Origin: Planctomycetes bacterium syqfu
GTDB lineage: Bacteria; Planctomycetota; Phycisphaerae; Phycisphaerales; Phycisphaeraceae
Assembly: GCA_020974905.1 (NCBI GenBank)
Contig: CP087563.1
Coordinates: 4,712,001 to 4,776,000, forward strand
Length of the DNA: 64,000 nucleotides
Direction of reading: 5' to 3'
The notes beneath the pieces were generated by a model. The model worked only from the letters and a program-made list of their open reading frames with translations, ran no database searches and was not told the origin of the DNA. Of this stretch, positions 1 to 64,000 are shown one piece after another. Position 1 is the first letter of the stretch. Every line of letters begins with the position of its first letter. The position numbers and the translations under genes are program-made.

Positions 1-1478
1 TTGATGAGTTCACGCTACCCTTGAACGTCCTGGATCGTCAGACCCAGGGCGCACGCTGCATGGACTGTGGCATCCCGTTCTGCATGTCGGACACCGGTTG
101 CCCCATCGACAACCTCATCCCCGAGTGGAACGACCTGGTCTACAACGGCAAGTTCGAGGAAGCCATCCATCGTCTGCACAAGACCAACAACTTCCCCGAG
201 TTCACCGGCCGCGTCTGCCCTGCACCCTGCGAAGGTGCCTGCGTGCTGGGTATCAACGAACCGCCTGTGACCATCAAAGACCAGGAAATGTTCATCATCG
301 ACACAGCCTTTGAAAATGGTTGGGTCACCCCCAACACCCCCGTCAGTCGGACGGGTAAGAAGGTTGCCATCGTCGGTAGTGGCCCTGCCGGTCTTGCTGC
401 AGCCGACCAGCTCAATGCAGCGGGTCACGAAGTCACCGTCTACGAACGTCACGACCGCATTGGTGGTCTGCTGATGTACGGCATTCCCAACATGAAGCTC
501 GATAAGAAGATTGTCGACCGTCGTGTGAGTCTGCTTGCCAAAGCGGGCGTAAACTTTGTGGTCAATGCCTTTGTCGGCGGTGATGAATCCACGCCGGCAG
601 GTGTCGGCCCCAAGGACGAAAACATCCAGTACATCGACCCCAAGCAACTCGTCGAAGATTTCGACGCTGTGCTCATTGCCACCGGCGCCACCAAGGGTCG
701 CGACCTGCCGATCCCCGGTCGTGAACTTAACGGCATTCACTTTGCCATGGAGTTCCTGCACGGCAACACCAAGGCTTTGGTCGACGCCAACTATGCAGAC
801 CGCTTTGAACCGCCCATCGACGCACGTGGCAAGAACGTCATTGTCATCGGTGGTGGTGATACCGGTAACGACTGTCTGGGTACCTCGATCCGTCATGGCT
901 GTAAGGGTCTTGCCAACTTCGAACTCATGCCCCAGCCGCCAGCAGACCGTGCTGAGAATAATCCCTGGCCGACCTGGCCGCGCATCATGCGCACCGATTA
1001 CGGTCACCAGGAAGCCATCGCCAAGTTCGAGGCTGACCCCCGCGAATATGCCATCCTCTCCAAGGAATTCATCGACGATGGCAATGGCAACGTCAAGGGC
1101 ATCAAGACCGTCCGCGTTGACTGGGCCAAGCCTGACGGCAAAGCACCGTTCTCCGAAATCCCCGGCACCGAGCAAACCTTCGAAGCCGACCTGGTCTTCC
1201 TGGCCATGGGCTTCCTCGGTCCTGAACAGATGATCACCGAAAAGCTCGGCCTGGAATCCGACCAACGCTCCAACATCAAGGCAGCCTTCGGTCCCCATGC
1301 CACCAACATCCCCGGCGTGTTTGCAGCAGGCGACTGTCGCCGTGGTCAGTCCCTGATCGTCTGGGCGATTGCTGAAGGTCGCAACGCTGCAAAGAGCATC
1401 GACGAATACCTCATGGGCTACTCTGAACTCCCCGCACCGGGACAGGTAGCATCCCAACTGGTTGGCGCGAATGCATGA
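1..1478 (+). CDS. gltD: glutamate synthase, small (beta) subunit, 5' end missing
   Basis: NADPH-dependent small subunit of glutamate synthase. It feeds electrons from NADPH through FAD and Fe-S clusters to the large subunit, which makes glutamate from 2-oxoglutarate and glutamine. The reading frame is open from base 3 ([16 protein letters not shown]), so the true start lies before the window; the TTG at 21 is only an internal codon. Visible in order: the N-terminal Fe-S cysteine cluster (CMDCGIPFC, then [10 protein letters not shown]), an FAD-binding Rossmann motif ([15 protein letters not shown], about base 363), and an NADPH-binding motif ([13 protein letters not shown], about base 840). 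The C-terminal [19 protein letters not shown] motif is typical of GltD. The large-subunit gene is probably just upstream, outside the window. A good terminator follows. Family assignment is secure. Confidence 0.96.
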
Positions 1479-1516
1479 TGTGATTGGCTAAACCCCGTCC
1501 TCATCATCGCGTAAAG

Positions 1517-1552
1517 CCTCGCCTGAACTCCTTTGTCCAGGCGAGGTTTTTT
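1517..1552 (+). terminator. intrinsic terminator after gltD
   Basis: Perfect 9-bp stem (cctcgcctg / caggcgagg) with a 12-nt loop, followed directly by six T. It lies 38 bases after the gltD stop codon. Confidence 0.9.
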
Positions 1553-1594
1553 ATGCGCGTATTCCAAAACAGTTCAAGACAGTTTTTACCGCCA

Positions 1595-2783
<1,189 letters not shown>

Positions 2784-2945
2784 GGGCAGAGGACGCAGAG
2801 TTTCGCAGAGAAGAAATGATGCCTTGATATCAAACCAATACAACACCAAAGCCGTGACTCTCCTGAGTCACGGGTTGCCTTGGAAATATTGAATCAATGG
2901 ATTTGATCTCTCTTACCTCTGAGATCTCTGCGTCTGCGGTAAAAA
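2784..2945. repeat. CTCTGCG-type hairpin repeat, interrupted by a REP and by IS110
   Basis: The left arm (about 2784-2813) is built of GCAGAGGACGCAGAG units and the right arm (about 2905-2943) of CTCTGAGATCTCTGCGTCTGCGG units. The arms are partly complementary and share the design of the element at 57045-57127. The IS110 copy abuts the left arm, and a palindromic element of another family (2848-2882) lies in the loop. Confidence 0.6.
2848..2882. repeat. REP family A, single copy
   Basis: AAAGCCGTGACTC, TCCT, GAGTCACGGG, TTGCCTT: a palindromic core inside conserved AAAGCC and TTGCCTT ends. Relatives lie at 16945, 19130, 20457, 25844, 44186 and 53579. Confidence 0.75.
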
Positions 2946-2963
2946 ATGCCTTGTAAATAGACA

Positions 2964-3962
2964 TCAAGGCAACGGAATCTCACCAATCTCAAACGGCAGA
3001 CTCAGTGTGTTGTCGTCCGATTTGAGATTCACTTGTAGCGTTGCATTCTCCGGCTCACCTTGCAGACTCACGTACACCGTCACGTGGTCGAATTGGATTT
3101 GACGCAACGGGCCGGCTTTACTGGTGATCTGCACGCGGGCGATTTGTTTGTCGGGGTCCATGATGAGCAGGGGGATGAGCGCGACATTGCCCGACTGTTT
3201 ACTGATGCCTTGGATTAATGGGAGTAAGCCGGACATTTCCGCATCGGGGATGATGCTGGTTTTGTCGGTATTCTTTTTGGCTGCCCAATCCTTGATCCAC
3301 TGCGGGGGGAGATAGACGATTTGAACCTTGCGGTTTTTCAAAGCGTCCGCGGGGATGGGCTTGCCGGTCTCATTCATGAAGTCAGTGAGATGGACATAGT
3401 CCTTGCCTTCGACGGACTTGAGAATGAAATGGGCGATGCCCTTGATGGATTGGATTTGAGTTGCATCGCGTGGCGGGTTCTTGAGTTTGATCGTCATACC
3501 CGCAGCGTTGGCGGGTTGACCATTGGCTGAGTTGAGTAAATCGTCCTGCCCGATGTTGCGGTTGGGTTGCGACTTTTTGTTGATCAGGTCATTGCCTTTG
3601 TCATCGACAGCTTGCGAGAGTTCAACGCGATCCACGCCAATGACCAGTTCCAATGGCTTACCGATAAAGAGCAATTCGACCATGCATTGATTGAGGATGG
3701 ATTGGATCGAAGACCGACGATCCATCACCTGCACGACGGACGTGATGAGCTTGAGTTCATCTTTGATCTTGTCTTTGCTTGCAAGTTCGGGCTTGATATC
3801 GTTGGATGCAGCTTCGTCGGACGTTGCAGCAGCCTGATGCATCTGCCGCGTGTCAGGTTTGGCAGTGGGTTCGTCTACGGGTTGGGTTTCATCCTGAGCA
3901 TACACTGATGAGAGGCAAAGTGTCAGAGTCAGGAACGCAATGAACAGACGGTTGATTGGCAT
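2964..3962 (-). CDS. exported protein of unknown function
   Basis: 332 residues from the chosen ATG at 3962; an in-frame start ten codons upstream would only lengthen the region before the signal peptide. The N-terminus (MPINRLFIAFLTLTLCLSS, then VYAQDE) is a typical Sec signal peptide with cleavage after VYA. The mature protein begins with an acidic, low-complexity stretch rich in Pro, Thr and Ala. It continues as a mixed alpha/beta protein with no transmembrane segment or recognised catalytic motif. Segments such as LELVIGVDRVELSQAVDD and KVQIVYLPPQWIKDW suggest beta-rich domains. It is followed on the same strand, in the direction of transcription, by a repeat region and the IS110 copy, and preceded by hisS. 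Role unknown; a periplasmic location is inferred from the signal peptide only. Confidence 0.75.
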   Translation of the reverse strand: MPINRLFIAFLTLTLCLSSVYAQDETQPVDEPTAKPDTRQMHQAAATSDEAASNDIKPELASKDKIKDELKLITSVVQVMDRRSSIQSILNQCMVELLFIGKPLELVIGVDRVELSQAVDDKGNDLINKKSQPNRNIGQDDLLNSANGQPANAAGMTIKLKNPPRDATQIQSIKGIAHFILKSVEGKDYVHLTDFMNETGKPIPADALKNRKVQIVYLPPQWIKDWAAKKNTDKTSIIPDAEMSGLLPLIQGISKQSGNVALIPLLIMDPDKQIARVQITSKAGPLRQIQFDHVTVYVSLQGEPENATLQVNLKSDDNTLSLPFEIGEIPLP

Positions 3963-3998
3963 GAGGAGCCCTTTGGAATGAAGTCGAATCAATTGAAA

Positions 3999-4080
3999 TT
4001 GAGCACCAGATGTTAATCTGGTGCAGGCTGTGATCTGACTTTAACCATCACCTGCACCGCATTGACATACGGTGCTCAAG
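3999..4080. repeat. GAGCACC-type palindrome, inverted pair
   Basis: Two copies in opposite orientation (3999-4027 and 4051-4080) of a 29-30 bp palindrome with TTGAGCACC at one end and GGTGCAGG at the other. A third copy is at 53521-53550. The pair lies between hisS and the exported protein and could form a large cruciform or a transcription attenuator. Confidence 0.65.
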
Positions 4081-4110
4081 TATCGATTGAATATGTGTCG
4101 AACACAAGGC

Positions 4111-5403
4111 TTACGCACCTGCGACGAGTTTTTCCAGGTCTGCCAAAGCGATGACCTGTTGGTCGCCGGTTTCCATGTTCTTCAACTCAGCTTTGCCGTT
4201 GGTTGCATCATCGCCAAGAATCAAGGCAAAACGACTGCGTGCGGTTGCTGCTTCCTTGAGGAGTTTGCCGACGTTTCGCGTGGTCTTGTAGCTGTAGCGA
4301 GCGTGGATACCTTTCCAACGGAGTCGTGAAGCAATCGGGCCGACCTGCGATGCGCCGGCGTCCGATGCGGCAACGATGAACACATCGGGACATGGCGAAA
4401 CGTCATCAGGCATCAGGCCCTTGTCGATGAGCACTTCACTGAGCACGACGTCACCCATGCCGAATCCGACAGCCGGCATGGACGGGCCACCAAAGAGTTC
4501 GACGAGTTGGTCATAGCGACCACCACCTGCCATGGCACGCAGCGCGCCGGAGGCTTCGTGGACTTCAAAGACGGTTCCCGTGTAGTACGCCAAACCGCGG
4601 ACAATGCCCAGGTCATACTCGCACCAATCCGCGATGCCGAAGGCCTGGAGTTGCGCGTCGAGTTGTTCAAGATCAGCAAGGTCGGTGATGCCGGTCTGTT
4701 CGCGCAGTTGATCCAGTTCACCACAGGGGTACTTGCAGCGGCACATCTGCTCAAAACGCTCCACGCGCTCAGGCTCCATGCCGAGTTTGGCAGCGGCTTC
4801 GGTGAAGGCATCAGGTTCCATCTTGTCACGACGGTCCAACAGATCAAACGCGCTAAGCAGTTTGTCTTCCGCAACGCCGAGTTTAAGCAGGATATCCTTG
4901 ACCGTGGTGCGGTGAGAAATTTTCATGCGGACATGTGTCGGTTCAAGACCCAGTTCCTGCATCAAGTCCACGACAGTGAAGATGCACTCGGCATCGGCGG
5001 TGGCGCCATCCAGACCCATGATGTCTGCATTCCACTGCCAGAACTCACGAAGGCGGCCACGTTGCGGGCGTTCGGCGCGACAGAGGTTCGGCACGCAAAA
5101 CCACTTGATCGGTCGCGGTAAAGCATTGGCTTTGGCAGCAACCATGCGCGCCAACGTCGGCGTGAACTCCGGGCGAATCGCCAACTCGCGACCGCCACGG
5201 TCTTCAAAATGGAACAGTTCACTGACAATGCCATCGCCACTTTTGACCTTGTAGAGATCCAGGTGTTCAAAGATCGGGCCATCGACTTCTTCAAAGCCGT
5301 TACGAATGGACACCCGTCGCCAGGCATCGAGCAGAAAATTCCGCCAGGCACAGTCTTTGGGATAAAGATCACGTGTTCCCCGCGGCGCTTGGAGCTTGCT
5401 CAT
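4111..5403 (-). CDS. hisS: histidyl-tRNA synthetase
   Basis: Charges tRNA-His with histidine in the cytoplasm. 430 residues, the usual bacterial length. It begins MSKLQAPRGTRDLYP (class II motif 1 region). It has motif 2-like RPEFTPTLARM and RLREFWQWNADIMG, the histidine-specific segment RGLAYYTGTVFEV, and GGGRYDQLVELFGG. A C-terminal anticodon-binding domain starts near residue 330 (CPDVFIVAASDAGA). All HisRS signatures are present, and the ATG at 5403 begins exactly at the conserved N-terminus. A roughly 500-base gene-free stretch precedes it. Assignment is secure. Confidence 0.96.
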   Translation of the reverse strand: MSKLQAPRGTRDLYPKDCAWRNFLLDAWRRVSIRNGFEEVDGPIFEHLDLYKVKSGDGIVSELFHFEDRGGRELAIRPEFTPTLARMVAAKANALPRPIKWFCVPNLCRAERPQRGRLREFWQWNADIMGLDGATADAECIFTVVDLMQELGLEPTHVRMKISHRTTVKDILLKLGVAEDKLLSAFDLLDRRDKMEPDAFTEAAAKLGMEPERVERFEQMCRCKYPCGELDQLREQTGITDLADLEQLDAQLQAFGIADWCEYDLGIVRGLAYYTGTVFEVHEASGALRAMAGGGRYDQLVELFGGPSMPAVGFGMGDVVLSEVLIDKGLMPDDVSPCPDVFIVAASDAGASQVGPIASRLRWKGIHARYSYKTTRNVGKLLKEAATARSRFALILGDDATNGKAELKNMETGDQQVIALADLEKLVAGA

Positions 5404-5900
5404 TGTGTACGTTCCATGTTCGATTCATCAGAAAAATGCCAATGCAAGGCGATAGTGTAACGTATCGAGCATATGGATTCGACAGAAGGGGACTAGATAC
5501 GCGTATAACACTGGATTTTCTGATTCATGCTAGGGGTTGTGCGCCCCCGGAAGCTGCTCGCATCAGACAAGCTGATGCTGCGCTGCTGGGCAACCCCCGG
5601 ATCCCCGGACCCCCCGAAAGGCAGTTAAGACAAGTCGGTTGATGGCGTGTGTAGATATCGCACGCAAACCCGCGTCGATACGACGCGGCTCGCCTGAAAT
5701 GTCGCCTCAACGCTCAAAGGCCAATGCCCTTCCAGGGGGCAGCAGGGAGGTTTGGAGGGGCGGCTGTTAAGCCCCTCCATCTCGTACAGTCTGATGTCTT
5801 GAATGTCTCACGGGGGTCCGGGGGTGAGAGCAACGCAGCGAAGCGAGTCGCGCAGCACCCCTGGCATGAATCAAAAGAGCCTGCACCAACGCGATAAAAC
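5404..5900. other. gene-free region with C/G-rich repeats
   Basis: No credible gene. Two related segments in inverted orientation are visible: about 5530-5620 (ending in runs of C with CCCCCGGAAG, CCCCCGGATCC and GGACCCCCC) and about 5808-5870 (GGGGGTCCGGGGG, then AGCAACGCAGCG and AGCACCCCTGGCATGA). They share the GGGGGTCCGGGGG and CCCCTGGCATGA/CCCCTAGCATGA blocks, so they look like diverged copies of one element. The promoter of hisS should lie in the left part, but no convincing boxes were picked out. Confidence 0.5.
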
Positions 5901-7205
5901 TCAGGATTCACCTGTTGCTTCATCCGTATCACAATCACCGTTCACATCATTTTTCATCAACTCGCGCAAGACCACGGTGGCGAACGCGCCCTTTGGCATG
6001 ATGAATTGCAGGCGGACAAAGCTGCCATGTTCATCGACGCCACCGGTGATTTGTGGGTCTTGAATCATGATGCGTAGGGATCGACGTGAACCCCGGGTCA
6101 ACGGGCAGGTCTCAATGAGTTGCTGCTCAATGTCGAAGGCTTTCAGTGCCTGGTGTTCCAACTCACCTTCGACACCTTGAGCTTGCAGCAGGTCACTGCC
6201 CCACATCGGCCCTGACGGTGAAATCAGTCCTTGGGTGACGCGCCCTGCAGGATCGGTTGCGTTCTCCAACTCTGCCTGTGCTTCATCGACCGCAAAGACA
6301 CTTTGATTCTCATGCTTCATCGCCAGATCACCGGGGAGCAGTTTGGCGTAAGTTCCTGCTTTGACGCGTTGGTCCAACACCCAGTTAAAGAGATAACTCT
6401 GTGCTGCCGAGCCGTAAAACAACCGCTGTGTTTCGGCAATGCTGTAGACGGCTTTACTGATGGAGCGACCTTTAGCCAAGGCGTTGAGTGCCTGGCGTTC
6501 GTAGCGTAAAGTCCGTGGCCAGTGTTGCAGCGCGGTTTGATAATCACCAGCGTCAAAGGCTTGTCTTGCTTCACGGGTTGCCTGGTGATCGCAATGTTCC
6601 GCATCGCCAAGCAGTTGTTTTAATGCTGCTTCAAAGTCACGCTTGATCAGCGCGCGGCCGACGAGATGGTTGTCCCCCAGATACCCAAAGCGCTGTGGCC
6701 CGAAGTAGTTGGGGACACCATGATTGGCCATGTGATCCAGCACGCGCTTGGCACGGATCACCGCGGTGGGATCGACATCACGAATACGGATATCAAACCG
6801 GTTACCCGCCAGATGCCCACGCCGGAGTTTGTTGTTGTGGCGATCCGCCCAGAGGATGGTGAAGGGTTGGTCTTTGGCTGCTTCGACGCGACGTGCATCC
6901 TGACTTTCCCCGCCGGGCAGGTGGATGGAAAACATCTGCCTGGTCAGCGCATGTTTATCCTTGAGACCAGCATAGCTGACCTGCTTATTGCTCACATCAA
7001 ACAGCCTGGCCAGTTTCGCGACCACGTCCATGGTGGTCATGTTGGTCTTCTGGACAAACAGGTACAGGTGTTCACCCTCGCCACAGGGTTCGTAGAGTGG
7101 CTCTTCGGTGACAACGAAGTCATCGGCACGCTGCTTGATCGAACCCCCGATCCCCGGCAGGTCGGCTGTTGCGTAGGCTAAGGGTTGGTTTGATCCTGAC
7201 ATCAT
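5901..7205 (-). CDS. truD: tRNA pseudouridine-13 synthase TruD
   Basis: Converts uridine 13 of tRNA-Glu to pseudouridine. 434 residues. The catalytic motif of the TruD family is visible as YAGLKDKHALTRQ, with Asp the expected nucleophile. Other family features are FVVTEEPLYEPCGEGEHLY near the N-terminus, the GNRFDIRIRDVD block and GVPNYFGPQRFGYLGDNH. The C-terminal part, RGSRRSLRI followed by GSFVRLQFIMPKGAFATVVLRELMK, closes the TruD fold. Two adjacent ATG codons (7205, 7202) are possible starts. It is separated from ilvE by a hairpin repeat. Assignment is secure. Confidence 0.95.
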   Translation of the reverse strand: MMSGSNQPLAYATADLPGIGGSIKQRADDFVVTEEPLYEPCGEGEHLYLFVQKTNMTTMDVVAKLARLFDVSNKQVSYAGLKDKHALTRQMFSIHLPGGESQDARRVEAAKDQPFTILWADRHNNKLRRGHLAGNRFDIRIRDVDPTAVIRAKRVLDHMANHGVPNYFGPQRFGYLGDNHLVGRALIKRDFEAALKQLLGDAEHCDHQATREARQAFDAGDYQTALQHWPRTLRYERQALNALAKGRSISKAVYSIAETQRLFYGSAAQSYLFNWVLDQRVKAGTYAKLLPGDLAMKHENQSVFAVDEAQAELENATDPAGRVTQGLISPSGPMWGSDLLQAQGVEGELEHQALKAFDIEQQLIETCPLTRGSRRSLRIMIQDPQITGGVDEHGSFVRLQFIMPKGAFATVVLRELMKNDVNGDCDTDEATGES

Positions 7206-7234
7206 AAATAACCATGTTTGGTTTCAAGGCAAGT

Positions 7235-7329
7235 AACCACAGATAAACACGGATGAACACAGATAAAGACAGAAAGTTAGCTAGCAAACGAAATCGACAA
7301 TCTGTGTTTATCTGTGTTCATCTGTGGTT
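7235..7329. repeat. micro-repeat hairpin (CACAGAT units)
   Basis: The left arm AACCACAGAT..AACACGGATGAACACAGAT pairs with the right arm ATCTGTGTTTATCTGTGTTC then ATCTGTGGTT. The arms are about 30 bp and are built from near-tandem 8-12 bp units. The loop holds about 35 bp. It has the same architecture as the elements at 23412, 57045, 58086 and 62492 but different unit sequences. Confidence 0.8.
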
Positions 7330-7366
7330 CAATTCTGATAGTCAGTGATTGATATTAAAGCCGTAA

Positions 7367-8248
7367 TTAATCTTCCGGTGCGTTGGCGACCAAGTCGCGG
7401 AAGGCAGCGAGCAGTTGGTTGGTGACGGTGCCCGGCTTGCCATCACCGATGACGCGGCCGTCGACCTTGGTCACAGCAATGACTTCTGCTGCGGTACCGG
7501 TGAGGAACATTTCCCGTGCGGTGTAGAGGTCATGCTTGGTCAGGTCCATGCGCACCACGGGGATACCCGCCCGCTTGGCAAGCTCGATCACCAGGTTCAT
7601 GGTGACGCCTTCAAGAATGCCCGCGTGCAGTGGTGGGGTGATGAGGGTCGTTTGGCCTTCCCAATCCCGGACGATGAAAATGTTATCGCCAGTACACTCT
7701 GCGACATTGCCCTGGGTGTTGAGCATGACCGCTTCCATCACGCCAGCGTCGATCGCTTCGATCTTGGCAAGCACGTTGTTGAGATAGTTCAGACTCTTGA
7801 CGCGGGGCGAGAGTGCAGCAGGATGCGTGCGACACACCGAACTGGTGATGATCGCCATGCCGTTGTCATACATTTCCTGCGGGTAGAGTTTGATGGAGTC
7901 CGCAATGATGTAGACACAGGCGCGCTGGCAGGTGAAGGGGTTGAGTCCCAATGTGCCTGCACCGCGCGTGACCACTAGGCGGATGTAGCCATCGGTGAGT
8001 TGGTTGGTTTTGCAGGTTTGCTTCAGCGCATCGGTGATCTGCTCTTGCGTGTAGGGGATGTCCAGGCGAATGGAATGTGCCGACTCAAAGAGACGGGCGA
8101 CGTGCGTAGCGCACTTGAGGATGCGATCGTTATAGATCCGGATGCCTTCAAAGACACCGTCACCATAGAGCACACCATGGTCAAACACACTCACTGCTGC
8201 TTGTTCAGCAGGCACCAGGTTACCGTCGAGCCAGACTTTCTTGGACAT
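7367..8248 (-). CDS. ilvE: branched-chain amino acid aminotransferase
   Basis: PLP enzyme for the last step of valine, leucine and isoleucine synthesis (fold type IV). 293 residues from the ATG at 8248; the frame stays open another 93 codons upstream, but that part is not conserved-looking and overlaps a repeat cluster. Family motifs: FDHGVLYGDGVFEGIRIY near the N-terminus; SPRVKSLNYLNNVLAK with the PLP lysine; EAVMLNTQGNVAECTGDNIF; EMFLTGTAAEVIAVTKVDGR. This is the short IlvE type, close to D-amino-acid transaminase in fold, so a different specificity within the family is possible but less likely. The roughly 75-150 bases upstream of the start carry a CTTCCGGGG cluster. Confidence 0.92.
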   Translation of the reverse strand: MSKKVWLDGNLVPAEQAAVSVFDHGVLYGDGVFEGIRIYNDRILKCATHVARLFESAHSIRLDIPYTQEQITDALKQTCKTNQLTDGYIRLVVTRGAGTLGLNPFTCQRACVYIIADSIKLYPQEMYDNGMAIITSSVCRTHPAALSPRVKSLNYLNNVLAKIEAIDAGVMEAVMLNTQGNVAECTGDNIFIVRDWEGQTTLITPPLHAGILEGVTMNLVIELAKRAGIPVVRMDLTKHDLYTAREMFLTGTAAEVIAVTKVDGRVIGDGKPGTVTNQLLAAFRDLVANAPED

Positions 8249-8320
8249 CGTGCAAATCCTTCTACTATCAGCCAACCTCCGAAAGCGACATTGACAAAAC
8301 AGCCGGTGTTGACTTTCACG

Positions 8321-8402
8321 GGTCAGTTCCGGGGTCACTTCCGCGGTGAACTTCCGGGGTTCCTTCCGGGGGTTCGGGTCCCGGGTAAACTTCCGGGGGA
8401 GT
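8321..8402. repeat. CTTCCGGGG cluster
   Basis: Within about 80 bases the short motif (A/G/C)TTCC(G/C)GGG occurs five times (AGTTCCGGGG, ACTTCCGCGG, ACTTCCGGGG, CCTTCCGGGGG, ACTTCCGGGGG). Similar clusters are at 12262-12298 and 44099-44140. It lies in the 5' leader region of ilvE. Confidence 0.7.
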
Positions 8403-8667
8403 CGGGCATTATAGCGAGTCTTCTGAGCTTTTGCCGATTTGCCGGATTCGGACTTGGCATGGATTGATGCAACATTGCCTCGATCATGCCAGCCAGGGTG
8501 TTGGTGGTTCCAATATTGTCCGTTCACAGCCGATAACGCGCAGGATATCCATGAAACGCCTGATCTTGTCGATGAAGAGCAGGAGTCAAAAAAATTGATT
8601 GCTCTGTTGAGCTTTGAAATCTAGACTTTGCATATCCGCTTTAACCTGTTTTCCGCAGGATATTTCC

Positions 8668-11600
8668 ATGGCAATTGAATGTGACATCCCGTGGGTCTTC
8701 AAATACGGCGTTCTGATTGTTTTATTGAACGTCCTTTCTGTTACTGCGCATACAGATGATCAATTGTCCCAGGACGCTCGTCACGAAGTACAACTCACGG
8801 AACTGGAGAAGCAATGGCTCGCAGAGCATCCGACCATTCGCATGGCGATTCCTTCTGATGTTACCGGCTTGTCCAGAATCAATGCCGATGACGAACTCGA
8901 AGGTTTTCTGGTTGATTATCTTCGGCTCATCGAATCGCGTGCCGGTTTCAAATTTGAAATGATCGCCGTTCCATACAAGGATTTTCTCAAAGGTGAGATT
9001 CAGAAGACAGTTGATGTGAATATGGGCAATGCGCAAATTGACCCACAAAATGAATTTTGCTTTACCAAGGTGATTTTTCGCATTCCGTTGGTCATCATCA
9101 CCCGTTCCGATGCGCCGTTTGTCTCAGGTCGACATTGGTTGGCTGGCAAACGCGTTGTGGTCCTCAAAAGTTTTGCTGCTGAAAAATATCTCAGGGACGA
9201 CCCGTTGAAGATTAACTTGGTTCCTGTTGATTCGGTTCGTGAAGGTCTCTATGCGGTGAGTTTTGGGCAAGCCGATGCCATGATTAATGGTTTGTTGCTC
9301 CCATCGCAGATCATTACCAATGAACATATCACCAACCTGAAAATCGCCGGCCAATCGGGTTATCCCGACTATGAAGGTTCGCTTCGGATTCGCAAGGATT
9401 GGCCCGAACTCCAATCCATCATCGACAAGGCCTTGGCGACCATTACCCCACAAGAACATGCACAACTGATGCGCCGATGGATGGGGACCCAGGTCCAGGA
9501 TCATGCTCATTGGCAACGGGTCTGGCAGTGGGGCGGATTAATCGGCGGGGGGTTGTTACTCTTACTGATGGCATCCGTCTTCTGGAATCGCCAGCTCAAA
9601 AGCCAGGTCGCACTGCGAACCCACGAACTGGAAGTTTCAACCCAAACCCTCAAACAAAGTGAAGAGCGCTTTCGCAGTACCTTCGAACACGCAGCCGTCG
9701 GCATGGCGCACACCTCCACCCAAGGCTTGATTCTCCGGGCCAATCAACGGTTCTGTGATATGCTCGGTTATGACCGTGATCAAATCATTGGCATGCATTT
9801 CCGGGATGTCACGCATCCAGAAGATCTGGAAAAAAGTCACGAGTACTATCGCTGCTTGATGAATGGTGAATCTGACTGTTGCCAGACAGAAAAACGCTAT
9901 TACCGAAAAGATCGTAGCGTGGTTTGGTGCAATCTCAGTACCACCCTGCTCAAAGACGATCAAAACCAACCCCTTTATTTCATCAGTGTCATCGAAGATA
10001 TCACCGAAGAATACCTGGCCAAGGAGCAACTTCAGGAACTCAACCAGAAACTCCAAAGCGTCATGGATGCATCAACCCTGGCATTGATCATCTCAACCGA
10101 CAAACAAGGTGTGATTCAACTCTACAACTCCGGCGCTGCCGCATGCTTGGCTATACCGCTGATGAAGTGGTTGGCAAGCAAACACCGGTGCTCTTCCATC
10201 TCGAAGCAGAAATCAAGTCCAGGGGGGCAATCCTCACCAAACGCCTCGGCCGTGAGGTCCAGGACTTTGAAGTCTTTGTCGCCCAGGCCCAGTTCGGCAG
10301 CTATGACGAAAACCAATGGACCCTCGTCCACAAGGATGGCAGTCATGTCCTGGTCAATCTGGGCGTCACTGCCATATGCGATCAACAGGGGGAGATTGTT
10401 GGTTTTCTCGGTGTTGCCCAGGATATCACTGAACGTGTCAAGGCCAAGCAGGATCTGGCGCAAAAGGAAGAGAACCTGCGCATTACGCTTAACTCCATTG
10501 GTGATGCGGTCATCGCAACTGACAGTGACGGCCGGATTGTGCAGATGAATCCCGTTGCTGAAAAGCTCACCGGTCGCGGCCTGGATCAGGCGATGGGGCG
10601 AAACCTCACCGAAGTGTTCCGGATCATCAATGCAAAAACACGCCAGTCCATGCCCAATCCTGTTGAAAAAGTCCTGGAATCAGGTGAAATCGTCGGCCTG
10701 GCCAATCACACGATTCTCGTTTCAGCTGACAGTACCGAATATCAGATTGCCGACTCGGGCGCACCGATTCGCAATGATGCTGGTCAGATTATTGGCGTGG
10801 TGCTGGTTTTCAGAGATGTCACCACTGAGTATGCCATGCAGGCCCGTATCCGTGAGACGGAAAAAATGCAGGCCATCGGGCAATTGGCCGGCGGTATCGC
10901 CCACGACTTTAACAACATGCTCGGCGGGATACTCGGTTCAGCAGAACTGCTCGAAGACCGACTGCCTGACGATGCAGACACGCGCGAACTTTTTCAAATC
11001 GTCATGCAATCTGCTCAGCGTGCTGCGGATCTGACTAGTAAACTTCTGACCTTCTCACGCAAGCAACCTGCTGAATCCGCGATTCTTGATGTTCATCTGT
11101 TGCTCAAGGACACCGTCACATTACTCAAACAAACCATTGATCGTCGAATTGAAATCAATACGCATTTCAATGCTCAACATAAATTGATCGTTGGCGATGT
11201 CACCCAACTGCAAAACGCTTTTTTGAACTTGGGCATCAACGCGTCACATGCCATGCCCAACGGCGGGAAAATTCATATCACCACGGATGTGGTCGACTTG
11301 ACCCCTGAGCATGGCCCCAAGACCACCTTTGATCTCAAAGCCGGTCAATACATCCAGATCAGTGTGCAGGACACCGGAACCGGTATCGCGCCCGAGCATC
11401 TGAACCATATCTTCGAACCCTTCTTCACAACCAAGCAACAAGGCAAAGGCACCGGGCTTGGATTGGCAACTGTCTTCAGTTCCGTCAAGCAACATCAAGG
11501 CTCCATCACTGCGTCCAGTGAAGTGGGATCAGGCACACGCTTTACCATCTGCCTGCCATTGGCAACCGTTGGGGAACCTGTCGAAACAGGAGACGCGAAT

Positions 11601-11990
11601 AAAAATCGTGTGCATGGCAAAGGCCACATCTTGATTGTCGATGATGAAAAAGTCATGCGCGTCACCGCCAAAGCCATCCTCGAAGACCTTGGCTATGAAG
11701 TCTCCCTGGCAGAAGACGGGCAGATCGCATTGGACCGCTTCCGTGAAAATCCCGACACGTTTGACCTGGTGGTTCTGGACATGATGATGCCCAACCTCAA
11801 TGGCAAGGATTGCTTCCTGGGGATGAAACAGATCAAGCCCGACATCAAGGTGATTCTCTCCACCGGCTACACCCCCGAGTCGGAGTTACTGGCCATGAAA
11901 GCTGCCGGACTCACCGCGTGGATCAAGAAGCCTTACATGAGTGGTCCGTTAAGTCAGAAGATTCAGGAAGTGCTTGAGCAATCCGAGTAG
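8668..11990 (+). pseudogene. hybrid sensor histidine kinase, interrupted by a single frameshift
   Basis: A membrane-bound hybrid two-component kinase. The ATG at 8668 follows GCAGGA with good spacing and starts a signal-anchor (VFKYGVLIVLLNVLSV). Domains in order, by base: periplasmic SBP_bac_3-like solute-binding domain (about 8790-9500), transmembrane helix (about 9527-9590, GGLIGGGLLLLLMASVFW), three PAS domains (about 9660-10010, 10040-10440, 10460-10840), HisKA with phospho-His in GGIAHDFNNM (about 10900), HATPase (about 11170-11540, with DTGTGIAPEHLNHIFEPFF and GTGLGLATVFS), and a C-terminal receiver (HILIVDDEK, VVLDMMMPNLNG, WIKKPYM). The frame breaks inside the second PAS domain near 10138: restoring one C turns the sequence into the expected GAARMLGYTADEVVG. 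Everything else is intact, so this is either a very recent mutation or a sequencing error. Confidence 0.88.
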
Positions 11991-12136
11991 AGCTTTGTCA
12001 CATTGAAAACAATCACATCTCTCACTCCCGCGTGCGCGTCTTGTCTGCGATTGTCGGACATTTCATCGACCTTGGCTGGTGATCACGTGAACCTTCTGAT
12101 TGCGAGTCGGCTCAAGTCAACGATGCGCAGTAAAAA

Positions 12137-12165
12137 ACCGTGCGGGTTGTCACATCCCGCACGGT
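12137..12165 (-). terminator. intrinsic terminator for the HTH-receiver gene
   Basis: 10-bp perfect stem (accgtgcggg / cccgcacggt) with a 9-nt loop. Read on the minus strand it is followed by six T. It lies about 130 bases beyond the stop codon of the gene at 12299-12874 and could also slow transcription arriving from the kinase on the plus strand. Confidence 0.8.
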
Positions 12166-12261
12166 GAGGTCAAGGTTTTTCTGTGTTGTTTGTCCCTGAC
12201 CGGTTGCCGGTGACCTTTCACTTGTGTTCAAGCCATGACGGCCAATTCAACACGGTGAAAA

Positions 12262-12298
12262 ATTCCGGGACTTCCGGGGGCTTCCGGGGGACGGGGGG
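12262..12298. repeat. CTTCCGGGGG cluster
   Basis: AATTCCGGG followed by two direct CTTCCGGGGG units and a G-run, abutting the stop codon of the next gene. The 10-mer recurs at 8321-8402 and 44099-44140. Confidence 0.7.
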
Positions 12299-12874
12299 TT
12301 AGATTGTTGCAGCGACTGCTTCGATGCATTCGATGACCTGGCGAACATGGAACGGTTTCTTGAGGTAGTGGTCAAAACCGTTGTTCATCAGGTGCTGAGC
12401 CTGGCCGTCGGTGAGTTTACCGCTCATGGCAATCACCTTGGTCATCTGCAGATCGCCGTTTTCACGGACGAGTTTGAGCACATCTTCGCCGGACACATCG
12501 GGAAGATGCATGTCCAGGAGGATGACGCTGGGACGGAATTTTTCACATTCCAGACCCGCTGAGAAGCCGCTGTGTGCGACTGCAACATCGTAGTTGGCCT
12601 GTTCGGTGAGCACCTTCTGAAGCACGTCCACGATTTCTGATTCGTCATCGACGATCAGGATTCGGGTGCGACCTGATTGCAGGGCATCCATCGGGATATT
12701 GTGTGCTTTCATGAATTTGATCAACGCACTCAAGGGAATGCGACGGTCTTTGGAACCGGGAATGCGATAGCCGCGCAGTTGGCCTGAATCAAACCATTTG
12801 CTGACGGTACGCGGAGCAACGTTGCAGATCTTGGCAACTTCACCAGTCGTTAGAATATCTTTCTGACGTGACAT
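12299..12874 (-). CDS. HTH-receiver response regulator (DNA-binding domain first)
   Basis: 191 residues from the ATG at 12874, preceded by GGAGAAAGCTT (good ribosome-binding site); a longer open frame upstream looks spurious. Residues about 1-60 form an excisionase/MerR-type helix-turn-helix (TTGEVAKICNVAPRTVSKWF, then YRIPGSKDRRIPLSALIKF). Residues about 70-190 form a complete CheY-like receiver with ILIVDDESE, phospho-acceptor Asp in VILLDMHLPDVSG, and Lys in HYLKKPF. The order (DNA-binding domain at the N-terminus, receiver at the C-terminus) is the reverse of most response regulators. The sensor kinase upstream on the other strand could be its partner, but that kinase has its own receiver and no direct evidence links them. 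Its own terminator lies downstream. Confidence 0.88.
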   Translation of the reverse strand: MSRQKDILTTGEVAKICNVAPRTVSKWFDSGQLRGYRIPGSKDRRIPLSALIKFMKAHNIPMDALQSGRTRILIVDDESEIVDVLQKVLTEQANYDVAVAHSGFSAGLECEKFRPSVILLDMHLPDVSGEDVLKLVRENGDLQMTKVIAMSGKLTDGQAQHLMNNGFDHYLKKPFHVRQVIECIEAVAATI

Positions 12875-13009
12875 AAGCTTTCTCCATATCTCCATGTCGG
12901 GATTAATTTCCTCCGACCCGACGTTGTATTCATCGTCGCTTTGGACAACCGGATTAACTGATACGACACGAAAAAATGACAGAAAATGCAGGAGACGCCT
13001 GCTCGGCAC

Positions 13010-13652
13010 AATGCTCCTAACGCGTCTAAGCGTGATAACTGTGGGTTTTAGCGTAGTAAAACGCGGTTTGGAGGGATTGGGACAGGTCGGTAAAAAAATT
13101 TCAAGATCGGGTCAAAGCGGGGACCAGCATCGGTTCTGCTCGCATACAGGTAAACAATATCAAGGCATGTTACTTGGCCAGGGAGCTTCGCCCCCCCCGG
13201 GCCCGCTTGCGAGGTCGGTGTGTTAGGGCAAGTGATGTTGCTGTGTTGCATTCAATGGAATGAAGACCATTTTGTGATGGGGTTTCACCCCAAACCCCGC
13301 CAACGAGCAGCCGTTGGATCGCTGCCCCCGGAAGTGGGGTTGTTTGGACGGTTCAGAAGGTGCGTTTACAACACGTTAATCGGACGATGAACATACCAAG
13401 CGTGTGGGTGTTCAAACAGATGTCATAAACCGTGTAAACCAGACGACGAAGGCCCAGCCCTTCCTGGGGGACGTGATCCAGCGGCGGAACGCTGGCGGGG
13501 TTTGGGGCAGAGCCCCATCTAATCTCTGTCTTCAATTCATTTGAATGCAAGACAGCAATATCACACGCTTTGATCACCCGATCTTGCAAGGGGGTCCGGG
13601 GGGGCGAAGCTCCCTGGCAAAGAAAATTGTCGTTGCCCGCATCAATAAAGGG
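13010..13652. repeat. gene-free region with composite inverted repeats
   Basis: No credible gene. A segment at about 13165-13205 (TTGGCCAGGGAGCTTCGCCCC, C-run, then CTTGCGAG) recurs in inverted orientation at about 13575-13622 (CTTGCAAGGGGGTCC, then GGGGCGAAGCTCCCTGGC). Between them, 13280-13345 (GGGGTTTCACCCCAAACCCCG and CCCCCGGAAGTGGGG) and 13440-13525 (CCCAGCCCTTCCTGGGGGAC ... GGGGTTTGGGGCAGAGCCCC) form a second imperfect inverted pair. This suggests nested palindromic insertions. Confidence 0.55.
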
Positions 13653-13898
13653 TCACCCACCACTCACCGGCGGGATCAGGGCGACCTGGTCCGCTTCCGT
13701 GAGTACATCATCTGCTTTGGCATAGCTCATGTTCACTGCCACACTCACAGACTGAAGCAGTGGGGCCAGTGCAGGGTATGTCTTTGGTAAATGGGATAAC
13801 AATTGGCCCACCGTCGCTCCATCAGGCAGGGCAATGGACACTTCGCTAGCATTAACTGCTTGTCTGAGCACTGCAAACAATTCAACGGTTACTGTCAC
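13653..13898 (-). CDS. moaD: molybdopterin synthase small subunit / ThiS-like sulfur carrier
   Basis: 81-residue ubiquitin-fold sulfur carrier. The C-terminus is PPVSGG, the Gly-Gly tail that is adenylated and thiocarboxylated. The N-terminal half (VTVELFAVLRQAVNASEVSI) and LPDGATVGQLLSHL are typical of MoaD, which supplies sulfur for the molybdopterin dithiolene. No other molybdenum-cofactor gene is in the window, so the pathway is inferred from the sequence alone. ThiS or another sulfur-carrier role cannot be excluded, but AVNMSYAKADDVLTEADQVA fits MoaD best. Confidence 0.85.
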   Translation of the reverse strand: MTVTVELFAVLRQAVNASEVSIALPDGATVGQLLSHLPKTYPALAPLLQSVSVAVNMSYAKADDVLTEADQVALIPPVSGG

Positions 13899-14181
13899 GT
13901 CATACTCCCAAAAATCCAGATTCCATGTTCATTTGGTTAAACAAGGTCCGGTAATCAAGAAAATCGAATTTACCCTTCAAGTTTACTCAATAACTCAAAC
14001 GGTATGACCGATATTTCTTACAGGTGAGAAGGAATTGCAACTTCCTTCCAAAATTTGATGGTACGGCAATACCATCACCTTCCTCACCGTACTTGTCCAC
14101 CGGGTCCTGCAATGGGCCCGGGCGATAAAAAAACTGCATTGAACGTACTTGTAACCTCATATTAAGAAGGGTGGGTCCCCC

Positions 14182-14586
14182 ATGAAACTGTCGAAAACAT
14201 CTGCGCAGGCAGCGCTGGCACTTGGTGTGCTTGCTGCCCAACCCGAAGGTGAATACCTTCAGGCTCGTCACATTGCTGAAAAGCTTAACATCCCAACCGT
14301 CAGCGCGCTGAAGATTCTTCAAGCGCTCACACGCGGTCACCTCATTGAAAGCCAACTCGGTCGTTCAGGCGGTTACCGTCTGGCATGTCCGGCACACGAA
14401 GTCACACTGCTTAAGATCGTCGAAGCCATCGATGGACCGGTACGCGGCCAGATGCGCATTGATGGTGCTCCGGCAGCTGTGGAACATGGTGTCGAACGTC
14501 TGCGTGAAGCCTGCACTTCCGCTGCCGATGCATTGCGCGATCAACTCGAACGCACCACGGTCGCTGACCTTGCCACGGCCGCATAA
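14182..14586 (+). CDS. Rrf2-family transcriptional regulator
   Basis: 134 residues. An N-terminal winged helix (MKLSKTSAQAALALGVLAAQ, then LQARHIAEKLNIPTVSALKILQALTRGHLIES) is followed by the Rrf2 wing GRSGGYRLACPAHEVTLLKIVEAIDG. In IscR and NsrR three cysteines in the C-terminal half hold an Fe-S cluster. Here only one Cys (EACTSA) is present in that region, so a [2Fe-2S] cluster of the IscR kind is not supported; it may bind another ligand or act without a cluster. It stands alone, with its own terminator, and precedes cheX by about 245 bases. Target genes are unknown. Confidence 0.9.
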   Translation: MKLSKTSAQAALALGVLAAQPEGEYLQARHIAEKLNIPTVSALKILQALTRGHLIESQLGRSGGYRLACPAHEVTLLKIVEAIDGPVRGQMRIDGAPAAVEHGVERLREACTSAADALRDQLERTTVADLATAA

Positions 14587-14650
14587 TACGGTTGATACCG
14601 GATAACTGTTTATTAACAAGAATCTGGCAGAAAAATTTCCAAGAATAACT

Positions 14651-14676
14651 GGGCGCTCTAAAGCGCCCTTTTTTTT
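14651..14676 (+). terminator. intrinsic terminator after the Rrf2 gene
   Basis: GGGCGCT / AGCGCCC stem with a 4-nt loop followed by eight T, 65 bases after the stop codon. The remaining bases up to cheX show nothing recognisable. Confidence 0.92.
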
Positions 14677-14831
14677 CGCCCGATGAAACAGACTGACCGT
14701 TGTGGTTGGCACAAACCAACACAATCGTCAAAACGACAGGTTTTGTTTGAGACTTGTCACTATTGTGAATTGTAAGGTGTCACCACCGGACCACTCTAAC
14801 CAGGACAGTCGGCCTAAGTAAGGAGATCGAC

Positions 14832-15332
14832 GTGGATCATTCCTATATCCTCCCGTTTATCAAGTCGATTACCAACGTTTTCGAAACCATGCTCCAGTCA
14901 CACGTCAGTGTCGGTAAGCCCTCGCTTAAAGCGTCCGGCTCGCCCTGCTACGATGTCTCGGGCATCATCGGCATGTCCGGTGACGTGGAAGGCACCATCG
15001 TGCTCAGTTTCCCAACCGACGTGGCAGTCACCTGTGTTGCCAAGTTCGTTGGCATGGAACTGCCCCCTGAACATGAAGACTTTGCCGACGCCATTGGCGA
15101 GCTGGTCAACATGGTCACCGGTAACGCCAAGGCCGAGTTCCAGGACAAGAAGGTCAACATCACCTGCCCGTCCGTCGTTGTCGGTCAGGACCACATCGTC
15201 TTTGGTTCCAAGGAAGTCGTCTGCATCGACATTCCCTGCGAATGTGACTACGGCAACTTCGTCGTCGAAGTCGGCCTCAAGCAGGGCACCGGTGCCGCCA
15301 AGGACTCCGTCGCCGAAGTCTCCGCTGCTTGA
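14832..15332 (+). CDS. cheX: CheX-type chemotaxis phosphatase
   Basis: 166 residues. GTG start at 14832 after TAAGGAGATCGAC (strong ribosome-binding site). The CheC/CheX/FliY-type phosphatase motif is seen as E90-LV-N93 in DAIGELVNMVTGNAK, which in CheX pulls a water onto CheY-phosphate. The rest fits a single CheX domain: a glycine-rich beta segment (SGIIGMSGDVEGTIVLSF) and a C-terminal beta pair (VSVVVG-like, then VVCIDIPCECDYG). It is followed 72 bases later by a FapA-like gene on the same strand, so the two are probably co-transcribed. Two chemoreceptor genes lie about 33 kb away in the window. CheY dephosphorylation is inferred from the family. Confidence 0.9.
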   Translation: MDHSYILPFIKSITNVFETMLQSHVSVGKPSLKASGSPCYDVSGIIGMSGDVEGTIVLSFPTDVAVTCVAKFVGMELPPEHEDFADAIGELVNMVTGNAKAEFQDKKVNITCPSVVVGQDHIVFGSKEVVCIDIPCECDYGNFVVEVGLKQGTGAAKDSVAEVSAA

Positions 15333-15404
15333 TGACGCTGTAACGCACTGCGTTGCATCAGGCGTCTGGCGGACTCTTGGTCACCTTGTCCAGGAGTATT
15401 GATC

Positions 15405-16889
15405 ATGGCTAAATCAATCTCGCAAGCTGATGTCAAAATCATCATTCCTGATGACGGGACACAGGTCACATTGATCCTGCCCCAATCTTTTGGCAAGAAC
15501 GAGATGGCCCGACAAATCTGCCACGCCAAGCTCCGCGACGCCAAAGTCGAAATCACCGAGTCCGTCGTCAAAGCCATCGACGAACTGATTGAACAATCTA
15601 AAAATGTCGCATCAACCCCGGGATCCGAACCGATCCGTGGGGTTGTCGCACGCGCCCAACTCCCGGTTGATGGCATGGATGGGAAAGTCGAATGGAAACT
15701 CGACCCTGCCAATAAGCAACCTGCCGACCCCATGCCTGAAACGGATGACAATGCCGAGCAGGGCGAAGTGCAGGGCAAACGCAACTTCTACGAAGACACC
15801 ATCTACACCACCGTCTCCACCGGCACCGTCGTCGGTATCCTCTACGAACCCACCGTCGGCACCGACGGACGCGATGTCTTTGGCAAAACACTGGTGGGCA
15901 AAGACGGTAAGCCTTACGATCTGCATTTCGACGAAACCATCATGCACAATGCCAAGGGTGAACTCATCACCCAGGAAGATGGCGTCCTCGTTAAAACCAA
16001 CTACTCCATCTGCGTGCGAAAAGTCATCGAAGTCCACGGCTATGTCGACTTCTCCACCGGTAACATCAACTTCACTGGCGATGTGAACGTCGCAGAAGGC
16101 GTTCGGGATAATTTCGTCATCAAAGCCGATGGCATCGTCACCGTCAACGGCCTGGTCGAAGCAGCAAAGATCATCACCGGCAAGGACTTTAACGCACGTG
16201 GTGGGATGGCAGGCCGAGAACAGGGAACCGTCAATGTCGGTCATGATCTCAATGCCAAGTATCTCGATGCGGTGTCGGGCACCATCAAACACGATCTGAA
16301 AGTCGACCGCGAAATCATCAACTGTGATCTCACCGTCATCGGCAGTGTCGATTCACCCACGGGACTGATCATCGGTGGCAAACTCGTCATAGGTGGCAAA
16401 GTCAACATCGACACCATCGGTTCCGATGCCAACGTGCGATCCGATCTGATCATCGGTTCTGTCCCAACGCTGGATCCGATTCTCAAAAATCTCGAAGTTT
16501 TTATGTCGGATTTACAAGAAAAACGCAAGAAGTATGCAGAGGAACAGGACATTATCAACCGTGCAGGCAAACGTCTCACCGCGGAGATGAAAGAACGTCA
16601 GACCGAAGTGATGTTCGAGTTGATGACGATTGATACCCCTTTGACCAAAGCCAGGGATGCCCATTTCCGCGTCAACGCACGAGCAGAGGAACTGCGCACC
16701 ATCAATGTGAATGTCCGCAAGATGCTCCACGCAGGCAGTGTCCTCACCGTCATGGGCACCATCTTCAAAATCCGTAACGATCAACGCGGCCCGGTCGTAA
16801 TTTTCAAAGACGAGAAAAACGAAATCTGCATCAAACGTGCTGACGGCAAAGTCAAACTGCTGGCATCGGTCTGCGATATTCTCTCGTGA
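15405..16889 (+). CDS. FapA-family protein (DUF342)
   Basis: 494 residues from the ATG at 15405, which has CAGGAG at the right distance; the in-frame TTG six bases earlier is too close to it. The middle of the protein (about residues 150-350) is a right-handed beta-helix-like repeat with GYVDFSTGNINFTGDVNV and VNGLVEAAKIITGKDF, both diagnostic of FapA/DUF342. Near residue 365 a coiled coil begins (LEVFMSDLQEKRKKYAEEQD) and runs about 80 residues, and the end returns to beta structure. In Vibrio FapA affects flagellar assembly and polar localisation; the job here is unknown. Its position directly after cheX fits a motility or chemosensory role. Confidence 0.88.
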   Translation: MAKSISQADVKIIIPDDGTQVTLILPQSFGKNEMARQICHAKLRDAKVEITESVVKAIDELIEQSKNVASTPGSEPIRGVVARAQLPVDGMDGKVEWKLDPANKQPADPMPETDDNAEQGEVQGKRNFYEDTIYTTVSTGTVVGILYEPTVGTDGRDVFGKTLVGKDGKPYDLHFDETIMHNAKGELITQEDGVLVKTNYSICVRKVIEVHGYVDFSTGNINFTGDVNVAEGVRDNFVIKADGIVTVNGLVEAAKIITGKDFNARGGMAGREQGTVNVGHDLNAKYLDAVSGTIKHDLKVDREIINCDLTVIGSVDSPTGLIIGGKLVIGGKVNIDTIGSDANVRSDLIIGSVPTLDPILKNLEVFMSDLQEKRKKYAEEQDIINRAGKRLTAEMKERQTEVMFELMTIDTPLTKARDAHFRVNARAEELRTINVNVRKMLHAGSVLTVMGTIFKIRNDQRGPVVIFKDEKNEICIKRADGKVKLLASVCDILS

Positions 16890-16944
16890 TGCTGATCCTG
16901 CATCACATTTCACAATACAACACAGTGAATCAACAGCGCAATGA

Positions 16945-16978
16945 AAAGCCGTGACCTCCCGGGTCACGGGTTGCCTTG
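16945..16978. repeat. REP family A, single copy
   Basis: AAAGCCGTGACC TCCC GGGTCACGGG TTGCCTTG, 56 bases after the FapA-like gene and in the convergent space before argC, where it may act as a bidirectional transcription barrier. Confidence 0.75.
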
Positions 16979-17038
16979 ATATTGAAGTGATTGTTTTTGC
17001 GACGACCGGCAATCATTCATCCACAAGCATGGCAGAGA

Positions 17039-18082
17039 TTACAGCAACCCGGCGTCTTCATCATGGCCGAACATGATGTTCATGTTCTGGACCGCCTGAC
17101 CCGATGCGCCCTTGATCATGTTGTCGATGGCGCTGATGACCACGATGCGGGTAAAGCTCTCACGTTTAACCATGCGCACCGTCACGTCACAGAAATTGGT
17201 ATGCGCGACAAACTTCACGTTCGGCAGGTCCTTACGCACACGCACAAACGGTTCATCGTCATAAGCTTCATGCATCGCCTGAATCAGTTCTGACTCCTCG
17301 ATGTCATCTGCTGCGGGTTGAAGATAAATCGTCTCGAGGATGCCCTGGTTCAACGGCAGCAGATGCGGGACAAACAGCACGCTGGCTTCCTGACCACCCA
17401 TGATTGCCAAGGTCTGTTCGATCTCCGGCTGATGACGATGCCCGCCGATCGCGCCGTAGGCACAGTAGCCTTCGTTGTGTTCGGGGAAATGCGTCATGAG
17501 CTTGGGCGTGCGACCTGCACCGGTGACGCCGGACGCAGCATTGATCATGATGTCGTAACTTTCAACCAATCCCTTGGCCAAAAGCGGGCCGATCCCCAGC
17601 GCTGCAGCCGTCGGATAGCAGCCGGGGTTGGCAACCAGGTGAGCGCCTGCGATTTTGGAACGATTGAGTTCAGGTAAGCCGTAGACCGCATGCTTGAGAT
17701 TCTCGACATCGCAGTGTGGTGTCGCATAGGTCTTCTCATACAGGTCCACATCACTGATGCGGTAGTCGGCAGAGAGGTCCACCACTTTCAGACCCGCATC
17801 AAGTAACGGGCCGACATACTGCATCGCAATCATGTGCGGTAAAGCTAAAAACGCCACGTCCGCTTCGTCTGCCATCTTCGCAGGATCGATCGGCTTGCAC
17901 TGGGCAACTTCGTCAGGCAGGCGGTCAAGCAACTGCGGGAAGATGTCGGAGATCAGCGGCAACTCATCGCGCGCCGAAGCCAGGTACGTGACATCGGCTG
18001 CAGGATGCTTGGCCAGCAGTTCGATCAGACAAAGCCCGGTATAACCCGTCGGGCCAACGATAGCGACACGTGTGTTACTCAT
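17039..18082 (-). CDS. argC: N-acetyl-gamma-glutamyl-phosphate reductase
   Basis: Third step of arginine synthesis: NADPH-dependent reduction of N-acetylglutamyl phosphate to the semialdehyde. 347 residues. N-terminal nucleotide-binding motif VAIVGPTGYTGLCLIELL; active-site cysteine in VANPGCYPTAAALG; family block INAASGVTGAGRTPKL; substrate-side motif FVPHLLPLNQGILETIY. ATG start at 18082. It stands alone, without other arg genes nearby, so regulation is not visible. Assignment is secure. Confidence 0.96.
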   Translation of the reverse strand: MSNTRVAIVGPTGYTGLCLIELLAKHPAADVTYLASARDELPLISDIFPQLLDRLPDEVAQCKPIDPAKMADEADVAFLALPHMIAMQYVGPLLDAGLKVVDLSADYRISDVDLYEKTYATPHCDVENLKHAVYGLPELNRSKIAGAHLVANPGCYPTAAALGIGPLLAKGLVESYDIMINAASGVTGAGRTPKLMTHFPEHNEGYCAYGAIGGHRHQPEIEQTLAIMGGQEASVLFVPHLLPLNQGILETIYLQPAADDIEESELIQAMHEAYDDEPFVRVRKDLPNVKFVAHTNFCDVTVRMVKRESFTRIVVISAIDNMIKGASGQAVQNMNIMFGHDEDAGLL

Positions 18083-18135
18083 AGGCCGAAATTATCCAGT
18101 CATTGGTTGTGATGTCAATTGTTTGTCGGTTTTCC

Positions 18136-18210
18136 ATTTAGCAGCATCACTTGTGATGCGCGGACTTTGAGAGAGTGATCCTCAGCGCATCGCAACCGAT
18201 GCGGCTAAAT
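18136..18210. repeat. REP family B, upstream of hsp20
   Basis: ATTTAGC then the palindrome GCATCACTTGTGATGC, about 30 bases of spacer, then GCGCATCGCAACCGATGC and GGCTAAAT. The outer ends are inverted (ATTTAGC/GCTAAAT). Sister elements lie at 18995, 33226 and 44311. Confidence 0.75.
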
Positions 18211-18422
18211 TCTAAAGGCGCCAAAAATGCACCGTTTCCCGGCCATAATGCCAAACTGACAGTCAAAAGGTCGGAAAAACCCGTGAATAAAGCGAAAAAT
18301 AAGGACTTATGCCGGAATCTTTCTGGCACGCCAGTTGTTTCATATATCAATGAACGTGACAAAAACATGCCAACTGCCCATGAGGCAGAAGACAAACAGC
18401 AATTTACGAAAGGAGCTCGGCT

Positions 18423-18845
18423 ATGTTACCTACACGTCTGATTAATGATGCTCGCCTGTTTAACGATGACCCGTTTTCCTTCATCCGCCAACAGTTTGGC
18501 CGCGCTGTTAACGACACCATCGGCACGGATTATCCCGTGGATGTCTACGAAGATGACACCGCGGTGCACGTCGAAGCTGAACTGCCTGGCTTTACCAATG
18601 AGCAGGTCGATGTCACCCTCGAACAGGGTGTCCTGACCATCAACGCCAAGCGTGAAGCTGCTCAGAAACCTGAAGGCACCACCAGCCATGTGACCCAGCG
18701 ACGCAATTATGAAGTCACCCGTCGCTTCACCATGCCCAGCACACTCGATGAAAACAACGTCGATGCGACCATGGAGCATGGCGTCCTGCATCTGACGTTG
18801 CACAAGAAGGAAGAAGTCAAACCGCGCAAGATTGCGGTCAAATAA
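18423..18845 (+). CDS. Hsp20-family small heat-shock protein
   Basis: 140 residues. ATG at 18423 after GAAAGGAGCTCGG (good ribosome-binding site). It has the alpha-crystallin domain: VDVYEDDTAVHVEAELPGF at the start, GVLTINAKRE in the middle, RRFTMPSTLDENNVDA, and the closing A-x-x-x-n-GVL motif as ATMEHGVLHLTLHKK. The C-terminal tail carries an I-A-V type anchoring motif (RKIAVK). It acts as an ATP-independent holdase that keeps unfolding proteins soluble. No CIRCE operator was seen upstream. A palindromic repeat of one family lies on each side of the gene. Confidence 0.93.
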   Translation: MLPTRLINDARLFNDDPFSFIRQQFGRAVNDTIGTDYPVDVYEDDTAVHVEAELPGFTNEQVDVTLEQGVLTINAKREAAQKPEGTTSHVTQRRNYEVTRRFTMPSTLDENNVDATMEHGVLHLTLHKKEEVKPRKIAVK

Positions 18846-18936
18846 TCAACCCCTTGGAACCGCGTCGCATTCCTTACCTACGCCGCGACGAGGTTCAACC
18901 CCATGCGAGATTCAGGACGATGACCGTATGAACTTC

Positions 18937-18971
18937 ACACGGGATGCCTTCACGGTGTCCCGTGTTTTTTT
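18937..18971 (+). terminator. intrinsic terminator after hsp20
   Basis: ACACGGGA / TCCCGTGT stem with a 13-nt partly paired loop, followed by a run of seven T; 92 bases after the stop codon. Confidence 0.88.
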
Positions 18972-18994
18972 GTGCGCTGTGTTTATCAATGGAT

Positions 18995-19080
18995 ATTTAG
19001 CCGCATCACTTGTGATGCGCTTGGAGATCTACAACCAAGGCGCACATCACAAAAGCGCATGGCAAGCCATGCAGCTAAAT
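18995..19080. repeat. REP family B, downstream of hsp20
   Basis: ATTTAGC, then palindrome GCATCACTTGTGATGC (identical to the upstream copy), spacer, then CATGGCAAGCCATG and GCTAAAT. Only the second internal palindrome differs from the copy at 18136. Confidence 0.75.
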
Positions 19081-19129
19081 GATGAAAATGAAATAGGGAA
19101 ATTTATCCAGTACCTCACCGAGCACGAAT

Positions 19130-19209
19130 AAAGCCGTGTCGCTCCTGCGGCACGGGTTGCCTTTTACTCACACCAACGCAACCCATGACTCAGGAGAGTC
19201 ACGGCTTTG
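19130..19209. repeat. REP family A, inverted pair
   Basis: AAAGCCGTGTCGC TCCT GCGGCACGGG TTGCCTT and, in inverted orientation 10 bases later, GCAACCCATGACTC AGGA GAGTCACGGCTTT. It fills the space before the convergent HAD gene. Confidence 0.8.
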
Positions 19210-19224
19210 ATATAAACGACCATC

Positions 19225-20070
19225 TCAATCTAGCTTTTCACCGAATACGAACTTGCGGATCGCATAGGCAACACCCGCTTCTTCATTACTCGGGACGATG
19301 GCGTCGGCCACCTGCTTGGCGCAGTCCCAGGCATTGCTCACGGCAACCCCTTTGCCTGCCCATTGGATCATGGAAACATCGTTGGGCGCATCACCGATGC
19401 ACATCACGCGCGACGGATCAATGTCATACAGATTGGCGACTTTTTTCAGTGCGATGCACTTGTCTGCATCCTTGTGGATGTACTGAAGCAAATGATTGTC
19501 CGAGACTGCAGCGGTGACCAGGCCGGCAAATTTCTTCTCCACTGCCATACGGATATTGGGAATGCGATCCGGCGGTGCCAACGCCAGCAGCTTCGTCACC
19601 GGTACCTTCAAAAACGCCTCAAGCGGTCCAACAAAGTCCGGCGAAAAGTGGCGGCTGATTTCCGTTGGCAGTGACTCGTCCACATGATCGGTGTACCACT
19701 TGTCCAGAATCTCCAGGCTGATCACACAATCCTTGTCGGCCTTGCGTGCAGCTTTGACGATCTTCTTGGCCAAGGCTGAGGGCAGTGGTTGATGGTGGAT
19801 ATGCTTGTTGACTTTCGGATCGAAAATCATCGCACCGTTGTAGGTCACCCAATACGTGTCGATCTTCAACGCCTCAGCGATGTGACGCATCCCACGCGGC
19901 GGACGGGCGGTGGCAATGACCACTTTAACGCCAAGCTTGATGGCTTTCTGAATGGTCTTGACGGTGCGCACCGTCACCTGCTTGTCATCGCGAAGCAATG
20001 TGCCATCCAAATCGACAGCAACCATGTCGAACGGCAAGTCGGTATGGTGGGTGTTGGCCCCTGATTCCAT
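19225..20070 (-). CDS. HAD-superfamily phosphatase, Cof type
   Basis: 281 residues from the ATG at 20070. The open frame continues 39 codons upstream, but the first HAD motif follows soon after this ATG. Motif I is DLDGTLLRDD (two catalytic Asp), motif II is VIATARPPRG, motif III Lys lies in the KKFAG region, and motif IV is CIGDAPNDVSMI. The cap between motifs II and III is of the Cof/IIB type (YNGAMIFDPKVNKHIHHQPL onwards). Enzymes of this subfamily dephosphorylate sugar phosphates, FMN or other small phosphates; the substrate cannot be told from sequence. It stands alone between repeats. Confidence 0.85.
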   Translation of the reverse strand: MESGANTHHTDLPFDMVAVDLDGTLLRDDKQVTVRTVKTIQKAIKLGVKVVIATARPPRGMRHIAEALKIDTYWVTYNGAMIFDPKVNKHIHHQPLPSALAKKIVKAARKADKDCVISLEILDKWYTDHVDESLPTEISRHFSPDFVGPLEAFLKVPVTKLLALAPPDRIPNIRMAVEKKFAGLVTAAVSDNHLLQYIHKDADKCIALKKVANLYDIDPSRVMCIGDAPNDVSMIQWAGKGVAVSNAWDCAKQVADAIVPSNEEAGVAYAIRKFVFGEKLD

Positions 20071-20456
20071 ATTACGAACCCTGGCAGCGTGTGTACGCTT
20101 GCTGTTTAAGACATCCACGAGGGACGCCCTGGTAATGGACGATCGCTTCCATGATACGATCCCATTAAGGGATGCTCCAGCAAACATGAGGTTAATCTTT
20201 CAATTCGTTTGAGGGACAGCGTCCTGGGTTGGTGGGCCGACGATGTCATTTTCCTCAAAGGGTGGCGGTGCGTGCGAGGCCGGACTCTGCAACAAAAAGC
20301 CCGACAACTCAGACATCGGATAAGTTACCCTGCGTCTGTGTAAACCAAAGTCAATCAAATGTTACACGCTATGTTTTCATATCACCCTAACCGGATATTC
20401 GTCACAAACCGAACAGTTGAACCGTTTGCTTCCGGTGGGCGGTTTAGTAATCCATC

Positions 20457-20489
20457 AAAGCCGGGACTCTCCTGAGTCGCGGGTGCCTG
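20457..20489. repeat. REP family A, single diverged copy
   Basis: AAAGCCGGGACTC TCCT GAGTCGCGGG TGCCT; both arms carry compensating changes relative to the other copies. It lies in the 634-base gene-free space between the HAD gene and mutS. Confidence 0.7.
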
Positions 20490-20517
20490 AACGGTTCATA
20501 CCATGCAACACTTGAGT

Positions 20518-20610
20518 CGTCATTCCCGCGAAGGCGGGAATCCAGTGGCACGCAGTTGAACATTGCAAATTTCACTGGACTCCTGCCCTCCGGGGGCGCG
20601 GGAGTGACGG
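20518..20610. repeat. CGTCATTCCCGCG-type inverted-repeat element
   Basis: CGTCATTCCCGCG..GGCGGGAATCCAGTGG on the left and CCACTGGACTCC-like ... GCGGGAGTGACGG on the right, about 93 bases long. Two close relatives are at 53372 and 59354. Elements with these ends are widespread in bacteria (compare the neisserial dRS3 ATTCCC...GGGAAT type) and are probably non-autonomous mobile repeats. Confidence 0.8.
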
Positions 20611-20704
20611 ATGACAGCGATTTTTATCACAGATTTGATCAATGCAATGGGTTATATGAATCGACCATACCTCGGAAAAAGTGCGACTTATCCCATAAGC
20701 ACGG

Positions 20705-23356
20705 TTACTTTTCCAGATCCGCCTGGAGTTGATGCAGCAGATCCATCGCCTGCATGGGGGTCATGTTCATGACGTCGGCCTTGCGCAGCGTTTCCATAGC
20801 CGGGTGTTCGATGTACTCGGTGAACAGCGACATCTGCGGATCGTCGCGCTTGGACTTCCTGGCAGACACCTTCTCCATGGAAGGCCCTGCATGATTCACC
20901 GCCAACTCACCGAGCAGTTCGTTGGCACGGTCGATGACTTCCGAGGGGATGCCTGCAATCTTGGCGACATGTGTACCAAAGCTGCGATCCGTCGCACCAG
21001 CGACAATGCGATGCAGGAACACGATCTGGTCCTGCCACTCGCGCACCGTCACGCGGAGATTGGTCACGTTGCCAAAGCGTTCGGCCAAATGCGTGATCTC
21101 GTGATAGTGCGTTGCAAAGAGTGTCCGGCAGTTGCGCTCCGCCAGGTGTTCAGCAATTGCCCACGCCAGCGAGAGTCCGTCGAGGGTACTCGTGCCACGA
21201 CCGATCTCATCCAGAATGACTAAGCTTCCGGGGGTCGCATGATGACAGATGTTGGCTGTTTCGGTCATCTCCACCATGAATGTGGATTGGCCAGTGTGCA
21301 GTTCATCTGAAGCACCAATGCGCGTGAAGATGCGGTCACACAAACCAATCTCCGCTTCCTGTGCAGGGACATAGCAGCCGGTGTGTGCGAGCAAAGTCAG
21401 CAAGGCAGCCTGGCGGATGTAAGTTGATTTACCTGCCATGTTCGGGCCGGTGATTAATGCGAGCGTGGCGTCTTTGCCCATTTGCACGTCGTTGGGGACA
21501 AACTGATCACCAAGCACCTGATCGAGCACCGGATGTCGACCGTTGACGATGTTGAGCACTGGTTTGTCGGAGATCACCGGTCGGACATAACGATGCCGAA
21601 CCGCACGTCGGGCAAAGCATGCAAGCACATCCAAATCCGCAACGGTTTGGGCAAAGGCATGTAGATGTGGCAACTCAACCTGAGCCTGCGCACAAAGGTG
21701 ATTAAACAACTCAAGCTCGCGTGCGTTGGCACGATCCTGTGCCGTCAACACCTTGCCTTCGTATTCCTTGAGCGGTTGAGTGATGTAGCGTTCGACGTTC
21801 TTGAGCGTCTGCTTACGCGACCAACTGTCGGGTGCCTTGTCCTTATGCGCAGCCGTGACTTCGATGTAAAAACCAAAGACCTTGTTGTACCCAACCTTCA
21901 GCGATGGGATACCGGTTTCGTCGATGAGCTGTTTCTGATACTTGGCTAACCATGCCTTGGAGTCAGCACGCAGGCTGCGGCATTCATCCAGTGTCTCATC
22001 CATCCCATCACGAATCAGTCCGCCATCACGCATATGAGCAGGTGGTTCATCGACACAGGTTTGCGTGATGAGTTGGCCCAGTTGTGCTAACGCATCATGG
22101 ATGTCTGCGATTTGCTGATGGTACGTTGACACCGACGGACGCTGATCAAGCAATGCTGCCAGGGCTTGCACCTGCACACTGCTGTGACCCAGCGCAACCA
22201 GATCGCGTGGCGTGGCTCGGCCGACCGCAATGCGCCCGGTGATGCGCTGAATGTCCTGAATGTTGTCCAGCGCTTCACGCAGTTGTTCGAGGAAGCGACT
22301 GTCATCGATGAGAGCCTGTACCAGGTCCTGACGTTGTTCGATGGCAGTCTTGTCACACAGCGGGTAACACAACCAGTGACGCAGTTGACGTTTCCCCATC
22401 GCGGTGACGCAGCTTTGCAGCGTGGCTACCAGTGAATGACTGGACGACTCCGAGCGAATCGTGCGCTCGACTTCCAGTGATCGTAATGAAACTTGATCGA
22501 TGACCAGATACCGATTGCGTTCAAACTTTTTCGGGGGCAGCAAATGTCGAATTTTCCCCGGCGTCGCGGTGGACTCTTCCAAGCGCGTAGCATCGGTTCG
22601 CTGTGTTTCCAGCAGATAAGCCAACACCCCGCCAGCAACGCCAATCTCCGGCGCGTTGTCGGCAATGCCAAAGCCTTCGAGTGTTTTGACTTCGTATTGC
22701 TTCTGGAGCATCTGCATGGCATCGGAGGCGCGAAACTGCCAGGCGGGTCGCGGCGTGAGAATGCAGCCAAGCGTCTGCTTGAGATTCATCAAGAGTTCGG
22801 GTGCTTCATCGACATTGCGCTGCTGTTCGTAAAGCAGTTCCGAGGGCGCGATGCGTGCCAACTCATCGACAAGGTCTTTGTTGGCAAAGGTTGCGATGTG
22901 GAAATTGCCGGTGCTCAACTCGACCCATGCGACGGAGGCGCGGTGGTCTTTATGCAGTTGGACCGCAGCCAGTGGGTTTTCCCGTCCCTCTTCGAGCAGG
23001 TTTTCGTCGGTCAAGGTGCCAGGGGTGATGATGCGGGTGACATCGCGTTTGACCACGCCCTTGGCTTTGGCCGGGTCTTCGACCTGATCACAGACGGCTA
23101 CGCGATAGCCTGCCTTGATCATGCGATTCATGTAGCCTTCGACTGCATGAAACGGGACCCCTGCCATCGGCACGCCCTCGGTGCGCTGCGTGAGTGTGAC
23201 ACCAAGCACCTTGTGCGCCAGCACCGCGTCATCATGAAACATCTCATAAAAATCACCCATGCGAAAAAACAAAACGCAGTCAGGATACTTCTCTTTGAAG
23301 TCATGAAACTGACGCATCGCAGGCGTGATTTTGGGCTGTTTGGCAGCGTTGGACAT
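20705..23356 (-). CDS. mutS: DNA mismatch repair protein MutS
   Basis: 883 residues, typical MutS length. N-terminal mismatch-recognition motif FFRMGDFYEMFHDDA, with the F-x-E that stacks on the mismatch. The C-terminal ATPase has Walker A GPNMAGKSTYIRQAALLTLL, Walker B VILDEIGRGTSTLDGLSLAW and signature STFMVEMTETANICHHA. An HTH and dimerisation segment closes the ATPase, and the last 40 residues have a MutS C-terminal character (MTPMQAMDLLHQLQ). Start ATG at 23356. No mutL is seen in the window. MutS2 and other MutS relatives are ruled out by the mismatch motif. Assignment is secure. Confidence 0.97.
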   Translation of the reverse strand: MSNAAKQPKITPAMRQFHDFKEKYPDCVLFFRMGDFYEMFHDDAVLAHKVLGVTLTQRTEGVPMAGVPFHAVEGYMNRMIKAGYRVAVCDQVEDPAKAKGVVKRDVTRIITPGTLTDENLLEEGRENPLAAVQLHKDHRASVAWVELSTGNFHIATFANKDLVDELARIAPSELLYEQQRNVDEAPELLMNLKQTLGCILTPRPAWQFRASDAMQMLQKQYEVKTLEGFGIADNAPEIGVAGGVLAYLLETQRTDATRLEESTATPGKIRHLLPPKKFERNRYLVIDQVSLRSLEVERTIRSESSSHSLVATLQSCVTAMGKRQLRHWLCYPLCDKTAIEQRQDLVQALIDDSRFLEQLREALDNIQDIQRITGRIAVGRATPRDLVALGHSSVQVQALAALLDQRPSVSTYHQQIADIHDALAQLGQLITQTCVDEPPAHMRDGGLIRDGMDETLDECRSLRADSKAWLAKYQKQLIDETGIPSLKVGYNKVFGFYIEVTAAHKDKAPDSWSRKQTLKNVERYITQPLKEYEGKVLTAQDRANARELELFNHLCAQAQVELPHLHAFAQTVADLDVLACFARRAVRHRYVRPVISDKPVLNIVNGRHPVLDQVLGDQFVPNDVQMGKDATLALITGPNMAGKSTYIRQAALLTLLAHTGCYVPAQEAEIGLCDRIFTRIGASDELHTGQSTFMVEMTETANICHHATPGSLVILDEIGRGTSTLDGLSLAWAIAEHLAERNCRTLFATHYHEITHLAERFGNVTNLRVTVREWQDQIVFLHRIVAGATDRSFGTHVAKIAGIPSEVIDRANELLGELAVNHAGPSMEKVSARKSKRDDPQMSLFTEYIEHPAMETLRKADVMNMTPMQAMDLLHQLQADLEK

Positions 23357-23411
23357 AGCTTAGAAATGTACCAGAAATCGACCAACTTATCAGCCTTGAT
23401 CCATTGCTTTT

Positions 23412-23480
23412 ACCACAGAGTCACAGAGACACAGAGAAAAATACTTATTTCTCACTCTGTGCCTCTGTGCCTCTGTGGTT
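23412..23480. repeat. micro-repeat hairpin (CACAGAG units)
   Basis: ACCACAGAGTCACAGAGACA CAGAG pairs with CTCTGTGCCTCTGTGCCTCT GTGGT across an AT-rich 18-base loop, in the divergent space between mutS and priA (158 bases), which must also contain both promoters. Confidence 0.85.
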
Positions 23481-23514
23481 CATCCATTGATCTTGACTGT
23501 GCTAAACTACCCCC

Positions 23515-25833
23515 ATGCACGAGTTGTTCACCACGCCTGACACCATTGTTGCCTACGCCCAGGTTGCGCCGGAGCAGGGGGTGGACGTGACGGCCAGCGG
23601 ATTGACTTATGGCATCCCCGAGGCGCTCAAAGACATCACCGTCGGAGATCGCGTGCTCGTGCCGCTTGGTCGGGGCAATAAGACCGTCCCGGGTTTCGTG
23701 GTGCAGATTGATGCTTCGACATCGCTACCTGCAAGCAAACTCAAAGCGATCACCGAAAAGGACCCCGCGGGAATTCACCTGCCTGCGGACCTCATTGAAC
23801 TGGCGCGATGGCTCAGCGGGTACTACTGCTGTCCCATCGGCATGGTGTTCGGCACGATGCTCCCCGCTGCAGTCAAGCACGGTATTGGTGCCTCCGTCCA
23901 AACACTCGTTTACCGCAACCCTGAGAAAGACCTCAAAACCGTCAAGCTCTCCAAACTCCAAAAGGCGGCGCTCGCGGAACTGGAAAAATGTGAAGCTGAT
24001 GGCAATCCCCAGATCGAGATGCGACAGCTTGCTGAGCTTGCTGGTGCCAAGTCCATCAGCCCGGTCAAGCAATTGATCACCAAGGGCGTGCTCAAATCCA
24101 ACACCCAATCGATTATCAAAGCTTCCCCCGGAAACACCGAAGAAACAGCCCTGGCAGAGAAGTCCGCCAAGTTGCTTCTCAATGACACGCAGCACAGGGC
24201 TGTCGAAAAACTGGCAAGCAAAGTCGATGATGGTGGCTTTGGGGTTCACCTGCTTCACGGCGTGACCGGCAGTGGCAAGACCGAAGTCTACCTGCAAATG
24301 ATCGAACACGTCTTTGCCAGACGACCCGATAGCTGCGCGATCGTGCTGGTCCCTGAGATTGCATTAACACCGCAAACCGTCAGCCGCTTTACCGCGCGCT
24401 TCGACTCCGTTGCGGTGATGCACTCCGCTTTAACGTCCGCCCAACGTCATGAACAGTGGCGGCGCATCGCAGCAGGTGAAGCGAAAATTGTCATCGGCGC
24501 CCGCTCTGCCATCTTTGCACCGCTTCCGGAAGTCGGCATTATCATTGTCGACGAAGAACACGATTCGAGTTACAAGCAGGATCAACTGCCGCGCTATCAC
24601 GCGCGTGATGTTGCAGTCAAACGCGGGCAGCAACTCGGCGCGCAGGTGGTGCTCGGCTCCGCGACGCCTTCACTTGAGAGTTACTACAACGCGACCGTTC
24701 GCGGCAGCTATGACCTGCTTCACTTACCCGATCGTGTCAGCGGTTTTCAGCTTCCCCATGTTCAATTGGTGGACTTGGTTGAAGAACGCAAACACCGTCG
24801 TGGCGTGCATCTGATCAGTCGCAAACTCGAAGAACTCATCGGCTACGTCAAGCGGCAAAAGGGTCAAACCATGCTGCTGCTTAACCGTCGCGGTTATGCC
24901 AACTATGTCGCCTGCCCTGATCACACCTGTGGCTGGATGCAGACCTGTGAACACTGCGATGCAACGATGGTTTACCACAAACACCAATTGCCTGGTATGG
25001 CTCCCGGGGGCGGTGGATTTATCCGCTGTCATCACTGTGAAAACGAGCAGCTTCTCAAACCCCTTTGCCCGCAGTGTGGCAAGAAGATCACGCTCTTTGG
25101 TCTGGGCACGCAGCGCGTCGAAGAAGAGATCGAACGCAAGTTTCCTGAGTTGAGATTCGCCCGCATGGACAGCGACACCATGCGCCAGCGTGATGACTAT
25201 CAACGGATTTTAGGCCAATTCCAAAAGGGTGAACTGGACCTGCTCATCGGCACGCAGATGATTGCCAAGGGGTTGGACTTCCCCAATGTCCGCCTTGTGG
25301 GTGTGATCAGCGGTGACACGTCATTACACATGCCCGACTTCCGTGCTGCGGAGCGTACCTTCCAATTGATCGCCCAGGTTGCCGGTCGAGCAGGACGCTC
25401 CAGCACGCCCGGTGTTGTGGTGGTGCAGACGTTTTCGATTGATGACCCGACGATCAAGCTGGCTTCCAAGCATGACTTTATTACGTTTGCCCAACGTGAA
25501 CTTGAGATGCGCCAGCAGATGGGACTCCCCCCGCACACACGCATGGCAAGGGTCGTCGTCCGCGACATCGATCACGAAAAGTCTTACCTGATGTGCAAAA
25601 AACTCAGCCAGGAATTGGCACGCTGCAATCAACAGTTAGGGAATGTCGTCCGACTTCGCGGGCCGATGCCATGTCCCATTGCGCGCATTGCCGACTTCCA
25701 TCGGCACCAGGTGGAAATGGTCGCCCCTGACGCCGGTACGTTGCAGAAACTCATGACGATGCTGCGTAACGAACGCCTGCTCATTTCCGACAACCGCATG
25801 GCCGTGGACGTTGATCCGACGGTGTTGTTGTAG
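23515..25833 (+). CDS. priA: primosomal replication restart helicase PriA
   Basis: 772 residues. It rebuilds replication forks by loading the replicative helicase at stalled or D-loop structures. Seen in order: N-terminal DNA-binding domain with LVPLGRGNKTVPGFV; Walker A HGVTGSGKTEVYLQMI; DEEH box VDEEHDSSYKQ; motif LGSATPSLESY; a zinc region with paired cysteines (CPDHTCGWMQTCEHCDATM and CHHCENEQLLKPLCPQCG); GTQRVEEEIERKFPE; IGTQMIAKGLDFPNVRLVG; and QVAGRAGRSSTPG. ATG start at 23515. It is divergent from mutS across a hairpin repeat. Assignment is secure. Confidence 0.97.
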   Translation: MHELFTTPDTIVAYAQVAPEQGVDVTASGLTYGIPEALKDITVGDRVLVPLGRGNKTVPGFVVQIDASTSLPASKLKAITEKDPAGIHLPADLIELARWLSGYYCCPIGMVFGTMLPAAVKHGIGASVQTLVYRNPEKDLKTVKLSKLQKAALAELEKCEADGNPQIEMRQLAELAGAKSISPVKQLITKGVLKSNTQSIIKASPGNTEETALAEKSAKLLLNDTQHRAVEKLASKVDDGGFGVHLLHGVTGSGKTEVYLQMIEHVFARRPDSCAIVLVPEIALTPQTVSRFTARFDSVAVMHSALTSAQRHEQWRRIAAGEAKIVIGARSAIFAPLPEVGIIIVDEEHDSSYKQDQLPRYHARDVAVKRGQQLGAQVVLGSATPSLESYYNATVRGSYDLLHLPDRVSGFQLPHVQLVDLVEERKHRRGVHLISRKLEELIGYVKRQKGQTMLLLNRRGYANYVACPDHTCGWMQTCEHCDATMVYHKHQLPGMAPGGGGFIRCHHCENEQLLKPLCPQCGKKITLFGLGTQRVEEEIERKFPELRFARMDSDTMRQRDDYQRILGQFQKGELDLLIGTQMIAKGLDFPNVRLVGVISGDTSLHMPDFRAAERTFQLIAQVAGRAGRSSTPGVVVVQTFSIDDPTIKLASKHDFITFAQRELEMRQQMGLPPHTRMARVVVRDIDHEKSYLMCKKLSQELARCNQQLGNVVRLRGPMPCPIARIADFHRHQVEMVAPDAGTLQKLMTMLRNERLLISDNRMAVDVDPTVLL

Positions 25834-25843
25834 TGCAATGATC

Positions 25844-25863
25844 AAAGCCGTGTTCCTCCCGGA
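25844..25863. repeat. REP family A, truncated
   Basis: AAAGCCGTGTTCCTCCCGGA matches the left arm and loop; the right arm (CACGGGTTGCCTT) is lost. Confidence 0.5.
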
Positions 25864-25963
25864 TCGCTGCTGTCAGTAATTCATCAAAAAACCATTTGTT
25901 CTGATGTGTCTCTCATGAGATAGTGTTGTCATAAAAGTGTTGAAGGGGTTAACACAGACAATC

Positions 25964-27307
25964 ATGAAATCGATCACTTGTTTATGCATGACGTTGTTTG
26001 TGCTATGTCTGACGGATTTTGCAAAGTCCGACGATAAGGCATTCGCACGAGCTTTGCTGGAATTGGCCTCGCAAGAGGCTTCGCAGATTACGCGCTCGAC
26101 GCACATCCCGACCGCCGAGTGTTATGCCTACGGGCAACTGGGGGACACCAAGGCTGCGATGGCTTTGTGGGAACAGGTTGATTTGCCTGAAAAACTCTGG
26201 TTGGTCTGTGAGACCGCTCGCGGTCTGGCTGAAGCGGGTTACGTCGATGACGCGATGAGCATGTTAAAGCCGTTGGGGCAGATGAACACGCCAGTGCTTG
26301 GCAAACTTGGTTACCTTGAAATTGATCTAAAATCCAAGGCGTTTGCGAGCCTTGCCATCAGTCAGATGATCAAAGGTCAGCAGGATGTATCGTCGCTGAG
26401 CTATCACCGAATCAATGACATCGGCGATCAATGCTTTGCGCTGAGTCGCATCGTCGGATACCTCGCTGAGCAGGATCGTCTGGAGGAAGCGCAGCAATGG
26501 TATGCGAAATTTGATGACGGACGCTGGCGGACCTATGCAACCCAGCGTTTGATCCAATGCTATGCCCGTAAACATGGGATTGAAAAAGCCTACGACTATG
26601 CAAAGACATTTAAGGAACCGGTCGAGGTCAAGGAATCGCAATGGCAGTTGATCAAGATGCAGATTCAGGCGGATCAATTGGATCAAGCGGTGGTCCGCGC
26701 GATTGCCGGTTTTGACAATCGGAAGATGCTTCGCGAGATGCGGGAAATTGCCCGTGAGTTGATTGATGCTGATGACATCGCTCGTGGGTTAAAGGTCCTG
26801 AACAAACTCCCCGAACCGGTGCGTTGGCGGACTTCATTGCGCGAGCGCACTGCCATGGCGTATGTCCGCAGCGGTGATTTGAAGATGGCTTACCAGATGG
26901 TACTCTCGGTCGGGTCTGCGCCACGGAGTCTATTTTTCGTGAACCTGGAAGTTTGTGATCAGGCTGCTGCGGTGAACAAGCCGGATGTCGCGCGTGCGTA
27001 TTACGATGCAGCTTGCAAGAACTTTGAGCAGCTTCAAAACGAACACTCACTGGATATGTTTTACGAACGGTTGACCGTTTCGCGCGCCAAGCTCGGTTTG
27101 CATGAGCAGGCATTGAACGACCTGCACAAAGCCAAACGACGGACCCAACGTGCTGTGACGCAAATTGGTCAATACCTTGTCCCACGCAGCGAACTTGAAA
27201 CATTTAAAACGTATCTTGCCACAGTTAACGAACCAGCGGACCGTGTTGCGATTCTCACAGCCGTGACGCAATCCATCCTTAACAGGTCTTTACTTTTTGA
27301 ACATTAA
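25964..27307 (+). CDS. exported helical-repeat (TPR-like) protein, first of a tandem pair
   Basis: 447 residues from the ATG at 25964, where a signal peptide begins (MKSITCLCMTLFVLCLTDF). An upstream GTG in frame would add nine residues before it. The mature part is almost all helical, with loosely repeated 30-40 residue units of TPR/Sel1 character: CYAYGQLGDTKAAMALWEQV, ETARGLAEAGYVDDAMSMLK, SRIVGYLAEQDRLEEAQQWY, LIQCYARKHGIEKAYDYAKT. No catalytic motif or C-terminal anchor was seen. It is followed 28 bases later by a second gene of the same design, and both are probably one transcription unit. Such solenoids usually bind other proteins; the partner is unknown. Confidence 0.8.
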   Translation: MKSITCLCMTLFVLCLTDFAKSDDKAFARALLELASQEASQITRSTHIPTAECYAYGQLGDTKAAMALWEQVDLPEKLWLVCETARGLAEAGYVDDAMSMLKPLGQMNTPVLGKLGYLEIDLKSKAFASLAISQMIKGQQDVSSLSYHRINDIGDQCFALSRIVGYLAEQDRLEEAQQWYAKFDDGRWRTYATQRLIQCYARKHGIEKAYDYAKTFKEPVEVKESQWQLIKMQIQADQLDQAVVRAIAGFDNRKMLREMREIARELIDADDIARGLKVLNKLPEPVRWRTSLRERTAMAYVRSGDLKMAYQMVLSVGSAPRSLFFVNLEVCDQAAAVNKPDVARAYYDAACKNFEQLQNEHSLDMFYERLTVSRAKLGLHEQALNDLHKAKRRTQRAVTQIGQYLVPRSELETFKTYLATVNEPADRVAILTAVTQSILNRSLLFEH

Positions 27308-27335
27308 ACGGGACTCTGATTCTCGGAGGAAAATG

Positions 27336-28832
27336 ATGTTAATGACGCTTCGCCTTGGTATGTGTTTGTTGGTACTCGGTGCTTCGGTGACAGCCTATGC
27401 CCGTGAGATGCCCAAGCTTGAATCCGATAAGCAGCGGGTGCAGTTTCTTATGGAAGGTGCAGGTCGCATTGCGCCATCGGATAAGGAACATTACTCCAGT
27501 TGCATGGCAAGGATTGCTGAGACGTATGCGCTGATCGGTGAAGTGGACCAGGCACGACGCGCTTTGCTTGGGGTCGACAAAGACAATCGTGGTGCACCGC
27601 AGTGTGAGGTGGCCAAACGATTGGTCAAGGTCGGCAAGCTCGATGAAGCAGAACAACTCATTGACGATCTGGGAGCCACGAAGGTCACCACGGACATGTC
27701 GTTTTTTGGCTTTGGGGTGACCGATCACAAAGCTGAAGTCCGCGAGATGATTCGTGAAGCGCGACATGGCAAGCTGACGCTCAAGCAGCGGTTCTGGCGT
27801 CTGAAGTCTGCCAAGTCGCAGGAACAAGTTCAGGAAGAACTCGTGGGTGTGCTCATGGCGATGATCGATGAAAACCAGATGGATGAATTTGATGTCGGTT
27901 TGAGCAAGGTTACCAAGAAGCTGGATCGCGAAGATGTCATCCGCCATTTAGCCAAGCATTACGCTAGGACTGGTAAGTATGACAAGGCGTATGAAGCTGC
28001 CAGGCGGATGGAAAAAGAAAAGTCTTTGGGCTATTCACTTTTGGTTCAGACATTGATAAAGATGCATGCCCAGACGGGTGATGATGCAGCTGTCATCGAT
28101 GCAGGTGAAAAATTTAAAGACGTTCTTCCTGGCATGGATGTCCATGCCCGTCGGAGGATTGCCATCGAGCTTGCCAAAAAGGGGGATGTGGAAAGTGTGA
28201 TCCAGCAGATTCAGGCTGTGGACCAGAAGATGCATGGCACGATGGCATCGGAAGTCTGTCATAGTTTGATCTATGGCAACAAGCCCGAGCCGGACAAGGC
28301 TGTGCGTGTGCTCAAGATGTTTGGCAATGATTATGCGGTGAATTCAGTGAGTACCACCATCGCGCTGGGTTACGCCAAGGTCGGTGATTATGCCAAGGCC
28401 AAGCACATTCTTGCCAACGCCCCACGTGATCGAACCAACATTGCTTACACGTATATCGAGTGTGCTTCTGAAGCATTGGAAGATGGCAAACCAGAACACG
28501 CTGAGGAATTTGCTCAGTTGGCCGAGTCTGATCTACCCGCACTCACGCAACATAATGACAAAGAGTTCATCCAGAAATGCCTGGCGAAGTTGTATGTCCA
28601 GATGGGCAAGATCGACAAGTACCTTGCCTTGATTCCGCAGATTCAATTGCCTGAGAAGAACAAGATCGACTATCGCCGCGAAGCCGTGGAGATGGCCGGG
28701 CCGACCTTGATGCGAAACGATCAGATCATGCCCCTGCTACAGTCACTGCGACTGTTGAAGGACAGCTATGCCCAGGTGCTGGCGATGTGTCGAATCTCTG
28801 AGGATCTGGTGAAAGAAGACAAGAAAAAGTAA
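27336..28832 (+). CDS. exported helical-repeat (TPR-like) protein, second of a tandem pair
   Basis: 498 residues from the ATG at 27336, chosen because GGAGG ends six bases before it; ATG codons at 27333 and 27342 are also possible. Signal peptide MLMTLRLGMCLLVLGASVTA then YARE. The body is helical, with TPR-like units such as MARIAETYALIGEVDQARRA, VAKRLVKVGKLDEAEQLIDD, HLAKHYARTGKYDKAYEAAR and ALGYAKVGDYAKAKHI. It resembles the preceding protein in length, signal peptide and repeat style, which suggests an old duplication. It ends 12 bases from a convergent sugar isomerase gene. Function unknown. Confidence 0.8.
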   Translation: MLMTLRLGMCLLVLGASVTAYAREMPKLESDKQRVQFLMEGAGRIAPSDKEHYSSCMARIAETYALIGEVDQARRALLGVDKDNRGAPQCEVAKRLVKVGKLDEAEQLIDDLGATKVTTDMSFFGFGVTDHKAEVREMIREARHGKLTLKQRFWRLKSAKSQEQVQEELVGVLMAMIDENQMDEFDVGLSKVTKKLDREDVIRHLAKHYARTGKYDKAYEAARRMEKEKSLGYSLLVQTLIKMHAQTGDDAAVIDAGEKFKDVLPGMDVHARRRIAIELAKKGDVESVIQQIQAVDQKMHGTMASEVCHSLIYGNKPEPDKAVRVLKMFGNDYAVNSVSTTIALGYAKVGDYAKAKHILANAPRDRTNIAYTYIECASEALEDGKPEHAEEFAQLAESDLPALTQHNDKEFIQKCLAKLYVQMGKIDKYLALIPQIQLPEKNKIDYRREAVEMAGPTLMRNDQIMPLLQSLRLLKDSYAQVLAMCRISEDLVKEDKKK

Positions 28833-28844
28833 ACGCACCCCGTC

Positions 28845-29735
28845 TTAGAGCATCTTGATTTTCGTCAGTTCCTGCTTCAGATAATCCAGACCGGTTTGGA
28901 CGGCAAAGGTGGGTTCTTCCATGCCTTCAAACTCCAGTGAGAGCACACCGTTGTATCTGGCACGCTTGAGCAGTTTGAGTTGAGCGGGGATATCGATTTC
29001 ACCATGGCCGACAATAGCGCCGCGCAACGCGTACTTGGTGGGGGTCGCAAACCAGTCGGTGGGGGGCGCCTGCTTTTTGGGCTTCCGGTGAAAGTCTTTG
29101 ACGTGCACCATCTGGGCGTAAGGCAGACATTGCTTGACGGCCTTAACGGGGTCGGCATCGACACACATGAAATTGCCCATGTCCAGGGTGAGGCCGAAAT
29201 TCGGGTGGTTGACCGTTTCGATGAGTTTGCAGACACGGTCGGGATGCTGCATGAAAAAGCCGTGGTTCTCCAGGCTGGTCTTGACGCCTAGCGATTGGGC
29301 GTATTCTGCGACTTCCTGAATCGCAGGCGTGACGATCTTCAACGCCTGTGCAAAGGTCTTGGGACCCTTGAATCGGGCGTAACCGGCATCAAAGCCGCGC
29401 GTAACATCATGTCGCATGGACGGTGCCCCCAGTGTGGCAGCGATGTCCACTTGTTGCTTGAGCTGACGGATGGCTGATTTCTGTTTTGCGGGCGAGAGCA
29501 GCAATTCAGCGGGTGTGCAATAGCTGGCAACCTTCAAACCCTGCTTATCGCATTGGGTTTGAATTAGGGTAGCCTGTCTGAGCGGGTTTTGAAGCGCTTT
29601 ATCCGCCAAGCCGCTGAACTCGATGTGTGACACCCCTGTCTGGGCAATCCAATTAATGGTTTGAAGCACGGATTTGTTGGCTGCGCGACGCCATTTGAGC
29701 AGACTGTAGGTGCTGATCCCCAGTGTTACTGACAT
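28845..29735 (-). CDS. sugar phosphate isomerase/epimerase (AP endonuclease 2-like TIM barrel)
   Basis: 296 residues from the ATG at 29735, preceded by GAGGA eight bases upstream; an upstream in-frame ATG at 29759 is less likely. The xylose-isomerase-like TIM-barrel superfamily is recognised by ISTYSLLKW, GVSHIEFSG, KTSLENHGFFM, FGLTLDMGNF, MVHVKDFH and GHGEIDIPAQLKLLKRA. The Glu in SLENHG, Asp in TLDMGN, His in VHVKD and the terminal Glu in LSLEFEGMEE are the expected metal ligands. No signal peptide. The substrate is unknown; planctomycetes carry many paralogues acting on sugars and inositols. Confidence 0.88.
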   Translation of the reverse strand: MSVTLGISTYSLLKWRRAANKSVLQTINWIAQTGVSHIEFSGLADKALQNPLRQATLIQTQCDKQGLKVASYCTPAELLLSPAKQKSAIRQLKQQVDIAATLGAPSMRHDVTRGFDAGYARFKGPKTFAQALKIVTPAIQEVAEYAQSLGVKTSLENHGFFMQHPDRVCKLIETVNHPNFGLTLDMGNFMCVDADPVKAVKQCLPYAQMVHVKDFHRKPKKQAPPTDWFATPTKYALRGAIVGHGEIDIPAQLKLLKRARYNGVLSLEFEGMEEPTFAVQTGLDYLKQELTKIKML

Positions 29736-30441
29736 GTTGCTTTTCCTCGTTATTCGCATTTCTTTGACTGAGACGATTAACTCTATCGTCGATTGAAAGC
29801 GAAAGCAAGAAAAATTTCAATGCATGAAATTATTATGACTTATAGCTTATTGCATACCCTGAATTAGTAGAAATAGGGTTTATATGTATGTTCGATTTAT
29901 GTAGTAAGTGATTCAATTGAAAAGGTATACAAAAAATGTTTTTTTGTGTTATGACGTATTTGATCTGAGTTGGGAAGCCAAGAAGTGAATCTCCAAAAGT
30001 ACAGGTCCATCTTTAGAAATTAGCGTTGCTTATTGACTGCTTGTAGCAGGGGGACTGATGCGCAATAAAAAAGACCGGCGACGGCGGAGGCGGGGGGGTC
30101 CGGGCAATTTCCTCCGCCGCCGTACATTCCGGTCAGTACTTGTCGGCGTTAAATGTCGCACGCAGCAGTTGCTTTGTGCACTTATATTATCGTCGGGACA
30201 TCCCCTGTTAGGATATAAGATGTTGGGTATATATTTAGAACAATTTCAAAATTCCGGGTACGTTTCATTAACCCAATTTGTCTATTGATTGGACATCATG
30301 TCCTTTAACCGTTGCATATGCTCTGAATCTTCCGCTGCATCAACGTCTTACTGCCCCCTGGGGCAAGGGACTGATGAAATATCAGGATAATGCGTCGGGT
30401 TGTTGGCAGAGAAGGTGGAATTGAGACGAATTCTGGGCCAA
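29736..30441. other. gene-free, AT-rich region
   Basis: About 700 bases without a credible gene. The first half (29760-30040) is clearly AT-richer than its surroundings and probably holds the promoter of the sugar isomerase gene. The second half holds the terminator at 30067-30136 and then unremarkable sequence. Confidence 0.5.
30067..30136 (-). terminator. long GC-rich hairpin with T-run on the minus strand
   Basis: GACCGG..GACGGCGGAGG (30073-30090) pairs with CCTCCGCCGCCG..CCGGTC (30111-30134). On the minus strand it is followed by six T. It is downstream of the FixJ-like gene, about 300 bases after its stop. Confidence 0.7.
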
Positions 30442-31074
30442 CTAGATTTCATCAATGTGATTCAAATCAAATTCGAGTTTGATCATGCGATGAACCAATT
30501 CGTGCGCCGAGTCACATTTGAGTTTCTTCATGATGTGTGCCCGGTGAAGTTTGACGGTTTTTTCGCTGCGAACGAGTTTATAGGCAATTTGGCTGCTACT
30601 TAGGCCGTTGACCACCAATTGCAGGATCTCCTTCTCGCGTTTGGTGAGTTCCCCCAAACGATTCAGCAATTCATCTCGGGCTTTATCGTGTTTGATGCGT
30701 TGTTTATCCATTTCTATGGCTTGCTCAATCGCATCATTTAATTCCGCAGAACTGATCGGCCAGGGCAGGACATCAAACGCGCCTTGTTTGATTGCTGTCA
30801 CAGCCAGCGGCACATCCGCAGATTCGGACAGAATGATCACCGGGGCACCGATACCCTGATTGATAATCGTACGATGGATTTCAATCCCCAGATAATCCGA
30901 AACACGCATGTAAGCCAGAATGCAGCAGGCTTTCTCCGGTTGATACTGATCGGTGATGCTGGCAACGCTCTGGCAGGTTTTGACCTTTAAGTCAAGCGAT
31001 TGCAAGACCTCCAGACAGTTCTCGCGCAGACGTGTTGGCTGATCGGAGATGAGATAGACCTGAAGGTCTTTCAT
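30442..31074 (-). CDS. FixJ/NarL-like regulator with degenerate receiver
   Basis: 210 residues. The C-terminal LuxR-type HTH is complete: LTKREKEILQLVVNGLSSSQ, then IAYKLVRSEKTVKLHRAHIMKKL. The N-terminal 120 residues have the receiver fold, and ADVPLAVTAIKQGAFDVL aligns well with FixJ. The phosphorylation site does not fit: where FixJ-type proteins have T-D-V-R-M-P this one has A54-Y55-M-R-V-S, so the acceptor Asp is replaced by Tyr. The conserved Lys before Pro (usually E-K-P) is Trp (PWP). The first acidic pair is Ser-Asp (LISDQ). Control by phosphorylation is therefore unlikely, and it may respond to a ligand or partner. It stands alone, with an AT-rich leader and a terminator. Confidence 0.87.
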   Translation of the reverse strand: MKDLQVYLISDQPTRLRENCLEVLQSLDLKVKTCQSVASITDQYQPEKACCILAYMRVSDYLGIEIHRTIINQGIGAPVIILSESADVPLAVTAIKQGAFDVLPWPISSAELNDAIEQAIEMDKQRIKHDKARDELLNRLGELTKREKEILQLVVNGLSSSQIAYKLVRSEKTVKLHRAHIMKKLKCDSAHELVHRMIKLEFDLNHIDEI

Positions 31075-31568
31075 CGTAAGATCCTTTCAACCTGGAACCC
31101 CAAAAAAATATCCCCTAAGCCAGAATAAAAACATGGGTTCTGGCCATGACAGTGTTGTAATTATTGATTCAGTGTGTGGACTGGATCGAATGAACTATAG
31201 ACGGATATGGAAGTTTAAATGCATTCCCCCAGCTCAATTCCTATCTGCAACGTGAGTTATATTTTAAATCATATCATTCTATTTTTTAAGCTTTTTGTCT
31301 TGTTATCCTGAGAATAACTGACAACTAAGTATAATTACCAGTGGCATATGGTCGCAAGTGAAGTAAAAAGATCCATTTTTCTCATCTCAGTTCACCCTGA
31401 CATTCTATGGCAGGCTGATACGTGATCGCTATAACCTGGACGTCTTCGTTTCACTACCCTGCTCGACACAGGTTGGCCAAGTTCCCATAGAGATCCCTTG
31501 AAAACAGGTGACGGATTGATACAACGCATGCTGCCAAGTGCCCATGACCTTGTTATCATGACCAACCC
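31075..31568. other. gene-free AT-rich region between divergent genes
   Basis: 494 bases between the FixJ-like gene and trmB. A small dyad GTTAT-7-ATAAC lies at 31302-31318, and a TATAAT box at 31330-31335 could be a -10 element for trmB or a leader RNA, but no convincing -35 accompanies it. Nothing else recognised. Confidence 0.4.
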
Positions 31569-32234
31569 ATGACTGCAAAAACTGCTGTAAATCTCGACAT
31601 CGGCCACATTGGTAAAGACCAGTCTCATCTCGACGCCTTCGGGCCGTTTGATGCCGGTCCCTATGACCTGACGACATGGTTTGACGAAGCGACACGCGAT
31701 CGTCCACTGGAACTGGAGATCGGCTCGGGCAAGGGGACCTTCCTGGTCAACCAGTCGCCCGAACACCCGGACATCAACTACATCGGCATCGAGTATGCCA
31801 AGGCCTACTGGCGTCACGCCGCCGATCGTCTGCGTCGTCATGCTCGTGAAAATGTCCGCATGGTCCATGCCGAAGCCGGATACTTCCTGCGAAACTATGT
31901 CGCGGATGGCATCTTCCAACAGGTGCACATCTACTTCCCCGACCCCTGGCCTAAAGCGCGTCACAACAAACGTCGCCTGGTTCAGGCACCATTCCTCCGC
32001 GAAGTCCACCGCATTCTCACGCCCACCGGCCAGATCCGTTTAGCCACCGATCACCTGGATTACTTTGTATGGATGGAAGACCACGCTGCCCAGGTCTCCG
32101 ACATCTTTGACCGGTTGCCGTTCATCAGCCCTGAGTCCGCCGGTGAAGGTGAGTTGGTCGGGACGAATTTTGAAAGAAAATATCGCCGTGAAGGCCGTCC
32201 GTTTAATGCCATGATCTTGCGAAAAAAGTCATAA
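31569..32234 (+). CDS. trmB: tRNA (guanine-N7-)-methyltransferase
   Basis: Methylates G46 of tRNA using S-adenosylmethionine. 221 residues. SAM-binding motif LEIGSGKGTFLVNQ; next acidic residue in YIGIEYAKAY; the family signature FPDPWPKARHNKRRLVQAPFL; then LATDHLDYFVWM. ATG start at 31569. No partner gene is evident. The next gene, a lipoprotein, follows at 76 bases and may be independent, since it has its own good ribosome-binding site. Confidence 0.95.
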   Translation: MTAKTAVNLDIGHIGKDQSHLDAFGPFDAGPYDLTTWFDEATRDRPLELEIGSGKGTFLVNQSPEHPDINYIGIEYAKAYWRHAADRLRRHARENVRMVHAEAGYFLRNYVADGIFQQVHIYFPDPWPKARHNKRRLVQAPFLREVHRILTPTGQIRLATDHLDYFVWMEDHAAQVSDIFDRLPFISPESAGEGELVGTNFERKYRREGRPFNAMILRKKS

Positions 32235-32310
32235 CCTCATATAACCTGAGATATTCTTCCCCCGCAATTGATTTGATCCATTCCTGTTTAAACCCTGGAG
32301 GCCCGTATTG

Positions 32311-32811
32311 ATGCGCAACACCCTGATGCTTACCGTGATTGTCTGCTTGCTCGCTGTCGGAATGACGGGTTGTGGCAAGGTCACTGTCGTCAACTCCAAT
32401 CAGGATGACGCCCAAGCCGTCACCGCTGCCTCCACGCTCTCCATTCAACAACAAATCACCGGCCAGAGCATGGCTTTGAAACTGCCCAACGTCTTTCTCA
32501 TCAACTCCGAAGAACAGATCAACGGCACACGTTCCCGCCAACTCAAGCAACTCAACGTCGACTTTAACACCCAATCCGTCGTCCTCATCGCGCTCGGCGA
32601 ACAGAAGACCGGCGGTTACTGGGTCAAAATCACCGGCATCCAGCCCGGCGACAACGGCGACGCCTACGTCCAGGCCACCGTCAACAAACCGGCCAAGGGT
32701 GATATGACCACGCAGGCATTGACCTATCCCTTCGCTGCCATCGTCACCGGCAAGATCACCGGCAACGTCATCCCCGAAATCGAATCCGTCGAAGGCCAAC
32801 CCATGCCGTAA
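32311..32811 (+). CDS. lipoprotein with PrcB-like domain
   Basis: 166 residues from the ATG at 32311, with CTGGAGG nine bases upstream; the TTG just before it is a weaker choice. The N-terminus MRNTLMLTVIVCLLAVGMTG followed by Cys is a lipoprotein signal with lipobox GMTGC, so the mature protein should be lipid-anchored. The central part, VDFNTQSVVLIALGEQKTGG followed by YWVKITGI, matches the PrcB C-terminal domain, named for a protease-complex subunit of Treponema dentilis-type spirochaetes. The later part (DAYVQATVNKPAKGDM) completes the beta sandwich. Function in this organism unknown. Downstream is a small orphan gene at 43 bases. Confidence 0.8.
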   Translation: MRNTLMLTVIVCLLAVGMTGCGKVTVVNSNQDDAQAVTAASTLSIQQQITGQSMALKLPNVFLINSEEQINGTRSRQLKQLNVDFNTQSVVLIALGEQKTGGYWVKITGIQPGDNGDAYVQATVNKPAKGDMTTQALTYPFAAIVTGKITGNVIPEIESVEGQPMP

Positions 32812-32854
32812 ACTTCAGGCATTGGTTTTCTAATCAACCAACCTGGGGGGGAAC

Positions 32855-33193
32855 ATGTCGCTGAGTATTGAAGAATGGCAACTGCTTTCTTTTTTTGAAC
32901 AAGAACCTGGCCTTCTAGATACTAACGAACCATGGTTGTACAACGATGCCTGTTATGTTGTGCAACAAGATTGCCTGCGATTGAGTTTTGCTATTGCACC
33001 GTCATATGCTGATGTTCGTATTGTGCTCTTTCACAATGAGCAACGTCTGTATGAAATCAATCTTCTCGAAGTTCATGATGTTCAATATTCAGAAGATCAT
33101 CTAGGCGAAGTGCTCAAAGTCTTTATCAAACCAGATGATGCTATTGTGTTACGGGTTAAACCGAACCTGCAAATTCTTCACAAGAACAAATAA
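32855..33193 (+). CDS. small hypothetical protein
   Basis: 112 residues, acidic, no signal peptide or membrane segment. ATG at 32855 follows a G-rich ribosome-binding site (CTGGGGGGGAAC). The sequence reads as a short helix (SIEEWQLLSFFEQEP) and then a beta-rich domain (DCLRLSFAIAPSYADVRIVL, YEINLLEVHDVQYSEDHLGE). No family recognised. It is AT-richer than its neighbours and is followed directly by a palindromic repeat and the IS110 copy, so it may be an acquired gene. Size and composition recall immunity-type small proteins, but nothing specific supports that. Confidence 0.65.
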   Translation: MSLSIEEWQLLSFFEQEPGLLDTNEPWLYNDACYVVQQDCLRLSFAIAPSYADVRIVLFHNEQRLYEINLLEVHDVQYSEDHLGEVLKVFIKPDDAIVLRVKPNLQILHKNK

Positions 33194-33225
33194 CTTCATT
33201 TTTCGTTACCTTTCTGTCTCTGGAC

Positions 33226-33305
33226 AATAGCCGCGTTGCTACGCAACGCTGGGTTTTAGCTTGTTATGCGTGTTTGACCAGCGTTGCGTAGCAACGCGGC
33301 TATTT
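33226..33305. repeat. REP family B with a different palindrome
   Basis: AATAGCCGCGTTGC TAC GCAACGCTGG on the left and CCAGCGTTGC GTA GCAACGCGGCTATT on the right: perfect 27-bp inverted ends, each itself palindromic, with a 26-base spacer. The outer TAGC-CG ends resemble those of the GCATCAC-type elements at 18136, 18995 and 44311, but the inner palindrome differs. Confidence 0.8.
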
Positions 33306-33312
33306 CAATTGA

Positions 33313-34548
<1,236 letters not shown>

Positions 34549-34751
34549 GGCAATAGCCTTGACAAACAACACAGCCGCTTCGCGGTAAAAAAACTGCCTT
34601 TGATAACCGCACCCCCAAACCTTGAATCGCACCAATTTTCTCATCCGATAACAATTTAAACACACCCTGCTACAGTCAGCCGATTTTCTGTCCGAAATAA
34701 CTATTGAAGACGCACACGCGCGCTACGCTGCGCGCTGGAGGGATGGGACGG

Positions 34752-36233
34752 ATGGCGGCAAGACAGGCCAATACACAACCCAAACTCAAACCGCTTTGGC
34801 GTGTCCGGCGGCCGATGTTATCGGTGTTTGTCTGTCTGCTCGTCGCTGCAGGGACACTCTTTGGCTCGCTGCTTATCCCACGAACCTTCCAGGCATCCGG
34901 CGCATGGACCGGTAACACCGATCCGACACTGGGGCAGATCGACCATCCGCCGCTGCGTGAACTCACCAACCAACTGCTCACGCAAAAACAGGTCAGTACA
35001 CCAACCATCTCACTGACTGCGATGGCTGGTGATATGCCAGGATTACGGGTTACCGCGCGGGCGCAGTCGGCTCAGCAAGCGGTGGACAGGGTTGACGAAT
35101 GGCTTGCTCAGCGTGCTGCCCATCTCACCAGCCAACTGGTTACTGAACTTTCGCGTCTGCAAGCAGAGCATCAAACGCAGGTCACCGAACAGCAGGCTCA
35201 GTTAGATGAACTTGAAAAACAGATCTTTGCTGCCCGGACGTTGATCGCGGACTTGTCGCTGCCCACGCATGAGCAATTGGCGGTGCAACTCTCCGATGCC
35301 CAGCAGAAGCTTGAACAACTCACCCGTCAGCAGGCGGTGTACATGGGCGCCAACCGCACACTCAAGGGGTTGCTCTCACGCCAGAAGTTGCTTCAGCAGG
35401 ACCTTGCCATGCATCAGCAGCTCGGTCGCAGTGATGATGATCCGTCCGTTCGCGTGGTCAAGGATCAGCTAGCCAAACTCAATCTGCGGATCGATGTCAT
35501 CCAGAAGTCCGCCAAACTTGACAGTGAAGCGGATGCGAAGTTGGCAGCCGTCTCCACGGAGATTGATCAACTCAACAAACACATCACCGTGCTTCGTGGC
35601 AAGCAGCAGCAACTCGTCGAACAGTCGCAGGCTGCCAAGCTACTCGGTGAACTCCAGCCGCGTTACCAGCAACTGAGCGAACAACTCGCGTCCCATCACC
35701 AGCAGTTGGCTCTCATTGACCACGTCCTCTCGGGACAGGCGGCATGGGGGCACATCCGTCAGGCGTCCGTCATGGAATCTGATGTGATCTGGCCGACGCT
35801 CTGGCATCTGGCTGGGTTGGTGGTGATCGCGATGTTACTGACGTGGGTCCTGCTGCAACTGGGACTGCGTGCTGCGGATCGCACGTTGGATCGCGGGATG
35901 CCGATTGAACAGGTGATGGCCATGCCGATTCTCGGGCAGGTGACATTGGTTAAGCGCGTGAGTTGGGCAACGCGAATTTGTCGCGTGACGGTTTACCCGT
36001 TGGCGTCGGCAGCGGTCGTGTTACTGCTGTGTGTGTCGGTGACGGCAGCGTATGCGAACCTGCAATTACCTCGCCGCAGTGTCGGACTTTGGGAAATGAT
36101 CAGTAGTCCAGCCACGATTCAGCAGATTTTCCATCAACCTGATGAACTCAAAGCGTTACCCCCACAAACCCTGCCGGTGGTGATTGAACTGCCCCCGCAG
36201 CGTCGGCCTCGGTTAAGTGACAAGTCCTCGTAA
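34752..36233 (+). CDS. polysaccharide chain-length determinant-like protein (Wzz/PEP-CTERM type)
   Basis: 493 residues from the ATG at 34752, nine bases after CTGGAGGG; the ATG at 34743 touches that site and is less likely. Transmembrane helix near the N-terminus (MLSVFVCLLVAAGTLFGSLL), then a long periplasmic part dominated by coiled coil (LSRLQAEHQTQVTEQQAQLD onwards, about residues 130-330). A second transmembrane helix follows (LWHLAGLVVIAMLLTWVLLQ), and a third near the C-terminus (YPLASAAVVLLLCVSVTAAY). This topology resembles polysaccharide co-polymerases, especially those of exosortase/PEP-CTERM loci, and the next four locus genes fit such a system. It would set the length of an exported polysaccharide together with the kinase-like gene two downstream. 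Confidence 0.78.
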   Translation: MAARQANTQPKLKPLWRVRRPMLSVFVCLLVAAGTLFGSLLIPRTFQASGAWTGNTDPTLGQIDHPPLRELTNQLLTQKQVSTPTISLTAMAGDMPGLRVTARAQSAQQAVDRVDEWLAQRAAHLTSQLVTELSRLQAEHQTQVTEQQAQLDELEKQIFAARTLIADLSLPTHEQLAVQLSDAQQKLEQLTRQQAVYMGANRTLKGLLSRQKLLQQDLAMHQQLGRSDDDPSVRVVKDQLAKLNLRIDVIQKSAKLDSEADAKLAAVSTEIDQLNKHITVLRGKQQQLVEQSQAAKLLGELQPRYQQLSEQLASHHQQLALIDHVLSGQAAWGHIRQASVMESDVIWPTLWHLAGLVVIAMLLTWVLLQLGLRAADRTLDRGMPIEQVMAMPILGQVTLVKRVSWATRICRVTVYPLASAAVVLLLCVSVTAAYANLQLPRRSVGLWEMISSPATIQQIFHQPDELKALPPQTLPVVIELPPQRRPRLSDKSS

Positions 36234-36248
36234 GCATGGATTGGATTG

Positions 36249-37220
36249 ATGTACGAAGCGTTTTACGGTTTTGATGTGCTGCCCTTTGCCAACACGCCCA
36301 ATGCGCGCTTTTTCTATCAGTCTGAACAACACGCAGAAGCCTTGGCCAAACTCGTCTACACCGTTCAGAACCGCCGCGGCATCGCGCTGGTCACCGGGCA
36401 GATCGGTTGTGGCAAAACCATGCTCATCCGTTCCATGATGCAGCGCCTGGGTAAACATGCTTCCATGGCATTGATCAACAACACCCGCGTTAACGGTGAA
36501 CAACTGCTGCGCTTGATCTGTGCGGAGTTGGGTGTGAAACTCGCGGAAAACAGTGACAAATCAGACATTCTCACCGGCATTCGTCGCTTCGCTCAAGCCG
36601 AGCATCAGCAGGGGCGCACCGTTGCCATCGTCATTGATGAAGCGCAGGCATTACCCGTTGAAGCCTTCGAAGAGTTGCGGTTACTCACCAATCTGGAAAA
36701 CGAAACGCAGAAGCTGGTTCAATTGCTGATTCTCGGTCAGCCGGAGTTAGCCAATGTGTTGCGACATCCAAGGCTCGGGCCGCTCACGCAGCGCGTGAGC
36801 ATGTACTGTCACCTTGAGCCGATGAGTGAAGTACAGATGGCACAGTACATCGCATTTCGCTTGATCCGTGCAAGTGGTCAGCGACCCAACGTCGATTTTT
36901 CGACAGCTGCGCTAAAACTGATTTACAAAAAGTCACGGGGTATTCCGCGCATGGTCAACCTCATTGCAGACAACGCGCTGTTGGTTGGCTATTCCGAAGA
37001 CACGCGGTTTATCGATTCGAAGATCGTCAATCGCGCGATTGAAAAACACATGCCAACTTTTGAAGCAACGGTTGTGCATTTGGACGATGTATTACATGGG
37101 ACACGTGAGGAGATCGCTTTACGTGCCGGGCTTGATACGGACGTGGTGATTCCGCAGACCGACGAGGCGACTGATCAACAGGCGTCTGAAACAACCGAGT
37201 CGGAGGTGGCCCGTGGGTGA
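36249..37220 (+). CDS. ExeA-like AAA ATPase (PEP-CTERM/XrtA-locus type)
   Basis: 323 residues from the ATG at 36249. The opening YEAFYGFDVLPFANTPNARF, then FYQSEQHAEALAKL, is typical of ExeA-type ATPases. Walker A is VTGQIGCGKTMLIRSM; Walker B is VAIVIDEAQALPVEAFEELR; sensor-type LLILGQPELANVLRH; C-terminal lid SRGIPRMVNLIADNALLVGY. No peptidoglycan-binding domain is visible after the ATPase, unlike ExeA itself. Genes of this kind recur in exosortase-linked exopolysaccharide loci. It overlaps the next gene by eight bases, so the two are translationally coupled. Confidence 0.87.
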   Translation: MYEAFYGFDVLPFANTPNARFFYQSEQHAEALAKLVYTVQNRRGIALVTGQIGCGKTMLIRSMMQRLGKHASMALINNTRVNGEQLLRLICAELGVKLAENSDKSDILTGIRRFAQAEHQQGRTVAIVIDEAQALPVEAFEELRLLTNLENETQKLVQLLILGQPELANVLRHPRLGPLTQRVSMYCHLEPMSEVQMAQYIAFRLIRASGQRPNVDFSTAALKLIYKKSRGIPRMVNLIADNALLVGYSEDTRFIDSKIVNRAIEKHMPTFEATVVHLDDVLHGTREEIALRAGLDTDVVIPQTDEATDQQASETTESEVARG

Positions 37221-37974
37221 TGTGTACAAAGCGATGATGCGCTCCAGTCAAAGCAGTCTGCTTGCTGACCCCGATTCACAGCAGGATCACAACGCTGCTG
37301 AGCGTTACCAGTGGCAACCGGTGTCGGAAAATGCCCTGCGTTTGAAGGTTTCTCACGAAGGCAAGATCGCTGCTCAGTTCGATGAAGTCCGTATCAAGCT
37401 GTTGCAACATGCTGCTGAACACCGCATTCAGATTCATGCCTTTTCCAGTGCGATGCCCGGGCCGGATGAAGGTCGCGCCAGTTGCGCGTTGCACTTGGCT
37501 TTGAGTTTTGCGCGGATGCCCGGGACGCGGGTGTTATTGATTGATATGGATGCGACTTCTCATGGCGCACTGCTTAAGTGCTTTGCCGGGAAAGCCGATC
37601 TTGGTTTAGCTGACTTTGTGTGTGGTGAGGTGACTTCTCTGGATGCGGTGACGTATCCGACGGATGCCCCCCCGGAAGCCCCGAGCCTTCATGTCATGCC
37701 CCTGGGCAGGACGTCGATGGGCTCGACTCTTTTTGATCAATCGCGACTGGGACAGATGCTTGATCGCTGTCGTGATTTGTATGACCACATTGTCATTAAC
37801 GCACCGTCTGTGCTGGGTCACAGCGGCTGTACCAGGTTAGGCAAACTTTGCGATGAGATGCTGCTGGCCGTGGCCCTGCGTTTCACGCCAACGGATGAAC
37901 TGGAGCGAGCAAAGCGGTTGCTTGCAGATCATGACTGTCAGGTTACAGGGGTCGTCCTGACGGAGAGGAAGTGA
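37213..37974 (+). CDS. tyrosine-kinase-like ParA/MinD-fold protein with degenerate Walker A
   Basis: 253 residues. GTG start at 37213, six bases after CGGAGG. It has the fold and locus position of bacterial tyrosine kinases of the CpsD/PEP-CTERM type: FDEVRIKLLQHAAEHRIQIH, then the Walker A region, RVLLIDMD (A', residues 107-113), LGLADFVCGEV and LYDHIVINAPSV (Walker B region). The Walker A is unusual: SSAMPGPDEGRASCALHLA (residues 78-96) has Arg where the catalytic Lys is expected and extra residues before it. The C-terminus (VTGVVLTERK) has no tyrosine cluster. ATP binding and autophosphorylation are therefore doubtful; a regulatory or structural role with the chain-length protein is possible. 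Confidence 0.75.
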   Translation: MGDVYKAMMRSSQSSLLADPDSQQDHNAAERYQWQPVSENALRLKVSHEGKIAAQFDEVRIKLLQHAAEHRIQIHAFSSAMPGPDEGRASCALHLALSFARMPGTRVLLIDMDATSHGALLKCFAGKADLGLADFVCGEVTSLDAVTYPTDAPPEAPSLHVMPLGRTSMGSTLFDQSRLGQMLDRCRDLYDHIVINAPSVLGHSGCTRLGKLCDEMLLAVALRFTPTDELERAKRLLADHDCQVTGVVLTERK

Positions 37975-37980
37975 GATGTG

Positions 37981-38086
37981 GAGGGATTAGTGATTCGTGA
38001 TTAGTGATTAGGGAAAGGCATGATGCGTGTACGTGCAAGATTTTCTGTCTTCCCCTAATCCCTAATCCCCAATCCCAAATCCCTCT
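37981..38086. repeat. micro-repeat hairpin (GATTAG units)
   Basis: GAGGGATTAGTGATTCGTGA TTAGTGATTAGGG on the left and CCCCTAATCCCTAATCCCCA ATCCCAAATCCCTC on the right. These are imperfect inverted arms built of 7-9 bp units with a 38-base loop, placed inside the polysaccharide locus between the kinase-like gene and the glycosyltransferase. Confidence 0.75.
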
Positions 38087-38104
38087 TCAAAAAGAGGTAC
38101 CACG

Positions 38105-39337
38105 ATGTCCACCACGCCCCTGCCTCGCGTATTGATGCTGACCCATCGCATGCCTTACCCACCTGACCGTGGGGATCGGATTCGCAGCTATCACCTGCTT
38201 AAAAAACTCAGTCAACATGCGGACGTCTCGCTGGCATCGATGACCGAAGAGCCAGTGACCGATGAACAGTTGGCAGTGCTCTCGTCATTAACCACGGACA
38301 TGGCGATCGAGCCGGTACGCCCGCTTGCAAGCAAGTTCCGTGCGCTGGGTGCGCTCATGACCCGCGAAGCGATCACGCCTGCGGTCTTCTACGAAAAACG
38401 CATGGCTGACACCATCAAGCAGTGGCATGCCAATGCGCCCTTTGACGCGGTTCTGACGTTCTGCTCAGGGATGGTGCGCTATGCACGCTTAATCGATGGC
38501 GCACGTCAGATCATGGACCTGGTCGATGTCGATAGCGTCAAGTGGGACAGCTATGCGGTGAATTCCATGCCACCGCGTCGTTGGCTTTATCAACATGAAG
38601 CGACCTATCTCCGCCGAATTGAAGCGGGGGTGTACGACAAGTTTGATGCGACAACTGTGGTCAGTGAGCGCGAGTACAAAACCTATCAGCATCACGTCGG
38701 TGCCAATCCCGGTTTGAAGGTGGTGGGCAATGGCGTGGACCTTGATTTCTTCGCACCATTACCCGATGCACAGGGCTCCAAAAAGGTGCTGTTTGTCGGT
38801 GTGCTGAATTACCGACCCAATGTCGATGCGGTGCGCTGGTTTGCCCAGAACGTCATGCCGGTGTTGCGCGAAAAATGTGCGGGCGCCACGTTTGAGATTG
38901 TCGGCCGACATCCCACGCTGGAAGTGATGGAGCTTGGCAACATGGAAGGTGTTAACGTCATCGGCCCGGTGGATGATGTCCGCCAACATATGGCCGACGC
39001 CGGTGTCGTCGTTGCACCGCTGCGTATCGCTCGCGGTGTGCAGAACAAAGTCCTCGAAGCGATGGCGAGCCAGCGCGTGGTGATCTGTTCCCCGCAAGCC
39101 GCTGAAGGCGTCGAAGCAATGGATGGTTCCCATTACCTCATCGGCCACGGCCCGGATCAATGGGCCCGACATATCGAATGGATCCTAAACGACGAGCAAC
39201 GCCGCACCCAGATGGCCAGTTCTGCCCGTCAATGGGTGGAGCAGCAGTACACCTGGGACGTGCGTTTGGAACCGATGCTCAATCTGCTGTTGGGTAAAGC
39301 TCTCGGCGATGTGTCAATCACGCGTCATGCTGCGTAA
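38105..39337 (+). CDS. glycosyltransferase, PEP-CTERM/EpsH1-associated type
   Basis: 410 residues, cytoplasmic GT-B enzyme (group 1/GT4). The start, VLMLTHRMPYPPDRGDRIRS then YHLLKKL, is diagnostic of the sugar transferases that accompany exosortase loci. Donor-side motifs: VVSEREYKTY, VVGNGVDLDFFAPL, LFVGVLNYRPNVDAVRWFAQ, VVVAPLRIARGVQNKVLEAM, and SARQWVEQQYTWDV at the end. It probably adds a sugar to a lipid-linked oligosaccharide; donor and acceptor are unknown. It follows the kinase-like gene after a 130-base gap that holds a hairpin repeat. Confidence 0.9.
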   Translation: MSTTPLPRVLMLTHRMPYPPDRGDRIRSYHLLKKLSQHADVSLASMTEEPVTDEQLAVLSSLTTDMAIEPVRPLASKFRALGALMTREAITPAVFYEKRMADTIKQWHANAPFDAVLTFCSGMVRYARLIDGARQIMDLVDVDSVKWDSYAVNSMPPRRWLYQHEATYLRRIEAGVYDKFDATTVVSEREYKTYQHHVGANPGLKVVGNGVDLDFFAPLPDAQGSKKVLFVGVLNYRPNVDAVRWFAQNVMPVLREKCAGATFEIVGRHPTLEVMELGNMEGVNVIGPVDDVRQHMADAGVVVAPLRIARGVQNKVLEAMASQRVVICSPQAAEGVEAMDGSHYLIGHGPDQWARHIEWILNDEQRRTQMASSARQWVEQQYTWDVRLEPMLNLLLGKALGDVSITRHAA

Positions 39338-39414
39338 TGATCTGGTTATCACAAGACCGTTAAGACATTCATTCAACGGCGGCAAACACACACAGCTGTG
39401 TTGATGTACCCGTC

Positions 39415-39503
39415 CATGCCCTGATCGCATCACATCCGACGAATCCCAAGCAACGCCGGCCACTCACCGGTGTTTTGCACCAGAGCTGTACGCCTTGGAT
39501 GTC
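39415..39503 (+). repeat. imperfect inverted repeat, left copy (flanks AT-rich gene)
   Basis: Shares with the inverted segment at 40021-40110 the block AGCAACGC(C/T)GGCCACTCACC and, further on, TG(T/C)ACGCCT(T/C)GGAT. Weaker similarity (ACACACA, CCATGC) continues outward. The pair brackets the AT-rich gene at 39595-39939. Confidence 0.6.
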
Positions 39504-39594
39504 AACTGTCGTATCTTGCTCAAAGCGCACAAGTTTTACGATAATCGTAATCAAACGGTTTTGGCCCAGGGGCGTTTTTTCATCCTCTGCATTA

Positions 39595-39939
39595 CTACAG
39601 TCTGGTATATACTTTTTTAAGACATTTCCCACTCTGTAAATCAATCCAAATTGCAAAACTGTCAAATGAGCATAAATACAGAGTGTTTTCGATGTCGGTT
39701 CGCACCAAAGTATATGAACTTTCTTCAACATCAATAGTGGAAGGAACAGAACCTACTCTCCAGATTTTTTCACCGTTTTTTGAAAAGCCATAGATATTGT
39801 TTGTTGATGGTGCACGATAGTCTAAGCTAATTACAACGATATCGCCTACAGTTAATACTTCCGATATTTTGCAATCAAACTTGTAGAAATTCCCATTTTC
39901 AAAGTAGATTACATTGTCATCAAATCTTATTTTCGACAT
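39595..39939 (-). CDS. AT-rich orphan, small hypothetical protein
   Basis: 114 residues from the ATG at 39939; an in-frame start nine codons upstream is less likely. No signal peptide or membrane helix. The sequence reads as a series of beta strands separated by turns: IRFDDNVIYFENGNFYKFDC, then EVLTVGDIVVISLDY, NIYGFSKNGEKIWRVG and CSFDSFAIWIDLQSGKCLKK, like one or two blades of a beta-propeller. Its base composition is much more AT-rich than the surrounding polysaccharide genes, and imperfect inverted repeats lie on both sides, so recent arrival is likely. No family recognised; small beta proteins of this kind are often immunity proteins, but no toxin gene is next to it. Confidence 0.62.
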   Translation of the reverse strand: MSKIRFDDNVIYFENGNFYKFDCKISEVLTVGDIVVISLDYRAPSTNNIYGFSKNGEKIWRVGSVPSTIDVEESSYTLVRTDIENTLYLCSFDSFAIWIDLQSGKCLKKVYTRL

Positions 39940-40020
39940 GTATAAAATCCTACTGAATGGCCGCATTAATCACAAAGAGTCTAGTTATTGCTGTCGAAAG
40001 TCGTTTCTGAGTTTGTTGAG

Positions 40021-40110
40021 TTACATATCCGAGGCGTGCAGGTCTCGGACGATGACAGGTGAGTGGCCAGCGTTGCTGGCTGTTGATTGGAGCGCGTGAG
40101 ATGCATGGCG
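40021..40110 (-). repeat. imperfect inverted repeat, right copy (flanks AT-rich gene)
   Basis: Reverse complement contains CAGCAACGCTGGCCACTCAC followed by CTGCACGCCTCGGATAT, matching the copy at 39415-39503 at most positions with a few small gaps. Confidence 0.6.
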
Positions 40111-40170
40111 AAGGTGTGTGTGATTTTCACATCATCGCTTGCTCGCCACCCCTGATCCGCTGTCTTGATT

Positions 40171-41076
40171 TTATGCTGCTAACGCATACGGTTGACCACC
40201 CCTCGCAATCATGCGGAAGTGGTCGAGGTTGGATGACATCGTCGTCCACTGTCGCCCCGGCAGACTCAAAATGTGATCGAGCTTACGCATGGCAGAGCGC
40301 AGGCCAATGTAGGTCCGAAGCCGCCCCGTTAATGGCAAGGGCAAACGCGGGATGTCGGGATCGAACTCCCAGGGATGAAAGTACAACACCGCAGGCCGAT
40401 TCTGGCTCAGCGACTGCTTAAGCCCACGCTTCATGAACCACAACGGCAAAAGCCTGAAATACCCACCCCCAGCCACCGCGACATTCTTGCTGGCCACGTT
40501 CCACGTCAGCGGCGGGACTTCGAGCAACTGTCGACCCGAAGGCCCGGTCACGTAAAACGGCTGCGTCGGGGCATCGGGAACACCGTAAGCAGGATGCATC
40601 ACCGGGAAAATCGACGCGTCATACGCAAAACCCGCATTGAGCAACACATCAATCGCCCATGCCGTCTGAGGCACCACGCTGAATGTCGGAGCGCGATAGC
40701 CAAGGACGGGTTGCCCGGTCTGGTCTTCGAGAATTTTCTTGGAGATGGTCAGGTCCTGGGCGAATGAAACAGCGTTCAGCCGGTGAAGCCGATCGTGATT
40801 CGTCCCGTGGCTGGCGACCTCATGTCCTGCATCCACAATGGTTTTGGCCAATTGCGGGCATCTTTTTGCCACATCACCAAGAATAAAAAAAGTGGCCTGA
40901 CAATTATGTCGGCTCATCAATTCCAACAGTTTGTGAACACTGTTCGCAACGCGTGAGGGCATTTTATCCCATTGGGATTTCGAGATATGGCCGTGTGCCG
41001 CCTCGATATGGAAGTACTCTTCAACATCAATGGTCAGACAGGAATGTAACTTCTGGTCGGATGATAAGGTGTTCAT
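40171..41076 (-). CDS. polysaccharide deacetylase, PEP-CTERM/XrtA-locus type
   Basis: 301 residues from the ATG at 41076; the frame is open further upstream but runs into the divergent pyk gene. NodB-homology domain: SCLTIDVEEYFHIEA near the N-terminus (catalytic Asp-Asp region replaced by Asp-Val-Glu-Glu, as in the exosortase-associated subfamily), CQATFFILGDVAKRCPQLAK, EVASHGTNHDRLHRL (metal His), GYRAPTFSVVPQTAWAIDVL and DASIFPVMHPAYGVPDAP. A C-terminal extension, LYFHPWEFDPDIPRLPLP, is characteristic of this subfamily. It likely deacetylates the polysaccharide made by the genes upstream. It is transcribed toward them, separated by the AT-rich insertion. Confidence 0.9.
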   Translation of the reverse strand: MNTLSSDQKLHSCLTIDVEEYFHIEAAHGHISKSQWDKMPSRVANSVHKLLELMSRHNCQATFFILGDVAKRCPQLAKTIVDAGHEVASHGTNHDRLHRLNAVSFAQDLTISKKILEDQTGQPVLGYRAPTFSVVPQTAWAIDVLLNAGFAYDASIFPVMHPAYGVPDAPTQPFYVTGPSGRQLLEVPPLTWNVASKNVAVAGGGYFRLLPLWFMKRGLKQSLSQNRPAVLYFHPWEFDPDIPRLPLPLTGRLRTYIGLRSAMRKLDHILSLPGRQWTTMSSNLDHFRMIARGGQPYALAA

Positions 41077-41157
41077 GCGTCTCAAACTGCTGTGAAAAGT
41101 TGGTTTGATGGCGTCGGTCACTCGTACCGAACGCCTATTCGTATTAGAATCTTCGGC

Positions 41158-42645
41158 GTGATACCCGCCAAACCTTTCATCTTGACCAAAATTATCGCAA
41201 CTTTGGGTCCGGCCAGTTGCGAAATTCCCGTGCTTACCCGCCTCATTGAGTCCGGCGTGCGCGTGTTCCGACTGAATTTCTCTCACGGTGACCCCGAAAG
41301 CCACCTGCAACTGCTCACCGCTGCCCGACAAGCTTCCGAGGAAGTCGGCATTCCTGTTGGCGTACTCGGCGACCTCTGCGGCCCGAAGATTCGGGTGGGC
41401 AAAGTCATCGAGGGGGGCGTCGAACTGCAGATGGGCCAGCCGGTCTATTTCCAGCGTGATCCGATTCTCACTGGTGAAGATCCCGACGCACCAGTCACCT
41501 TCAACGTCACCTATGACAAACTCATCGATGAAGTCGAGCCCGGCCAGCGGTTGATGATCAACGATGGCAATATCCACGTGCTCGTCATGGACAAGTCCGA
41601 AGATCGACTCATCGGCACGGTGACCACCCCCGGGACCGTGACCTCGGCCAAGGGTGTGAACCTGCCTGAAACCGCGCTCACCGTCCCCTCGGTCACAGCA
41701 TATGACTGGAAGTGTGCGGACTGGGCAATGGAACATGGCGTGGACTTTCTGGCATTGAGTTTTGTCCGCAAAGCTGAGGATGTCATCAAACTCCGTCAAT
41801 ACATGAAGCGCAAACTCAAGGGCCGTTTACCGCTGCCGATCATCGCCAAGATTGAAAAGCCTCAGGCCATTGATGACCTTGAAAACATTGTCGATGCAGC
41901 CGATTCGATCATGGTCGCCCGTGGTGATCTGGGGGTGGAGATGGATTTGGCATCCGTGCCGATCATCCAGAAAAAGATCATCAACATGGCCCATGATTAT
42001 GGCAAGCCGGTGATCGTGGCCACGCAGATGCTCGAATCCATGATTGAGTTCCCCACACCCACGCGCGCTGAAGCCTCCGACGTGGCCAACGCGATTTTCG
42101 ATGGCACGGATTGCGTGATGCTCTCGGGTGAAACGGCTGTCGGTAAGCATGCCACCAAGGCCGTGGACCACATGTCCCGCATCGCACTCAAAGTTCAGGA
42201 GCACATCGTCGGCGAGAAAGTCCGCTGGGGTAAACCGCCCGCCAAACTCCAGGCGGATCGCTCGCGCATGGCAGCGTTGGCCCATGGTGTGATGACCATT
42301 GTCCGCGATATGAACGTCAAGCACATCGTCGTGTGGTCGCAAAACGGTGGGGCTGCCAGACACCTGTCCAAGAACCGACCCACCTTGCCGATCTTGGCAT
42401 TCAGCAGTGACCACCAGTCGCTTCGTCGCATGACCCCGCTTTTCGGCGTCAAACCCATGTACCTGGAACAACCCGCTGACACCGAGGACTTCATCTGGCA
42501 GGTCGACCAACTCATGCAGGAATCCAAAATGTGCAAAGTCGGTGATGCCCTGCTCGTCGTCGCAGGCGAACCCATCGGCAAGCCCGGCTCCACCAGCAAC
42601 ATCCACATCCACTACGTCGGAGACTACTTCGGCGAGAGTGGGTAA
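41158..42645 (+). CDS. pyk: pyruvate kinase
   Basis: Last step of glycolysis: phosphoenolpyruvate plus ADP to pyruvate plus ATP. About 495 residues from the GTG at 41158. The GTG at 41092 would leave only 15 bases to the divergent deacetylase start, so the later start is preferred although neither has a clear ribosome-binding site. Motifs: TKIIATLGPASCE, FRLNFSHGDPESH, AKIEKPQAIDDLENIVDAAD (catalytic Lys), MVARGDLGVEMDL, VATQMLESMIEFPTPTRAEA, CVMLSGETAVGKH. A C-terminal alpha/beta domain follows (HIVVWSQNGGAARHLSKNRP). Family is certain; the exact start is not. Confidence 0.94.
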   Translation: MIPAKPFILTKIIATLGPASCEIPVLTRLIESGVRVFRLNFSHGDPESHLQLLTAARQASEEVGIPVGVLGDLCGPKIRVGKVIEGGVELQMGQPVYFQRDPILTGEDPDAPVTFNVTYDKLIDEVEPGQRLMINDGNIHVLVMDKSEDRLIGTVTTPGTVTSAKGVNLPETALTVPSVTAYDWKCADWAMEHGVDFLALSFVRKAEDVIKLRQYMKRKLKGRLPLPIIAKIEKPQAIDDLENIVDAADSIMVARGDLGVEMDLASVPIIQKKIINMAHDYGKPVIVATQMLESMIEFPTPTRAEASDVANAIFDGTDCVMLSGETAVGKHATKAVDHMSRIALKVQEHIVGEKVRWGKPPAKLQADRSRMAALAHGVMTIVRDMNVKHIVVWSQNGGAARHLSKNRPTLPILAFSSDHQSLRRMTPLFGVKPMYLEQPADTEDFIWQVDQLMQESKMCKVGDALLVVAGEPIGKPGSTSNIHIHYVGDYFGESG

Positions 42646-43272
42646 ACCCCGCGCATTTTTGATCGTTTTTGCCAATACCTGCCCAGGTGGGTTGTGTATG
42701 GGTATTCTGATCCAAATCAGCCATGAGCAGTTCTATCTGGTCACCGGACAATACAGTCTAAATCGCTGTATGGCTGTATCTTGTGACATCCTGACGCAGC
42801 ATAGGCAAATCTTGTTTACCCTGTTTGGGAATTTTTCTTTGTCGGATACAGATAAAAGGACCTAAATATAGGTTATTGGCATCGTCTTGATAACACAGTG
42901 TTTAGGTAGATGTGCGTAATTGTTGCATAATTTGCTTGGGCCGATAAGAAAGTGTTTTTTACAGGTTAGATGCAGTTTTTTTTGTCTTGCGTGTTAATTC
43001 GGACGTGCCAGTGTCCGATACGTTTGGTGTTGGCGGCACTGATTCACAACGTCAGTGTTGGCAGCCAAAGTGGGGTCCAGGTTTCATCACTTACGAATCG
43101 ACTTCGATTCAACAAGTGTTCCCACCTTGCCGGTCGCTTCAAGGGGAGGCGACCGAACGAGAAATTTTGTTGGAAGTGATCGAGCATCATTTTTACGCTA
43201 AGGCTTGGCATCCGCTTGAGCTAAATCGTAATTTTGTCTTGTGATCTCGTATGAACTTAAGAGGAACAACTG
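42646..43272. other. gene-free region before the PilZ gene
   Basis: 627 bases. Short open frames in 42970-43244 have no plausible ribosome-binding site or recognisable protein and are not called. Possible leader RNA: the stretch 42700-42960 is AT-rich with small dyads, but it did not match a riboswitch consensus that I could recognise, including c-di-GMP types. Confidence 0.4.
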
Positions 43273-43914
43273 ATGTTGAGCCAAGGCGATTTACTATATA
43301 TTCAGCGACCGACACAGAATCAGCAGCGGGTGCTTATCCCGTTGGACATCGTGGCCAATGAACAGGATCAGATCATCATCGAGACCAGCCAGGTCTTTGA
43401 TTGGCTGCCTGAAGATGGCCAGATTCTGGTCTACTACGACAAGCGTCGCGACTTTCTCAAGCAATCTGCCAAACTGGAAATTCATGTCCACGAAGAGGAC
43501 GAAGACCAGGTCGACGGCGTGATGCGTTATGCCATCCAGCTACTCGGTGAAGCGGTTTCAGCAGAAAGTCGTCAGACCTTCCGCGTCTCCACGGTGATCT
43601 CCGGTCGGACGGCGACATTCGATGATGAAGGTGACGTGCCGCTCGTCGATGTATCTGCATCAGGCTATGCCGTCATTGCCACCAAAGAGCGGAATGTCGG
43701 TGAGATCGTCAAGACGGTGCTCAGCCACGACGGTCGCGAATTTTCCGGCACGGCGTGCGTGCAGAGTGTCCACAAGCTCGATGACCAGCGCATCCGTTAT
43801 GGCATGTTCTGTGTCAAACAACCTCAACCGGGTAACAATCTGAATCAGGGTCTGCTGACTATCAGCATGGCGGTGCAACGCGAACAGCTTCGCCGTCTCT
43901 CGCGAGCCAGCTAA
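43273..43914 (+). CDS. PilZ-domain protein (c-di-GMP receptor)
   Basis: 213 residues. ATG at 43273 after AGAGGAACAACTG. The C-terminal half carries the two PilZ signatures: R100-QTF-R104 (RxxxR) and D126-V-S-A-S-G131 (D/N-x-S-x-x-G), spaced as in c-di-GMP binding PilZ domains. The N-terminal 95 residues (GDLLYIQRPTQNQQRVLIPL, then EDGQILVYYDKRRDF) look like a YcgR-type beta domain preceding PilZ. YcgR-like proteins slow the flagellar motor or control envelope functions when c-di-GMP is high. The window also has chemoreceptors, CheX and a FapA-like protein, so a motility role is plausible, though there is no direct link. A hairpin and a terminator follow. Confidence 0.87.
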   Translation: MLSQGDLLYIQRPTQNQQRVLIPLDIVANEQDQIIIETSQVFDWLPEDGQILVYYDKRRDFLKQSAKLEIHVHEEDEDQVDGVMRYAIQLLGEAVSAESRQTFRVSTVISGRTATFDDEGDVPLVDVSASGYAVIATKERNVGEIVKTVLSHDGREFSGTACVQSVHKLDDQRIRYGMFCVKQPQPGNNLNQGLLTISMAVQREQLRRLSRAS

Positions 43915-43979
43915 CCGGGCAAGTTACAAGCTCGCTGAGCAACAGCACCCTGAGATGGGTGTGGCCAGATTGACATGAA

Positions 43980-44011
43980 GTCAACAGTCATCGGAGGGGG
44001 TGACTGTTGAC
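43980..44011. other. 11-bp perfect dyad after the PilZ gene
   Basis: GTCAACAGTCA and TGACTGTTGAC with a 10-base loop containing GGAGGGGG. There is no T-run, so it is not a simple terminator; it could be an operator or a processing hairpin. Confidence 0.5.
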
Positions 44012-44051
44012 GACAAGTCCATCCAACCCACCCAACAATCCTTCCGACCCG

Positions 44052-44098
44052 ACGCTGCATGAAGTCAGGATAAAACCTGCATGCAGCGTTTTTTTTTC
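44052..44098 (+). terminator. intrinsic terminator downstream of the PilZ gene
   Basis: ACGCTGCATG / CATGCAGCGT stem with an 18-nt loop followed by ten T. Confidence 0.88.
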
Positions 44099-44140
44099 AC
44101 CCCCGGAAGTCCCCCGGAAGCTCCCCGGAAGTCCCCGGGA
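44099..44140. repeat. CCCCGGAAG cluster
   Basis: Three CCCCGGAAG(C/T) units in tandem, plus a final CCCCGGGA, the reverse complement of the CTTCCGGGG clusters at 8321 and 12262. It directly follows a terminator T-run. Confidence 0.7.
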
Positions 44141-44185
44141 TGTGATCAATCTGAAATTGCGAGGATCGGAAAACGACATCACACC

Positions 44186-44279
44186 AAAGCCGTGTCCCTC
44201 CCGGGGCACGGGTTGCCTTTTGTGTGTATCGCACACATCCATCAAGGCAACCCGCAGCACGGGAGTGCTACGGCTTTTG
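44186..44279. repeat. REP family A, inverted pair
   Basis: AAAGCCGTGTCCC TCCC GGGGCACGGG TTGCCTTT and, inverted, AAGGCAACCCGCAGCACGGG AGTGCTACGGCTTT, with a small palindrome (TGTGTGTATCGCACACA) in between. Confidence 0.8.
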
Positions 44280-44310
44280 ACACATTGATGAAGTTTGTGT
44301 TCTTGTAAAC

Positions 44311-44372
44311 TATTAGCTGCATCACTGCGTGATGCTGAAAACTGCGTAGCAGTTTACTTGATGCTGCATCGC
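44311..44372. repeat. REP family B, diverged copy
   Basis: TATTAGCTGCATCACTGCGT GATGC, then AACTGCGTAGCAGTT, then GATGCTGCATC. It has the same TTAGC-x-GCATCAC start as the elements around hsp20. Confidence 0.6.
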
Positions 44373-44431
44373 ACCCCGTTACTCACCACGATTCAGCGAC
44401 ATAGCCGAGTCATCTTGGCTCGGTTGCTTGA

Positions 44432-47400
44432 TCACCCTTCGCGCACCACGATCCGGGGCGCGCATCCCAGACCCAGCGCAATCATGTGATAGTCATCGCG
44501 CCATATCCGTGGTTCACGTCCCAATCGCACGTCATACCAATCGTCATCGCCTTGCCCGCCACAGGTCCACGAAGTGCCGCCACCAAAACTCTGCGGCGAC
44601 ACGCGCGTGAGTTCACCATCACGGTGATGCAACGGCCCCAGCAGGTTTCGTAGTGAATTGACCAACTCAAGCTCGATGTGATTCTCACCTGCGATTAGGC
44701 TTTCGGTGATATCCAGTTCCCATGGACACCATGCCAACGGTTGAAGTTTTTGATCATTAATCGTCGGCACAACGACGGTGACATTGGGCCGATCCAGTTT
44801 AAGCCAATAGCGTTTACCCGTTTGAATCTCAGGCAAATCAAACGTGGTGCTCAAACGCATTTGGCCTGCAAAAAACGGGTATCCGTGTAACGTCAGGTCC
44901 GCGGTGATGTCCGTCAGTTCACGGATCTCATCACCAATCGAAAACGCACTGAAACGCTGGATCGAGACGTCTGGCAACATGGATACCGTACTGCGCTGGG
45001 TTGGTACTTTGGGTTTGTCCGACACGACAGCGTGGACGCCAAAATTGCCAATCAGGTAAACGCTTTCAATCTCCGTGCCATAGCGTTTCACCGCATCAAG
45101 CGATGTCGGCACCGGTGCGATATACGCAACATCAAGCTCAATGTGATTCTCACCAACCTGCAACACATCTGTGATGCTTTGGCAGTGCATCGTGCGGTCG
45201 GTCCAGAAGGTTTGATCACTTGTTTTGATCACCTTGCCGTTGACGCGAACCTGTGAATAGATTTCCGATTGCTCAATCACCAGTGAACAGTCGCTTGGGA
45301 GCACGTCGATTTTAGCCTTGTATCGCAGGGTTAAATCGCCCGACCATTGATCGCGGGTCATGCGTTCGTGAATCGCAAGCACCGGTTCGTATTCGCTGAA
45401 TGTCTTGCCCCCATCCCTGGAAATGCTGGCAAAGTCGAGCGTGATGCTGTTGGGCGAATCGCGTTTGAGTTGCCATTTACCAGCAAGGTCCATGGACATG
45501 ATGGTTGCGCCTTTGCATGCAGGCATGGGGTCACGTTGGTCTTTAGCACACAGTGATCCGTCACCGATGAATAATGTCTGCGCCGGTGCCAATTCAATTT
45601 CGATGGGTTGGTTAAGCGCGTGGACTTGATTGGTTGTCGGGTTAAAACAGATCGGGTCGGTGATGCTTTGGATGTCCAAGGTGATGTTAATGGTGTGCAG
45701 ACGATTACGGTTAAGCAGCATGACCAAGGGCTTGCCATTGACGATGCGTCGGTGAATCCAGATTTGGTCGGACATTTCGCCGGTGAGTGTGACTGCCGGT
45801 GTTTTAATTTCGGCAAGTTGTTGAGCCAACTTCGTGACGGGGGTGAGAATAACCTTGTTTTTCAGGGGTTTTAGCGCTTCGTCATTGGGCATGCCTTCAA
45901 CGCGTTGGGGCAGGTGGTCGGTGACGATGACCTTGCCACCTGCTTCGATGAGTTGTTCAATGAGCATGAGTGTGGTGGGGCGAATCGTTGCCATGGAAGG
46001 GATGACGATACAGTCGTAGCTCATTTGCCCGACATGCAATTGCTCGCCAACGACCTTGCCGATGTCAGCCAGAATTTGTTCATCTCCGAAGTCGTAATCA
46101 CGATGATGGTCCTGAAGTGTTTGGATGACTTTGAGAAAGTCGTCATAGCGTTTGACGTAGCGTTCCTGCGGACCCTGGCCACCATGTTGCAGGTCGATAT
46201 AAACACTTTCCTGCGGGTGGATCACCAGGAGTTCGGCGGGGTACTGACCCTGCGATGACAGCATGGCTGATCTTGCCATCCGGTCTTCTGCCGGTTTGTT
46301 GAATTCCCACCAGGGTTGTTGGGGTGAGATGGTGGGTGGATAATCGCGTTTGCGACAGCCTTTCATGCTGTAAAGCGTCAGGTGCGGGCAGATGTGATTG
46401 ATGCCCATGATCGCATGGCCGTCTGCAATCCAGCAGCGGTCTTCAAAGCTCATGTTCTGGCCACTGATCCCAAACATTTCCGAGAGTCGGCGTTGTTGAC
46501 CGTATTGGTTTGCAACACTTGATAAGCAGCGCATCGCGTGTGTCGATTGGGGATGTCCAAAGCTCAGGCCCAGGTGATCGATGCCCGGTTGCTGCATGTG
46601 TCGGTATTGGATCATCATATTGCCGACGTTTAGGAGGACGCTCATGAAGGACTCTTCACCGTTGTAGTGACCGGTCCATATCATGTCGGTTTGATCGCAG
46701 TAGTCTGCAATCTGTTTGGTGAAGCTTTGCTCCAATCGCCAAGCTAATGTGCGGAAATAATCCAGTCGCACCTTGCCGGATTGTGCATCGACATCCCCAA
46801 AGAGTGAGGCCATGTGATCGGTCAGGTCATAGCCGCAGCGCGATTTGAAATCATCCAGAACGATCGGGGAAAACGGCAGGATCGCATCATCACCCACCGG
46901 CCAACGGGGTTGGAACTGGGGCTCGTCGGTGAAAATGCCACGCAGGATGTTGCGGTCGTTTTTGGCGTAGCGCTGGGCATAGGGTTGATAGGTGCAGTCG
47001 ATAAAGGCCTTGACCATGTCGGGGTTAAGCAGGTCGACCCAACAGGTGCCGTTGAACCAGGCGTTACCCATCTGAACTTTGCAGCAGACGTATTGCCAGT
47101 GATCGTCTTTGGCAAGCAGCGTTGCGTCATCGGGTAGCGTTCGATCCAGTGGCATGCGCGCCATGTATCGCGCGTGAAAGTCTTCGGATTGCAGTGGGAC
47201 GATGCCGCCTGCAAAACCGCTTGGCCATTTGTCTTCGTCGTAGAACCAGGCTTCGATACCCAGCTTTTCACATTCATCAACGCCGACGTCCATCGCTTCC
47301 CACCAGTCTTCCCTCAGGTAGGGCGTGAGCAGTCCGATGCGTGAATGCAGGTAGGCCCCGCCGAACCCGCCGCGTTTGAAGGCGCGGAGTTGGCGTCGGA

Positions 47401-47497
47401 TTTCATCCAGATCCAATCGATCATTCAGAGACCAGAAGGGGATCGCACGCCAGGTCGGCGCGGGGTCAGAAAACGCTTGTCGAAGGTCACCATGCAT
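44432..47497 (-). CDS. large glycoside hydrolase, GH106-like (alpha-L-rhamnosidase type)
   Basis: 1021 residues, no obvious signal peptide. The N-terminal half looks like a TIM-barrel hydrolase of the GH106 type: PAPTWRAIPFWSLNDRLDLD at the start, GGFGGAYLHSRIGLLTPYL, LGIEAWFYDEDKWPSGFAGG, ILRGIFTDEPQF (acidic residues typical of the catalytic face), and MIWTGHYNGEESFMSVLLNV. A Rossmann-like middle domain (YDCIVIPSMATIRPTTLMLI, GGKVIVTDHLPQRVEGMPND) precedes two C-terminal beta-sandwich domains with LRYKAKIDVLPSDCSLVIEQ and ENHIELDVAYIAPVP. This arrangement is common in polysaccharide-degrading bacteria. Alpha-L-rhamnosidase activity is an inference from family likeness. It stands alone. Cytoplasmic location is suggested by the lack of a leader, so it may act on imported oligosaccharides. 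Confidence 0.78.
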   Translation of the reverse strand: MHGDLRQAFSDPAPTWRAIPFWSLNDRLDLDEIRRQLRAFKRGGFGGAYLHSRIGLLTPYLREDWWEAMDVGVDECEKLGIEAWFYDEDKWPSGFAGGIVPLQSEDFHARYMARMPLDRTLPDDATLLAKDDHWQYVCCKVQMGNAWFNGTCWVDLLNPDMVKAFIDCTYQPYAQRYAKNDRNILRGIFTDEPQFQPRWPVGDDAILPFSPIVLDDFKSRCGYDLTDHMASLFGDVDAQSGKVRLDYFRTLAWRLEQSFTKQIADYCDQTDMIWTGHYNGEESFMSVLLNVGNMMIQYRHMQQPGIDHLGLSFGHPQSTHAMRCLSSVANQYGQQRRLSEMFGISGQNMSFEDRCWIADGHAIMGINHICPHLTLYSMKGCRKRDYPPTISPQQPWWEFNKPAEDRMARSAMLSSQGQYPAELLVIHPQESVYIDLQHGGQGPQERYVKRYDDFLKVIQTLQDHHRDYDFGDEQILADIGKVVGEQLHVGQMSYDCIVIPSMATIRPTTLMLIEQLIEAGGKVIVTDHLPQRVEGMPNDEALKPLKNKVILTPVTKLAQQLAEIKTPAVTLTGEMSDQIWIHRRIVNGKPLVMLLNRNRLHTINITLDIQSITDPICFNPTTNQVHALNQPIEIELAPAQTLFIGDGSLCAKDQRDPMPACKGATIMSMDLAGKWQLKRDSPNSITLDFASISRDGGKTFSEYEPVLAIHERMTRDQWSGDLTLRYKAKIDVLPSDCSLVIEQSEIYSQVRVNGKVIKTSDQTFWTDRTMHCQSITDVLQVGENHIELDVAYIAPVPTSLDAVKRYGTEIESVYLIGNFGVHAVVSDKPKVPTQRSTVSMLPDVSIQRFSAFSIGDEIRELTDITADLTLHGYPFFAGQMRLSTTFDLPEIQTGKRYWLKLDRPNVTVVVPTINDQKLQPLAWCPWELDITESLIAGENHIELELVNSLRNLLGPLHHRDGELTRVSPQSFGGGTSWTCGGQGDDDWYDVRLGREPRIWRDDYHMIALGLGCAPRIVVREG

Positions 47498-47627
47498 CAG
47501 CAGAGCATAGACATTGCATCGTGCCTGGACAAGACCTGATCAAGAAAAGCACTGTAAAACAAGGTGTTTTAGAGAATATTGCGATTTGGTTGATCTTGCG
47601 CGTGGGGTTGAAATGTGCATCAATCAA

Positions 47628-47659
47628 AAAGCTGCGATCCGTTTTGCAGATCGCAGCTT
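47628..47659 (-). terminator. intrinsic terminator after the first chemoreceptor gene
   Basis: AAGCTGCGATC / GATCGCAGCTT perfect 11-bp stem with a 9-nt loop; on the minus strand a T-run follows. It is 31 bases after the stop codon of the chemoreceptor at 47690. Confidence 0.88.
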
Positions 47660-47689
47660 CTTGTCAAAGTCCCCGGTCGTGTTAATGGA

Positions 47690-49249
47690 TCAGGCGATTT
47701 TGAACTTGCCGACCAGTGATTCGAGTTGGCGTGAAATCTCACAGAGCTCGCTGGTTGAGCGTGCGGTCTGCGAGACGGATTGGGCGGACTCACTGGTGAC
47801 GGAGTTGATGTTGTTAATGTTTTGAGAGATCAATTCGCTGGCCGAGGATTGTTGGTCTGCTGCTGCTGCGATGTTCTGGATCATGGCAGCAACTTTGCTT
47901 GAACTATCCATAATGGATGCCAGGGCCTGGTCTGCCTGTTTAGCCAGTTCAACGCCTTCGTCGACCACTTGAGTACCGTCGGAGATGCGTTTGACGGCCA
48001 TGCCGGTTTCGTTCTGAATCGCTGCGATGGATTGGGCGACTTCTTCAGTGGCGGTGGTGGTGCGTTCAGCGAGTTTGCGTACCTCATCGGCAACAACGGC
48101 AAACCCTCGGCCATGCTCACCGGCACGTGCTGCTTCGATGGCGGCGTTAAGCGCTAACAGGTTGGTCTGGTCGGCAATGTCATTGATGACGTTGATGATC
48201 TGGCCGATTTGTTCGGAGCGTTTGCCCAATTCGTTGATCGCCGATGCCGAGTCGCTGACCACCTGCGAAATGCTTCGCATACCTTCAATGGTCTGACGGA
48301 CCACCTGTCCACCTTCACGTGCGTAGTTGCCGGCTTCGGTGGCGTCGGTTGAAACCTGTGAAGTCTGCAATGCCACCTGTTGGATGGAGGCGCTCATCTC
48401 TTCGACGGCACTGGAAATCTCGGTGGACTTCATGGCCTGGGCGCTCATGCCACTGGCGACACTGTCGGATGTATTGGCGATCTCATTGGCCGATTGGCTG
48501 ACAAGTCGGGTGGTGTTGGCAACCTGTTGGATGATCTGCTGAATATGGGAAACAAAGGTGTTAAACCAGTGGCCCAGTTCACCCAGTTCGTCTTTGCTTT
48601 TTTCGTTGACGCGCTGTGTCAGATCGCCATCACCCTGGGCAATGTTTTTGAGCATGTCAATGGTGTGATTGATCGGGCGGACGATTTGTCGGGACATGTA
48701 AAAGGCTGTCACCAAACCCGCCACGATGGGAATGAGAATCGCCAGAATGGCAAGGTTGCTTGCTTCGGCGATGATCGAGGATGTTTTGTCCGCTTCGATA
48801 TCAACACCAGCTTCAAAGGATTCCTCGATACTTTCAAGCAAATCAAAAAGCTTGCAGGCATTGGCGTAGAACGCTTCGGTTCGATCACCTTCAACCGCCT
48901 GATCCAGATCGGCAAGCATGGACTGCATGAGTTGTTGTACGTTTTCAACCAGTTTGGGTTCGTGAATGGAGCCGGACCACTCGTTGCTGAATTCCGTGAT
49001 CGTCTGTTTGGCTTCAGAGATGAAAGCCTGTTTGTCCAATTCGGCTGGCGGTTTGATGATGGTACGTGAGATGCCCTGCAACTCGATGTTGGTTTCCATG
49101 ATCAGGTCGGCAGCAGGCCAGCAGTCATTCGAAAAATACTGGATCTGTGCGGTGGCTTTGCTGAGCTTGTGAATGACTAATCCACCACCGATTGCAAAAC
49201 AGAATGTCAGTACAATTGCAATTCCGAAGATTTTGTATTTGATTTTCAT
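47690..49249 (-). CDS. methyl-accepting chemotaxis protein
   Basis: 519 residues. Transmembrane helix 1 ([20 protein letters not shown]), a periplasmic helical domain of about 155 residues, transmembrane helix 2 ([20 protein letters not shown]), a HAMP domain ([20 protein letters not shown] then GDGDLTQRV), and the cytoplasmic signalling rod with hairpin tip [20 protein letters not shown], then [20 protein letters not shown]. No C-terminal receptor-methyltransferase tether pentapeptide (ends LVGKFKIA). It senses an unknown ligand and controls CheA. The next gene in the opposite direction of the coordinates (49464-51023) is a close paralogue with the same length. Confidence 0.95.
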
Positions 49250-49356
49250 GGTCCATTGGCCTCGCTGGCTGCTGACAGGGTCAATTCTCTGAATGTATGC
49301 TCCTTTTATCGTGGATAATCCTCCCCTGCTTTAGGTGAGAATCAGGTTATAAGCAC

Positions 49357-49384
49357 AACAGACAGCCTTTGGAGCTGTCTGTTG
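49357..49384. other. dyad between the two chemoreceptor genes
   Basis: CAACAGACAGC and GCTGTCTGTTG with a 6-7 nt loop; no T-run on either side. It may be a weak terminator or processing site between the paralogues. Confidence 0.5.
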
Positions 49385-49463
49385 ATCAGTTGAATATTAT
49401 TGGGCTTGTGTTATGCACGTGAGATGGTGATGCATGCGCTGTGTTGATCGGGTGATTCTTTGG

Positions 49464-51023
49464 TTAATCGACCTTGAAATGGCCAATGAGATCTTTGAGT
49501 TGTGTGGAGCGCTCGCTGAGTTGCTCTGCTGCCAGGGCGGTTTGGCGGGTGCCTTCAGCGGATTGCTGGGTGACGGAGTTGATCGCGCTGATGTTCTGGG
49601 TGATCAGTTCGCTGGAGGTTGATTGCTGCTGTGCCGCCGAAGCAATGGACTGGATCATGCCTGCGACCTGCGTAGCGGAGTTAACGATTTGTTTGAGCGC
49701 ATCGTCTGCCTGGTTGGCCAGTTGTACTCCCTGCTCGACGGTGTCGGTGCCCTGGGAGATCCGATCGACTGCTGCGCGGGTTTGCGTTTGAATGTCCTGG
49801 ATGGATTGGGCGACTTCCTCGGTGGCAGTGGTGGTACGTTCAGCGAGTTTGCGGACTTCATCAGCGACGACTGCAAAGCCGCGTCCGTGTTCACCGGACC
49901 TGGCTGCTTCGATGGCCGCGTTGAGTGCCAGCAGGTTGGTTTGGTCAGCAATGTCATTGATGACGTTGATGATCTGGCCGATCTGTTCTGAGCGTTTGCC
50001 CAGTTCGTTGATGGCGGTTGCCGAGTCATTGACGATGAGACTGATACTGTTCATGCCATCGATGGATTGCTGGACGACGCCGCTTCCGTTGGTTGCGTAT
50101 TCGCCTGCCAGTTGAGCGTTTTCGGATGCGTCATGACTCTGGCGTGCGACTTCGATGGTTGAAGCGCTCATTTCTTCGACAGCAGATGAAATCTGTGACG
50201 CCTGTTGGGCCTGGTCGTTCATCCCGGTTGCCATTTGCTGTGAGGTGGCTGCGATCTGGTTTGCCGCCGAGGCCACATCGTTGGTGGTGTGGATTGCCTG
50301 GCGAATGACCTGCTGGATGTTGCTGATGAACTGGTTAAACCAGTGACCGAGTTCACCCAGTTCGTCCTTGCGTTTTTCGTCGATGCGCTGGGTCAGATCG
50401 CCTTCACCCTGTGCAATGTCCTTGAGGGTGTCAATGGTGCGGTGGATCGGTCGGACGATTTGCTTGCTCAGCAGCCATGCCAGAATCGGGCCGACGATGG
50501 CGGTGATCAACAGTGATACCATCCCCACGACACTGGCGTGATGCAGGATGGTTCTGGCTGATTTCGCATTGGCATGACGTGTCACGTCGTATGCCGTTTC
50601 AATAGACTCAAGCGTTTGAGATAACTCACGACTGCTGGCAAGATACGCCTGCTTGTCCTGCCCATTGACAACTTGTGGCAACAAATCCACAAGCTCAGTC
50701 AACCGTGACTGAACAGACTGAATCTGATTGGCTTGGTGGACAGACGCTTCCCATTTCTGCTTCAGTGCATTGAGTGTCTTCTGCGATTCCTGGATAAAGG
50801 TCCGTTTGTCGGTGATGCGATCGGCTTCGAAGATCTGGCAGAGAATGTCCTGCTGCTGGATATTCGTCTCCATAATCATGCTCGTTGCCGGCCAACATAC
50901 GTCCGCATAGTAAGCAAAGCGCTTCTCCGCCTGGAGCATGTCAAAGACAACCCAGCTACCACCGATGGCAGAGAGAATCACAACAATCACGGCCATACCG
51001 ATAATCTTCAGACGGATGTTCAT
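49464..51023 (-). CDS. methyl-accepting chemotaxis protein, paralogue
   Basis: 519 residues, the same length as its neighbour. Transmembrane helix 1 ([20 protein letters not shown]), periplasmic four-helix-type domain starting [20 protein letters not shown] (the neighbour has [17 protein letters not shown], so both keep a CWPA..METN segment in the ligand domain), transmembrane helix 2 ([20 protein letters not shown]), HAMP, and a signalling domain nearly identical to the neighbour's. No tether pentapeptide. The ligand domains share a framework but have diverged, which fits a duplication followed by change of ligand. Confidence 0.95.
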
Positions 51024-51279
51024 GGAGCGGACCCTATTGCAGGTTAAATAAAGTACCCTACACTTATCGCGTATTCCCTTGGTACACTTAACAGGCTGGG
51101 TCTGAATATAGCTGGTTTGCTCCGAGCATTTTTTCTAAATGCTTTTGACATAAAACGAAAACAAAAAGAAAAAAACTTTTTGTGACAAAGTGGACCTTTA
51201 TCGGGTCTGGAGCTTAAGTGCGATGGATGCAGTTCTGAGAGGGGGTGTGTGCGTCCGATAAGCGATTTTGCTGTTTAAC

Positions 51280-52251
51280 TCAGCTTTGACGGACAAGGCT
51301 GGCATGCTCGATTTTCAGCACTGACATCAGGCCTGCAATGTCTTCGAGAAATCGCTTGCCGTCCTGGGCATAACCGGCGGTGGGCTTCAGATCAGCTTGA
51401 TGGCTGATGAACCAGGCGTTGAGTCGGTCCATGAACAGTTCACGGGTGTACTTGCTGAGCATCGATGCCAAGGCAACGGGCATGTGGTTTTCCTCCGCAT
51501 CGACCATGAACCGCACCTGCATCTGCTTGACGCCGCCATCGAGTTGGTAGTGACTAACCTTCTTCGACTCCTCGATAATTGAGAGCTTGGCCTGCGGGAA
51601 GACCTGTCGGAGCAGGTTCAGATATCGTGATCGGCCGGACTGTCGGTCGACGACCACCTGCGGGTGATGCTTGCCCCAGCGGTCCCAGATGTGCTGGAGG
51701 TGACCTGCAACGAACGTGAAACTCAGCGACGCCTTGGAACGCGTGTTGGCAACCATGTGATTAAACCGGTCCTCAAGCACGACGGCTGCGCCCATATCCA
51801 GCACCTTCACCGCCTTTTCCTTGAACTCATGTTTGAGCATGTTGGCAGCGACGCCGATCTGCGCGTCGGTGTTGGCGGTGGGTAATGGTTGCCAGGGACC
51901 GTCATACCAGGGCAGGTTATGGCGTTGGTGATGCGTGGTTTCACCCAGTAAATCAAGCCACGCGCCCATGTCCGCAGGTCGGTCGGCAAAGGTTGCCAGA
52001 AAGCTCAATACGCCCATCTCCAGATGCTTCACACCAGCAGCCTTGGTTTTGAGTTTTTTGGAGTCGTTAACCGGAATCCGCCCCGACTTTCGATCCGCGA
52101 GTTTCTGACAGACACTGCCATGAAGCACATCCCAGAGATTGGGCGTTTGGTCCGGCGTGGCATCGCGCAGCGCAAAGACCGACCGACCGACCACCAATGG
52201 ACCCAGAATCGGGCCATAACCTGCTTCGTCAATGCCTGCGTAGATGAGCAT
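51280..52251 (-). CDS. RNase HII-like protein with altered GRG motif
   Basis: 323 residues, about 120 longer than common RNase HII. The N-terminus IYAGIDEAGYGPILGPLVVG aligns with the RNase HII signature, keeping the catalytic Asp8-Glu9 pair, but the GRG motif that recognises the DNA-RNA junction reads G-Y12-G. VNDSKKL matches the D-S-K-x-L block; VVVDRQSGRSRYLN holds the third acidic position. ALASMLSKYTRELFMDRLNA matches the last block, with Glu where Asp is usual. An insertion of about 80 residues (FLATFADRPADMGAWLDLLG ... GPWQPLPTANTDAQIGVAAN) is not part of RNase HII. The fold is well supported; the activity is uncertain. The C-terminus gives no extra domain. Confidence 0.78.
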   Translation of the reverse strand: MLIYAGIDEAGYGPILGPLVVGRSVFALRDATPDQTPNLWDVLHGSVCQKLADRKSGRIPVNDSKKLKTKAAGVKHLEMGVLSFLATFADRPADMGAWLDLLGETTHHQRHNLPWYDGPWQPLPTANTDAQIGVAANMLKHEFKEKAVKVLDMGAAVVLEDRFNHMVANTRSKASLSFTFVAGHLQHIWDRWGKHHPQVVVDRQSGRSRYLNLLRQVFPQAKLSIIEESKKVSHYQLDGGVKQMQVRFMVDAEENHMPVALASMLSKYTRELFMDRLNAWFISHQADLKPTAGYAQDGKRFLEDIAGLMSVLKIEHASLVRQS

Positions 52252-52260
52252 GGGGAGATT

Positions 52261-52370
52261 GGGGGTTTGGGGTATCGGGTGTTGGGTTTGGGGTCAAGGC
52301 AACCAAGTATAACGCCAAATGCAAGTTTTTTGTCTTCTTCCCACACCCGACACCCCAAACCCTAAACCCT
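52261..52370. repeat. micro-repeat hairpin (GGGTTTGGGG units)
   Basis: GGGGGTTTGGGGTATCGGGT GTTGGGTTTGGGG on the left, and CCCACACCCGACACCCCAAA CCCTAAACCCT on the right, with a 49-base loop. It fills the space between the RNase HII-like gene and the epimerase, which must also contain the divergent promoters. Confidence 0.75.
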
Positions 52371-52384
52371 GCTAAACTATCCCG

Positions 52385-53344
52385 ATGGCACAACAACCCA
52401 TTCTCATCACCGGCGCCGCAGGATTTATTGGGTCCTCGCTGGCAGACCAATTGCTCGCAGCAGGCACGCCCGTGGTCTGCCTGGATAACTTCTGTGACTT
52501 CTACAATCCCGACATCAAACGCAGCAACATCGCCGGCGCATTGAAGTCCGACCTGTACACGCTGGCCCAAGTCGATCTGCGGGATCGTCAGGCGGTTCTC
52601 GACACCGTCACGAAGTACAAGCCCCAGGCCATTATCCATCTTGCTGCCATGGCGGGGGTCCGGCCGAGTATCGAGAATCCCGACCTCTACACGCAGGTCA
52701 ATCTCAACGGCACGGTGAACCTGCTGGACGCTGCCGTGGCCAACGGGGTCGAAAAATTCCTCTTCGCCTCAAGCTCCAGCGTGTATGGCAATAACGAGAA
52801 AACACCGTTTGCTGAGAGCGATAACGTCGACCATCCCATCAGTCCCTATGCTGCCACCAAGAAGGCAGGCGAACTGATCTGTCACACGTATCACCACCTG
52901 TACAAGTTGCCGATCACGTGCCTGCGGTTTTTTACGGTGTTTGGCCCACGTCAACGTCCCGACCTTGCGATCAGCAAATTCCTGCGCATGGTTGGTAGTG
53001 GTCAGGCCATCCCCGTATTTGGTGATGGTTCAACCAGCCGTGATTACACGTTCGTCGCTGACATCGTCGACGGCATCCGTAAGTCCCTGGCAAACTGCAG
53101 CAGCTACCACATCTACAATCTCGGCGGAGACTCGCCGGTGACGTTGGCTCAGTTGATTGCCACCATCGAAAAAGTGGTCGGCAAAGAGGCCATCATCGAC
53201 CGCAAACCCATGCAGCCCGGCGACGTGAACATCACTTGGGCGGATCTGACCAAACCCCGCGCGGAGTTGGACTACGCCCCGCAAACCAGCCTCGAACAAG
53301 GCATCACCAGGCAGTGGGAATGGATACAGGCACAGGGATCATGA
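52385..53344 (+). CDS. NAD-dependent nucleotide-sugar epimerase
   Basis: 319 residues, extended short-chain dehydrogenase/reductase. NAD motif ITGAAGFIGSSLADQLL; catalytic Tyr-Lys in ISPYAATKKAGELICHTYHH; substrate-side ASSSSVYGNNEKTPFAESD; and RFFTVFGPRQRPDLAISKFL, which is typical of UDP-glucuronate 4-epimerases. It makes activated sugars for envelope polysaccharides. Closest relatives by motif are UDP-glucuronate or UDP-galacturonate epimerases, but UDP-glucose 4-epimerase is not excluded. It may serve the polysaccharide locus at 34.7-41 kb. Confidence 0.9.
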   Translation: MAQQPILITGAAGFIGSSLADQLLAAGTPVVCLDNFCDFYNPDIKRSNIAGALKSDLYTLAQVDLRDRQAVLDTVTKYKPQAIIHLAAMAGVRPSIENPDLYTQVNLNGTVNLLDAAVANGVEKFLFASSSSVYGNNEKTPFAESDNVDHPISPYAATKKAGELICHTYHHLYKLPITCLRFFTVFGPRQRPDLAISKFLRMVGSGQAIPVFGDGSTSRDYTFVADIVDGIRKSLANCSSYHIYNLGGDSPVTLAQLIATIEKVVGKEAIIDRKPMQPGDVNITWADLTKPRAELDYAPQTSLEQGITRQWEWIQAQGS

Positions 53345-53371
53345 TTTGAGCACCGGATCGCATGCCGATTT

Positions 53372-53465
53372 CGTCATTCCCGCGCAGGCGGGAATCCAGT
53401 GGCATGCAGTTGACGCTTGCAGGTTCCACTGGACTCACGCCATTCCGGGAGCGCGGGAGTGACGG
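53372..53465. repeat. CGTCATTCCCGCG-type inverted-repeat element
   Basis: CGTCATTCCCGCGCAGGCGG GAATCCAGTGG ... CCACTGGACTC ... GCGCGGGAGTGACGG, about 93 bases; relatives at 20518 and 59354. The 616-base space 53345-53960 holds this and the two following repeats, and no gene. Confidence 0.8.
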
Positions 53466-53520
53466 AAGTAGTCGTTTTTTTGTCACTCCCGGATAATCAC
53501 TTTACACAAGTGTTTTGAAA

Positions 53521-53550
53521 CTTGAGCACCGGATGTGAATCCGGTGCAGG
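53521..53550. repeat. GAGCACC-type palindrome, single copy
   Basis: CTTGAGCACCGGATGTGAAT CCGGTGCAGG; the third member of the family seen twice at 3999-4080. A half copy (TTTGAGCACCGGATCGCATG) lies at 53345-53365, just after the epimerase stop codon. Confidence 0.65.
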
Positions 53551-53578
53551 TTTTTGATACGTCATCAGACGCACAGAC

Positions 53579-53661
53579 AAAGTCGTACCTTTCCTGAGGT
53601 ACGGGTCGCATGCTAACAATCGCAGGTTCAGACCCGTGACCCATGAGGAGCACGGCTTTTG
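53579..53661. repeat. REP family A, inverted pair
   Basis: AAAGTCGTACCTT TCCT GAGGTACGGGTCGCATG, then inverted, GACCCGTGACCCATGAGGAG CACGGCTTTTG. The arms have diverged together from the consensus (GTACCT instead of GTGACTC). Confidence 0.7.
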
Positions 53662-53960
53662 ACAATACCTGACGCCATGATTCACCCCATACCCTACTCA
53701 TAAAACTTGTGTTTAAGTCCCGGTATGGACTGGTCAAATGACCGTCGAAGGCTGTAGAATGTTTTTTCGACAGAAGCGATTATTCCTTCCTCAAAAAAAG
53801 TGACAGGGGTTTGTCACTGACTCACCTGATCGGCATCGGCCAATTTTTGCCGGTTTGATGTCCTCGAACAACATGGGGGCCAATTCTCCCAGTGCAAGCA
53901 CGCCTCGGATCCATTCTGGCTTGCGCCACCACGCCCGGCAGTGATCGGGCAATCCGTCGG

Positions 53961-56240
53961 ATGTCTGCGAAGCTTGTGACCGTAGCCATATTCGTGGGGC
54001 TGTCCTTCGCGCCGATCTCACCGGTGATCGCCCAGGTCAAACAGGTCCCGCCACTGCTTGAAGAAGCCCGCCAGGCTGCCTTGGATCTGCATCAGCTGCC
54101 GTTGGGTGATGAGCGTGCCAGCGCGCTACTGACGCATGGTCTGGATGTGCTCCAACTTGCCAATCACATGGTCGAGGAGCATCTGGATCAACTCGGTGCT
54201 GCCCAGGGTCCACTCTCCAAGCAGGACCGCCGACTCACGCGTTTACAGCAGGCTCGCATTGCCTACGTTCAAGGTGAACTCTACCGACTCACTGCCATGA
54301 AGCGCAGCATGGATGACCCGACGCGTGCTGCGTATCTGGATAGTGCGGTTGCGATTTTTTCGGAGATGCGCGCTAAGTTTCAATCCATTGATGATGCGGA
54401 ACTGGCCCGTGTCGGATTAGCTCGCTGTTACCGGCTGCAGGGTCTGATTGAGGAAGCAGAAAAAATTCTCGAACCCCTGCTGCGACACATCCCGGATTTG
54501 GCGGACGCCTCAGCAGCCAATCTCTGGCGCGTGGCGGTGATCGAGCAACTGGAACTCGCCCTGATCACCGATCCGCAGCAGGCCATGTCAACCGCTGCAC
54601 AATGGGCGGACCACAACGCCTTTGCCAACCAGGGCAGTTGGCAGCATTCCCTCTCACGCATCGGCGCCCTGGCAGCAGTCCAACTCGCTTTGGAAACGCC
54701 CACTGCAGCGACTGTCCAATTGGCTGTCGAAAAACTCCATGAATCGAATCTGCCCGAAGCAATGCAACTCCAGTATCTCGTCCGATTGGAACTGGCATCG
54801 GATATCCCCGTGGTCACCGCACAGCAGCGTAATGACTGGGTGCTGCTGCTTGTCGATACGCTTTCGCCGCAGCAGGCAGTAGACCGCATTGCCAAACAGG
54901 TTCCCGATGTCGCGGTACTCAATGTTCAGGCGTTACTCGCTTACGGCAGCGCGCTCTGGCAAGTCGGCCAACTGCCCAATGCCGTCAACTGCTTTGATCA
55001 CGCCATGCAAAAAGTCGATGATACCAACCCGCTGAGGCATACCGCTGCCCTGTGGTATGCCCAGTGTCTCTACCAACAGGTCATCCAGACCGGCAGCAAC
55101 GCCATCCGCGCCCGCGCCCGCGCAGCGTTAGCCAGACTCGTTCAAACCCATCCGGCCCGCGACATCCGACTCACATCGCTTAAGCAATGGGTCAGCCTCG
55201 AACAGGAAGACGAAGGCCTTGCCGCTGCTGCCAAGGTCATCACCCTGCATCAGGACTTGGCAGCAGATGATCCCTACCTGCTTTACATCCTGGCAACACA
55301 TCACTGGGAAACCCTCAAGCAAAATCGTCAGGACGGGCAACTCAAAACCGATGCTGCGGTCACATTGGCCAAGACCATTGCGGATGACGCCCAAAAAATC
55401 GTCGAAAACCCCGGCGTGGATCAGCAAGTTGCTGGTGGTCTCTGCCAACTCCTGGCACGGATCTACGCTTCGGACCTTATCAAGCAACCCGACACCGCCA
55501 TGGCTTATCTGGATCAGGCGCAGACGCTGCTCGGTCAATCCCAACTGCAACTCAAAGCCCTGATTCTCATCCAGGCAGGCCTGTCGCAACAGCTTTGGGA
55601 ACTCCTGGAAAACGTGCCCCAAACCACAGCGATTTCAGCTCAGGCTTGGGTGCTCATCGTCGATGCCATCACCGATTTAGCGATGCGTCGACCCGATGAC
55701 AGACTCATTGCTGACCGCGCTGCCCAACTGGCAATCAAGGCCTGGAACGCGTCACCTGACGTGGCAGGTAGTGTGCACATCGGTCAAAGCCTCATCCGTC
55801 TGGGACAGTGGGACATCTGCCTGACGTTGCTCGGTGACCAATACCTGCCCAATACCGACCCGCAATTGAACCTGATCATCGGCCAATCCCTGTTGGGACT
55901 CAATCGTGATATTGACCAGGCAGCCAAGGTGCTCACCGAGGTGGTTAAAGACCTGCCTCAATCACCGGCTGCCCATCTCTGGCTGGGTATCGCCTACGCG
56001 CGCTCCGAACGCCATGCCCAGGCCTGCGAACATTTCAGACAAGTCCGATCCCTGGAAAAACCTGCCACCCTCCAATGGTGGCAGGCAACGCTCGGATTGG
56101 CTCAATCCCTGGCAGCAAGAGGACAACTCGCCGCTGCCAGACAAATCCTGCAAGTCACGTTGACGCTCTATCCCGTCATCGGCGATGATGCACTGGCTAA
56201 CGACCTCGTCCAGCTTTTGGGGAGACTGCAAAAACAATGA
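53961..56240 (+). CDS. exported TPR-repeat protein, first gene of the ExbB/ExbD/VWA operon
   Basis: 759 residues from the ATG at 53961, where a signal peptide begins (MSAKLVTVAIFVGLSFAPIS, then PVIAQVKQ). A GTG at 53892 would add 23 residues without a leader. The mature protein is a long alpha-solenoid with many TPR-like units: RLQQARIAYVQGELYRLTAM, GLARCYRLQGLIEEAEKILE, AHLWLGIAYARSERHAQACE. No catalytic domain was recognised. Its stop codon overlaps the start of the ExbB gene (ATGA), so the two are translationally coupled. It is a likely scaffold or periplasmic partner for the proton-driven complex downstream, but no direct evidence of the role is visible. Confidence 0.83.
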   Translation: MSAKLVTVAIFVGLSFAPISPVIAQVKQVPPLLEEARQAALDLHQLPLGDERASALLTHGLDVLQLANHMVEEHLDQLGAAQGPLSKQDRRLTRLQQARIAYVQGELYRLTAMKRSMDDPTRAAYLDSAVAIFSEMRAKFQSIDDAELARVGLARCYRLQGLIEEAEKILEPLLRHIPDLADASAANLWRVAVIEQLELALITDPQQAMSTAAQWADHNAFANQGSWQHSLSRIGALAAVQLALETPTAATVQLAVEKLHESNLPEAMQLQYLVRLELASDIPVVTAQQRNDWVLLLVDTLSPQQAVDRIAKQVPDVAVLNVQALLAYGSALWQVGQLPNAVNCFDHAMQKVDDTNPLRHTAALWYAQCLYQQVIQTGSNAIRARARAALARLVQTHPARDIRLTSLKQWVSLEQEDEGLAAAAKVITLHQDLAADDPYLLYILATHHWETLKQNRQDGQLKTDAAVTLAKTIADDAQKIVENPGVDQQVAGGLCQLLARIYASDLIKQPDTAMAYLDQAQTLLGQSQLQLKALILIQAGLSQQLWELLENVPQTTAISAQAWVLIVDAITDLAMRRPDDRLIADRAAQLAIKAWNASPDVAGSVHIGQSLIRLGQWDICLTLLGDQYLPNTDPQLNLIIGQSLLGLNRDIDQAAKVLTEVVKDLPQSPAAHLWLGIAYARSERHAQACEHFRQVRSLEKPATLQWWQATLGLAQSLAARGQLAAARQILQVTLTLYPVIGDDALANDLVQLLGRLQKQ

Positions 56241-57037
56241 ATACACCCACATGCCAACTCGCACGCCACAAACGCAAGCTGCCCATTTCATGGCTCCGAC
56301 TTGCGATGCTCGGCTTTGCTGCATTCCTGATGATCGGTCAGGCATCACCCCCCGGAAGTTCGCCTGAAGCATCGGGCGTACCCTCAAGTCTCTTTGCCTT
56401 CATCGTCGCAGGCGGCTCGATCGGCGTGGTGATCATTCTCTTGTCCTTTGTCGGATTGGGGTTGGTCATCGATGCGTTCGTCAAGATTCGCCAGGATGAC
56501 CTGCTCCCCGAGGCGCTCTCCAAGCAGGCCGTCTCACTTGCACGTCAAGGCCAGTTCACCGAACTGAAAAACACCTGCAAAGACGATGACAGCATGCTCG
56601 GCCAGATTCTCTCCTATGCCATCGAAGAAGGAGAACTCGGTCTTGATGCCGTGCGCGAACAAATCGAACACGAAGGCAATCGCCAACTCACCCGACTGCA
56701 CCAGCGCGTCGGACTCATTGGCTTGATCGCATCCATCACCCCCATGCTCGGTCTGTTGGGAACCGTTGTCGGCATGATCGACAGCTTCCAGGTCCTCGGT
56801 CTCTCCAAGGGGGTTGCAGGTCCTGACGACCTTGCAGTGGGTATCTCCAAAGCCCTGGTCACCACCTGCATGGGTCTGATTGTCGCGGTCCCGTTGATCT
56901 TTTTCCACGCCTACTTCCGCGATAAGGTCACCCGTATCAGCAACGAAACATCCGCCATCTGCGAACGCATTCTTCGTGTGATTGCCGTGGTGTTAACAAG
57001 ACAACAACAGATGATGCAACAACAAAAGAAAGTCTGA
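56237..57037 (+). CDS. exbB: ExbB/TolQ/MotA-family proton channel
   Basis: 266 residues, starting in an ATGA overlap with the upstream gene. An N-terminal leader-like segment (LRLAMLGFAAFLMIGQASPP) precedes the first canonical helix (FIVAGGSIGVVIILLSFVGL). The conserved ExbB core has GLIGLIASITPMLGLLGTVV then GMIDSFQVL, and VGISKALVTTCMGLIVAVPL then IFFHAYF, which form the channel helices. The cytoplasmic loop has the expected length, and the C-terminus is basic (QQQMMQQQKKV). With ExbD it makes the pentamer-dimer stator that uses proton flow to drive a partner helix. MotA is unlikely because no MotB or peptidoglycan-binding partner is next to it. Confidence 0.9.
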   Translation: MNTPTCQLARHKRKLPISWLRLAMLGFAAFLMIGQASPPGSSPEASGVPSSLFAFIVAGGSIGVVIILLSFVGLGLVIDAFVKIRQDDLLPEALSKQAVSLARQGQFTELKNTCKDDDSMLGQILSYAIEEGELGLDAVREQIEHEGNRQLTRLHQRVGLIGLIASITPMLGLLGTVVGMIDSFQVLGLSKGVAGPDDLAVGISKALVTTCMGLIVAVPLIFFHAYFRDKVTRISNETSAICERILRVIAVVLTRQQQMMQQQKKV

Positions 57038-57044
57038 AAACCAT

Positions 57045-57127
57045 TTAACCGCAGAGACGCAGAGGTCGCAGAGAACAAACAGGTAAAACAAAAAAATCCT
57101 GTCTTAACTCTGCGTTCTCTGCGGTTA
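57045..57127. repeat. CTCTGCG-type hairpin inside the exb operon
   Basis: TTAACCGCAGAGACGCAGAG GTCGCAGAG on the left and CTCTGCGTTCTCTGCGGTTA A on the right, 20-base loop. This is the family into which both IS110 copies are inserted. It lies between exbB and the first exbD gene and could form a strong hairpin in the mRNA. Confidence 0.85.
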
Positions 57128-57144
57128 AAAATGAATTGCCAATC

Positions 57145-57618
57145 ATGCAGCATATGCAGCTTAAATCTCGAACCGCCATCCGCTTTAATCCCAAAGTCCC
57201 GGGCAAACCGGCGACGCCGGGTGTTGCGCCGTTGGTGGACATCGTGTTTCTGCTGATCTGTTTTTATCTGTTTGTCACCCAGTCGCTCCAATCGCTGGAT
57301 GAACGCAGCGTGGAGTTGCCGATCATTGAGCAGAGTCAATCCCAGGAGTTATTGCCTGCTGAGATTGTCATCAATCTGCTGGAGGATGGCAGTGTCGTCG
57401 TTGCGCATGAACCGATGTCGATGAATGAACTGGCCATGCATCTGCGTGCATCCAAACGTTACGCGATGGACTCGGGGCAGGAACTCCGCGTGGTGATTCG
57501 GGCGGATCGCAATCAGACATTCGATAAGCTTGATACGTTGATGGACATCTCCCGTCGTGCGGGTTTGGACATGATCATTCTCCGTGCGCAGGATCAACCA
57601 AGGGGGGATTCGCGATGA
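57145..57618 (+). CDS. exbD: ExbD/TolR-family protein, first copy
   Basis: 157 residues from the ATG at 57145; a second ATG three codons on is possible, and the upstream TTG is less likely. One transmembrane helix right after the conserved Asp: GVAPLVDIVFLLICFYLFVT, where the Asp is the proton-carrying residue of ExbD. The periplasmic domain ends with LRVVIRADRNQTFDKLDTLM and the C-terminal FDKLD..LMDISRRAGL typical of the family. The stop codon overlaps the next start by four bases (ATGA). With ExbB it should form the motor complex. It follows the hairpin repeat. Confidence 0.9.
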   Translation: MQHMQLKSRTAIRFNPKVPGKPATPGVAPLVDIVFLLICFYLFVTQSLQSLDERSVELPIIEQSQSQELLPAEIVINLLEDGSVVVAHEPMSMNELAMHLRASKRYAMDSGQELRVVIRADRNQTFDKLDTLMDISRRAGLDMIILRAQDQPRGDSR

Positions 57619-58073
57619 TGTTCAAACAGCAAAGCGAGATGCAGACGGACGAGCCGTTTGAGATGACCGCGATGGTGGACGTGGTGTTTATCCTGCTGAC
57701 GTTTTTCATCATCAGCTCGCAGATGTTCGGCGCGGAGCATGATGTGGCGATGCATTACCGCACGAGTACACAGACACAGGGTTTGGCGCAGGGCGATTTA
57801 CCGCCTTCGATCGTGATCACGCTGCATAACCTTGACGAAAAGATGGTGGGCATCACGTTGGGGCAGCGCGAGTTGTTACCCAATGAGTATGCCGCGATCA
57901 CGCAGATGCTTGAGCAGATCAACCTGCCGGACTTACCGGTGGTGGTGCAGTCGCAGGGTGATGTGCTGATTGACAATGTCACCAAGGCGGTCGACGCGGT
58001 GTTGGCCAGCCCGATGAAAAAGGTGAGTTTAGCCAAGAGTCCGTTGCCGACCAAAGGCATTGAGCGAGAGTAA
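57615..58073 (+). CDS. exbD: ExbD/TolR-family protein, second copy
   Basis: 152 residues, start in an ATGA overlap with the first exbD. The transmembrane helix with the proton-binding Asp is FEMTAMVDVVFILLTFFIIS. The periplasmic part differs from the first copy (VAMHYRTSTQTQGLAQGDLP ... PVVVQSQGDVLIDNVTKAVD). The tail KKVSLAKSPLPTKGIERE is basic. A pair of different ExbD proteins is common in planctomycetes and some other bacteria and would give a stator with two types of ExbD subunit. The VWA gene follows after a hairpin repeat. Confidence 0.9.
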   Translation: MMFKQQSEMQTDEPFEMTAMVDVVFILLTFFIISSQMFGAEHDVAMHYRTSTQTQGLAQGDLPPSIVITLHNLDEKMVGITLGQRELLPNEYAAITQMLEQINLPDLPVVVQSQGDVLIDNVTKAVDAVLASPMKKVSLAKSPLPTKGIERE

Positions 58074-58085
58074 GTCCATGGCTTC

Positions 58086-58166
58086 ACCACAGAGTCACAG
58101 AGACACAGAGAAAAAATGAGTTTAATTTTCTCTGTCTTGAACTCTGAGCCTCTGTGACTCTGTGGT
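58086..58166. repeat. CACAGAG-type hairpin inside the exb operon
   Basis: ACCACAGAGTCACAGAGACA CAGAG on the left and CTCTGAGCCTCTGTGACTCT GTGGT on the right, 25-30 base loop. It sits between the second exbD and the VWA gene, and its left arm is identical to that of the element at 23412. Confidence 0.85.
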
Positions 58167-58192
58167 AAAGCCAACCAAGTTTGAATAACACC

Positions 58193-59332
58193 ATGACCCA
58201 GACAAACGACACAACCCAGAGCAGTTGGCAGAGCTTCCGCCGAGAAGGTTTGAGCTGGGTGTTGTCGTTGGTGATTCATTGCAGCCTGTTGGCTTTGCTG
58301 GCCTTGGTGACGGTGACCCAACCGTATCACGCGCCCGAGGATCTGACGGTGTCGATCAGCAAGGAAGTCGAGCCGGTGAGCAGTTCTGATGCTGCCCAGG
58401 GGGACCCGATGAGTCTTGACCCGCAGCAGCAGCTTAAGCGTATGCTCAGCGAATTGCCGATGGTCAAACCGCAGATCGTCACGCAGGTCAAGACACCGAC
58501 GGTGATGCTGCCCGAGCATCTGACATCGCCTGCCGTCCAGGCCGACATCCTCATGCAGCAGCTTTCGGCGGGGGACACCTCAGCAGGCAGTGACGATCAA
58601 CAAATCATCCCGATGGGTTTACTCGAAGGCACAACCGAAGGCTTTCAGCGCATGGTCGGTAAGTGGCGTGGGAGTGGCCTTGATGTCGTGCTCGTTATTG
58701 ATGTCACCGGCTCGATGGGACCCTACCTCGAACAAGCCAAGCGTCGACTCCGGCAGATCATGGGCGTGATCACCGGCATACTCGGCGACACCGTCGACCC
58801 GATGCAGATCGTGCGCTTTGGTGTCGTGGCCTACAAGGACTACGGCGATGACCGGACGTTTGATCCGACGGCCTGTCGCGTCTTGCCGTTGACCACGAAT
58901 CTCACGCTGGTCCAGCGTTTTCTGGAGACGCTTCATGCAAGTGGTGGCGGGGCTCCGGAAGAACCGATCCATCGCGCGATGCAAAAGGCGACCAGCGATC
59001 AACTGATGGATTGGAAAGCGGGTCGTTTGTCAGTGATTATTCTGGTGGCTGATGCGCCGGTCCACAAAGGTGCCAAAGACCAGTTGCCTCAAATTGCCAA
59101 GCGCTTTGCCATCACCCAACGCGGCCGAATCAACACCATCGACACCGGGGATGGCAGCCGCGTCCAAGTGCTCGAAGATTTACAAGTGTTGGCCGACAAC
59201 AGCGGCGGTCAGGCCTTTCTGCTCAGAGATCAGCAAGCGTTCTGGGAACACCTGATCGTCTCGATCTTCGGCCGTGAATACAAGTCTGACATTGATCTGA
59301 TCCTGCAACGGTATCTTAAAGATCAACGGTGA
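58193..59332 (+). CDS. VWA-domain protein with TonB-like N-terminal helix
   Basis: 379 residues from the ATG at 58193 (the upstream TTG is less likely). Residues 20-41 are one transmembrane helix, LSWVLSLVIHCSLLALLALV. It closely resembles the TonB helix: Ser25 and His29 match the S-x3-H motif (Ser16/His20 of E. coli TonB) that couples TonB to ExbB. Residues 42-150 are a Pro/Ser/Gln-rich linker, as in a TonB periplasmic spacer. Residues 163-370 form a VWA domain with a metal-ion-dependent adhesion site, D170-V-T-G-S174-M-G, and later VADAPVHKG. There is no TonB C-terminal domain. Last gene of the operon after exbB and two exbD, so it should be driven by them. A periplasmic VWA domain pulled by a proton motor has no classical counterpart that I can name. 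Confidence 0.88.
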   Translation: MTQTNDTTQSSWQSFRREGLSWVLSLVIHCSLLALLALVTVTQPYHAPEDLTVSISKEVEPVSSSDAAQGDPMSLDPQQQLKRMLSELPMVKPQIVTQVKTPTVMLPEHLTSPAVQADILMQQLSAGDTSAGSDDQQIIPMGLLEGTTEGFQRMVGKWRGSGLDVVLVIDVTGSMGPYLEQAKRRLRQIMGVITGILGDTVDPMQIVRFGVVAYKDYGDDRTFDPTACRVLPLTTNLTLVQRFLETLHASGGGAPEEPIHRAMQKATSDQLMDWKAGRLSVIILVADAPVHKGAKDQLPQIAKRFAITQRGRINTIDTGDGSRVQVLEDLQVLADNSGGQAFLLRDQQAFWEHLIVSIFGREYKSDIDLILQRYLKDQR

Positions 59333-59353
59333 GCAGCACATCCGTGGACCTTT

Positions 59354-59438
59354 CGTCATTCCCGCGCAGGCGGGAATCCAGTGGCATTCTGTTGACGTTT
59401 GCAGGTTCCACTGGACTCCCGCCTGCGCGGGAGTGACG
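59354..59438. repeat. CGTCATTCCCGCG-type inverted-repeat element
   Basis: CGTCATTCCCGCGCAGGCGG GAATCCAGTGG on the left and CCACTGGACTCCCGCCTGCG CGGGAGTGACG on the right. The ends are nearly perfectly inverted. It is the most symmetric of the three copies (20518, 53372, 59354). Confidence 0.85.
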
Positions 59439-59460
59439 AAAGTGCGAGTTGCTTTAAAAA

Positions 59461-59490
59461 ACGAGCACCGCAAATACATGCGATGCTCGT
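59461..59490 (-). terminator. intrinsic terminator after gcvPB
   Basis: ACGAGCA(C)CGC / GCG(A)TGCTCGT stem; on the minus strand six T follow directly. It is 70 bases after the gcvPB stop codon. Confidence 0.8.
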
Positions 59491-59559
59491 TGTTGTTTAT
59501 GAACCTGGATGCTTTGAAACTCAGATTCTGATCTGCGTTTATCTGTGGTTACATCTCTC

Positions 59560-61038
59560 TTAACCAGCGGAATACGTCAACACCGGTGATCTGGCTGCAG
59601 CCACTTCGTCTAATCGATCGATGCAGGCATGATGCGGGGCGGCCTGGACAAACTCGGCGTTCTCGTCGATCTCATCAGCGATGGACAACATCACTTCGAT
59701 AAACCGATCAAGCGTGGCCTTGCTTTCAGTCTCCGTCGGTTCGATCATCAAACAGTCATGGACCGGCCAGTGCATGGTCGGGGGATGCACGCCGTAGTCG
59801 ATCATGCGGCTGGCAATGTCGATGAGCGTCACACCCTTGGCTAGCAGATCCTTGGGCACGGTGATGAATTCGTGAGCACAGTACTTCTTCTCCGCGGTGG
59901 AGAAGTAGGGCATGGCAAAGCGGTCTTCCATGCTTGCTGCAAGGTAGTTGGCGTTGAGCACCGCGGTTTGACCGATGTTGCGAATGCCATCGGGCCCGGC
60001 TGCTGCGATGTAGGTCCAGCAGCGAACGAGCACGCCGACCTGCCCGAAGAAACTGCGGACTTTGCCGATGGACTTGGGGCAGTTGTCGACGAGGCTGTAG
60101 GAATCGTCTTCGTTTTTCACGACCTGAGGGACCGGCAGGTAGGGAGTCAGGAAATCCTTGACCGCAATGGGACCACTGCCGGGACCACCACATCCGTGGG
60201 GCGTGCTGAAGGTCTTGTGCGTGTTGTAGTGCATGATGTCCACGCCGAAGTCACCGGGGCGGGCCACGCCGACGATGGCATTCATGTTCGCACCGTCCAG
60301 GTACAGCAGGGCGCCAGCGTCGTGCATGATCTTGGCAATCTCGCCGATCTGACCATCAAACAGACCCGCGGTGTTGGGGTTGGTGATCATCAAAGCAGCG
60401 GTTTCGTCATCGACCATTTCGCGCAGGGCATCAAGATCAACGTAGCCATCCTTGGAGGGGACGCTGATGACGCCCGCCCCGCACATGGTGCAGGAAGCGG
60501 GGTTCGTGCCGTGCGCGGTGTCGGGGGCGAGGACTTTGCGACGCTTGGGATCATTGCCACCTTCGGGATCATTGAAGTAAGCTCGGATGACTTTCAACGC
60601 GGTGAACTCACCGTGAGCACCTGCTGCCGGTTGCAGGGAAACGTTGTCGAGTCCTGCAATCTCACCAAGCCAGGTTTGCGTGTCATGCAACAGCTTGAGG
60701 ACGCCCTGGGCATCTTCGTCATCCTGCAACGGATGCATGCCAGTAAAACCGTCCATGGCTGCAGCGGCTTCATTGATCGATGGGTTGAACTTCATGGTGC
60801 ACGAACCCAGCGGGTAGAAGTTGGCATCGACGGAGAAGTTCCGTTTGGCCAACGCCGTGTAGTGGCGGACCACATCCAGCTGGCCGACTTCCGGCAGGTC
60901 GAGTAACTCGTCTGCCAGCAGCGCTTCGTCGATGTCACATTCGGGGACATCCAGCTTGGGCAGGTCAATGCTCGGGGTCTTGGGAGCCGGATTGTGCTGT
61001 TCAAAAATCAGTTTGGGGGAAGCTTTGGGATCAAACAT
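59560..61038 (-). CDS. gcvPB: glycine dehydrogenase (decarboxylating) subunit 2
   Basis: 492 residues. This is the PLP-carrying half of the two-subunit P-protein of the glycine cleavage system, which decarboxylates glycine and passes the aminomethyl group to the H-protein. Catalytic Lys in DIMHYNTHKTFSTPHGCGGP. Other family blocks: PLGSCTMKFNPSINEAAAAM, VLAPDTAHGTNPASCTMCGA, ALLYLDGANMNAIVGVARPG. ATG at 61038, one base after the gcvPA stop codon, so the two are co-transcribed. The T- and H-protein genes are not in the window. Assignment is secure. Confidence 0.95.
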   Translation of the reverse strand: MFDPKASPKLIFEQHNPAPKTPSIDLPKLDVPECDIDEALLADELLDLPEVGQLDVVRHYTALAKRNFSVDANFYPLGSCTMKFNPSINEAAAAMDGFTGMHPLQDDEDAQGVLKLLHDTQTWLGEIAGLDNVSLQPAAGAHGEFTALKVIRAYFNDPEGGNDPKRRKVLAPDTAHGTNPASCTMCGAGVISVPSKDGYVDLDALREMVDDETAALMITNPNTAGLFDGQIGEIAKIMHDAGALLYLDGANMNAIVGVARPGDFGVDIMHYNTHKTFSTPHGCGGPGSGPIAVKDFLTPYLPVPQVVKNEDDSYSLVDNCPKSIGKVRSFFGQVGVLVRCWTYIAAAGPDGIRNIGQTAVLNANYLAASMEDRFAMPYFSTAEKKYCAHEFITVPKDLLAKGVTLIDIASRMIDYGVHPPTMHWPVHDCLMIEPTETESKATLDRFIEVMLSIADEIDENAEFVQAAPHHACIDRLDEVAAARSPVLTYSAG

Positions 61039-61039
61039 C

Positions 61040-62383
61040 TCACTTCACCTCCTTGAGCAGGGCGACCAACGCATCGAGTTCTTCGACGGTGCGCTTTTCG
61101 GTGACTGCGATGAGTAGTTGGTTGGACTGGCCGATACCGAGTTTTTCACAAGCGACCCCCGGAAGCATTCCTTTGGACTTACCGGCGGAAATCACCGTTT
61201 TGGCATCGGTTGGGCAGTTGACGACAAACTCATGGAAGAAGCTGCCGTCGTAAGCCAGTTCGTAACCGTCAAGCTTGCTGATGGCGTCCGCCAGGTAGTG
61301 TGCCTTGTGGTAACACTGCTTGGCAACGGACTGCATACCACGCGGGCCCATCGCCGACATGTACACGGTGGCACGAACCGCCAATAGCCCCTGGTTGGTG
61401 CAGATGTTGCTTGTTGCCTTGGCACCACGGATGTGCTGTTCACGGGTTTGGAGCGTCAAGCAGAAACCGCGTCGACCGTTCTTGTCAGCCGTCTGGCCGA
61501 TCAGGCGACCGGGCATCTTGCGCATGTTCTTTTTGGATGCTGCAAAGAGTCCCAACCACGGGCCACCGTATTGGAACGGGATACCCAAAGGTTGTCCCTC
61601 ACCTGCTGCGATGTCCGCCCCACAACTCCCCGGACGCTTAAGCAGCGAACAGGCGATGGGGTTGAACACGGCGATGGCCATGGTCTTGTCCTGTGAATGA
61701 GCGATCTCAAACTGCTTGGTCCAGTTTTCGATTTGACCAAACACGTTGGGGGACTGAATCACCAGGCAGGCGGTGTCGTTGTCAATCGCTGCTTCGATGG
61801 TGGCAGTATCGATCACGCCGTTGGTGGCAGGCAGCTCGACATACTCTGCTGCCAGATCGGTGAGATAGCTTTTGATGACCGTGCGGTACTGCGGGTTGAC
61901 GGTTTGGCCGACGAGGACGCGACGTTTACCCGTGGTGTTCAATGCCATGAGCACGCCTTCGACGATGGCGGTTGCCCCGTCATACAGCGATGCGTTGGAG
62001 ACATCCAGATCGGTGAGTCGGGTGACCTGTGTCTGGAACTCAAAGAAGGCTTGGAGCGCACCCTGCGAGGCTTCAGCCTGATAGGGGGTGTAGGCGGTGA
62101 CGAACTCGCCCTTACCTGCCATGTTGTTAACCACTTGTGGGATAAAGTGGTCATAAGCACCGGCACCCATGAAGCAGGCCTGAGATGACGCGGTGTTGTT
62201 CATCGCGGTGAGGTTGGCCAGGTCGCGTTGGAGTTGAAGTTCACTCCGTGCCGGGGGCAGGCAGAGGTCGCGGTCAAGTCGGTACTGCGGTGGAAGGTTG
62301 GCATAGAGTGCTTCGACGTTGGGAGCGCCGATTTTCTCCAGCATTTCCTGCCGATCCGCCTGGGTGATTTGGACATAATCCAT
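61040..62383 (-). CDS. gcvPA: glycine dehydrogenase (decarboxylating) subunit 1
   Basis: 447 residues, the partner of GcvPB, lacking the PLP lysine. Recognised by QADRQEMLEKIGAPNVEALY at the N-terminus, CFMGAGAYDHFIPQVVNNMA, AYTPYQAEASQGALQAFFEF, and GIPFQYGGPWLGLFAASKKN then MRKMPGRLIGQT. First gene of the pair, with no glycine riboswitch that I could recognise in the leader between it and the hairpin repeat at 62492. Assignment is secure. Confidence 0.95.
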   Translation of the reverse strand: MDYVQITQADRQEMLEKIGAPNVEALYANLPPQYRLDRDLCLPPARSELQLQRDLANLTAMNNTASSQACFMGAGAYDHFIPQVVNNMAGKGEFVTAYTPYQAEASQGALQAFFEFQTQVTRLTDLDVSNASLYDGATAIVEGVLMALNTTGKRRVLVGQTVNPQYRTVIKSYLTDLAAEYVELPATNGVIDTATIEAAIDNDTACLVIQSPNVFGQIENWTKQFEIAHSQDKTMAIAVFNPIACSLLKRPGSCGADIAAGEGQPLGIPFQYGGPWLGLFAASKKNMRKMPGRLIGQTADKNGRRGFCLTLQTREQHIRGAKATSNICTNQGLLAVRATVYMSAMGPRGMQSVAKQCYHKAHYLADAISKLDGYELAYDGSFFHEFVVNCPTDAKTVISAGKSKGMLPGVACEKLGIGQSNQLLIAVTEKRTVEELDALVALLKEVK

Positions 62384-62491
62384 GAACTTTGGGTCCTGTT
62401 TGAGGTTCCTAAGCGCGGTTGGAGGGACAAGGGGGCATATGATACCGCAGGGCGACGTAATTTGCTCGACAGGTGATTTGGAACTTGATAA

Positions 62492-62687
62492 TTAACACGA
62501 AGGCGCGAAGGACACAAAGGTCGCGAAGATAAGACAAAACAGAAGTTAACGAATGGATGGCCACAAAGAATAATCAGTACATGAATTCAATTTTTCAATG
62601 AAGAACACAATTGATCAGGTCAATCATCTCATCAATGTTGTGTTTAAATCTTCGTGTCCTTTGTGACCTTCGCGCCTTCGCGTTAAA
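62492..62687. repeat. long micro-repeat hairpin (CGCGAAGG units)
   Basis: TTAACACGAAGGCGCGAAGG ACACAAAGGTCGCGAAG on the left and CTTCGTGTCCTTTGTGACCT TCGCGCCTTCGCGTTAA on the right, with about 120 bases between the arms. It has the same grammar as the CTCTGCG and CACAGAG elements and stands between gcvPA and nuoH (divergent), so it lies near both promoters. Confidence 0.85.
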
Positions 62688-62805
62688 GACAAATCGCTTG
62701 AACATCAACGACATTACGAATCACATTTGGCCAAAACCCGTCACTGCGGTTAAAATCCCCCTCTGTCCATTTTAGTTTGATACCTCAGACGGAAAGCCGC
62801 TGATC

Positions 62806-64000
62806 ATGATCACGATGCTGGGTAATGCCGCGACCGATGGTTCCTTGAGTTCCCTTGCAGGAATCATGGAACTGATTCAGAACAATATATGGCTTGAGAT
62901 CCTGGTGAAGCTGACGATCATCGGCACAGTCTACACCGGCGGGATCAGTCTCATTGCCATGTTCAGCATCTGGTGGGAACGCAAAGTCGCAGGCCACATC
63001 CAGGGTCGTCTGGGCCCCATGCACACCGGTGGTTGGCACGGTTGGTCGCAGTCTCTGGCGGACGGTGTGAAGCTGTTCCAGAAGGAAGACCTCATCCCCG
63101 ATGGTGCGGATAAAATGCTCTATCGCATCGCGCCTTACATCGCTTTTGCCCCGATTTTCGCAGCCTTTGTCGCGCTGCCGTTTGGCCCGCAACTCTGTTT
63201 TGAAGGCACACTCAATAACGGTTTACTCTACATTCTGGCGGTCTTGGCCATCGAAGTGATGGCGGTGATCCTTGCCGGTTGGGGTTCCAACAGTAAATGG
63301 GCGATTTACGGCGCCATGCGCGAAGCCTGCCAGATGGTCAGCTACGAAGTTCCGCTGGGCCTGAGTCTGATCTGTGCGATTCTCGCAGCCGGTACGCTCA
63401 ACCTCGTCGAACTTGGATACCTTCAAGGCGGTGGCATGCAGGACTGGTTCGTTTTCCACAACCCGTTCCTGTTCTTTGCCTTTATCCTGTATTTCATCGC
63501 TTCACTGGCATCGTGTAAGCGGGCTCCCTTCGACCTTCCCGAATCCGAATCCGAACTGGTTGCAGGTTTCCACACCGAATACTCCGGCCTGCGGTTCAGC
63601 TTTTTCTTCTTCGCTGAGTATGCAGGGATGTTCGTCGTCGGCGTGATCAGCACCTTCACCTTCCTGGGCGGTTGGAACAGCCCGTTGGGTGCCTGGGACC
63701 CGATCTTCATGGAGTTTAATTATGACTCGGTGGCAGCGGGAATGGCTTATGCATCGGGTGCGATTGCCAATGCAGACGGCCTTCAGGGCATTTGTGATGC
63801 GATCAATGCTGCCAGCGGTGCGACGGGTGATCAGGCGATTACCGTTGGACAGTTGTGCTTAGCCAACCTTTGGGCATTTATGATGGTGATTGGCAAGACC
63901 TTCTTCCTGATCTTCATCCAAATGTGGCTGCGTTGGACCCTCCCGCGTATCCGCGTTGACCAGGTGATGTACACCTGCATTAAGGTGCTCTTGCCGATGA
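62806..64000 (+). CDS. nuoH: NADH-quinone oxidoreductase subunit H, 3' end missing
   Basis: Membrane subunit of respiratory complex I, next to the quinone-binding site. Open to the window end, with about 398 codons visible. The ATG at 62806 is preceded by GGAAAG at good spacing. The family signature is present as SIWWERKVAGHIQGRLGPMH. Further motifs: SLADGVKLFQKEDLIPDGAD, APYIAFAPIFAAFVALPFG, REACQMVSYEVPLGLSLICA, KRAPFDLPESESELVAGFHT (quinone-site loop), and the terminal RWTLPRIRVDQVMYTCIKVL. Multiple transmembrane helices are clear. An insertion relative to standard NuoH is seen around 63700-63850 (WDPIFMEFNYDSVAAGMAYA ... GDQAITVGQL), a periplasmic loop. Other nuo genes should follow to the right. 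Confidence 0.95.
   Translation, partial: MITMLGNAATDGSLSSLAGIMELIQNNIWLEILVKLTIIGTVYTGGISLIAMFSIWWERKVAGHIQGRLGPMHTGGWHGWSQSLADGVKLFQKEDLIPDGADKMLYRIAPYIAFAPIFAAFVALPFGPQLCFEGTLNNGLLYILAVLAIEVMAVILAGWGSNSKWAIYGAMREACQMVSYEVPLGLSLICAILAAGTLNLVELGYLQGGGMQDWFVFHNPFLFFAFILYFIASLASCKRAPFDLPESESELVAGFHTEYSGLRFSFFFFAEYAGMFVVGVISTFTFLGGWNSPLGAWDPIFMEFNYDSVAAGMAYASGAIANADGLQGICDAINAASGATGDQAITVGQLCLANLWAFMMVIGKTFFLIFIQMWLRWTLPRIRVDQVMYTCIKVLLPM

Follow-up and report, generated by a model that had tools for sequence, protein, structure and literature searches.

A Ton/Tol-type motor operon with a candidate vWA force transducer in a Phycisphaeraceae planctomycete, and the ABC importer genes linked to it in relatives

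Gene content of the locus

The window (the whole 64,000-nucleotide stretch analysed here, positions 4,712,001 to 4,776,000 of contig CP087563.1, assembly GCA_020974905.1) comes from Planctomycetes bacterium syqfu, a member of the Phycisphaeraceae. At positions 53961-59332 it carries five genes running in one direction, recognized from their open reading frames and from Pfam matches that exceed the family cut-offs. This bears out the TPR-ExbB-ExbD-ExbD-VWA operon proposed in an initial annotation made from the sequence. The features, with coordinates and strand, are:

53961..56240, + strand: TPR solenoid protein, 759 aa (ORF, Pfam TPR families, AlphaFold2, homologues at the same place in relatives)
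56237..57037, + strand: ExbB/TolQ-like motor subunit (Pfam MotA_ExbB, 6e-28; aligned to TolQ/ExbB structures)
57040..57136, no strand: hairpin-forming spacer between ExbB and ExbD1 (-38.7 kcal/mol, z -8.1)
57145..57618, + strand: ExbD1 (Pfam ExbD, 1e-18; Asp aligned with the ExbD of PDB 7ajq/6tyi; own group in the ExbD tree)
57615..58073, + strand: ExbD2, a second, distinct ExbD (Pfam ExbD, 3e-11; Asp aligned with TolR; own group in the ExbD tree)
58080..58172, no strand: hairpin-forming spacer between ExbD2 and the vWA gene (-47.5 kcal/mol, z -8.1)
58193..59332, + strand: vWA force-transducer candidate, 379 aa (Pfam VWA_2, 8e-7; VWA_4, 1e-6; AlphaFold2)
58253..58321, + strand: TonB/TolA-like transmembrane helix, S25-x3-H29-x6-L36-x3-T40 (sequence; S25/H29 invariant in alignment A1)
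58343..58363, + strand: D-box-like stretch LTVSISK, flanked by Pro48 and Pro61, just past the helix (sequence)
58679..59320, + strand: vWA domain with an apparently altered MIDAS (D170, T172, S174, D287; Glu257 at the Thr position; model)

The TPR gene starts at ATG 53961, and GTG 53892 opens the frame too; for ExbD1, the TTG at 57136 is a possible alternative start. Judged by eye, the N-terminus of the TPR protein resembles a signal peptide in which a lipobox Cys was not seen, and on this basis the protein looks like an exported one. Its AlphaFold2 model is an all-helical solenoid (mean pLDDT 86.9), a fold that gives no more specific clue to its role. A repeat of the ExbD2/vWA spacer recurs at 23418-23481, as found by repeat search.

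The vWA protein and its motor

The AlphaFold2 model of the vWA protein comprises a helix (residues 11-42), a tract of low confidence reaching to about residue 142 (ca. 100 residues) and a vWA fold (163-376). The S-x3-H motif of TonB, which the initial annotation had placed at residues 25 and 29, is present in the helix (numbered from the ATG at 58193), and in a 9-row alignment (A1) Ser25 and His29 are invariant, as no other column of the transmembrane segment is. Measured against the published TonB/TolA motor-binding pattern (PMC12215075), the third SHLS position is Leu in 11 and the fourth Ser or Thr in 12 of the 13 full-length motor-associated vWA proteins (12 from the vWA clade plus that of locus L071); the window protein carries Thr (T40) in place of the last Ser. 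All 13, the window included, have S-x3-H within the transmembrane segment, under a hydropathy rule looser than that applied to the background, where the motif appeared in 3 of 467 transmembrane segments from 490 other gene-like ORFs. Given a slightly wider segment, a common transmembrane caller marked 10 of 10 motor loci, and the background rule marks 3 of 3 more; a separate check of the helix in L138, L139, L141 and L142 agreed with the earlier readings. Just past the helix, LTVSISK matches the published D-box pattern (PMC10907165) save at one position, the model shows no strand there, and the stretch may bind ExbD.

The vWA fold matches an integrin beta I-like domain (Z 18.2, rmsd 3.0, 192 aligned), and the rows of the fold search name integrin and anthrax-toxin-receptor domains (integrin beta I-like Z about 17-18), which we take to reflect the common vWA fold of the model and nothing more. 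The proposal of a MIDAS-type domain stood in part. D170, T172, S174 and D287 (DxTxS plus Asp) are invariant in A1, but an equally invariant Glu257 aligns with the Thr of BatB 'QGTAIG', which we take to be a MIDAS residue; because Glu257 occupies that position the MIDAS appears to be an altered one, and a complete site is not upheld at the Thr position. The absence of the TonB C-terminal domain was confirmed, the Pfam search, with matches shown up to E 1, giving no TonB_C (PF03544) for the vWA protein.

On the motor side, S70, T176, T210 and P219 of ExbB are invariant in all eight aligned ExbBs (an alignment that leaves out L029, L138, L139, L141 and G019). Ser70 pairs with Ser28 of TolQ, within a helix-1 pairing that is itself weak, and where ExbB/TolQ of E. 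coli have the Trp that contacts TonB or TolA, the window ExbB has Leu and the other operon ExbBs compared have Leu, Ile or Val. The proton-binding Asp is found in 26 of 26 ExbD rows from 13 loci. In the ExbD tree ExbD1 and ExbD2 fall into two groups with a shared inheritance (support 93/96), and the second copy of L071 adjoins the ExbD2 group. In respects that would bear on docking, the vWA helix resembles that of TonB/TolA: it has S-x3-H-x6-L-x3-[ST] and is followed by the D-box-like stretch, while ExbB keeps the Ser, Thr and Pro residues and both ExbDs keep the Asp.

A known family and its relatives

A gene set of this kind has been described. Williams-Jones et al. (2025; PMC12204202) present vWA force transducers, of unknown function, in the order TPR-tolQ-tolR-tolR-vWA, and the statement in the initial annotation that no machine of this composition had been described is contradicted by section 8 of that article. 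By the features and gene order given there the locus is a member of this family: the Tichowtungia type has in common with it the gene set, the order and the two different tolR-like genes, together with an SHLS-type helix with conserved His, a linker of ca. 100 residues and a vWA fold, and Planctomycetes are among the hosts, as here. Among the classical systems, TonB-ExbB-ExbD shares the helix motif, the D-box-like stretch and most motor residues with the window system, whereas the window-type vWA protein lacks TonB_C and occurs in genomes without a match to the plug of TonB-dependent receptors. TolQ-TolR-TolA shares the helix motif, and the best PDB matches of ExbB and ExbD2 are TolQ and TolR; here, however, a vWA domain replaces the C-terminal domain of TolA and there are two different ExbD/TolR genes. 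In an expression study of R. baltica (PMC2754498) exbB/exbD were salt-induced and a vWA gene is listed elsewhere, which we do not count as evidence here.

In our phylum sample of 392 genomes, matches were found in at least 122. The wide loci number 40 (37 listed matches plus those of G019, G041 and G011), a non-random set made up mostly of the best-scoring ones, some of them short (3 kb for L070). The counts exclude duplicates, namely L010, L011 and L012 (the same contigs as L029, L030 and L031) and L136 and L137 (equal to L033 and L032). Neighbouring genes are named where they were searched, the remainder being unannotated ORFs; the names HEAT, MoxR, DUF58, RNase HII and TPR were first given by eye and further checks agreed with them.

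Tabulated among these relatives, the TPR-ExbB-ExbD-ExbD-vWA order is kept in the window and in 10 of 13 other clade loci. The exceptions are L064, where it is split, L140, where the contig ends inside the vWA gene, and L142 (genome G507), where the motor is missing. G019 keeps all five genes, spread over two contigs, and in G562 (76% complete) an operon-type ExbB was not found. In L142 both the motor genes and the helix are missing and the vWA domain follows a TPR-family N-terminal part in one fusion protein (E 2.5e-20), so that the sole clade relative seen without motor genes is also without the helix, which favours the pairing of the two. Coupling to ExbB/ExbD, as first proposed, is thus supported within the clade, where the Ser/His pair is kept and motor-linked. 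Of the 36 vWA relatives further away (L071 being counted among the motor loci), however, 26 have the pair in a hydrophobic helix although the fetched stretch shows no motor genes, so linkage cannot be predicted from the helix by itself. The helix also occurs in a vWA class of its own, with many FHA-headed members, and no motor genes lay in the stretches examined.

Linked ABC importer and HEAT genes

An ABC permease gene follows the vWA gene in 9 of 14 clade loci, representing 9 of 11 lineages, among which 8 have a substrate-binding protein gene and 6 an ATPase. The HEAT-repeat gene (Pfam HEAT_2, 3.5e-25 in L139) precedes TPR in all seven ABC-bearing loci with sequence there. L140 has the permease, the binding protein and ATPase not being seen in the stretch fetched, and L142 keeps ABC genes with the motor absent, which shows that importer and motor can be parted. 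The main text of PMC12204202, figures and supplements aside, contains no mention of an ABC transporter, permease, substrate-binding protein, importer or HEAT; neither the ABC/HEAT link nor the FHA-vWA class was found in the published literature within the scope of our search (main texts, and few subscription papers).

In the tree the window clade is nested within the ABC-bearing clade with moderate support (90/94), and the window lineage has probably lost the ABC genes and HEAT. No linked ABC genes were seen in the window genus at these loci; nor does the genus have a HEAT relative at E 1e-10, except for a 4e-11 match in G003. In G558 a different contig carries a partial HEAT match. An uptake role is consequently weakest for the window itself.

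The linked binding proteins belong to the same class as those of FbpA-class ABC importers for ferric iron, 2-aminoethylphosphonate and pyridoxal phosphate. The PDB entries that match them best carry the annotation of Fe3+ transport proteins, and the best NCBIfam model is that for 2-aminoethylphosphonate, at 83-109 bits against a cut-off of 310. The Tyr-Tyr pair of HitA, which we take to be its iron ligand, aligns with an invariant Asp-Asp in the linked proteins, and ferric iron was rejected as the cargo on this replacement, despite the iron-transport matches, NCBIfam also ranking 2-aminoethylphosphonate first.

What the device may do

We consider a motor-driven envelope device the likely explanation as a whole. 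Within it, coupling of the vWA protein to the motor, argued from the sequence features above, is highly probable, and the role in uptake is put forward tentatively, at somewhat under an even chance. An ExbB ring with two dissimilar ExbDs (5:2, after known structures) would use the proton gradient. We infer that the Ser/His helix places the vWA protein at the rim of this ring, that the periplasmic domains of the two ExbDs receive the D-box-like stretch between them, and that motor action would pull or reorient the vWA domain in the periplasm, in concert with the long TPR solenoid. The ancestral order was probably HEAT - TPR - ExbB - ExbD1 - ExbD2 - vWA - substrate-binding protein - ABC permease - ABC ATPase, of which the window lineage would have retained the middle five genes. 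The motor would then energise an envelope uptake step, an opening or release at the TPR/HEAT scaffold and not at a TonB-dependent receptor, and the product would pass to the ABC importer where there is one. No outer-membrane partner was identified at the loci studied. The observations of the initial annotation were confirmed, and its interpretation is supported in part: the TonB/TolA-like character of the helix is upheld, whereas action on an adhesion target or an envelope polymer met with no evidence in the course of the analysis, the linked genes suggesting an ABC importer instead.

The alternative that survives best, a real possibility if a lesser one, is that the ABC genes form a passenger operon carried along by inherited neighbourhood while the device does other envelope work, for example wall or membrane upkeep. 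The window lineage does run without linked ABC genes, L142 runs without the motor, and a related ABC set lies inside a MoxR/DUF58/vWA cluster in other genomes; yet the vWA and binding-protein genes are tightly spaced or overlapping, and the binding proteins of eight loci form one clade (support 99/97). Section 8 of PMC12204202 suggests surface motility or attachment, which we find unlikely, since the stable neighbours that can be named are the ABC importer and the HEAT/TPR proteins. It is true that the model resembles integrin beta I-like domains and that vWA domains often bind proteins, but this resemblance signifies only a vWA fold. More unlikely still, the helix might simply anchor the vWA protein, its Ser/His pair having another role. 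The distant vWA proteins with the pair and no motor nearby speak for this, although they may use a motor encoded elsewhere; against it stand the rarity of S-x3-H in the background, the contact Ser and Pro kept in the linked ExbB and the joint absence of helix and motor in L142.

Finally, that the vWA protein replaces TonB at TonB-dependent receptors, or TolA in Tol-Pal, is very improbable and was rejected on genome content, despite the shared helix pattern, D-box-like stretch and ExbB/TolQ-type motor: Plug had no match in 7 of the 15 genomes with this vWA, Plug and TonB_C were both unmatched in six of them (G011, G019, G466, G558, G562 and G605, four of these at least 90% complete and G605 with 9% contamination), 7 Plugs, along with two canonical TonBs, are encoded in the window genome itself, and TolB_N was matched in 0 of the 15 against 3 of 14 controls.

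The motor-driven device can be extended to a two-membrane uptake machine, in which a Ton/Tol-type motor would drive the vWA protein on HEAT/TPR scaffolds and hand cargo to an ABC importer whose binding protein has the Asp-Asp pair, no TonB-dependent receptor taking part, while the FHA-headed class would borrow motors via the same helix under cytoplasmic phosphorylation control. Taken jointly, this is possible and rather doubtful.

Meaning for the family

The five-gene set has been known since 2025 (PMC12204202), and what is new is the link to an ABC importer and HEAT in many of its relatives. This link, together with hosts without TonB-receptor plugs or TolB and the joint absence of motor and helix, makes the question of function testable. 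If this is an uptake system, proton motors would energise uptake across the outer envelope by a route other than TonB.

Operon and genome

The operon lies in a single-contig genome of 7.38 Mb whose closest named relatives are Phycisphaeraceae (Planctomycetota). Its coordinates and residue numbers in the initial annotation were correct when re-read from the sequence:

Window 53961-59332, all genes in the same direction: TPR protein, ExbB, ExbD (ExbD1), ExbD (ExbD2), vWA protein (from ORFs, Pfam and sequence)

The initial annotation knew of no described machine of this kind, a claim that does not hold, since the window operon shares the composition of the vWA family operons already described in outline by Williams-Jones et al. 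(2025; PMC12204202). The genome contains 13 MotA/ExbB family matches and, outside the operon, TonB_C is matched twice and the receptor plug seven times, so the operon is an extra device and not the cell's sole Ton-like system. Read by eye, S-x3-H is present in the helix of one TonB, and in that of the other Asn stands in for His. At L105 (genome G000, C1:365613 region) a second TonB system has two consecutive ExbB genes and, behind TonB, a TPR gene (Pfam), with Asn at the His position of the TonB helix.

Strong hairpins (z about -8) are predicted in two operon spacers, 3' of ExbB and 3' of ExbD2. Palindromic spacer elements with CACAGAG-type repeats occur at window 57040-57136 and 58080-58172, within the operon, and at 23418-23481, outside it; these are possibly mobile hairpin repeats, which could reduce expression of the later genes. 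Another repeat, tcattcccgcgcaggcgggaatccagtggcat, flanks the operon on both sides (53370-53440 and 59355-59440).

The vWA protein and its motor

In an alignment of nine vWA proteins with identity down to 36%, no column of the transmembrane segment is invariant apart from Ser25 and His29. The Ser/His pair, singled out in the initial annotation as TonB-like, is kept in 13/13 proteins when three more full-length members of the vWA clade and L071 (a motor-associated locus of genome G185, outside the clade) are included; in the same 13, the other two SHLS positions, following the motif given in PMC12215075, hold Leu in 11 and Ser/Thr in 12. The background frequency of S-x3-H was 3 in 467 transmembrane segments (490 other gene-like ORFs). 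Directly past the helix the window protein reads PEDLTVSISKEVEP, which fits at all but one position the published TonB D-box pattern (PMC10907165), in which hydrophobic and hydrophilic residues alternate between prolines.

The AlphaFold2 model (mean pLDDT 68.6, nine sequences) comprises a helix at 11-42, low confidence to about residue 142 and, from 163 to 376, an alpha/beta domain. That domain resembles vWA folds, with a best Foldseek E of 4.8e-10 and, for an integrin beta subunit, a VIA-align Z of 18.2 (rmsd 3.0, 192 residues). DxTxS and the later Asp are invariant in the vWA alignment, and the position of the BatB Thr is an invariant Glu.

On the motor side, ExbB Ser70, Thr176, Thr210 and Pro219 do not vary among eight aligned ExbBs and pair with the corresponding Ser, Thr and Pro of TolQ/ExbB, the helix-1 pairing being weak; at the site of the contact Trp the window ExbB has Leu, and the other operon ExbBs have Leu, Ile or Val. 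The Asp is retained in 26/26 ExbD rows. The ExbD tree places ExbD1 and ExbD2 in separate groups (93/96) which travel together, the second L071 copy adjoining the ExbD2 group, and this co-inheritance suggests an ExbD heterodimer.

Gene neighbourhood

The class sample comprised 397 genomes, 11 with a vWA match at E 1e-40 or better, and the clade was also traced through 61 relatives' genomes and named contigs. The vWA proteins of fourteen distinct loci group in a single clade (100/99), and the order TPR-ExbB-ExbD-ExbD-vWA, whose repetition the initial annotation had regarded as telling, recurs in 11 of these loci. The exceptions are L140, where the contig ends, L142, which is without motor genes, and genome G019, split over two contigs (parts L064:8143-10342 and L167:6869-9972) with TPR-ExbB apart from ExbD-ExbD-vWA; upstream of its TPR-ExbB are, by eye, an epimerase and an RNase HII-like gene, the same kinds as upstream of the window operon.

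The vWA gene has an ABC permease gene downstream in 9/14 loci, or 9/11 lineages if the window genus is taken as one. A binding protein lies between them in eight loci and an ATPase is visible in six (L138 and L141 stop inside the permease, and the stretch fetched for L140 is without ATPase). These eight binding proteins form one clade (99/97), separate from 12 others of the same class, so the ABC-vWA association looks old and inherited. A HEAT-repeat gene (identity by Pfam; N-terminus signal-like by eye) stands immediately 5' of TPR, or of the L142 fused gene, in 7/7 ABC-bearing loci extending that far. Genome-wide searches at E 1e-10 found no HEAT-repeat relative in G000, G001, G002, G019, G562 or G185, and a single match (4e-11) in G003. 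As the window lineage is nested within the ABC-bearing clade (90/94; moderate support), the HEAT and ABC genes were probably lost there.

L071 (7107-13694) has the order vWA, 325-aa protein, ExbB, ExbD, ExbD, 832-aa protein, the last weakly similar to the TPR family (9e-11). Related binding proteins are also found near MoxR-type ATPase, DUF58 and vWA genes (Pfam-checked in L122 only) at L122 (G000 C1:5428000-5445000), L123, L124, L125 and L139:15599-19998, some of these loci also having permease and ATPase genes; this ABC family thus adjoins vWA proteins in two different settings.

Natural absence of the motor

L142 comes from one contig of one draft genome (G507; 96% complete, 5% contamination). 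The 20 kb fetched for this locus showed neither ExbB nor ExbD. The best ExbB match in G507 reaches 1.5e-43, and the operon-type ExbBs of G000, G041 and G019 score 1e-108 or better. Its fused gene (L142:7588-9138) encodes an N-terminal segment, the protein's sole hydrophobic one and without S-x3-H, followed by some 230 TPR-family residues (E 2.5e-20) and finally the vWA domain. Because the helix and the motor are missing together and TPR is fused to vWA, this single contig supports both the coupling of helix to motor and the partnership of TPR with vWA. The ABC genes are retained 3' of the fusion, so they can be present where the motor is not.

Distant vWA proteins

The same helix was sought in 36 vWA proteins of the phylum that are more distantly related, most of them top-scoring matches and not a random set:

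L067-L103 except L071, e.g. L090:6803-8722 and L067:7315-9480: distant vWA proteins (helix scan, FHA search)

S-x3-H lies in a hydrophobic stretch in 26/36, and FHA is matched in 21/36 at E 0.01, preceding the helix in the cases shown. Neither ExbB nor ExbD turned up in their fetched loci, so the helix alone is no proof of a linked motor. They may borrow motors, which is a lead and not a result, and it is possible that they are orphan force transducers with a phosphopeptide-binding head.

Proposed working of the device

One candidate role is that of a TonB for known receptors or a standard Tol-Pal part. Among the 15 genomes with this vWA protein (that of G185 outside the clade), plugs occur in eight and TonB_C in nine (one below cut-off); six have neither, and TolB_N was found in 0/15 (controls positive 3/14), which makes both roles unlikely. 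By analogy with TonB and TolA, we consider it likely that the vWA protein is coupled to the motor through its helix, and it probably has TPR, and HEAT where present, as periplasmic partners. More tentatively, a motor-driven uptake step might feed the linked ABC importer. The linked binding proteins are of the FbpA class and have, in the alignment, Asp-Asp where iron-binding HitA has Tyr-Tyr. As the window has no importer linked to the operon, a different importer would have to serve as partner there, unless the step itself has changed.
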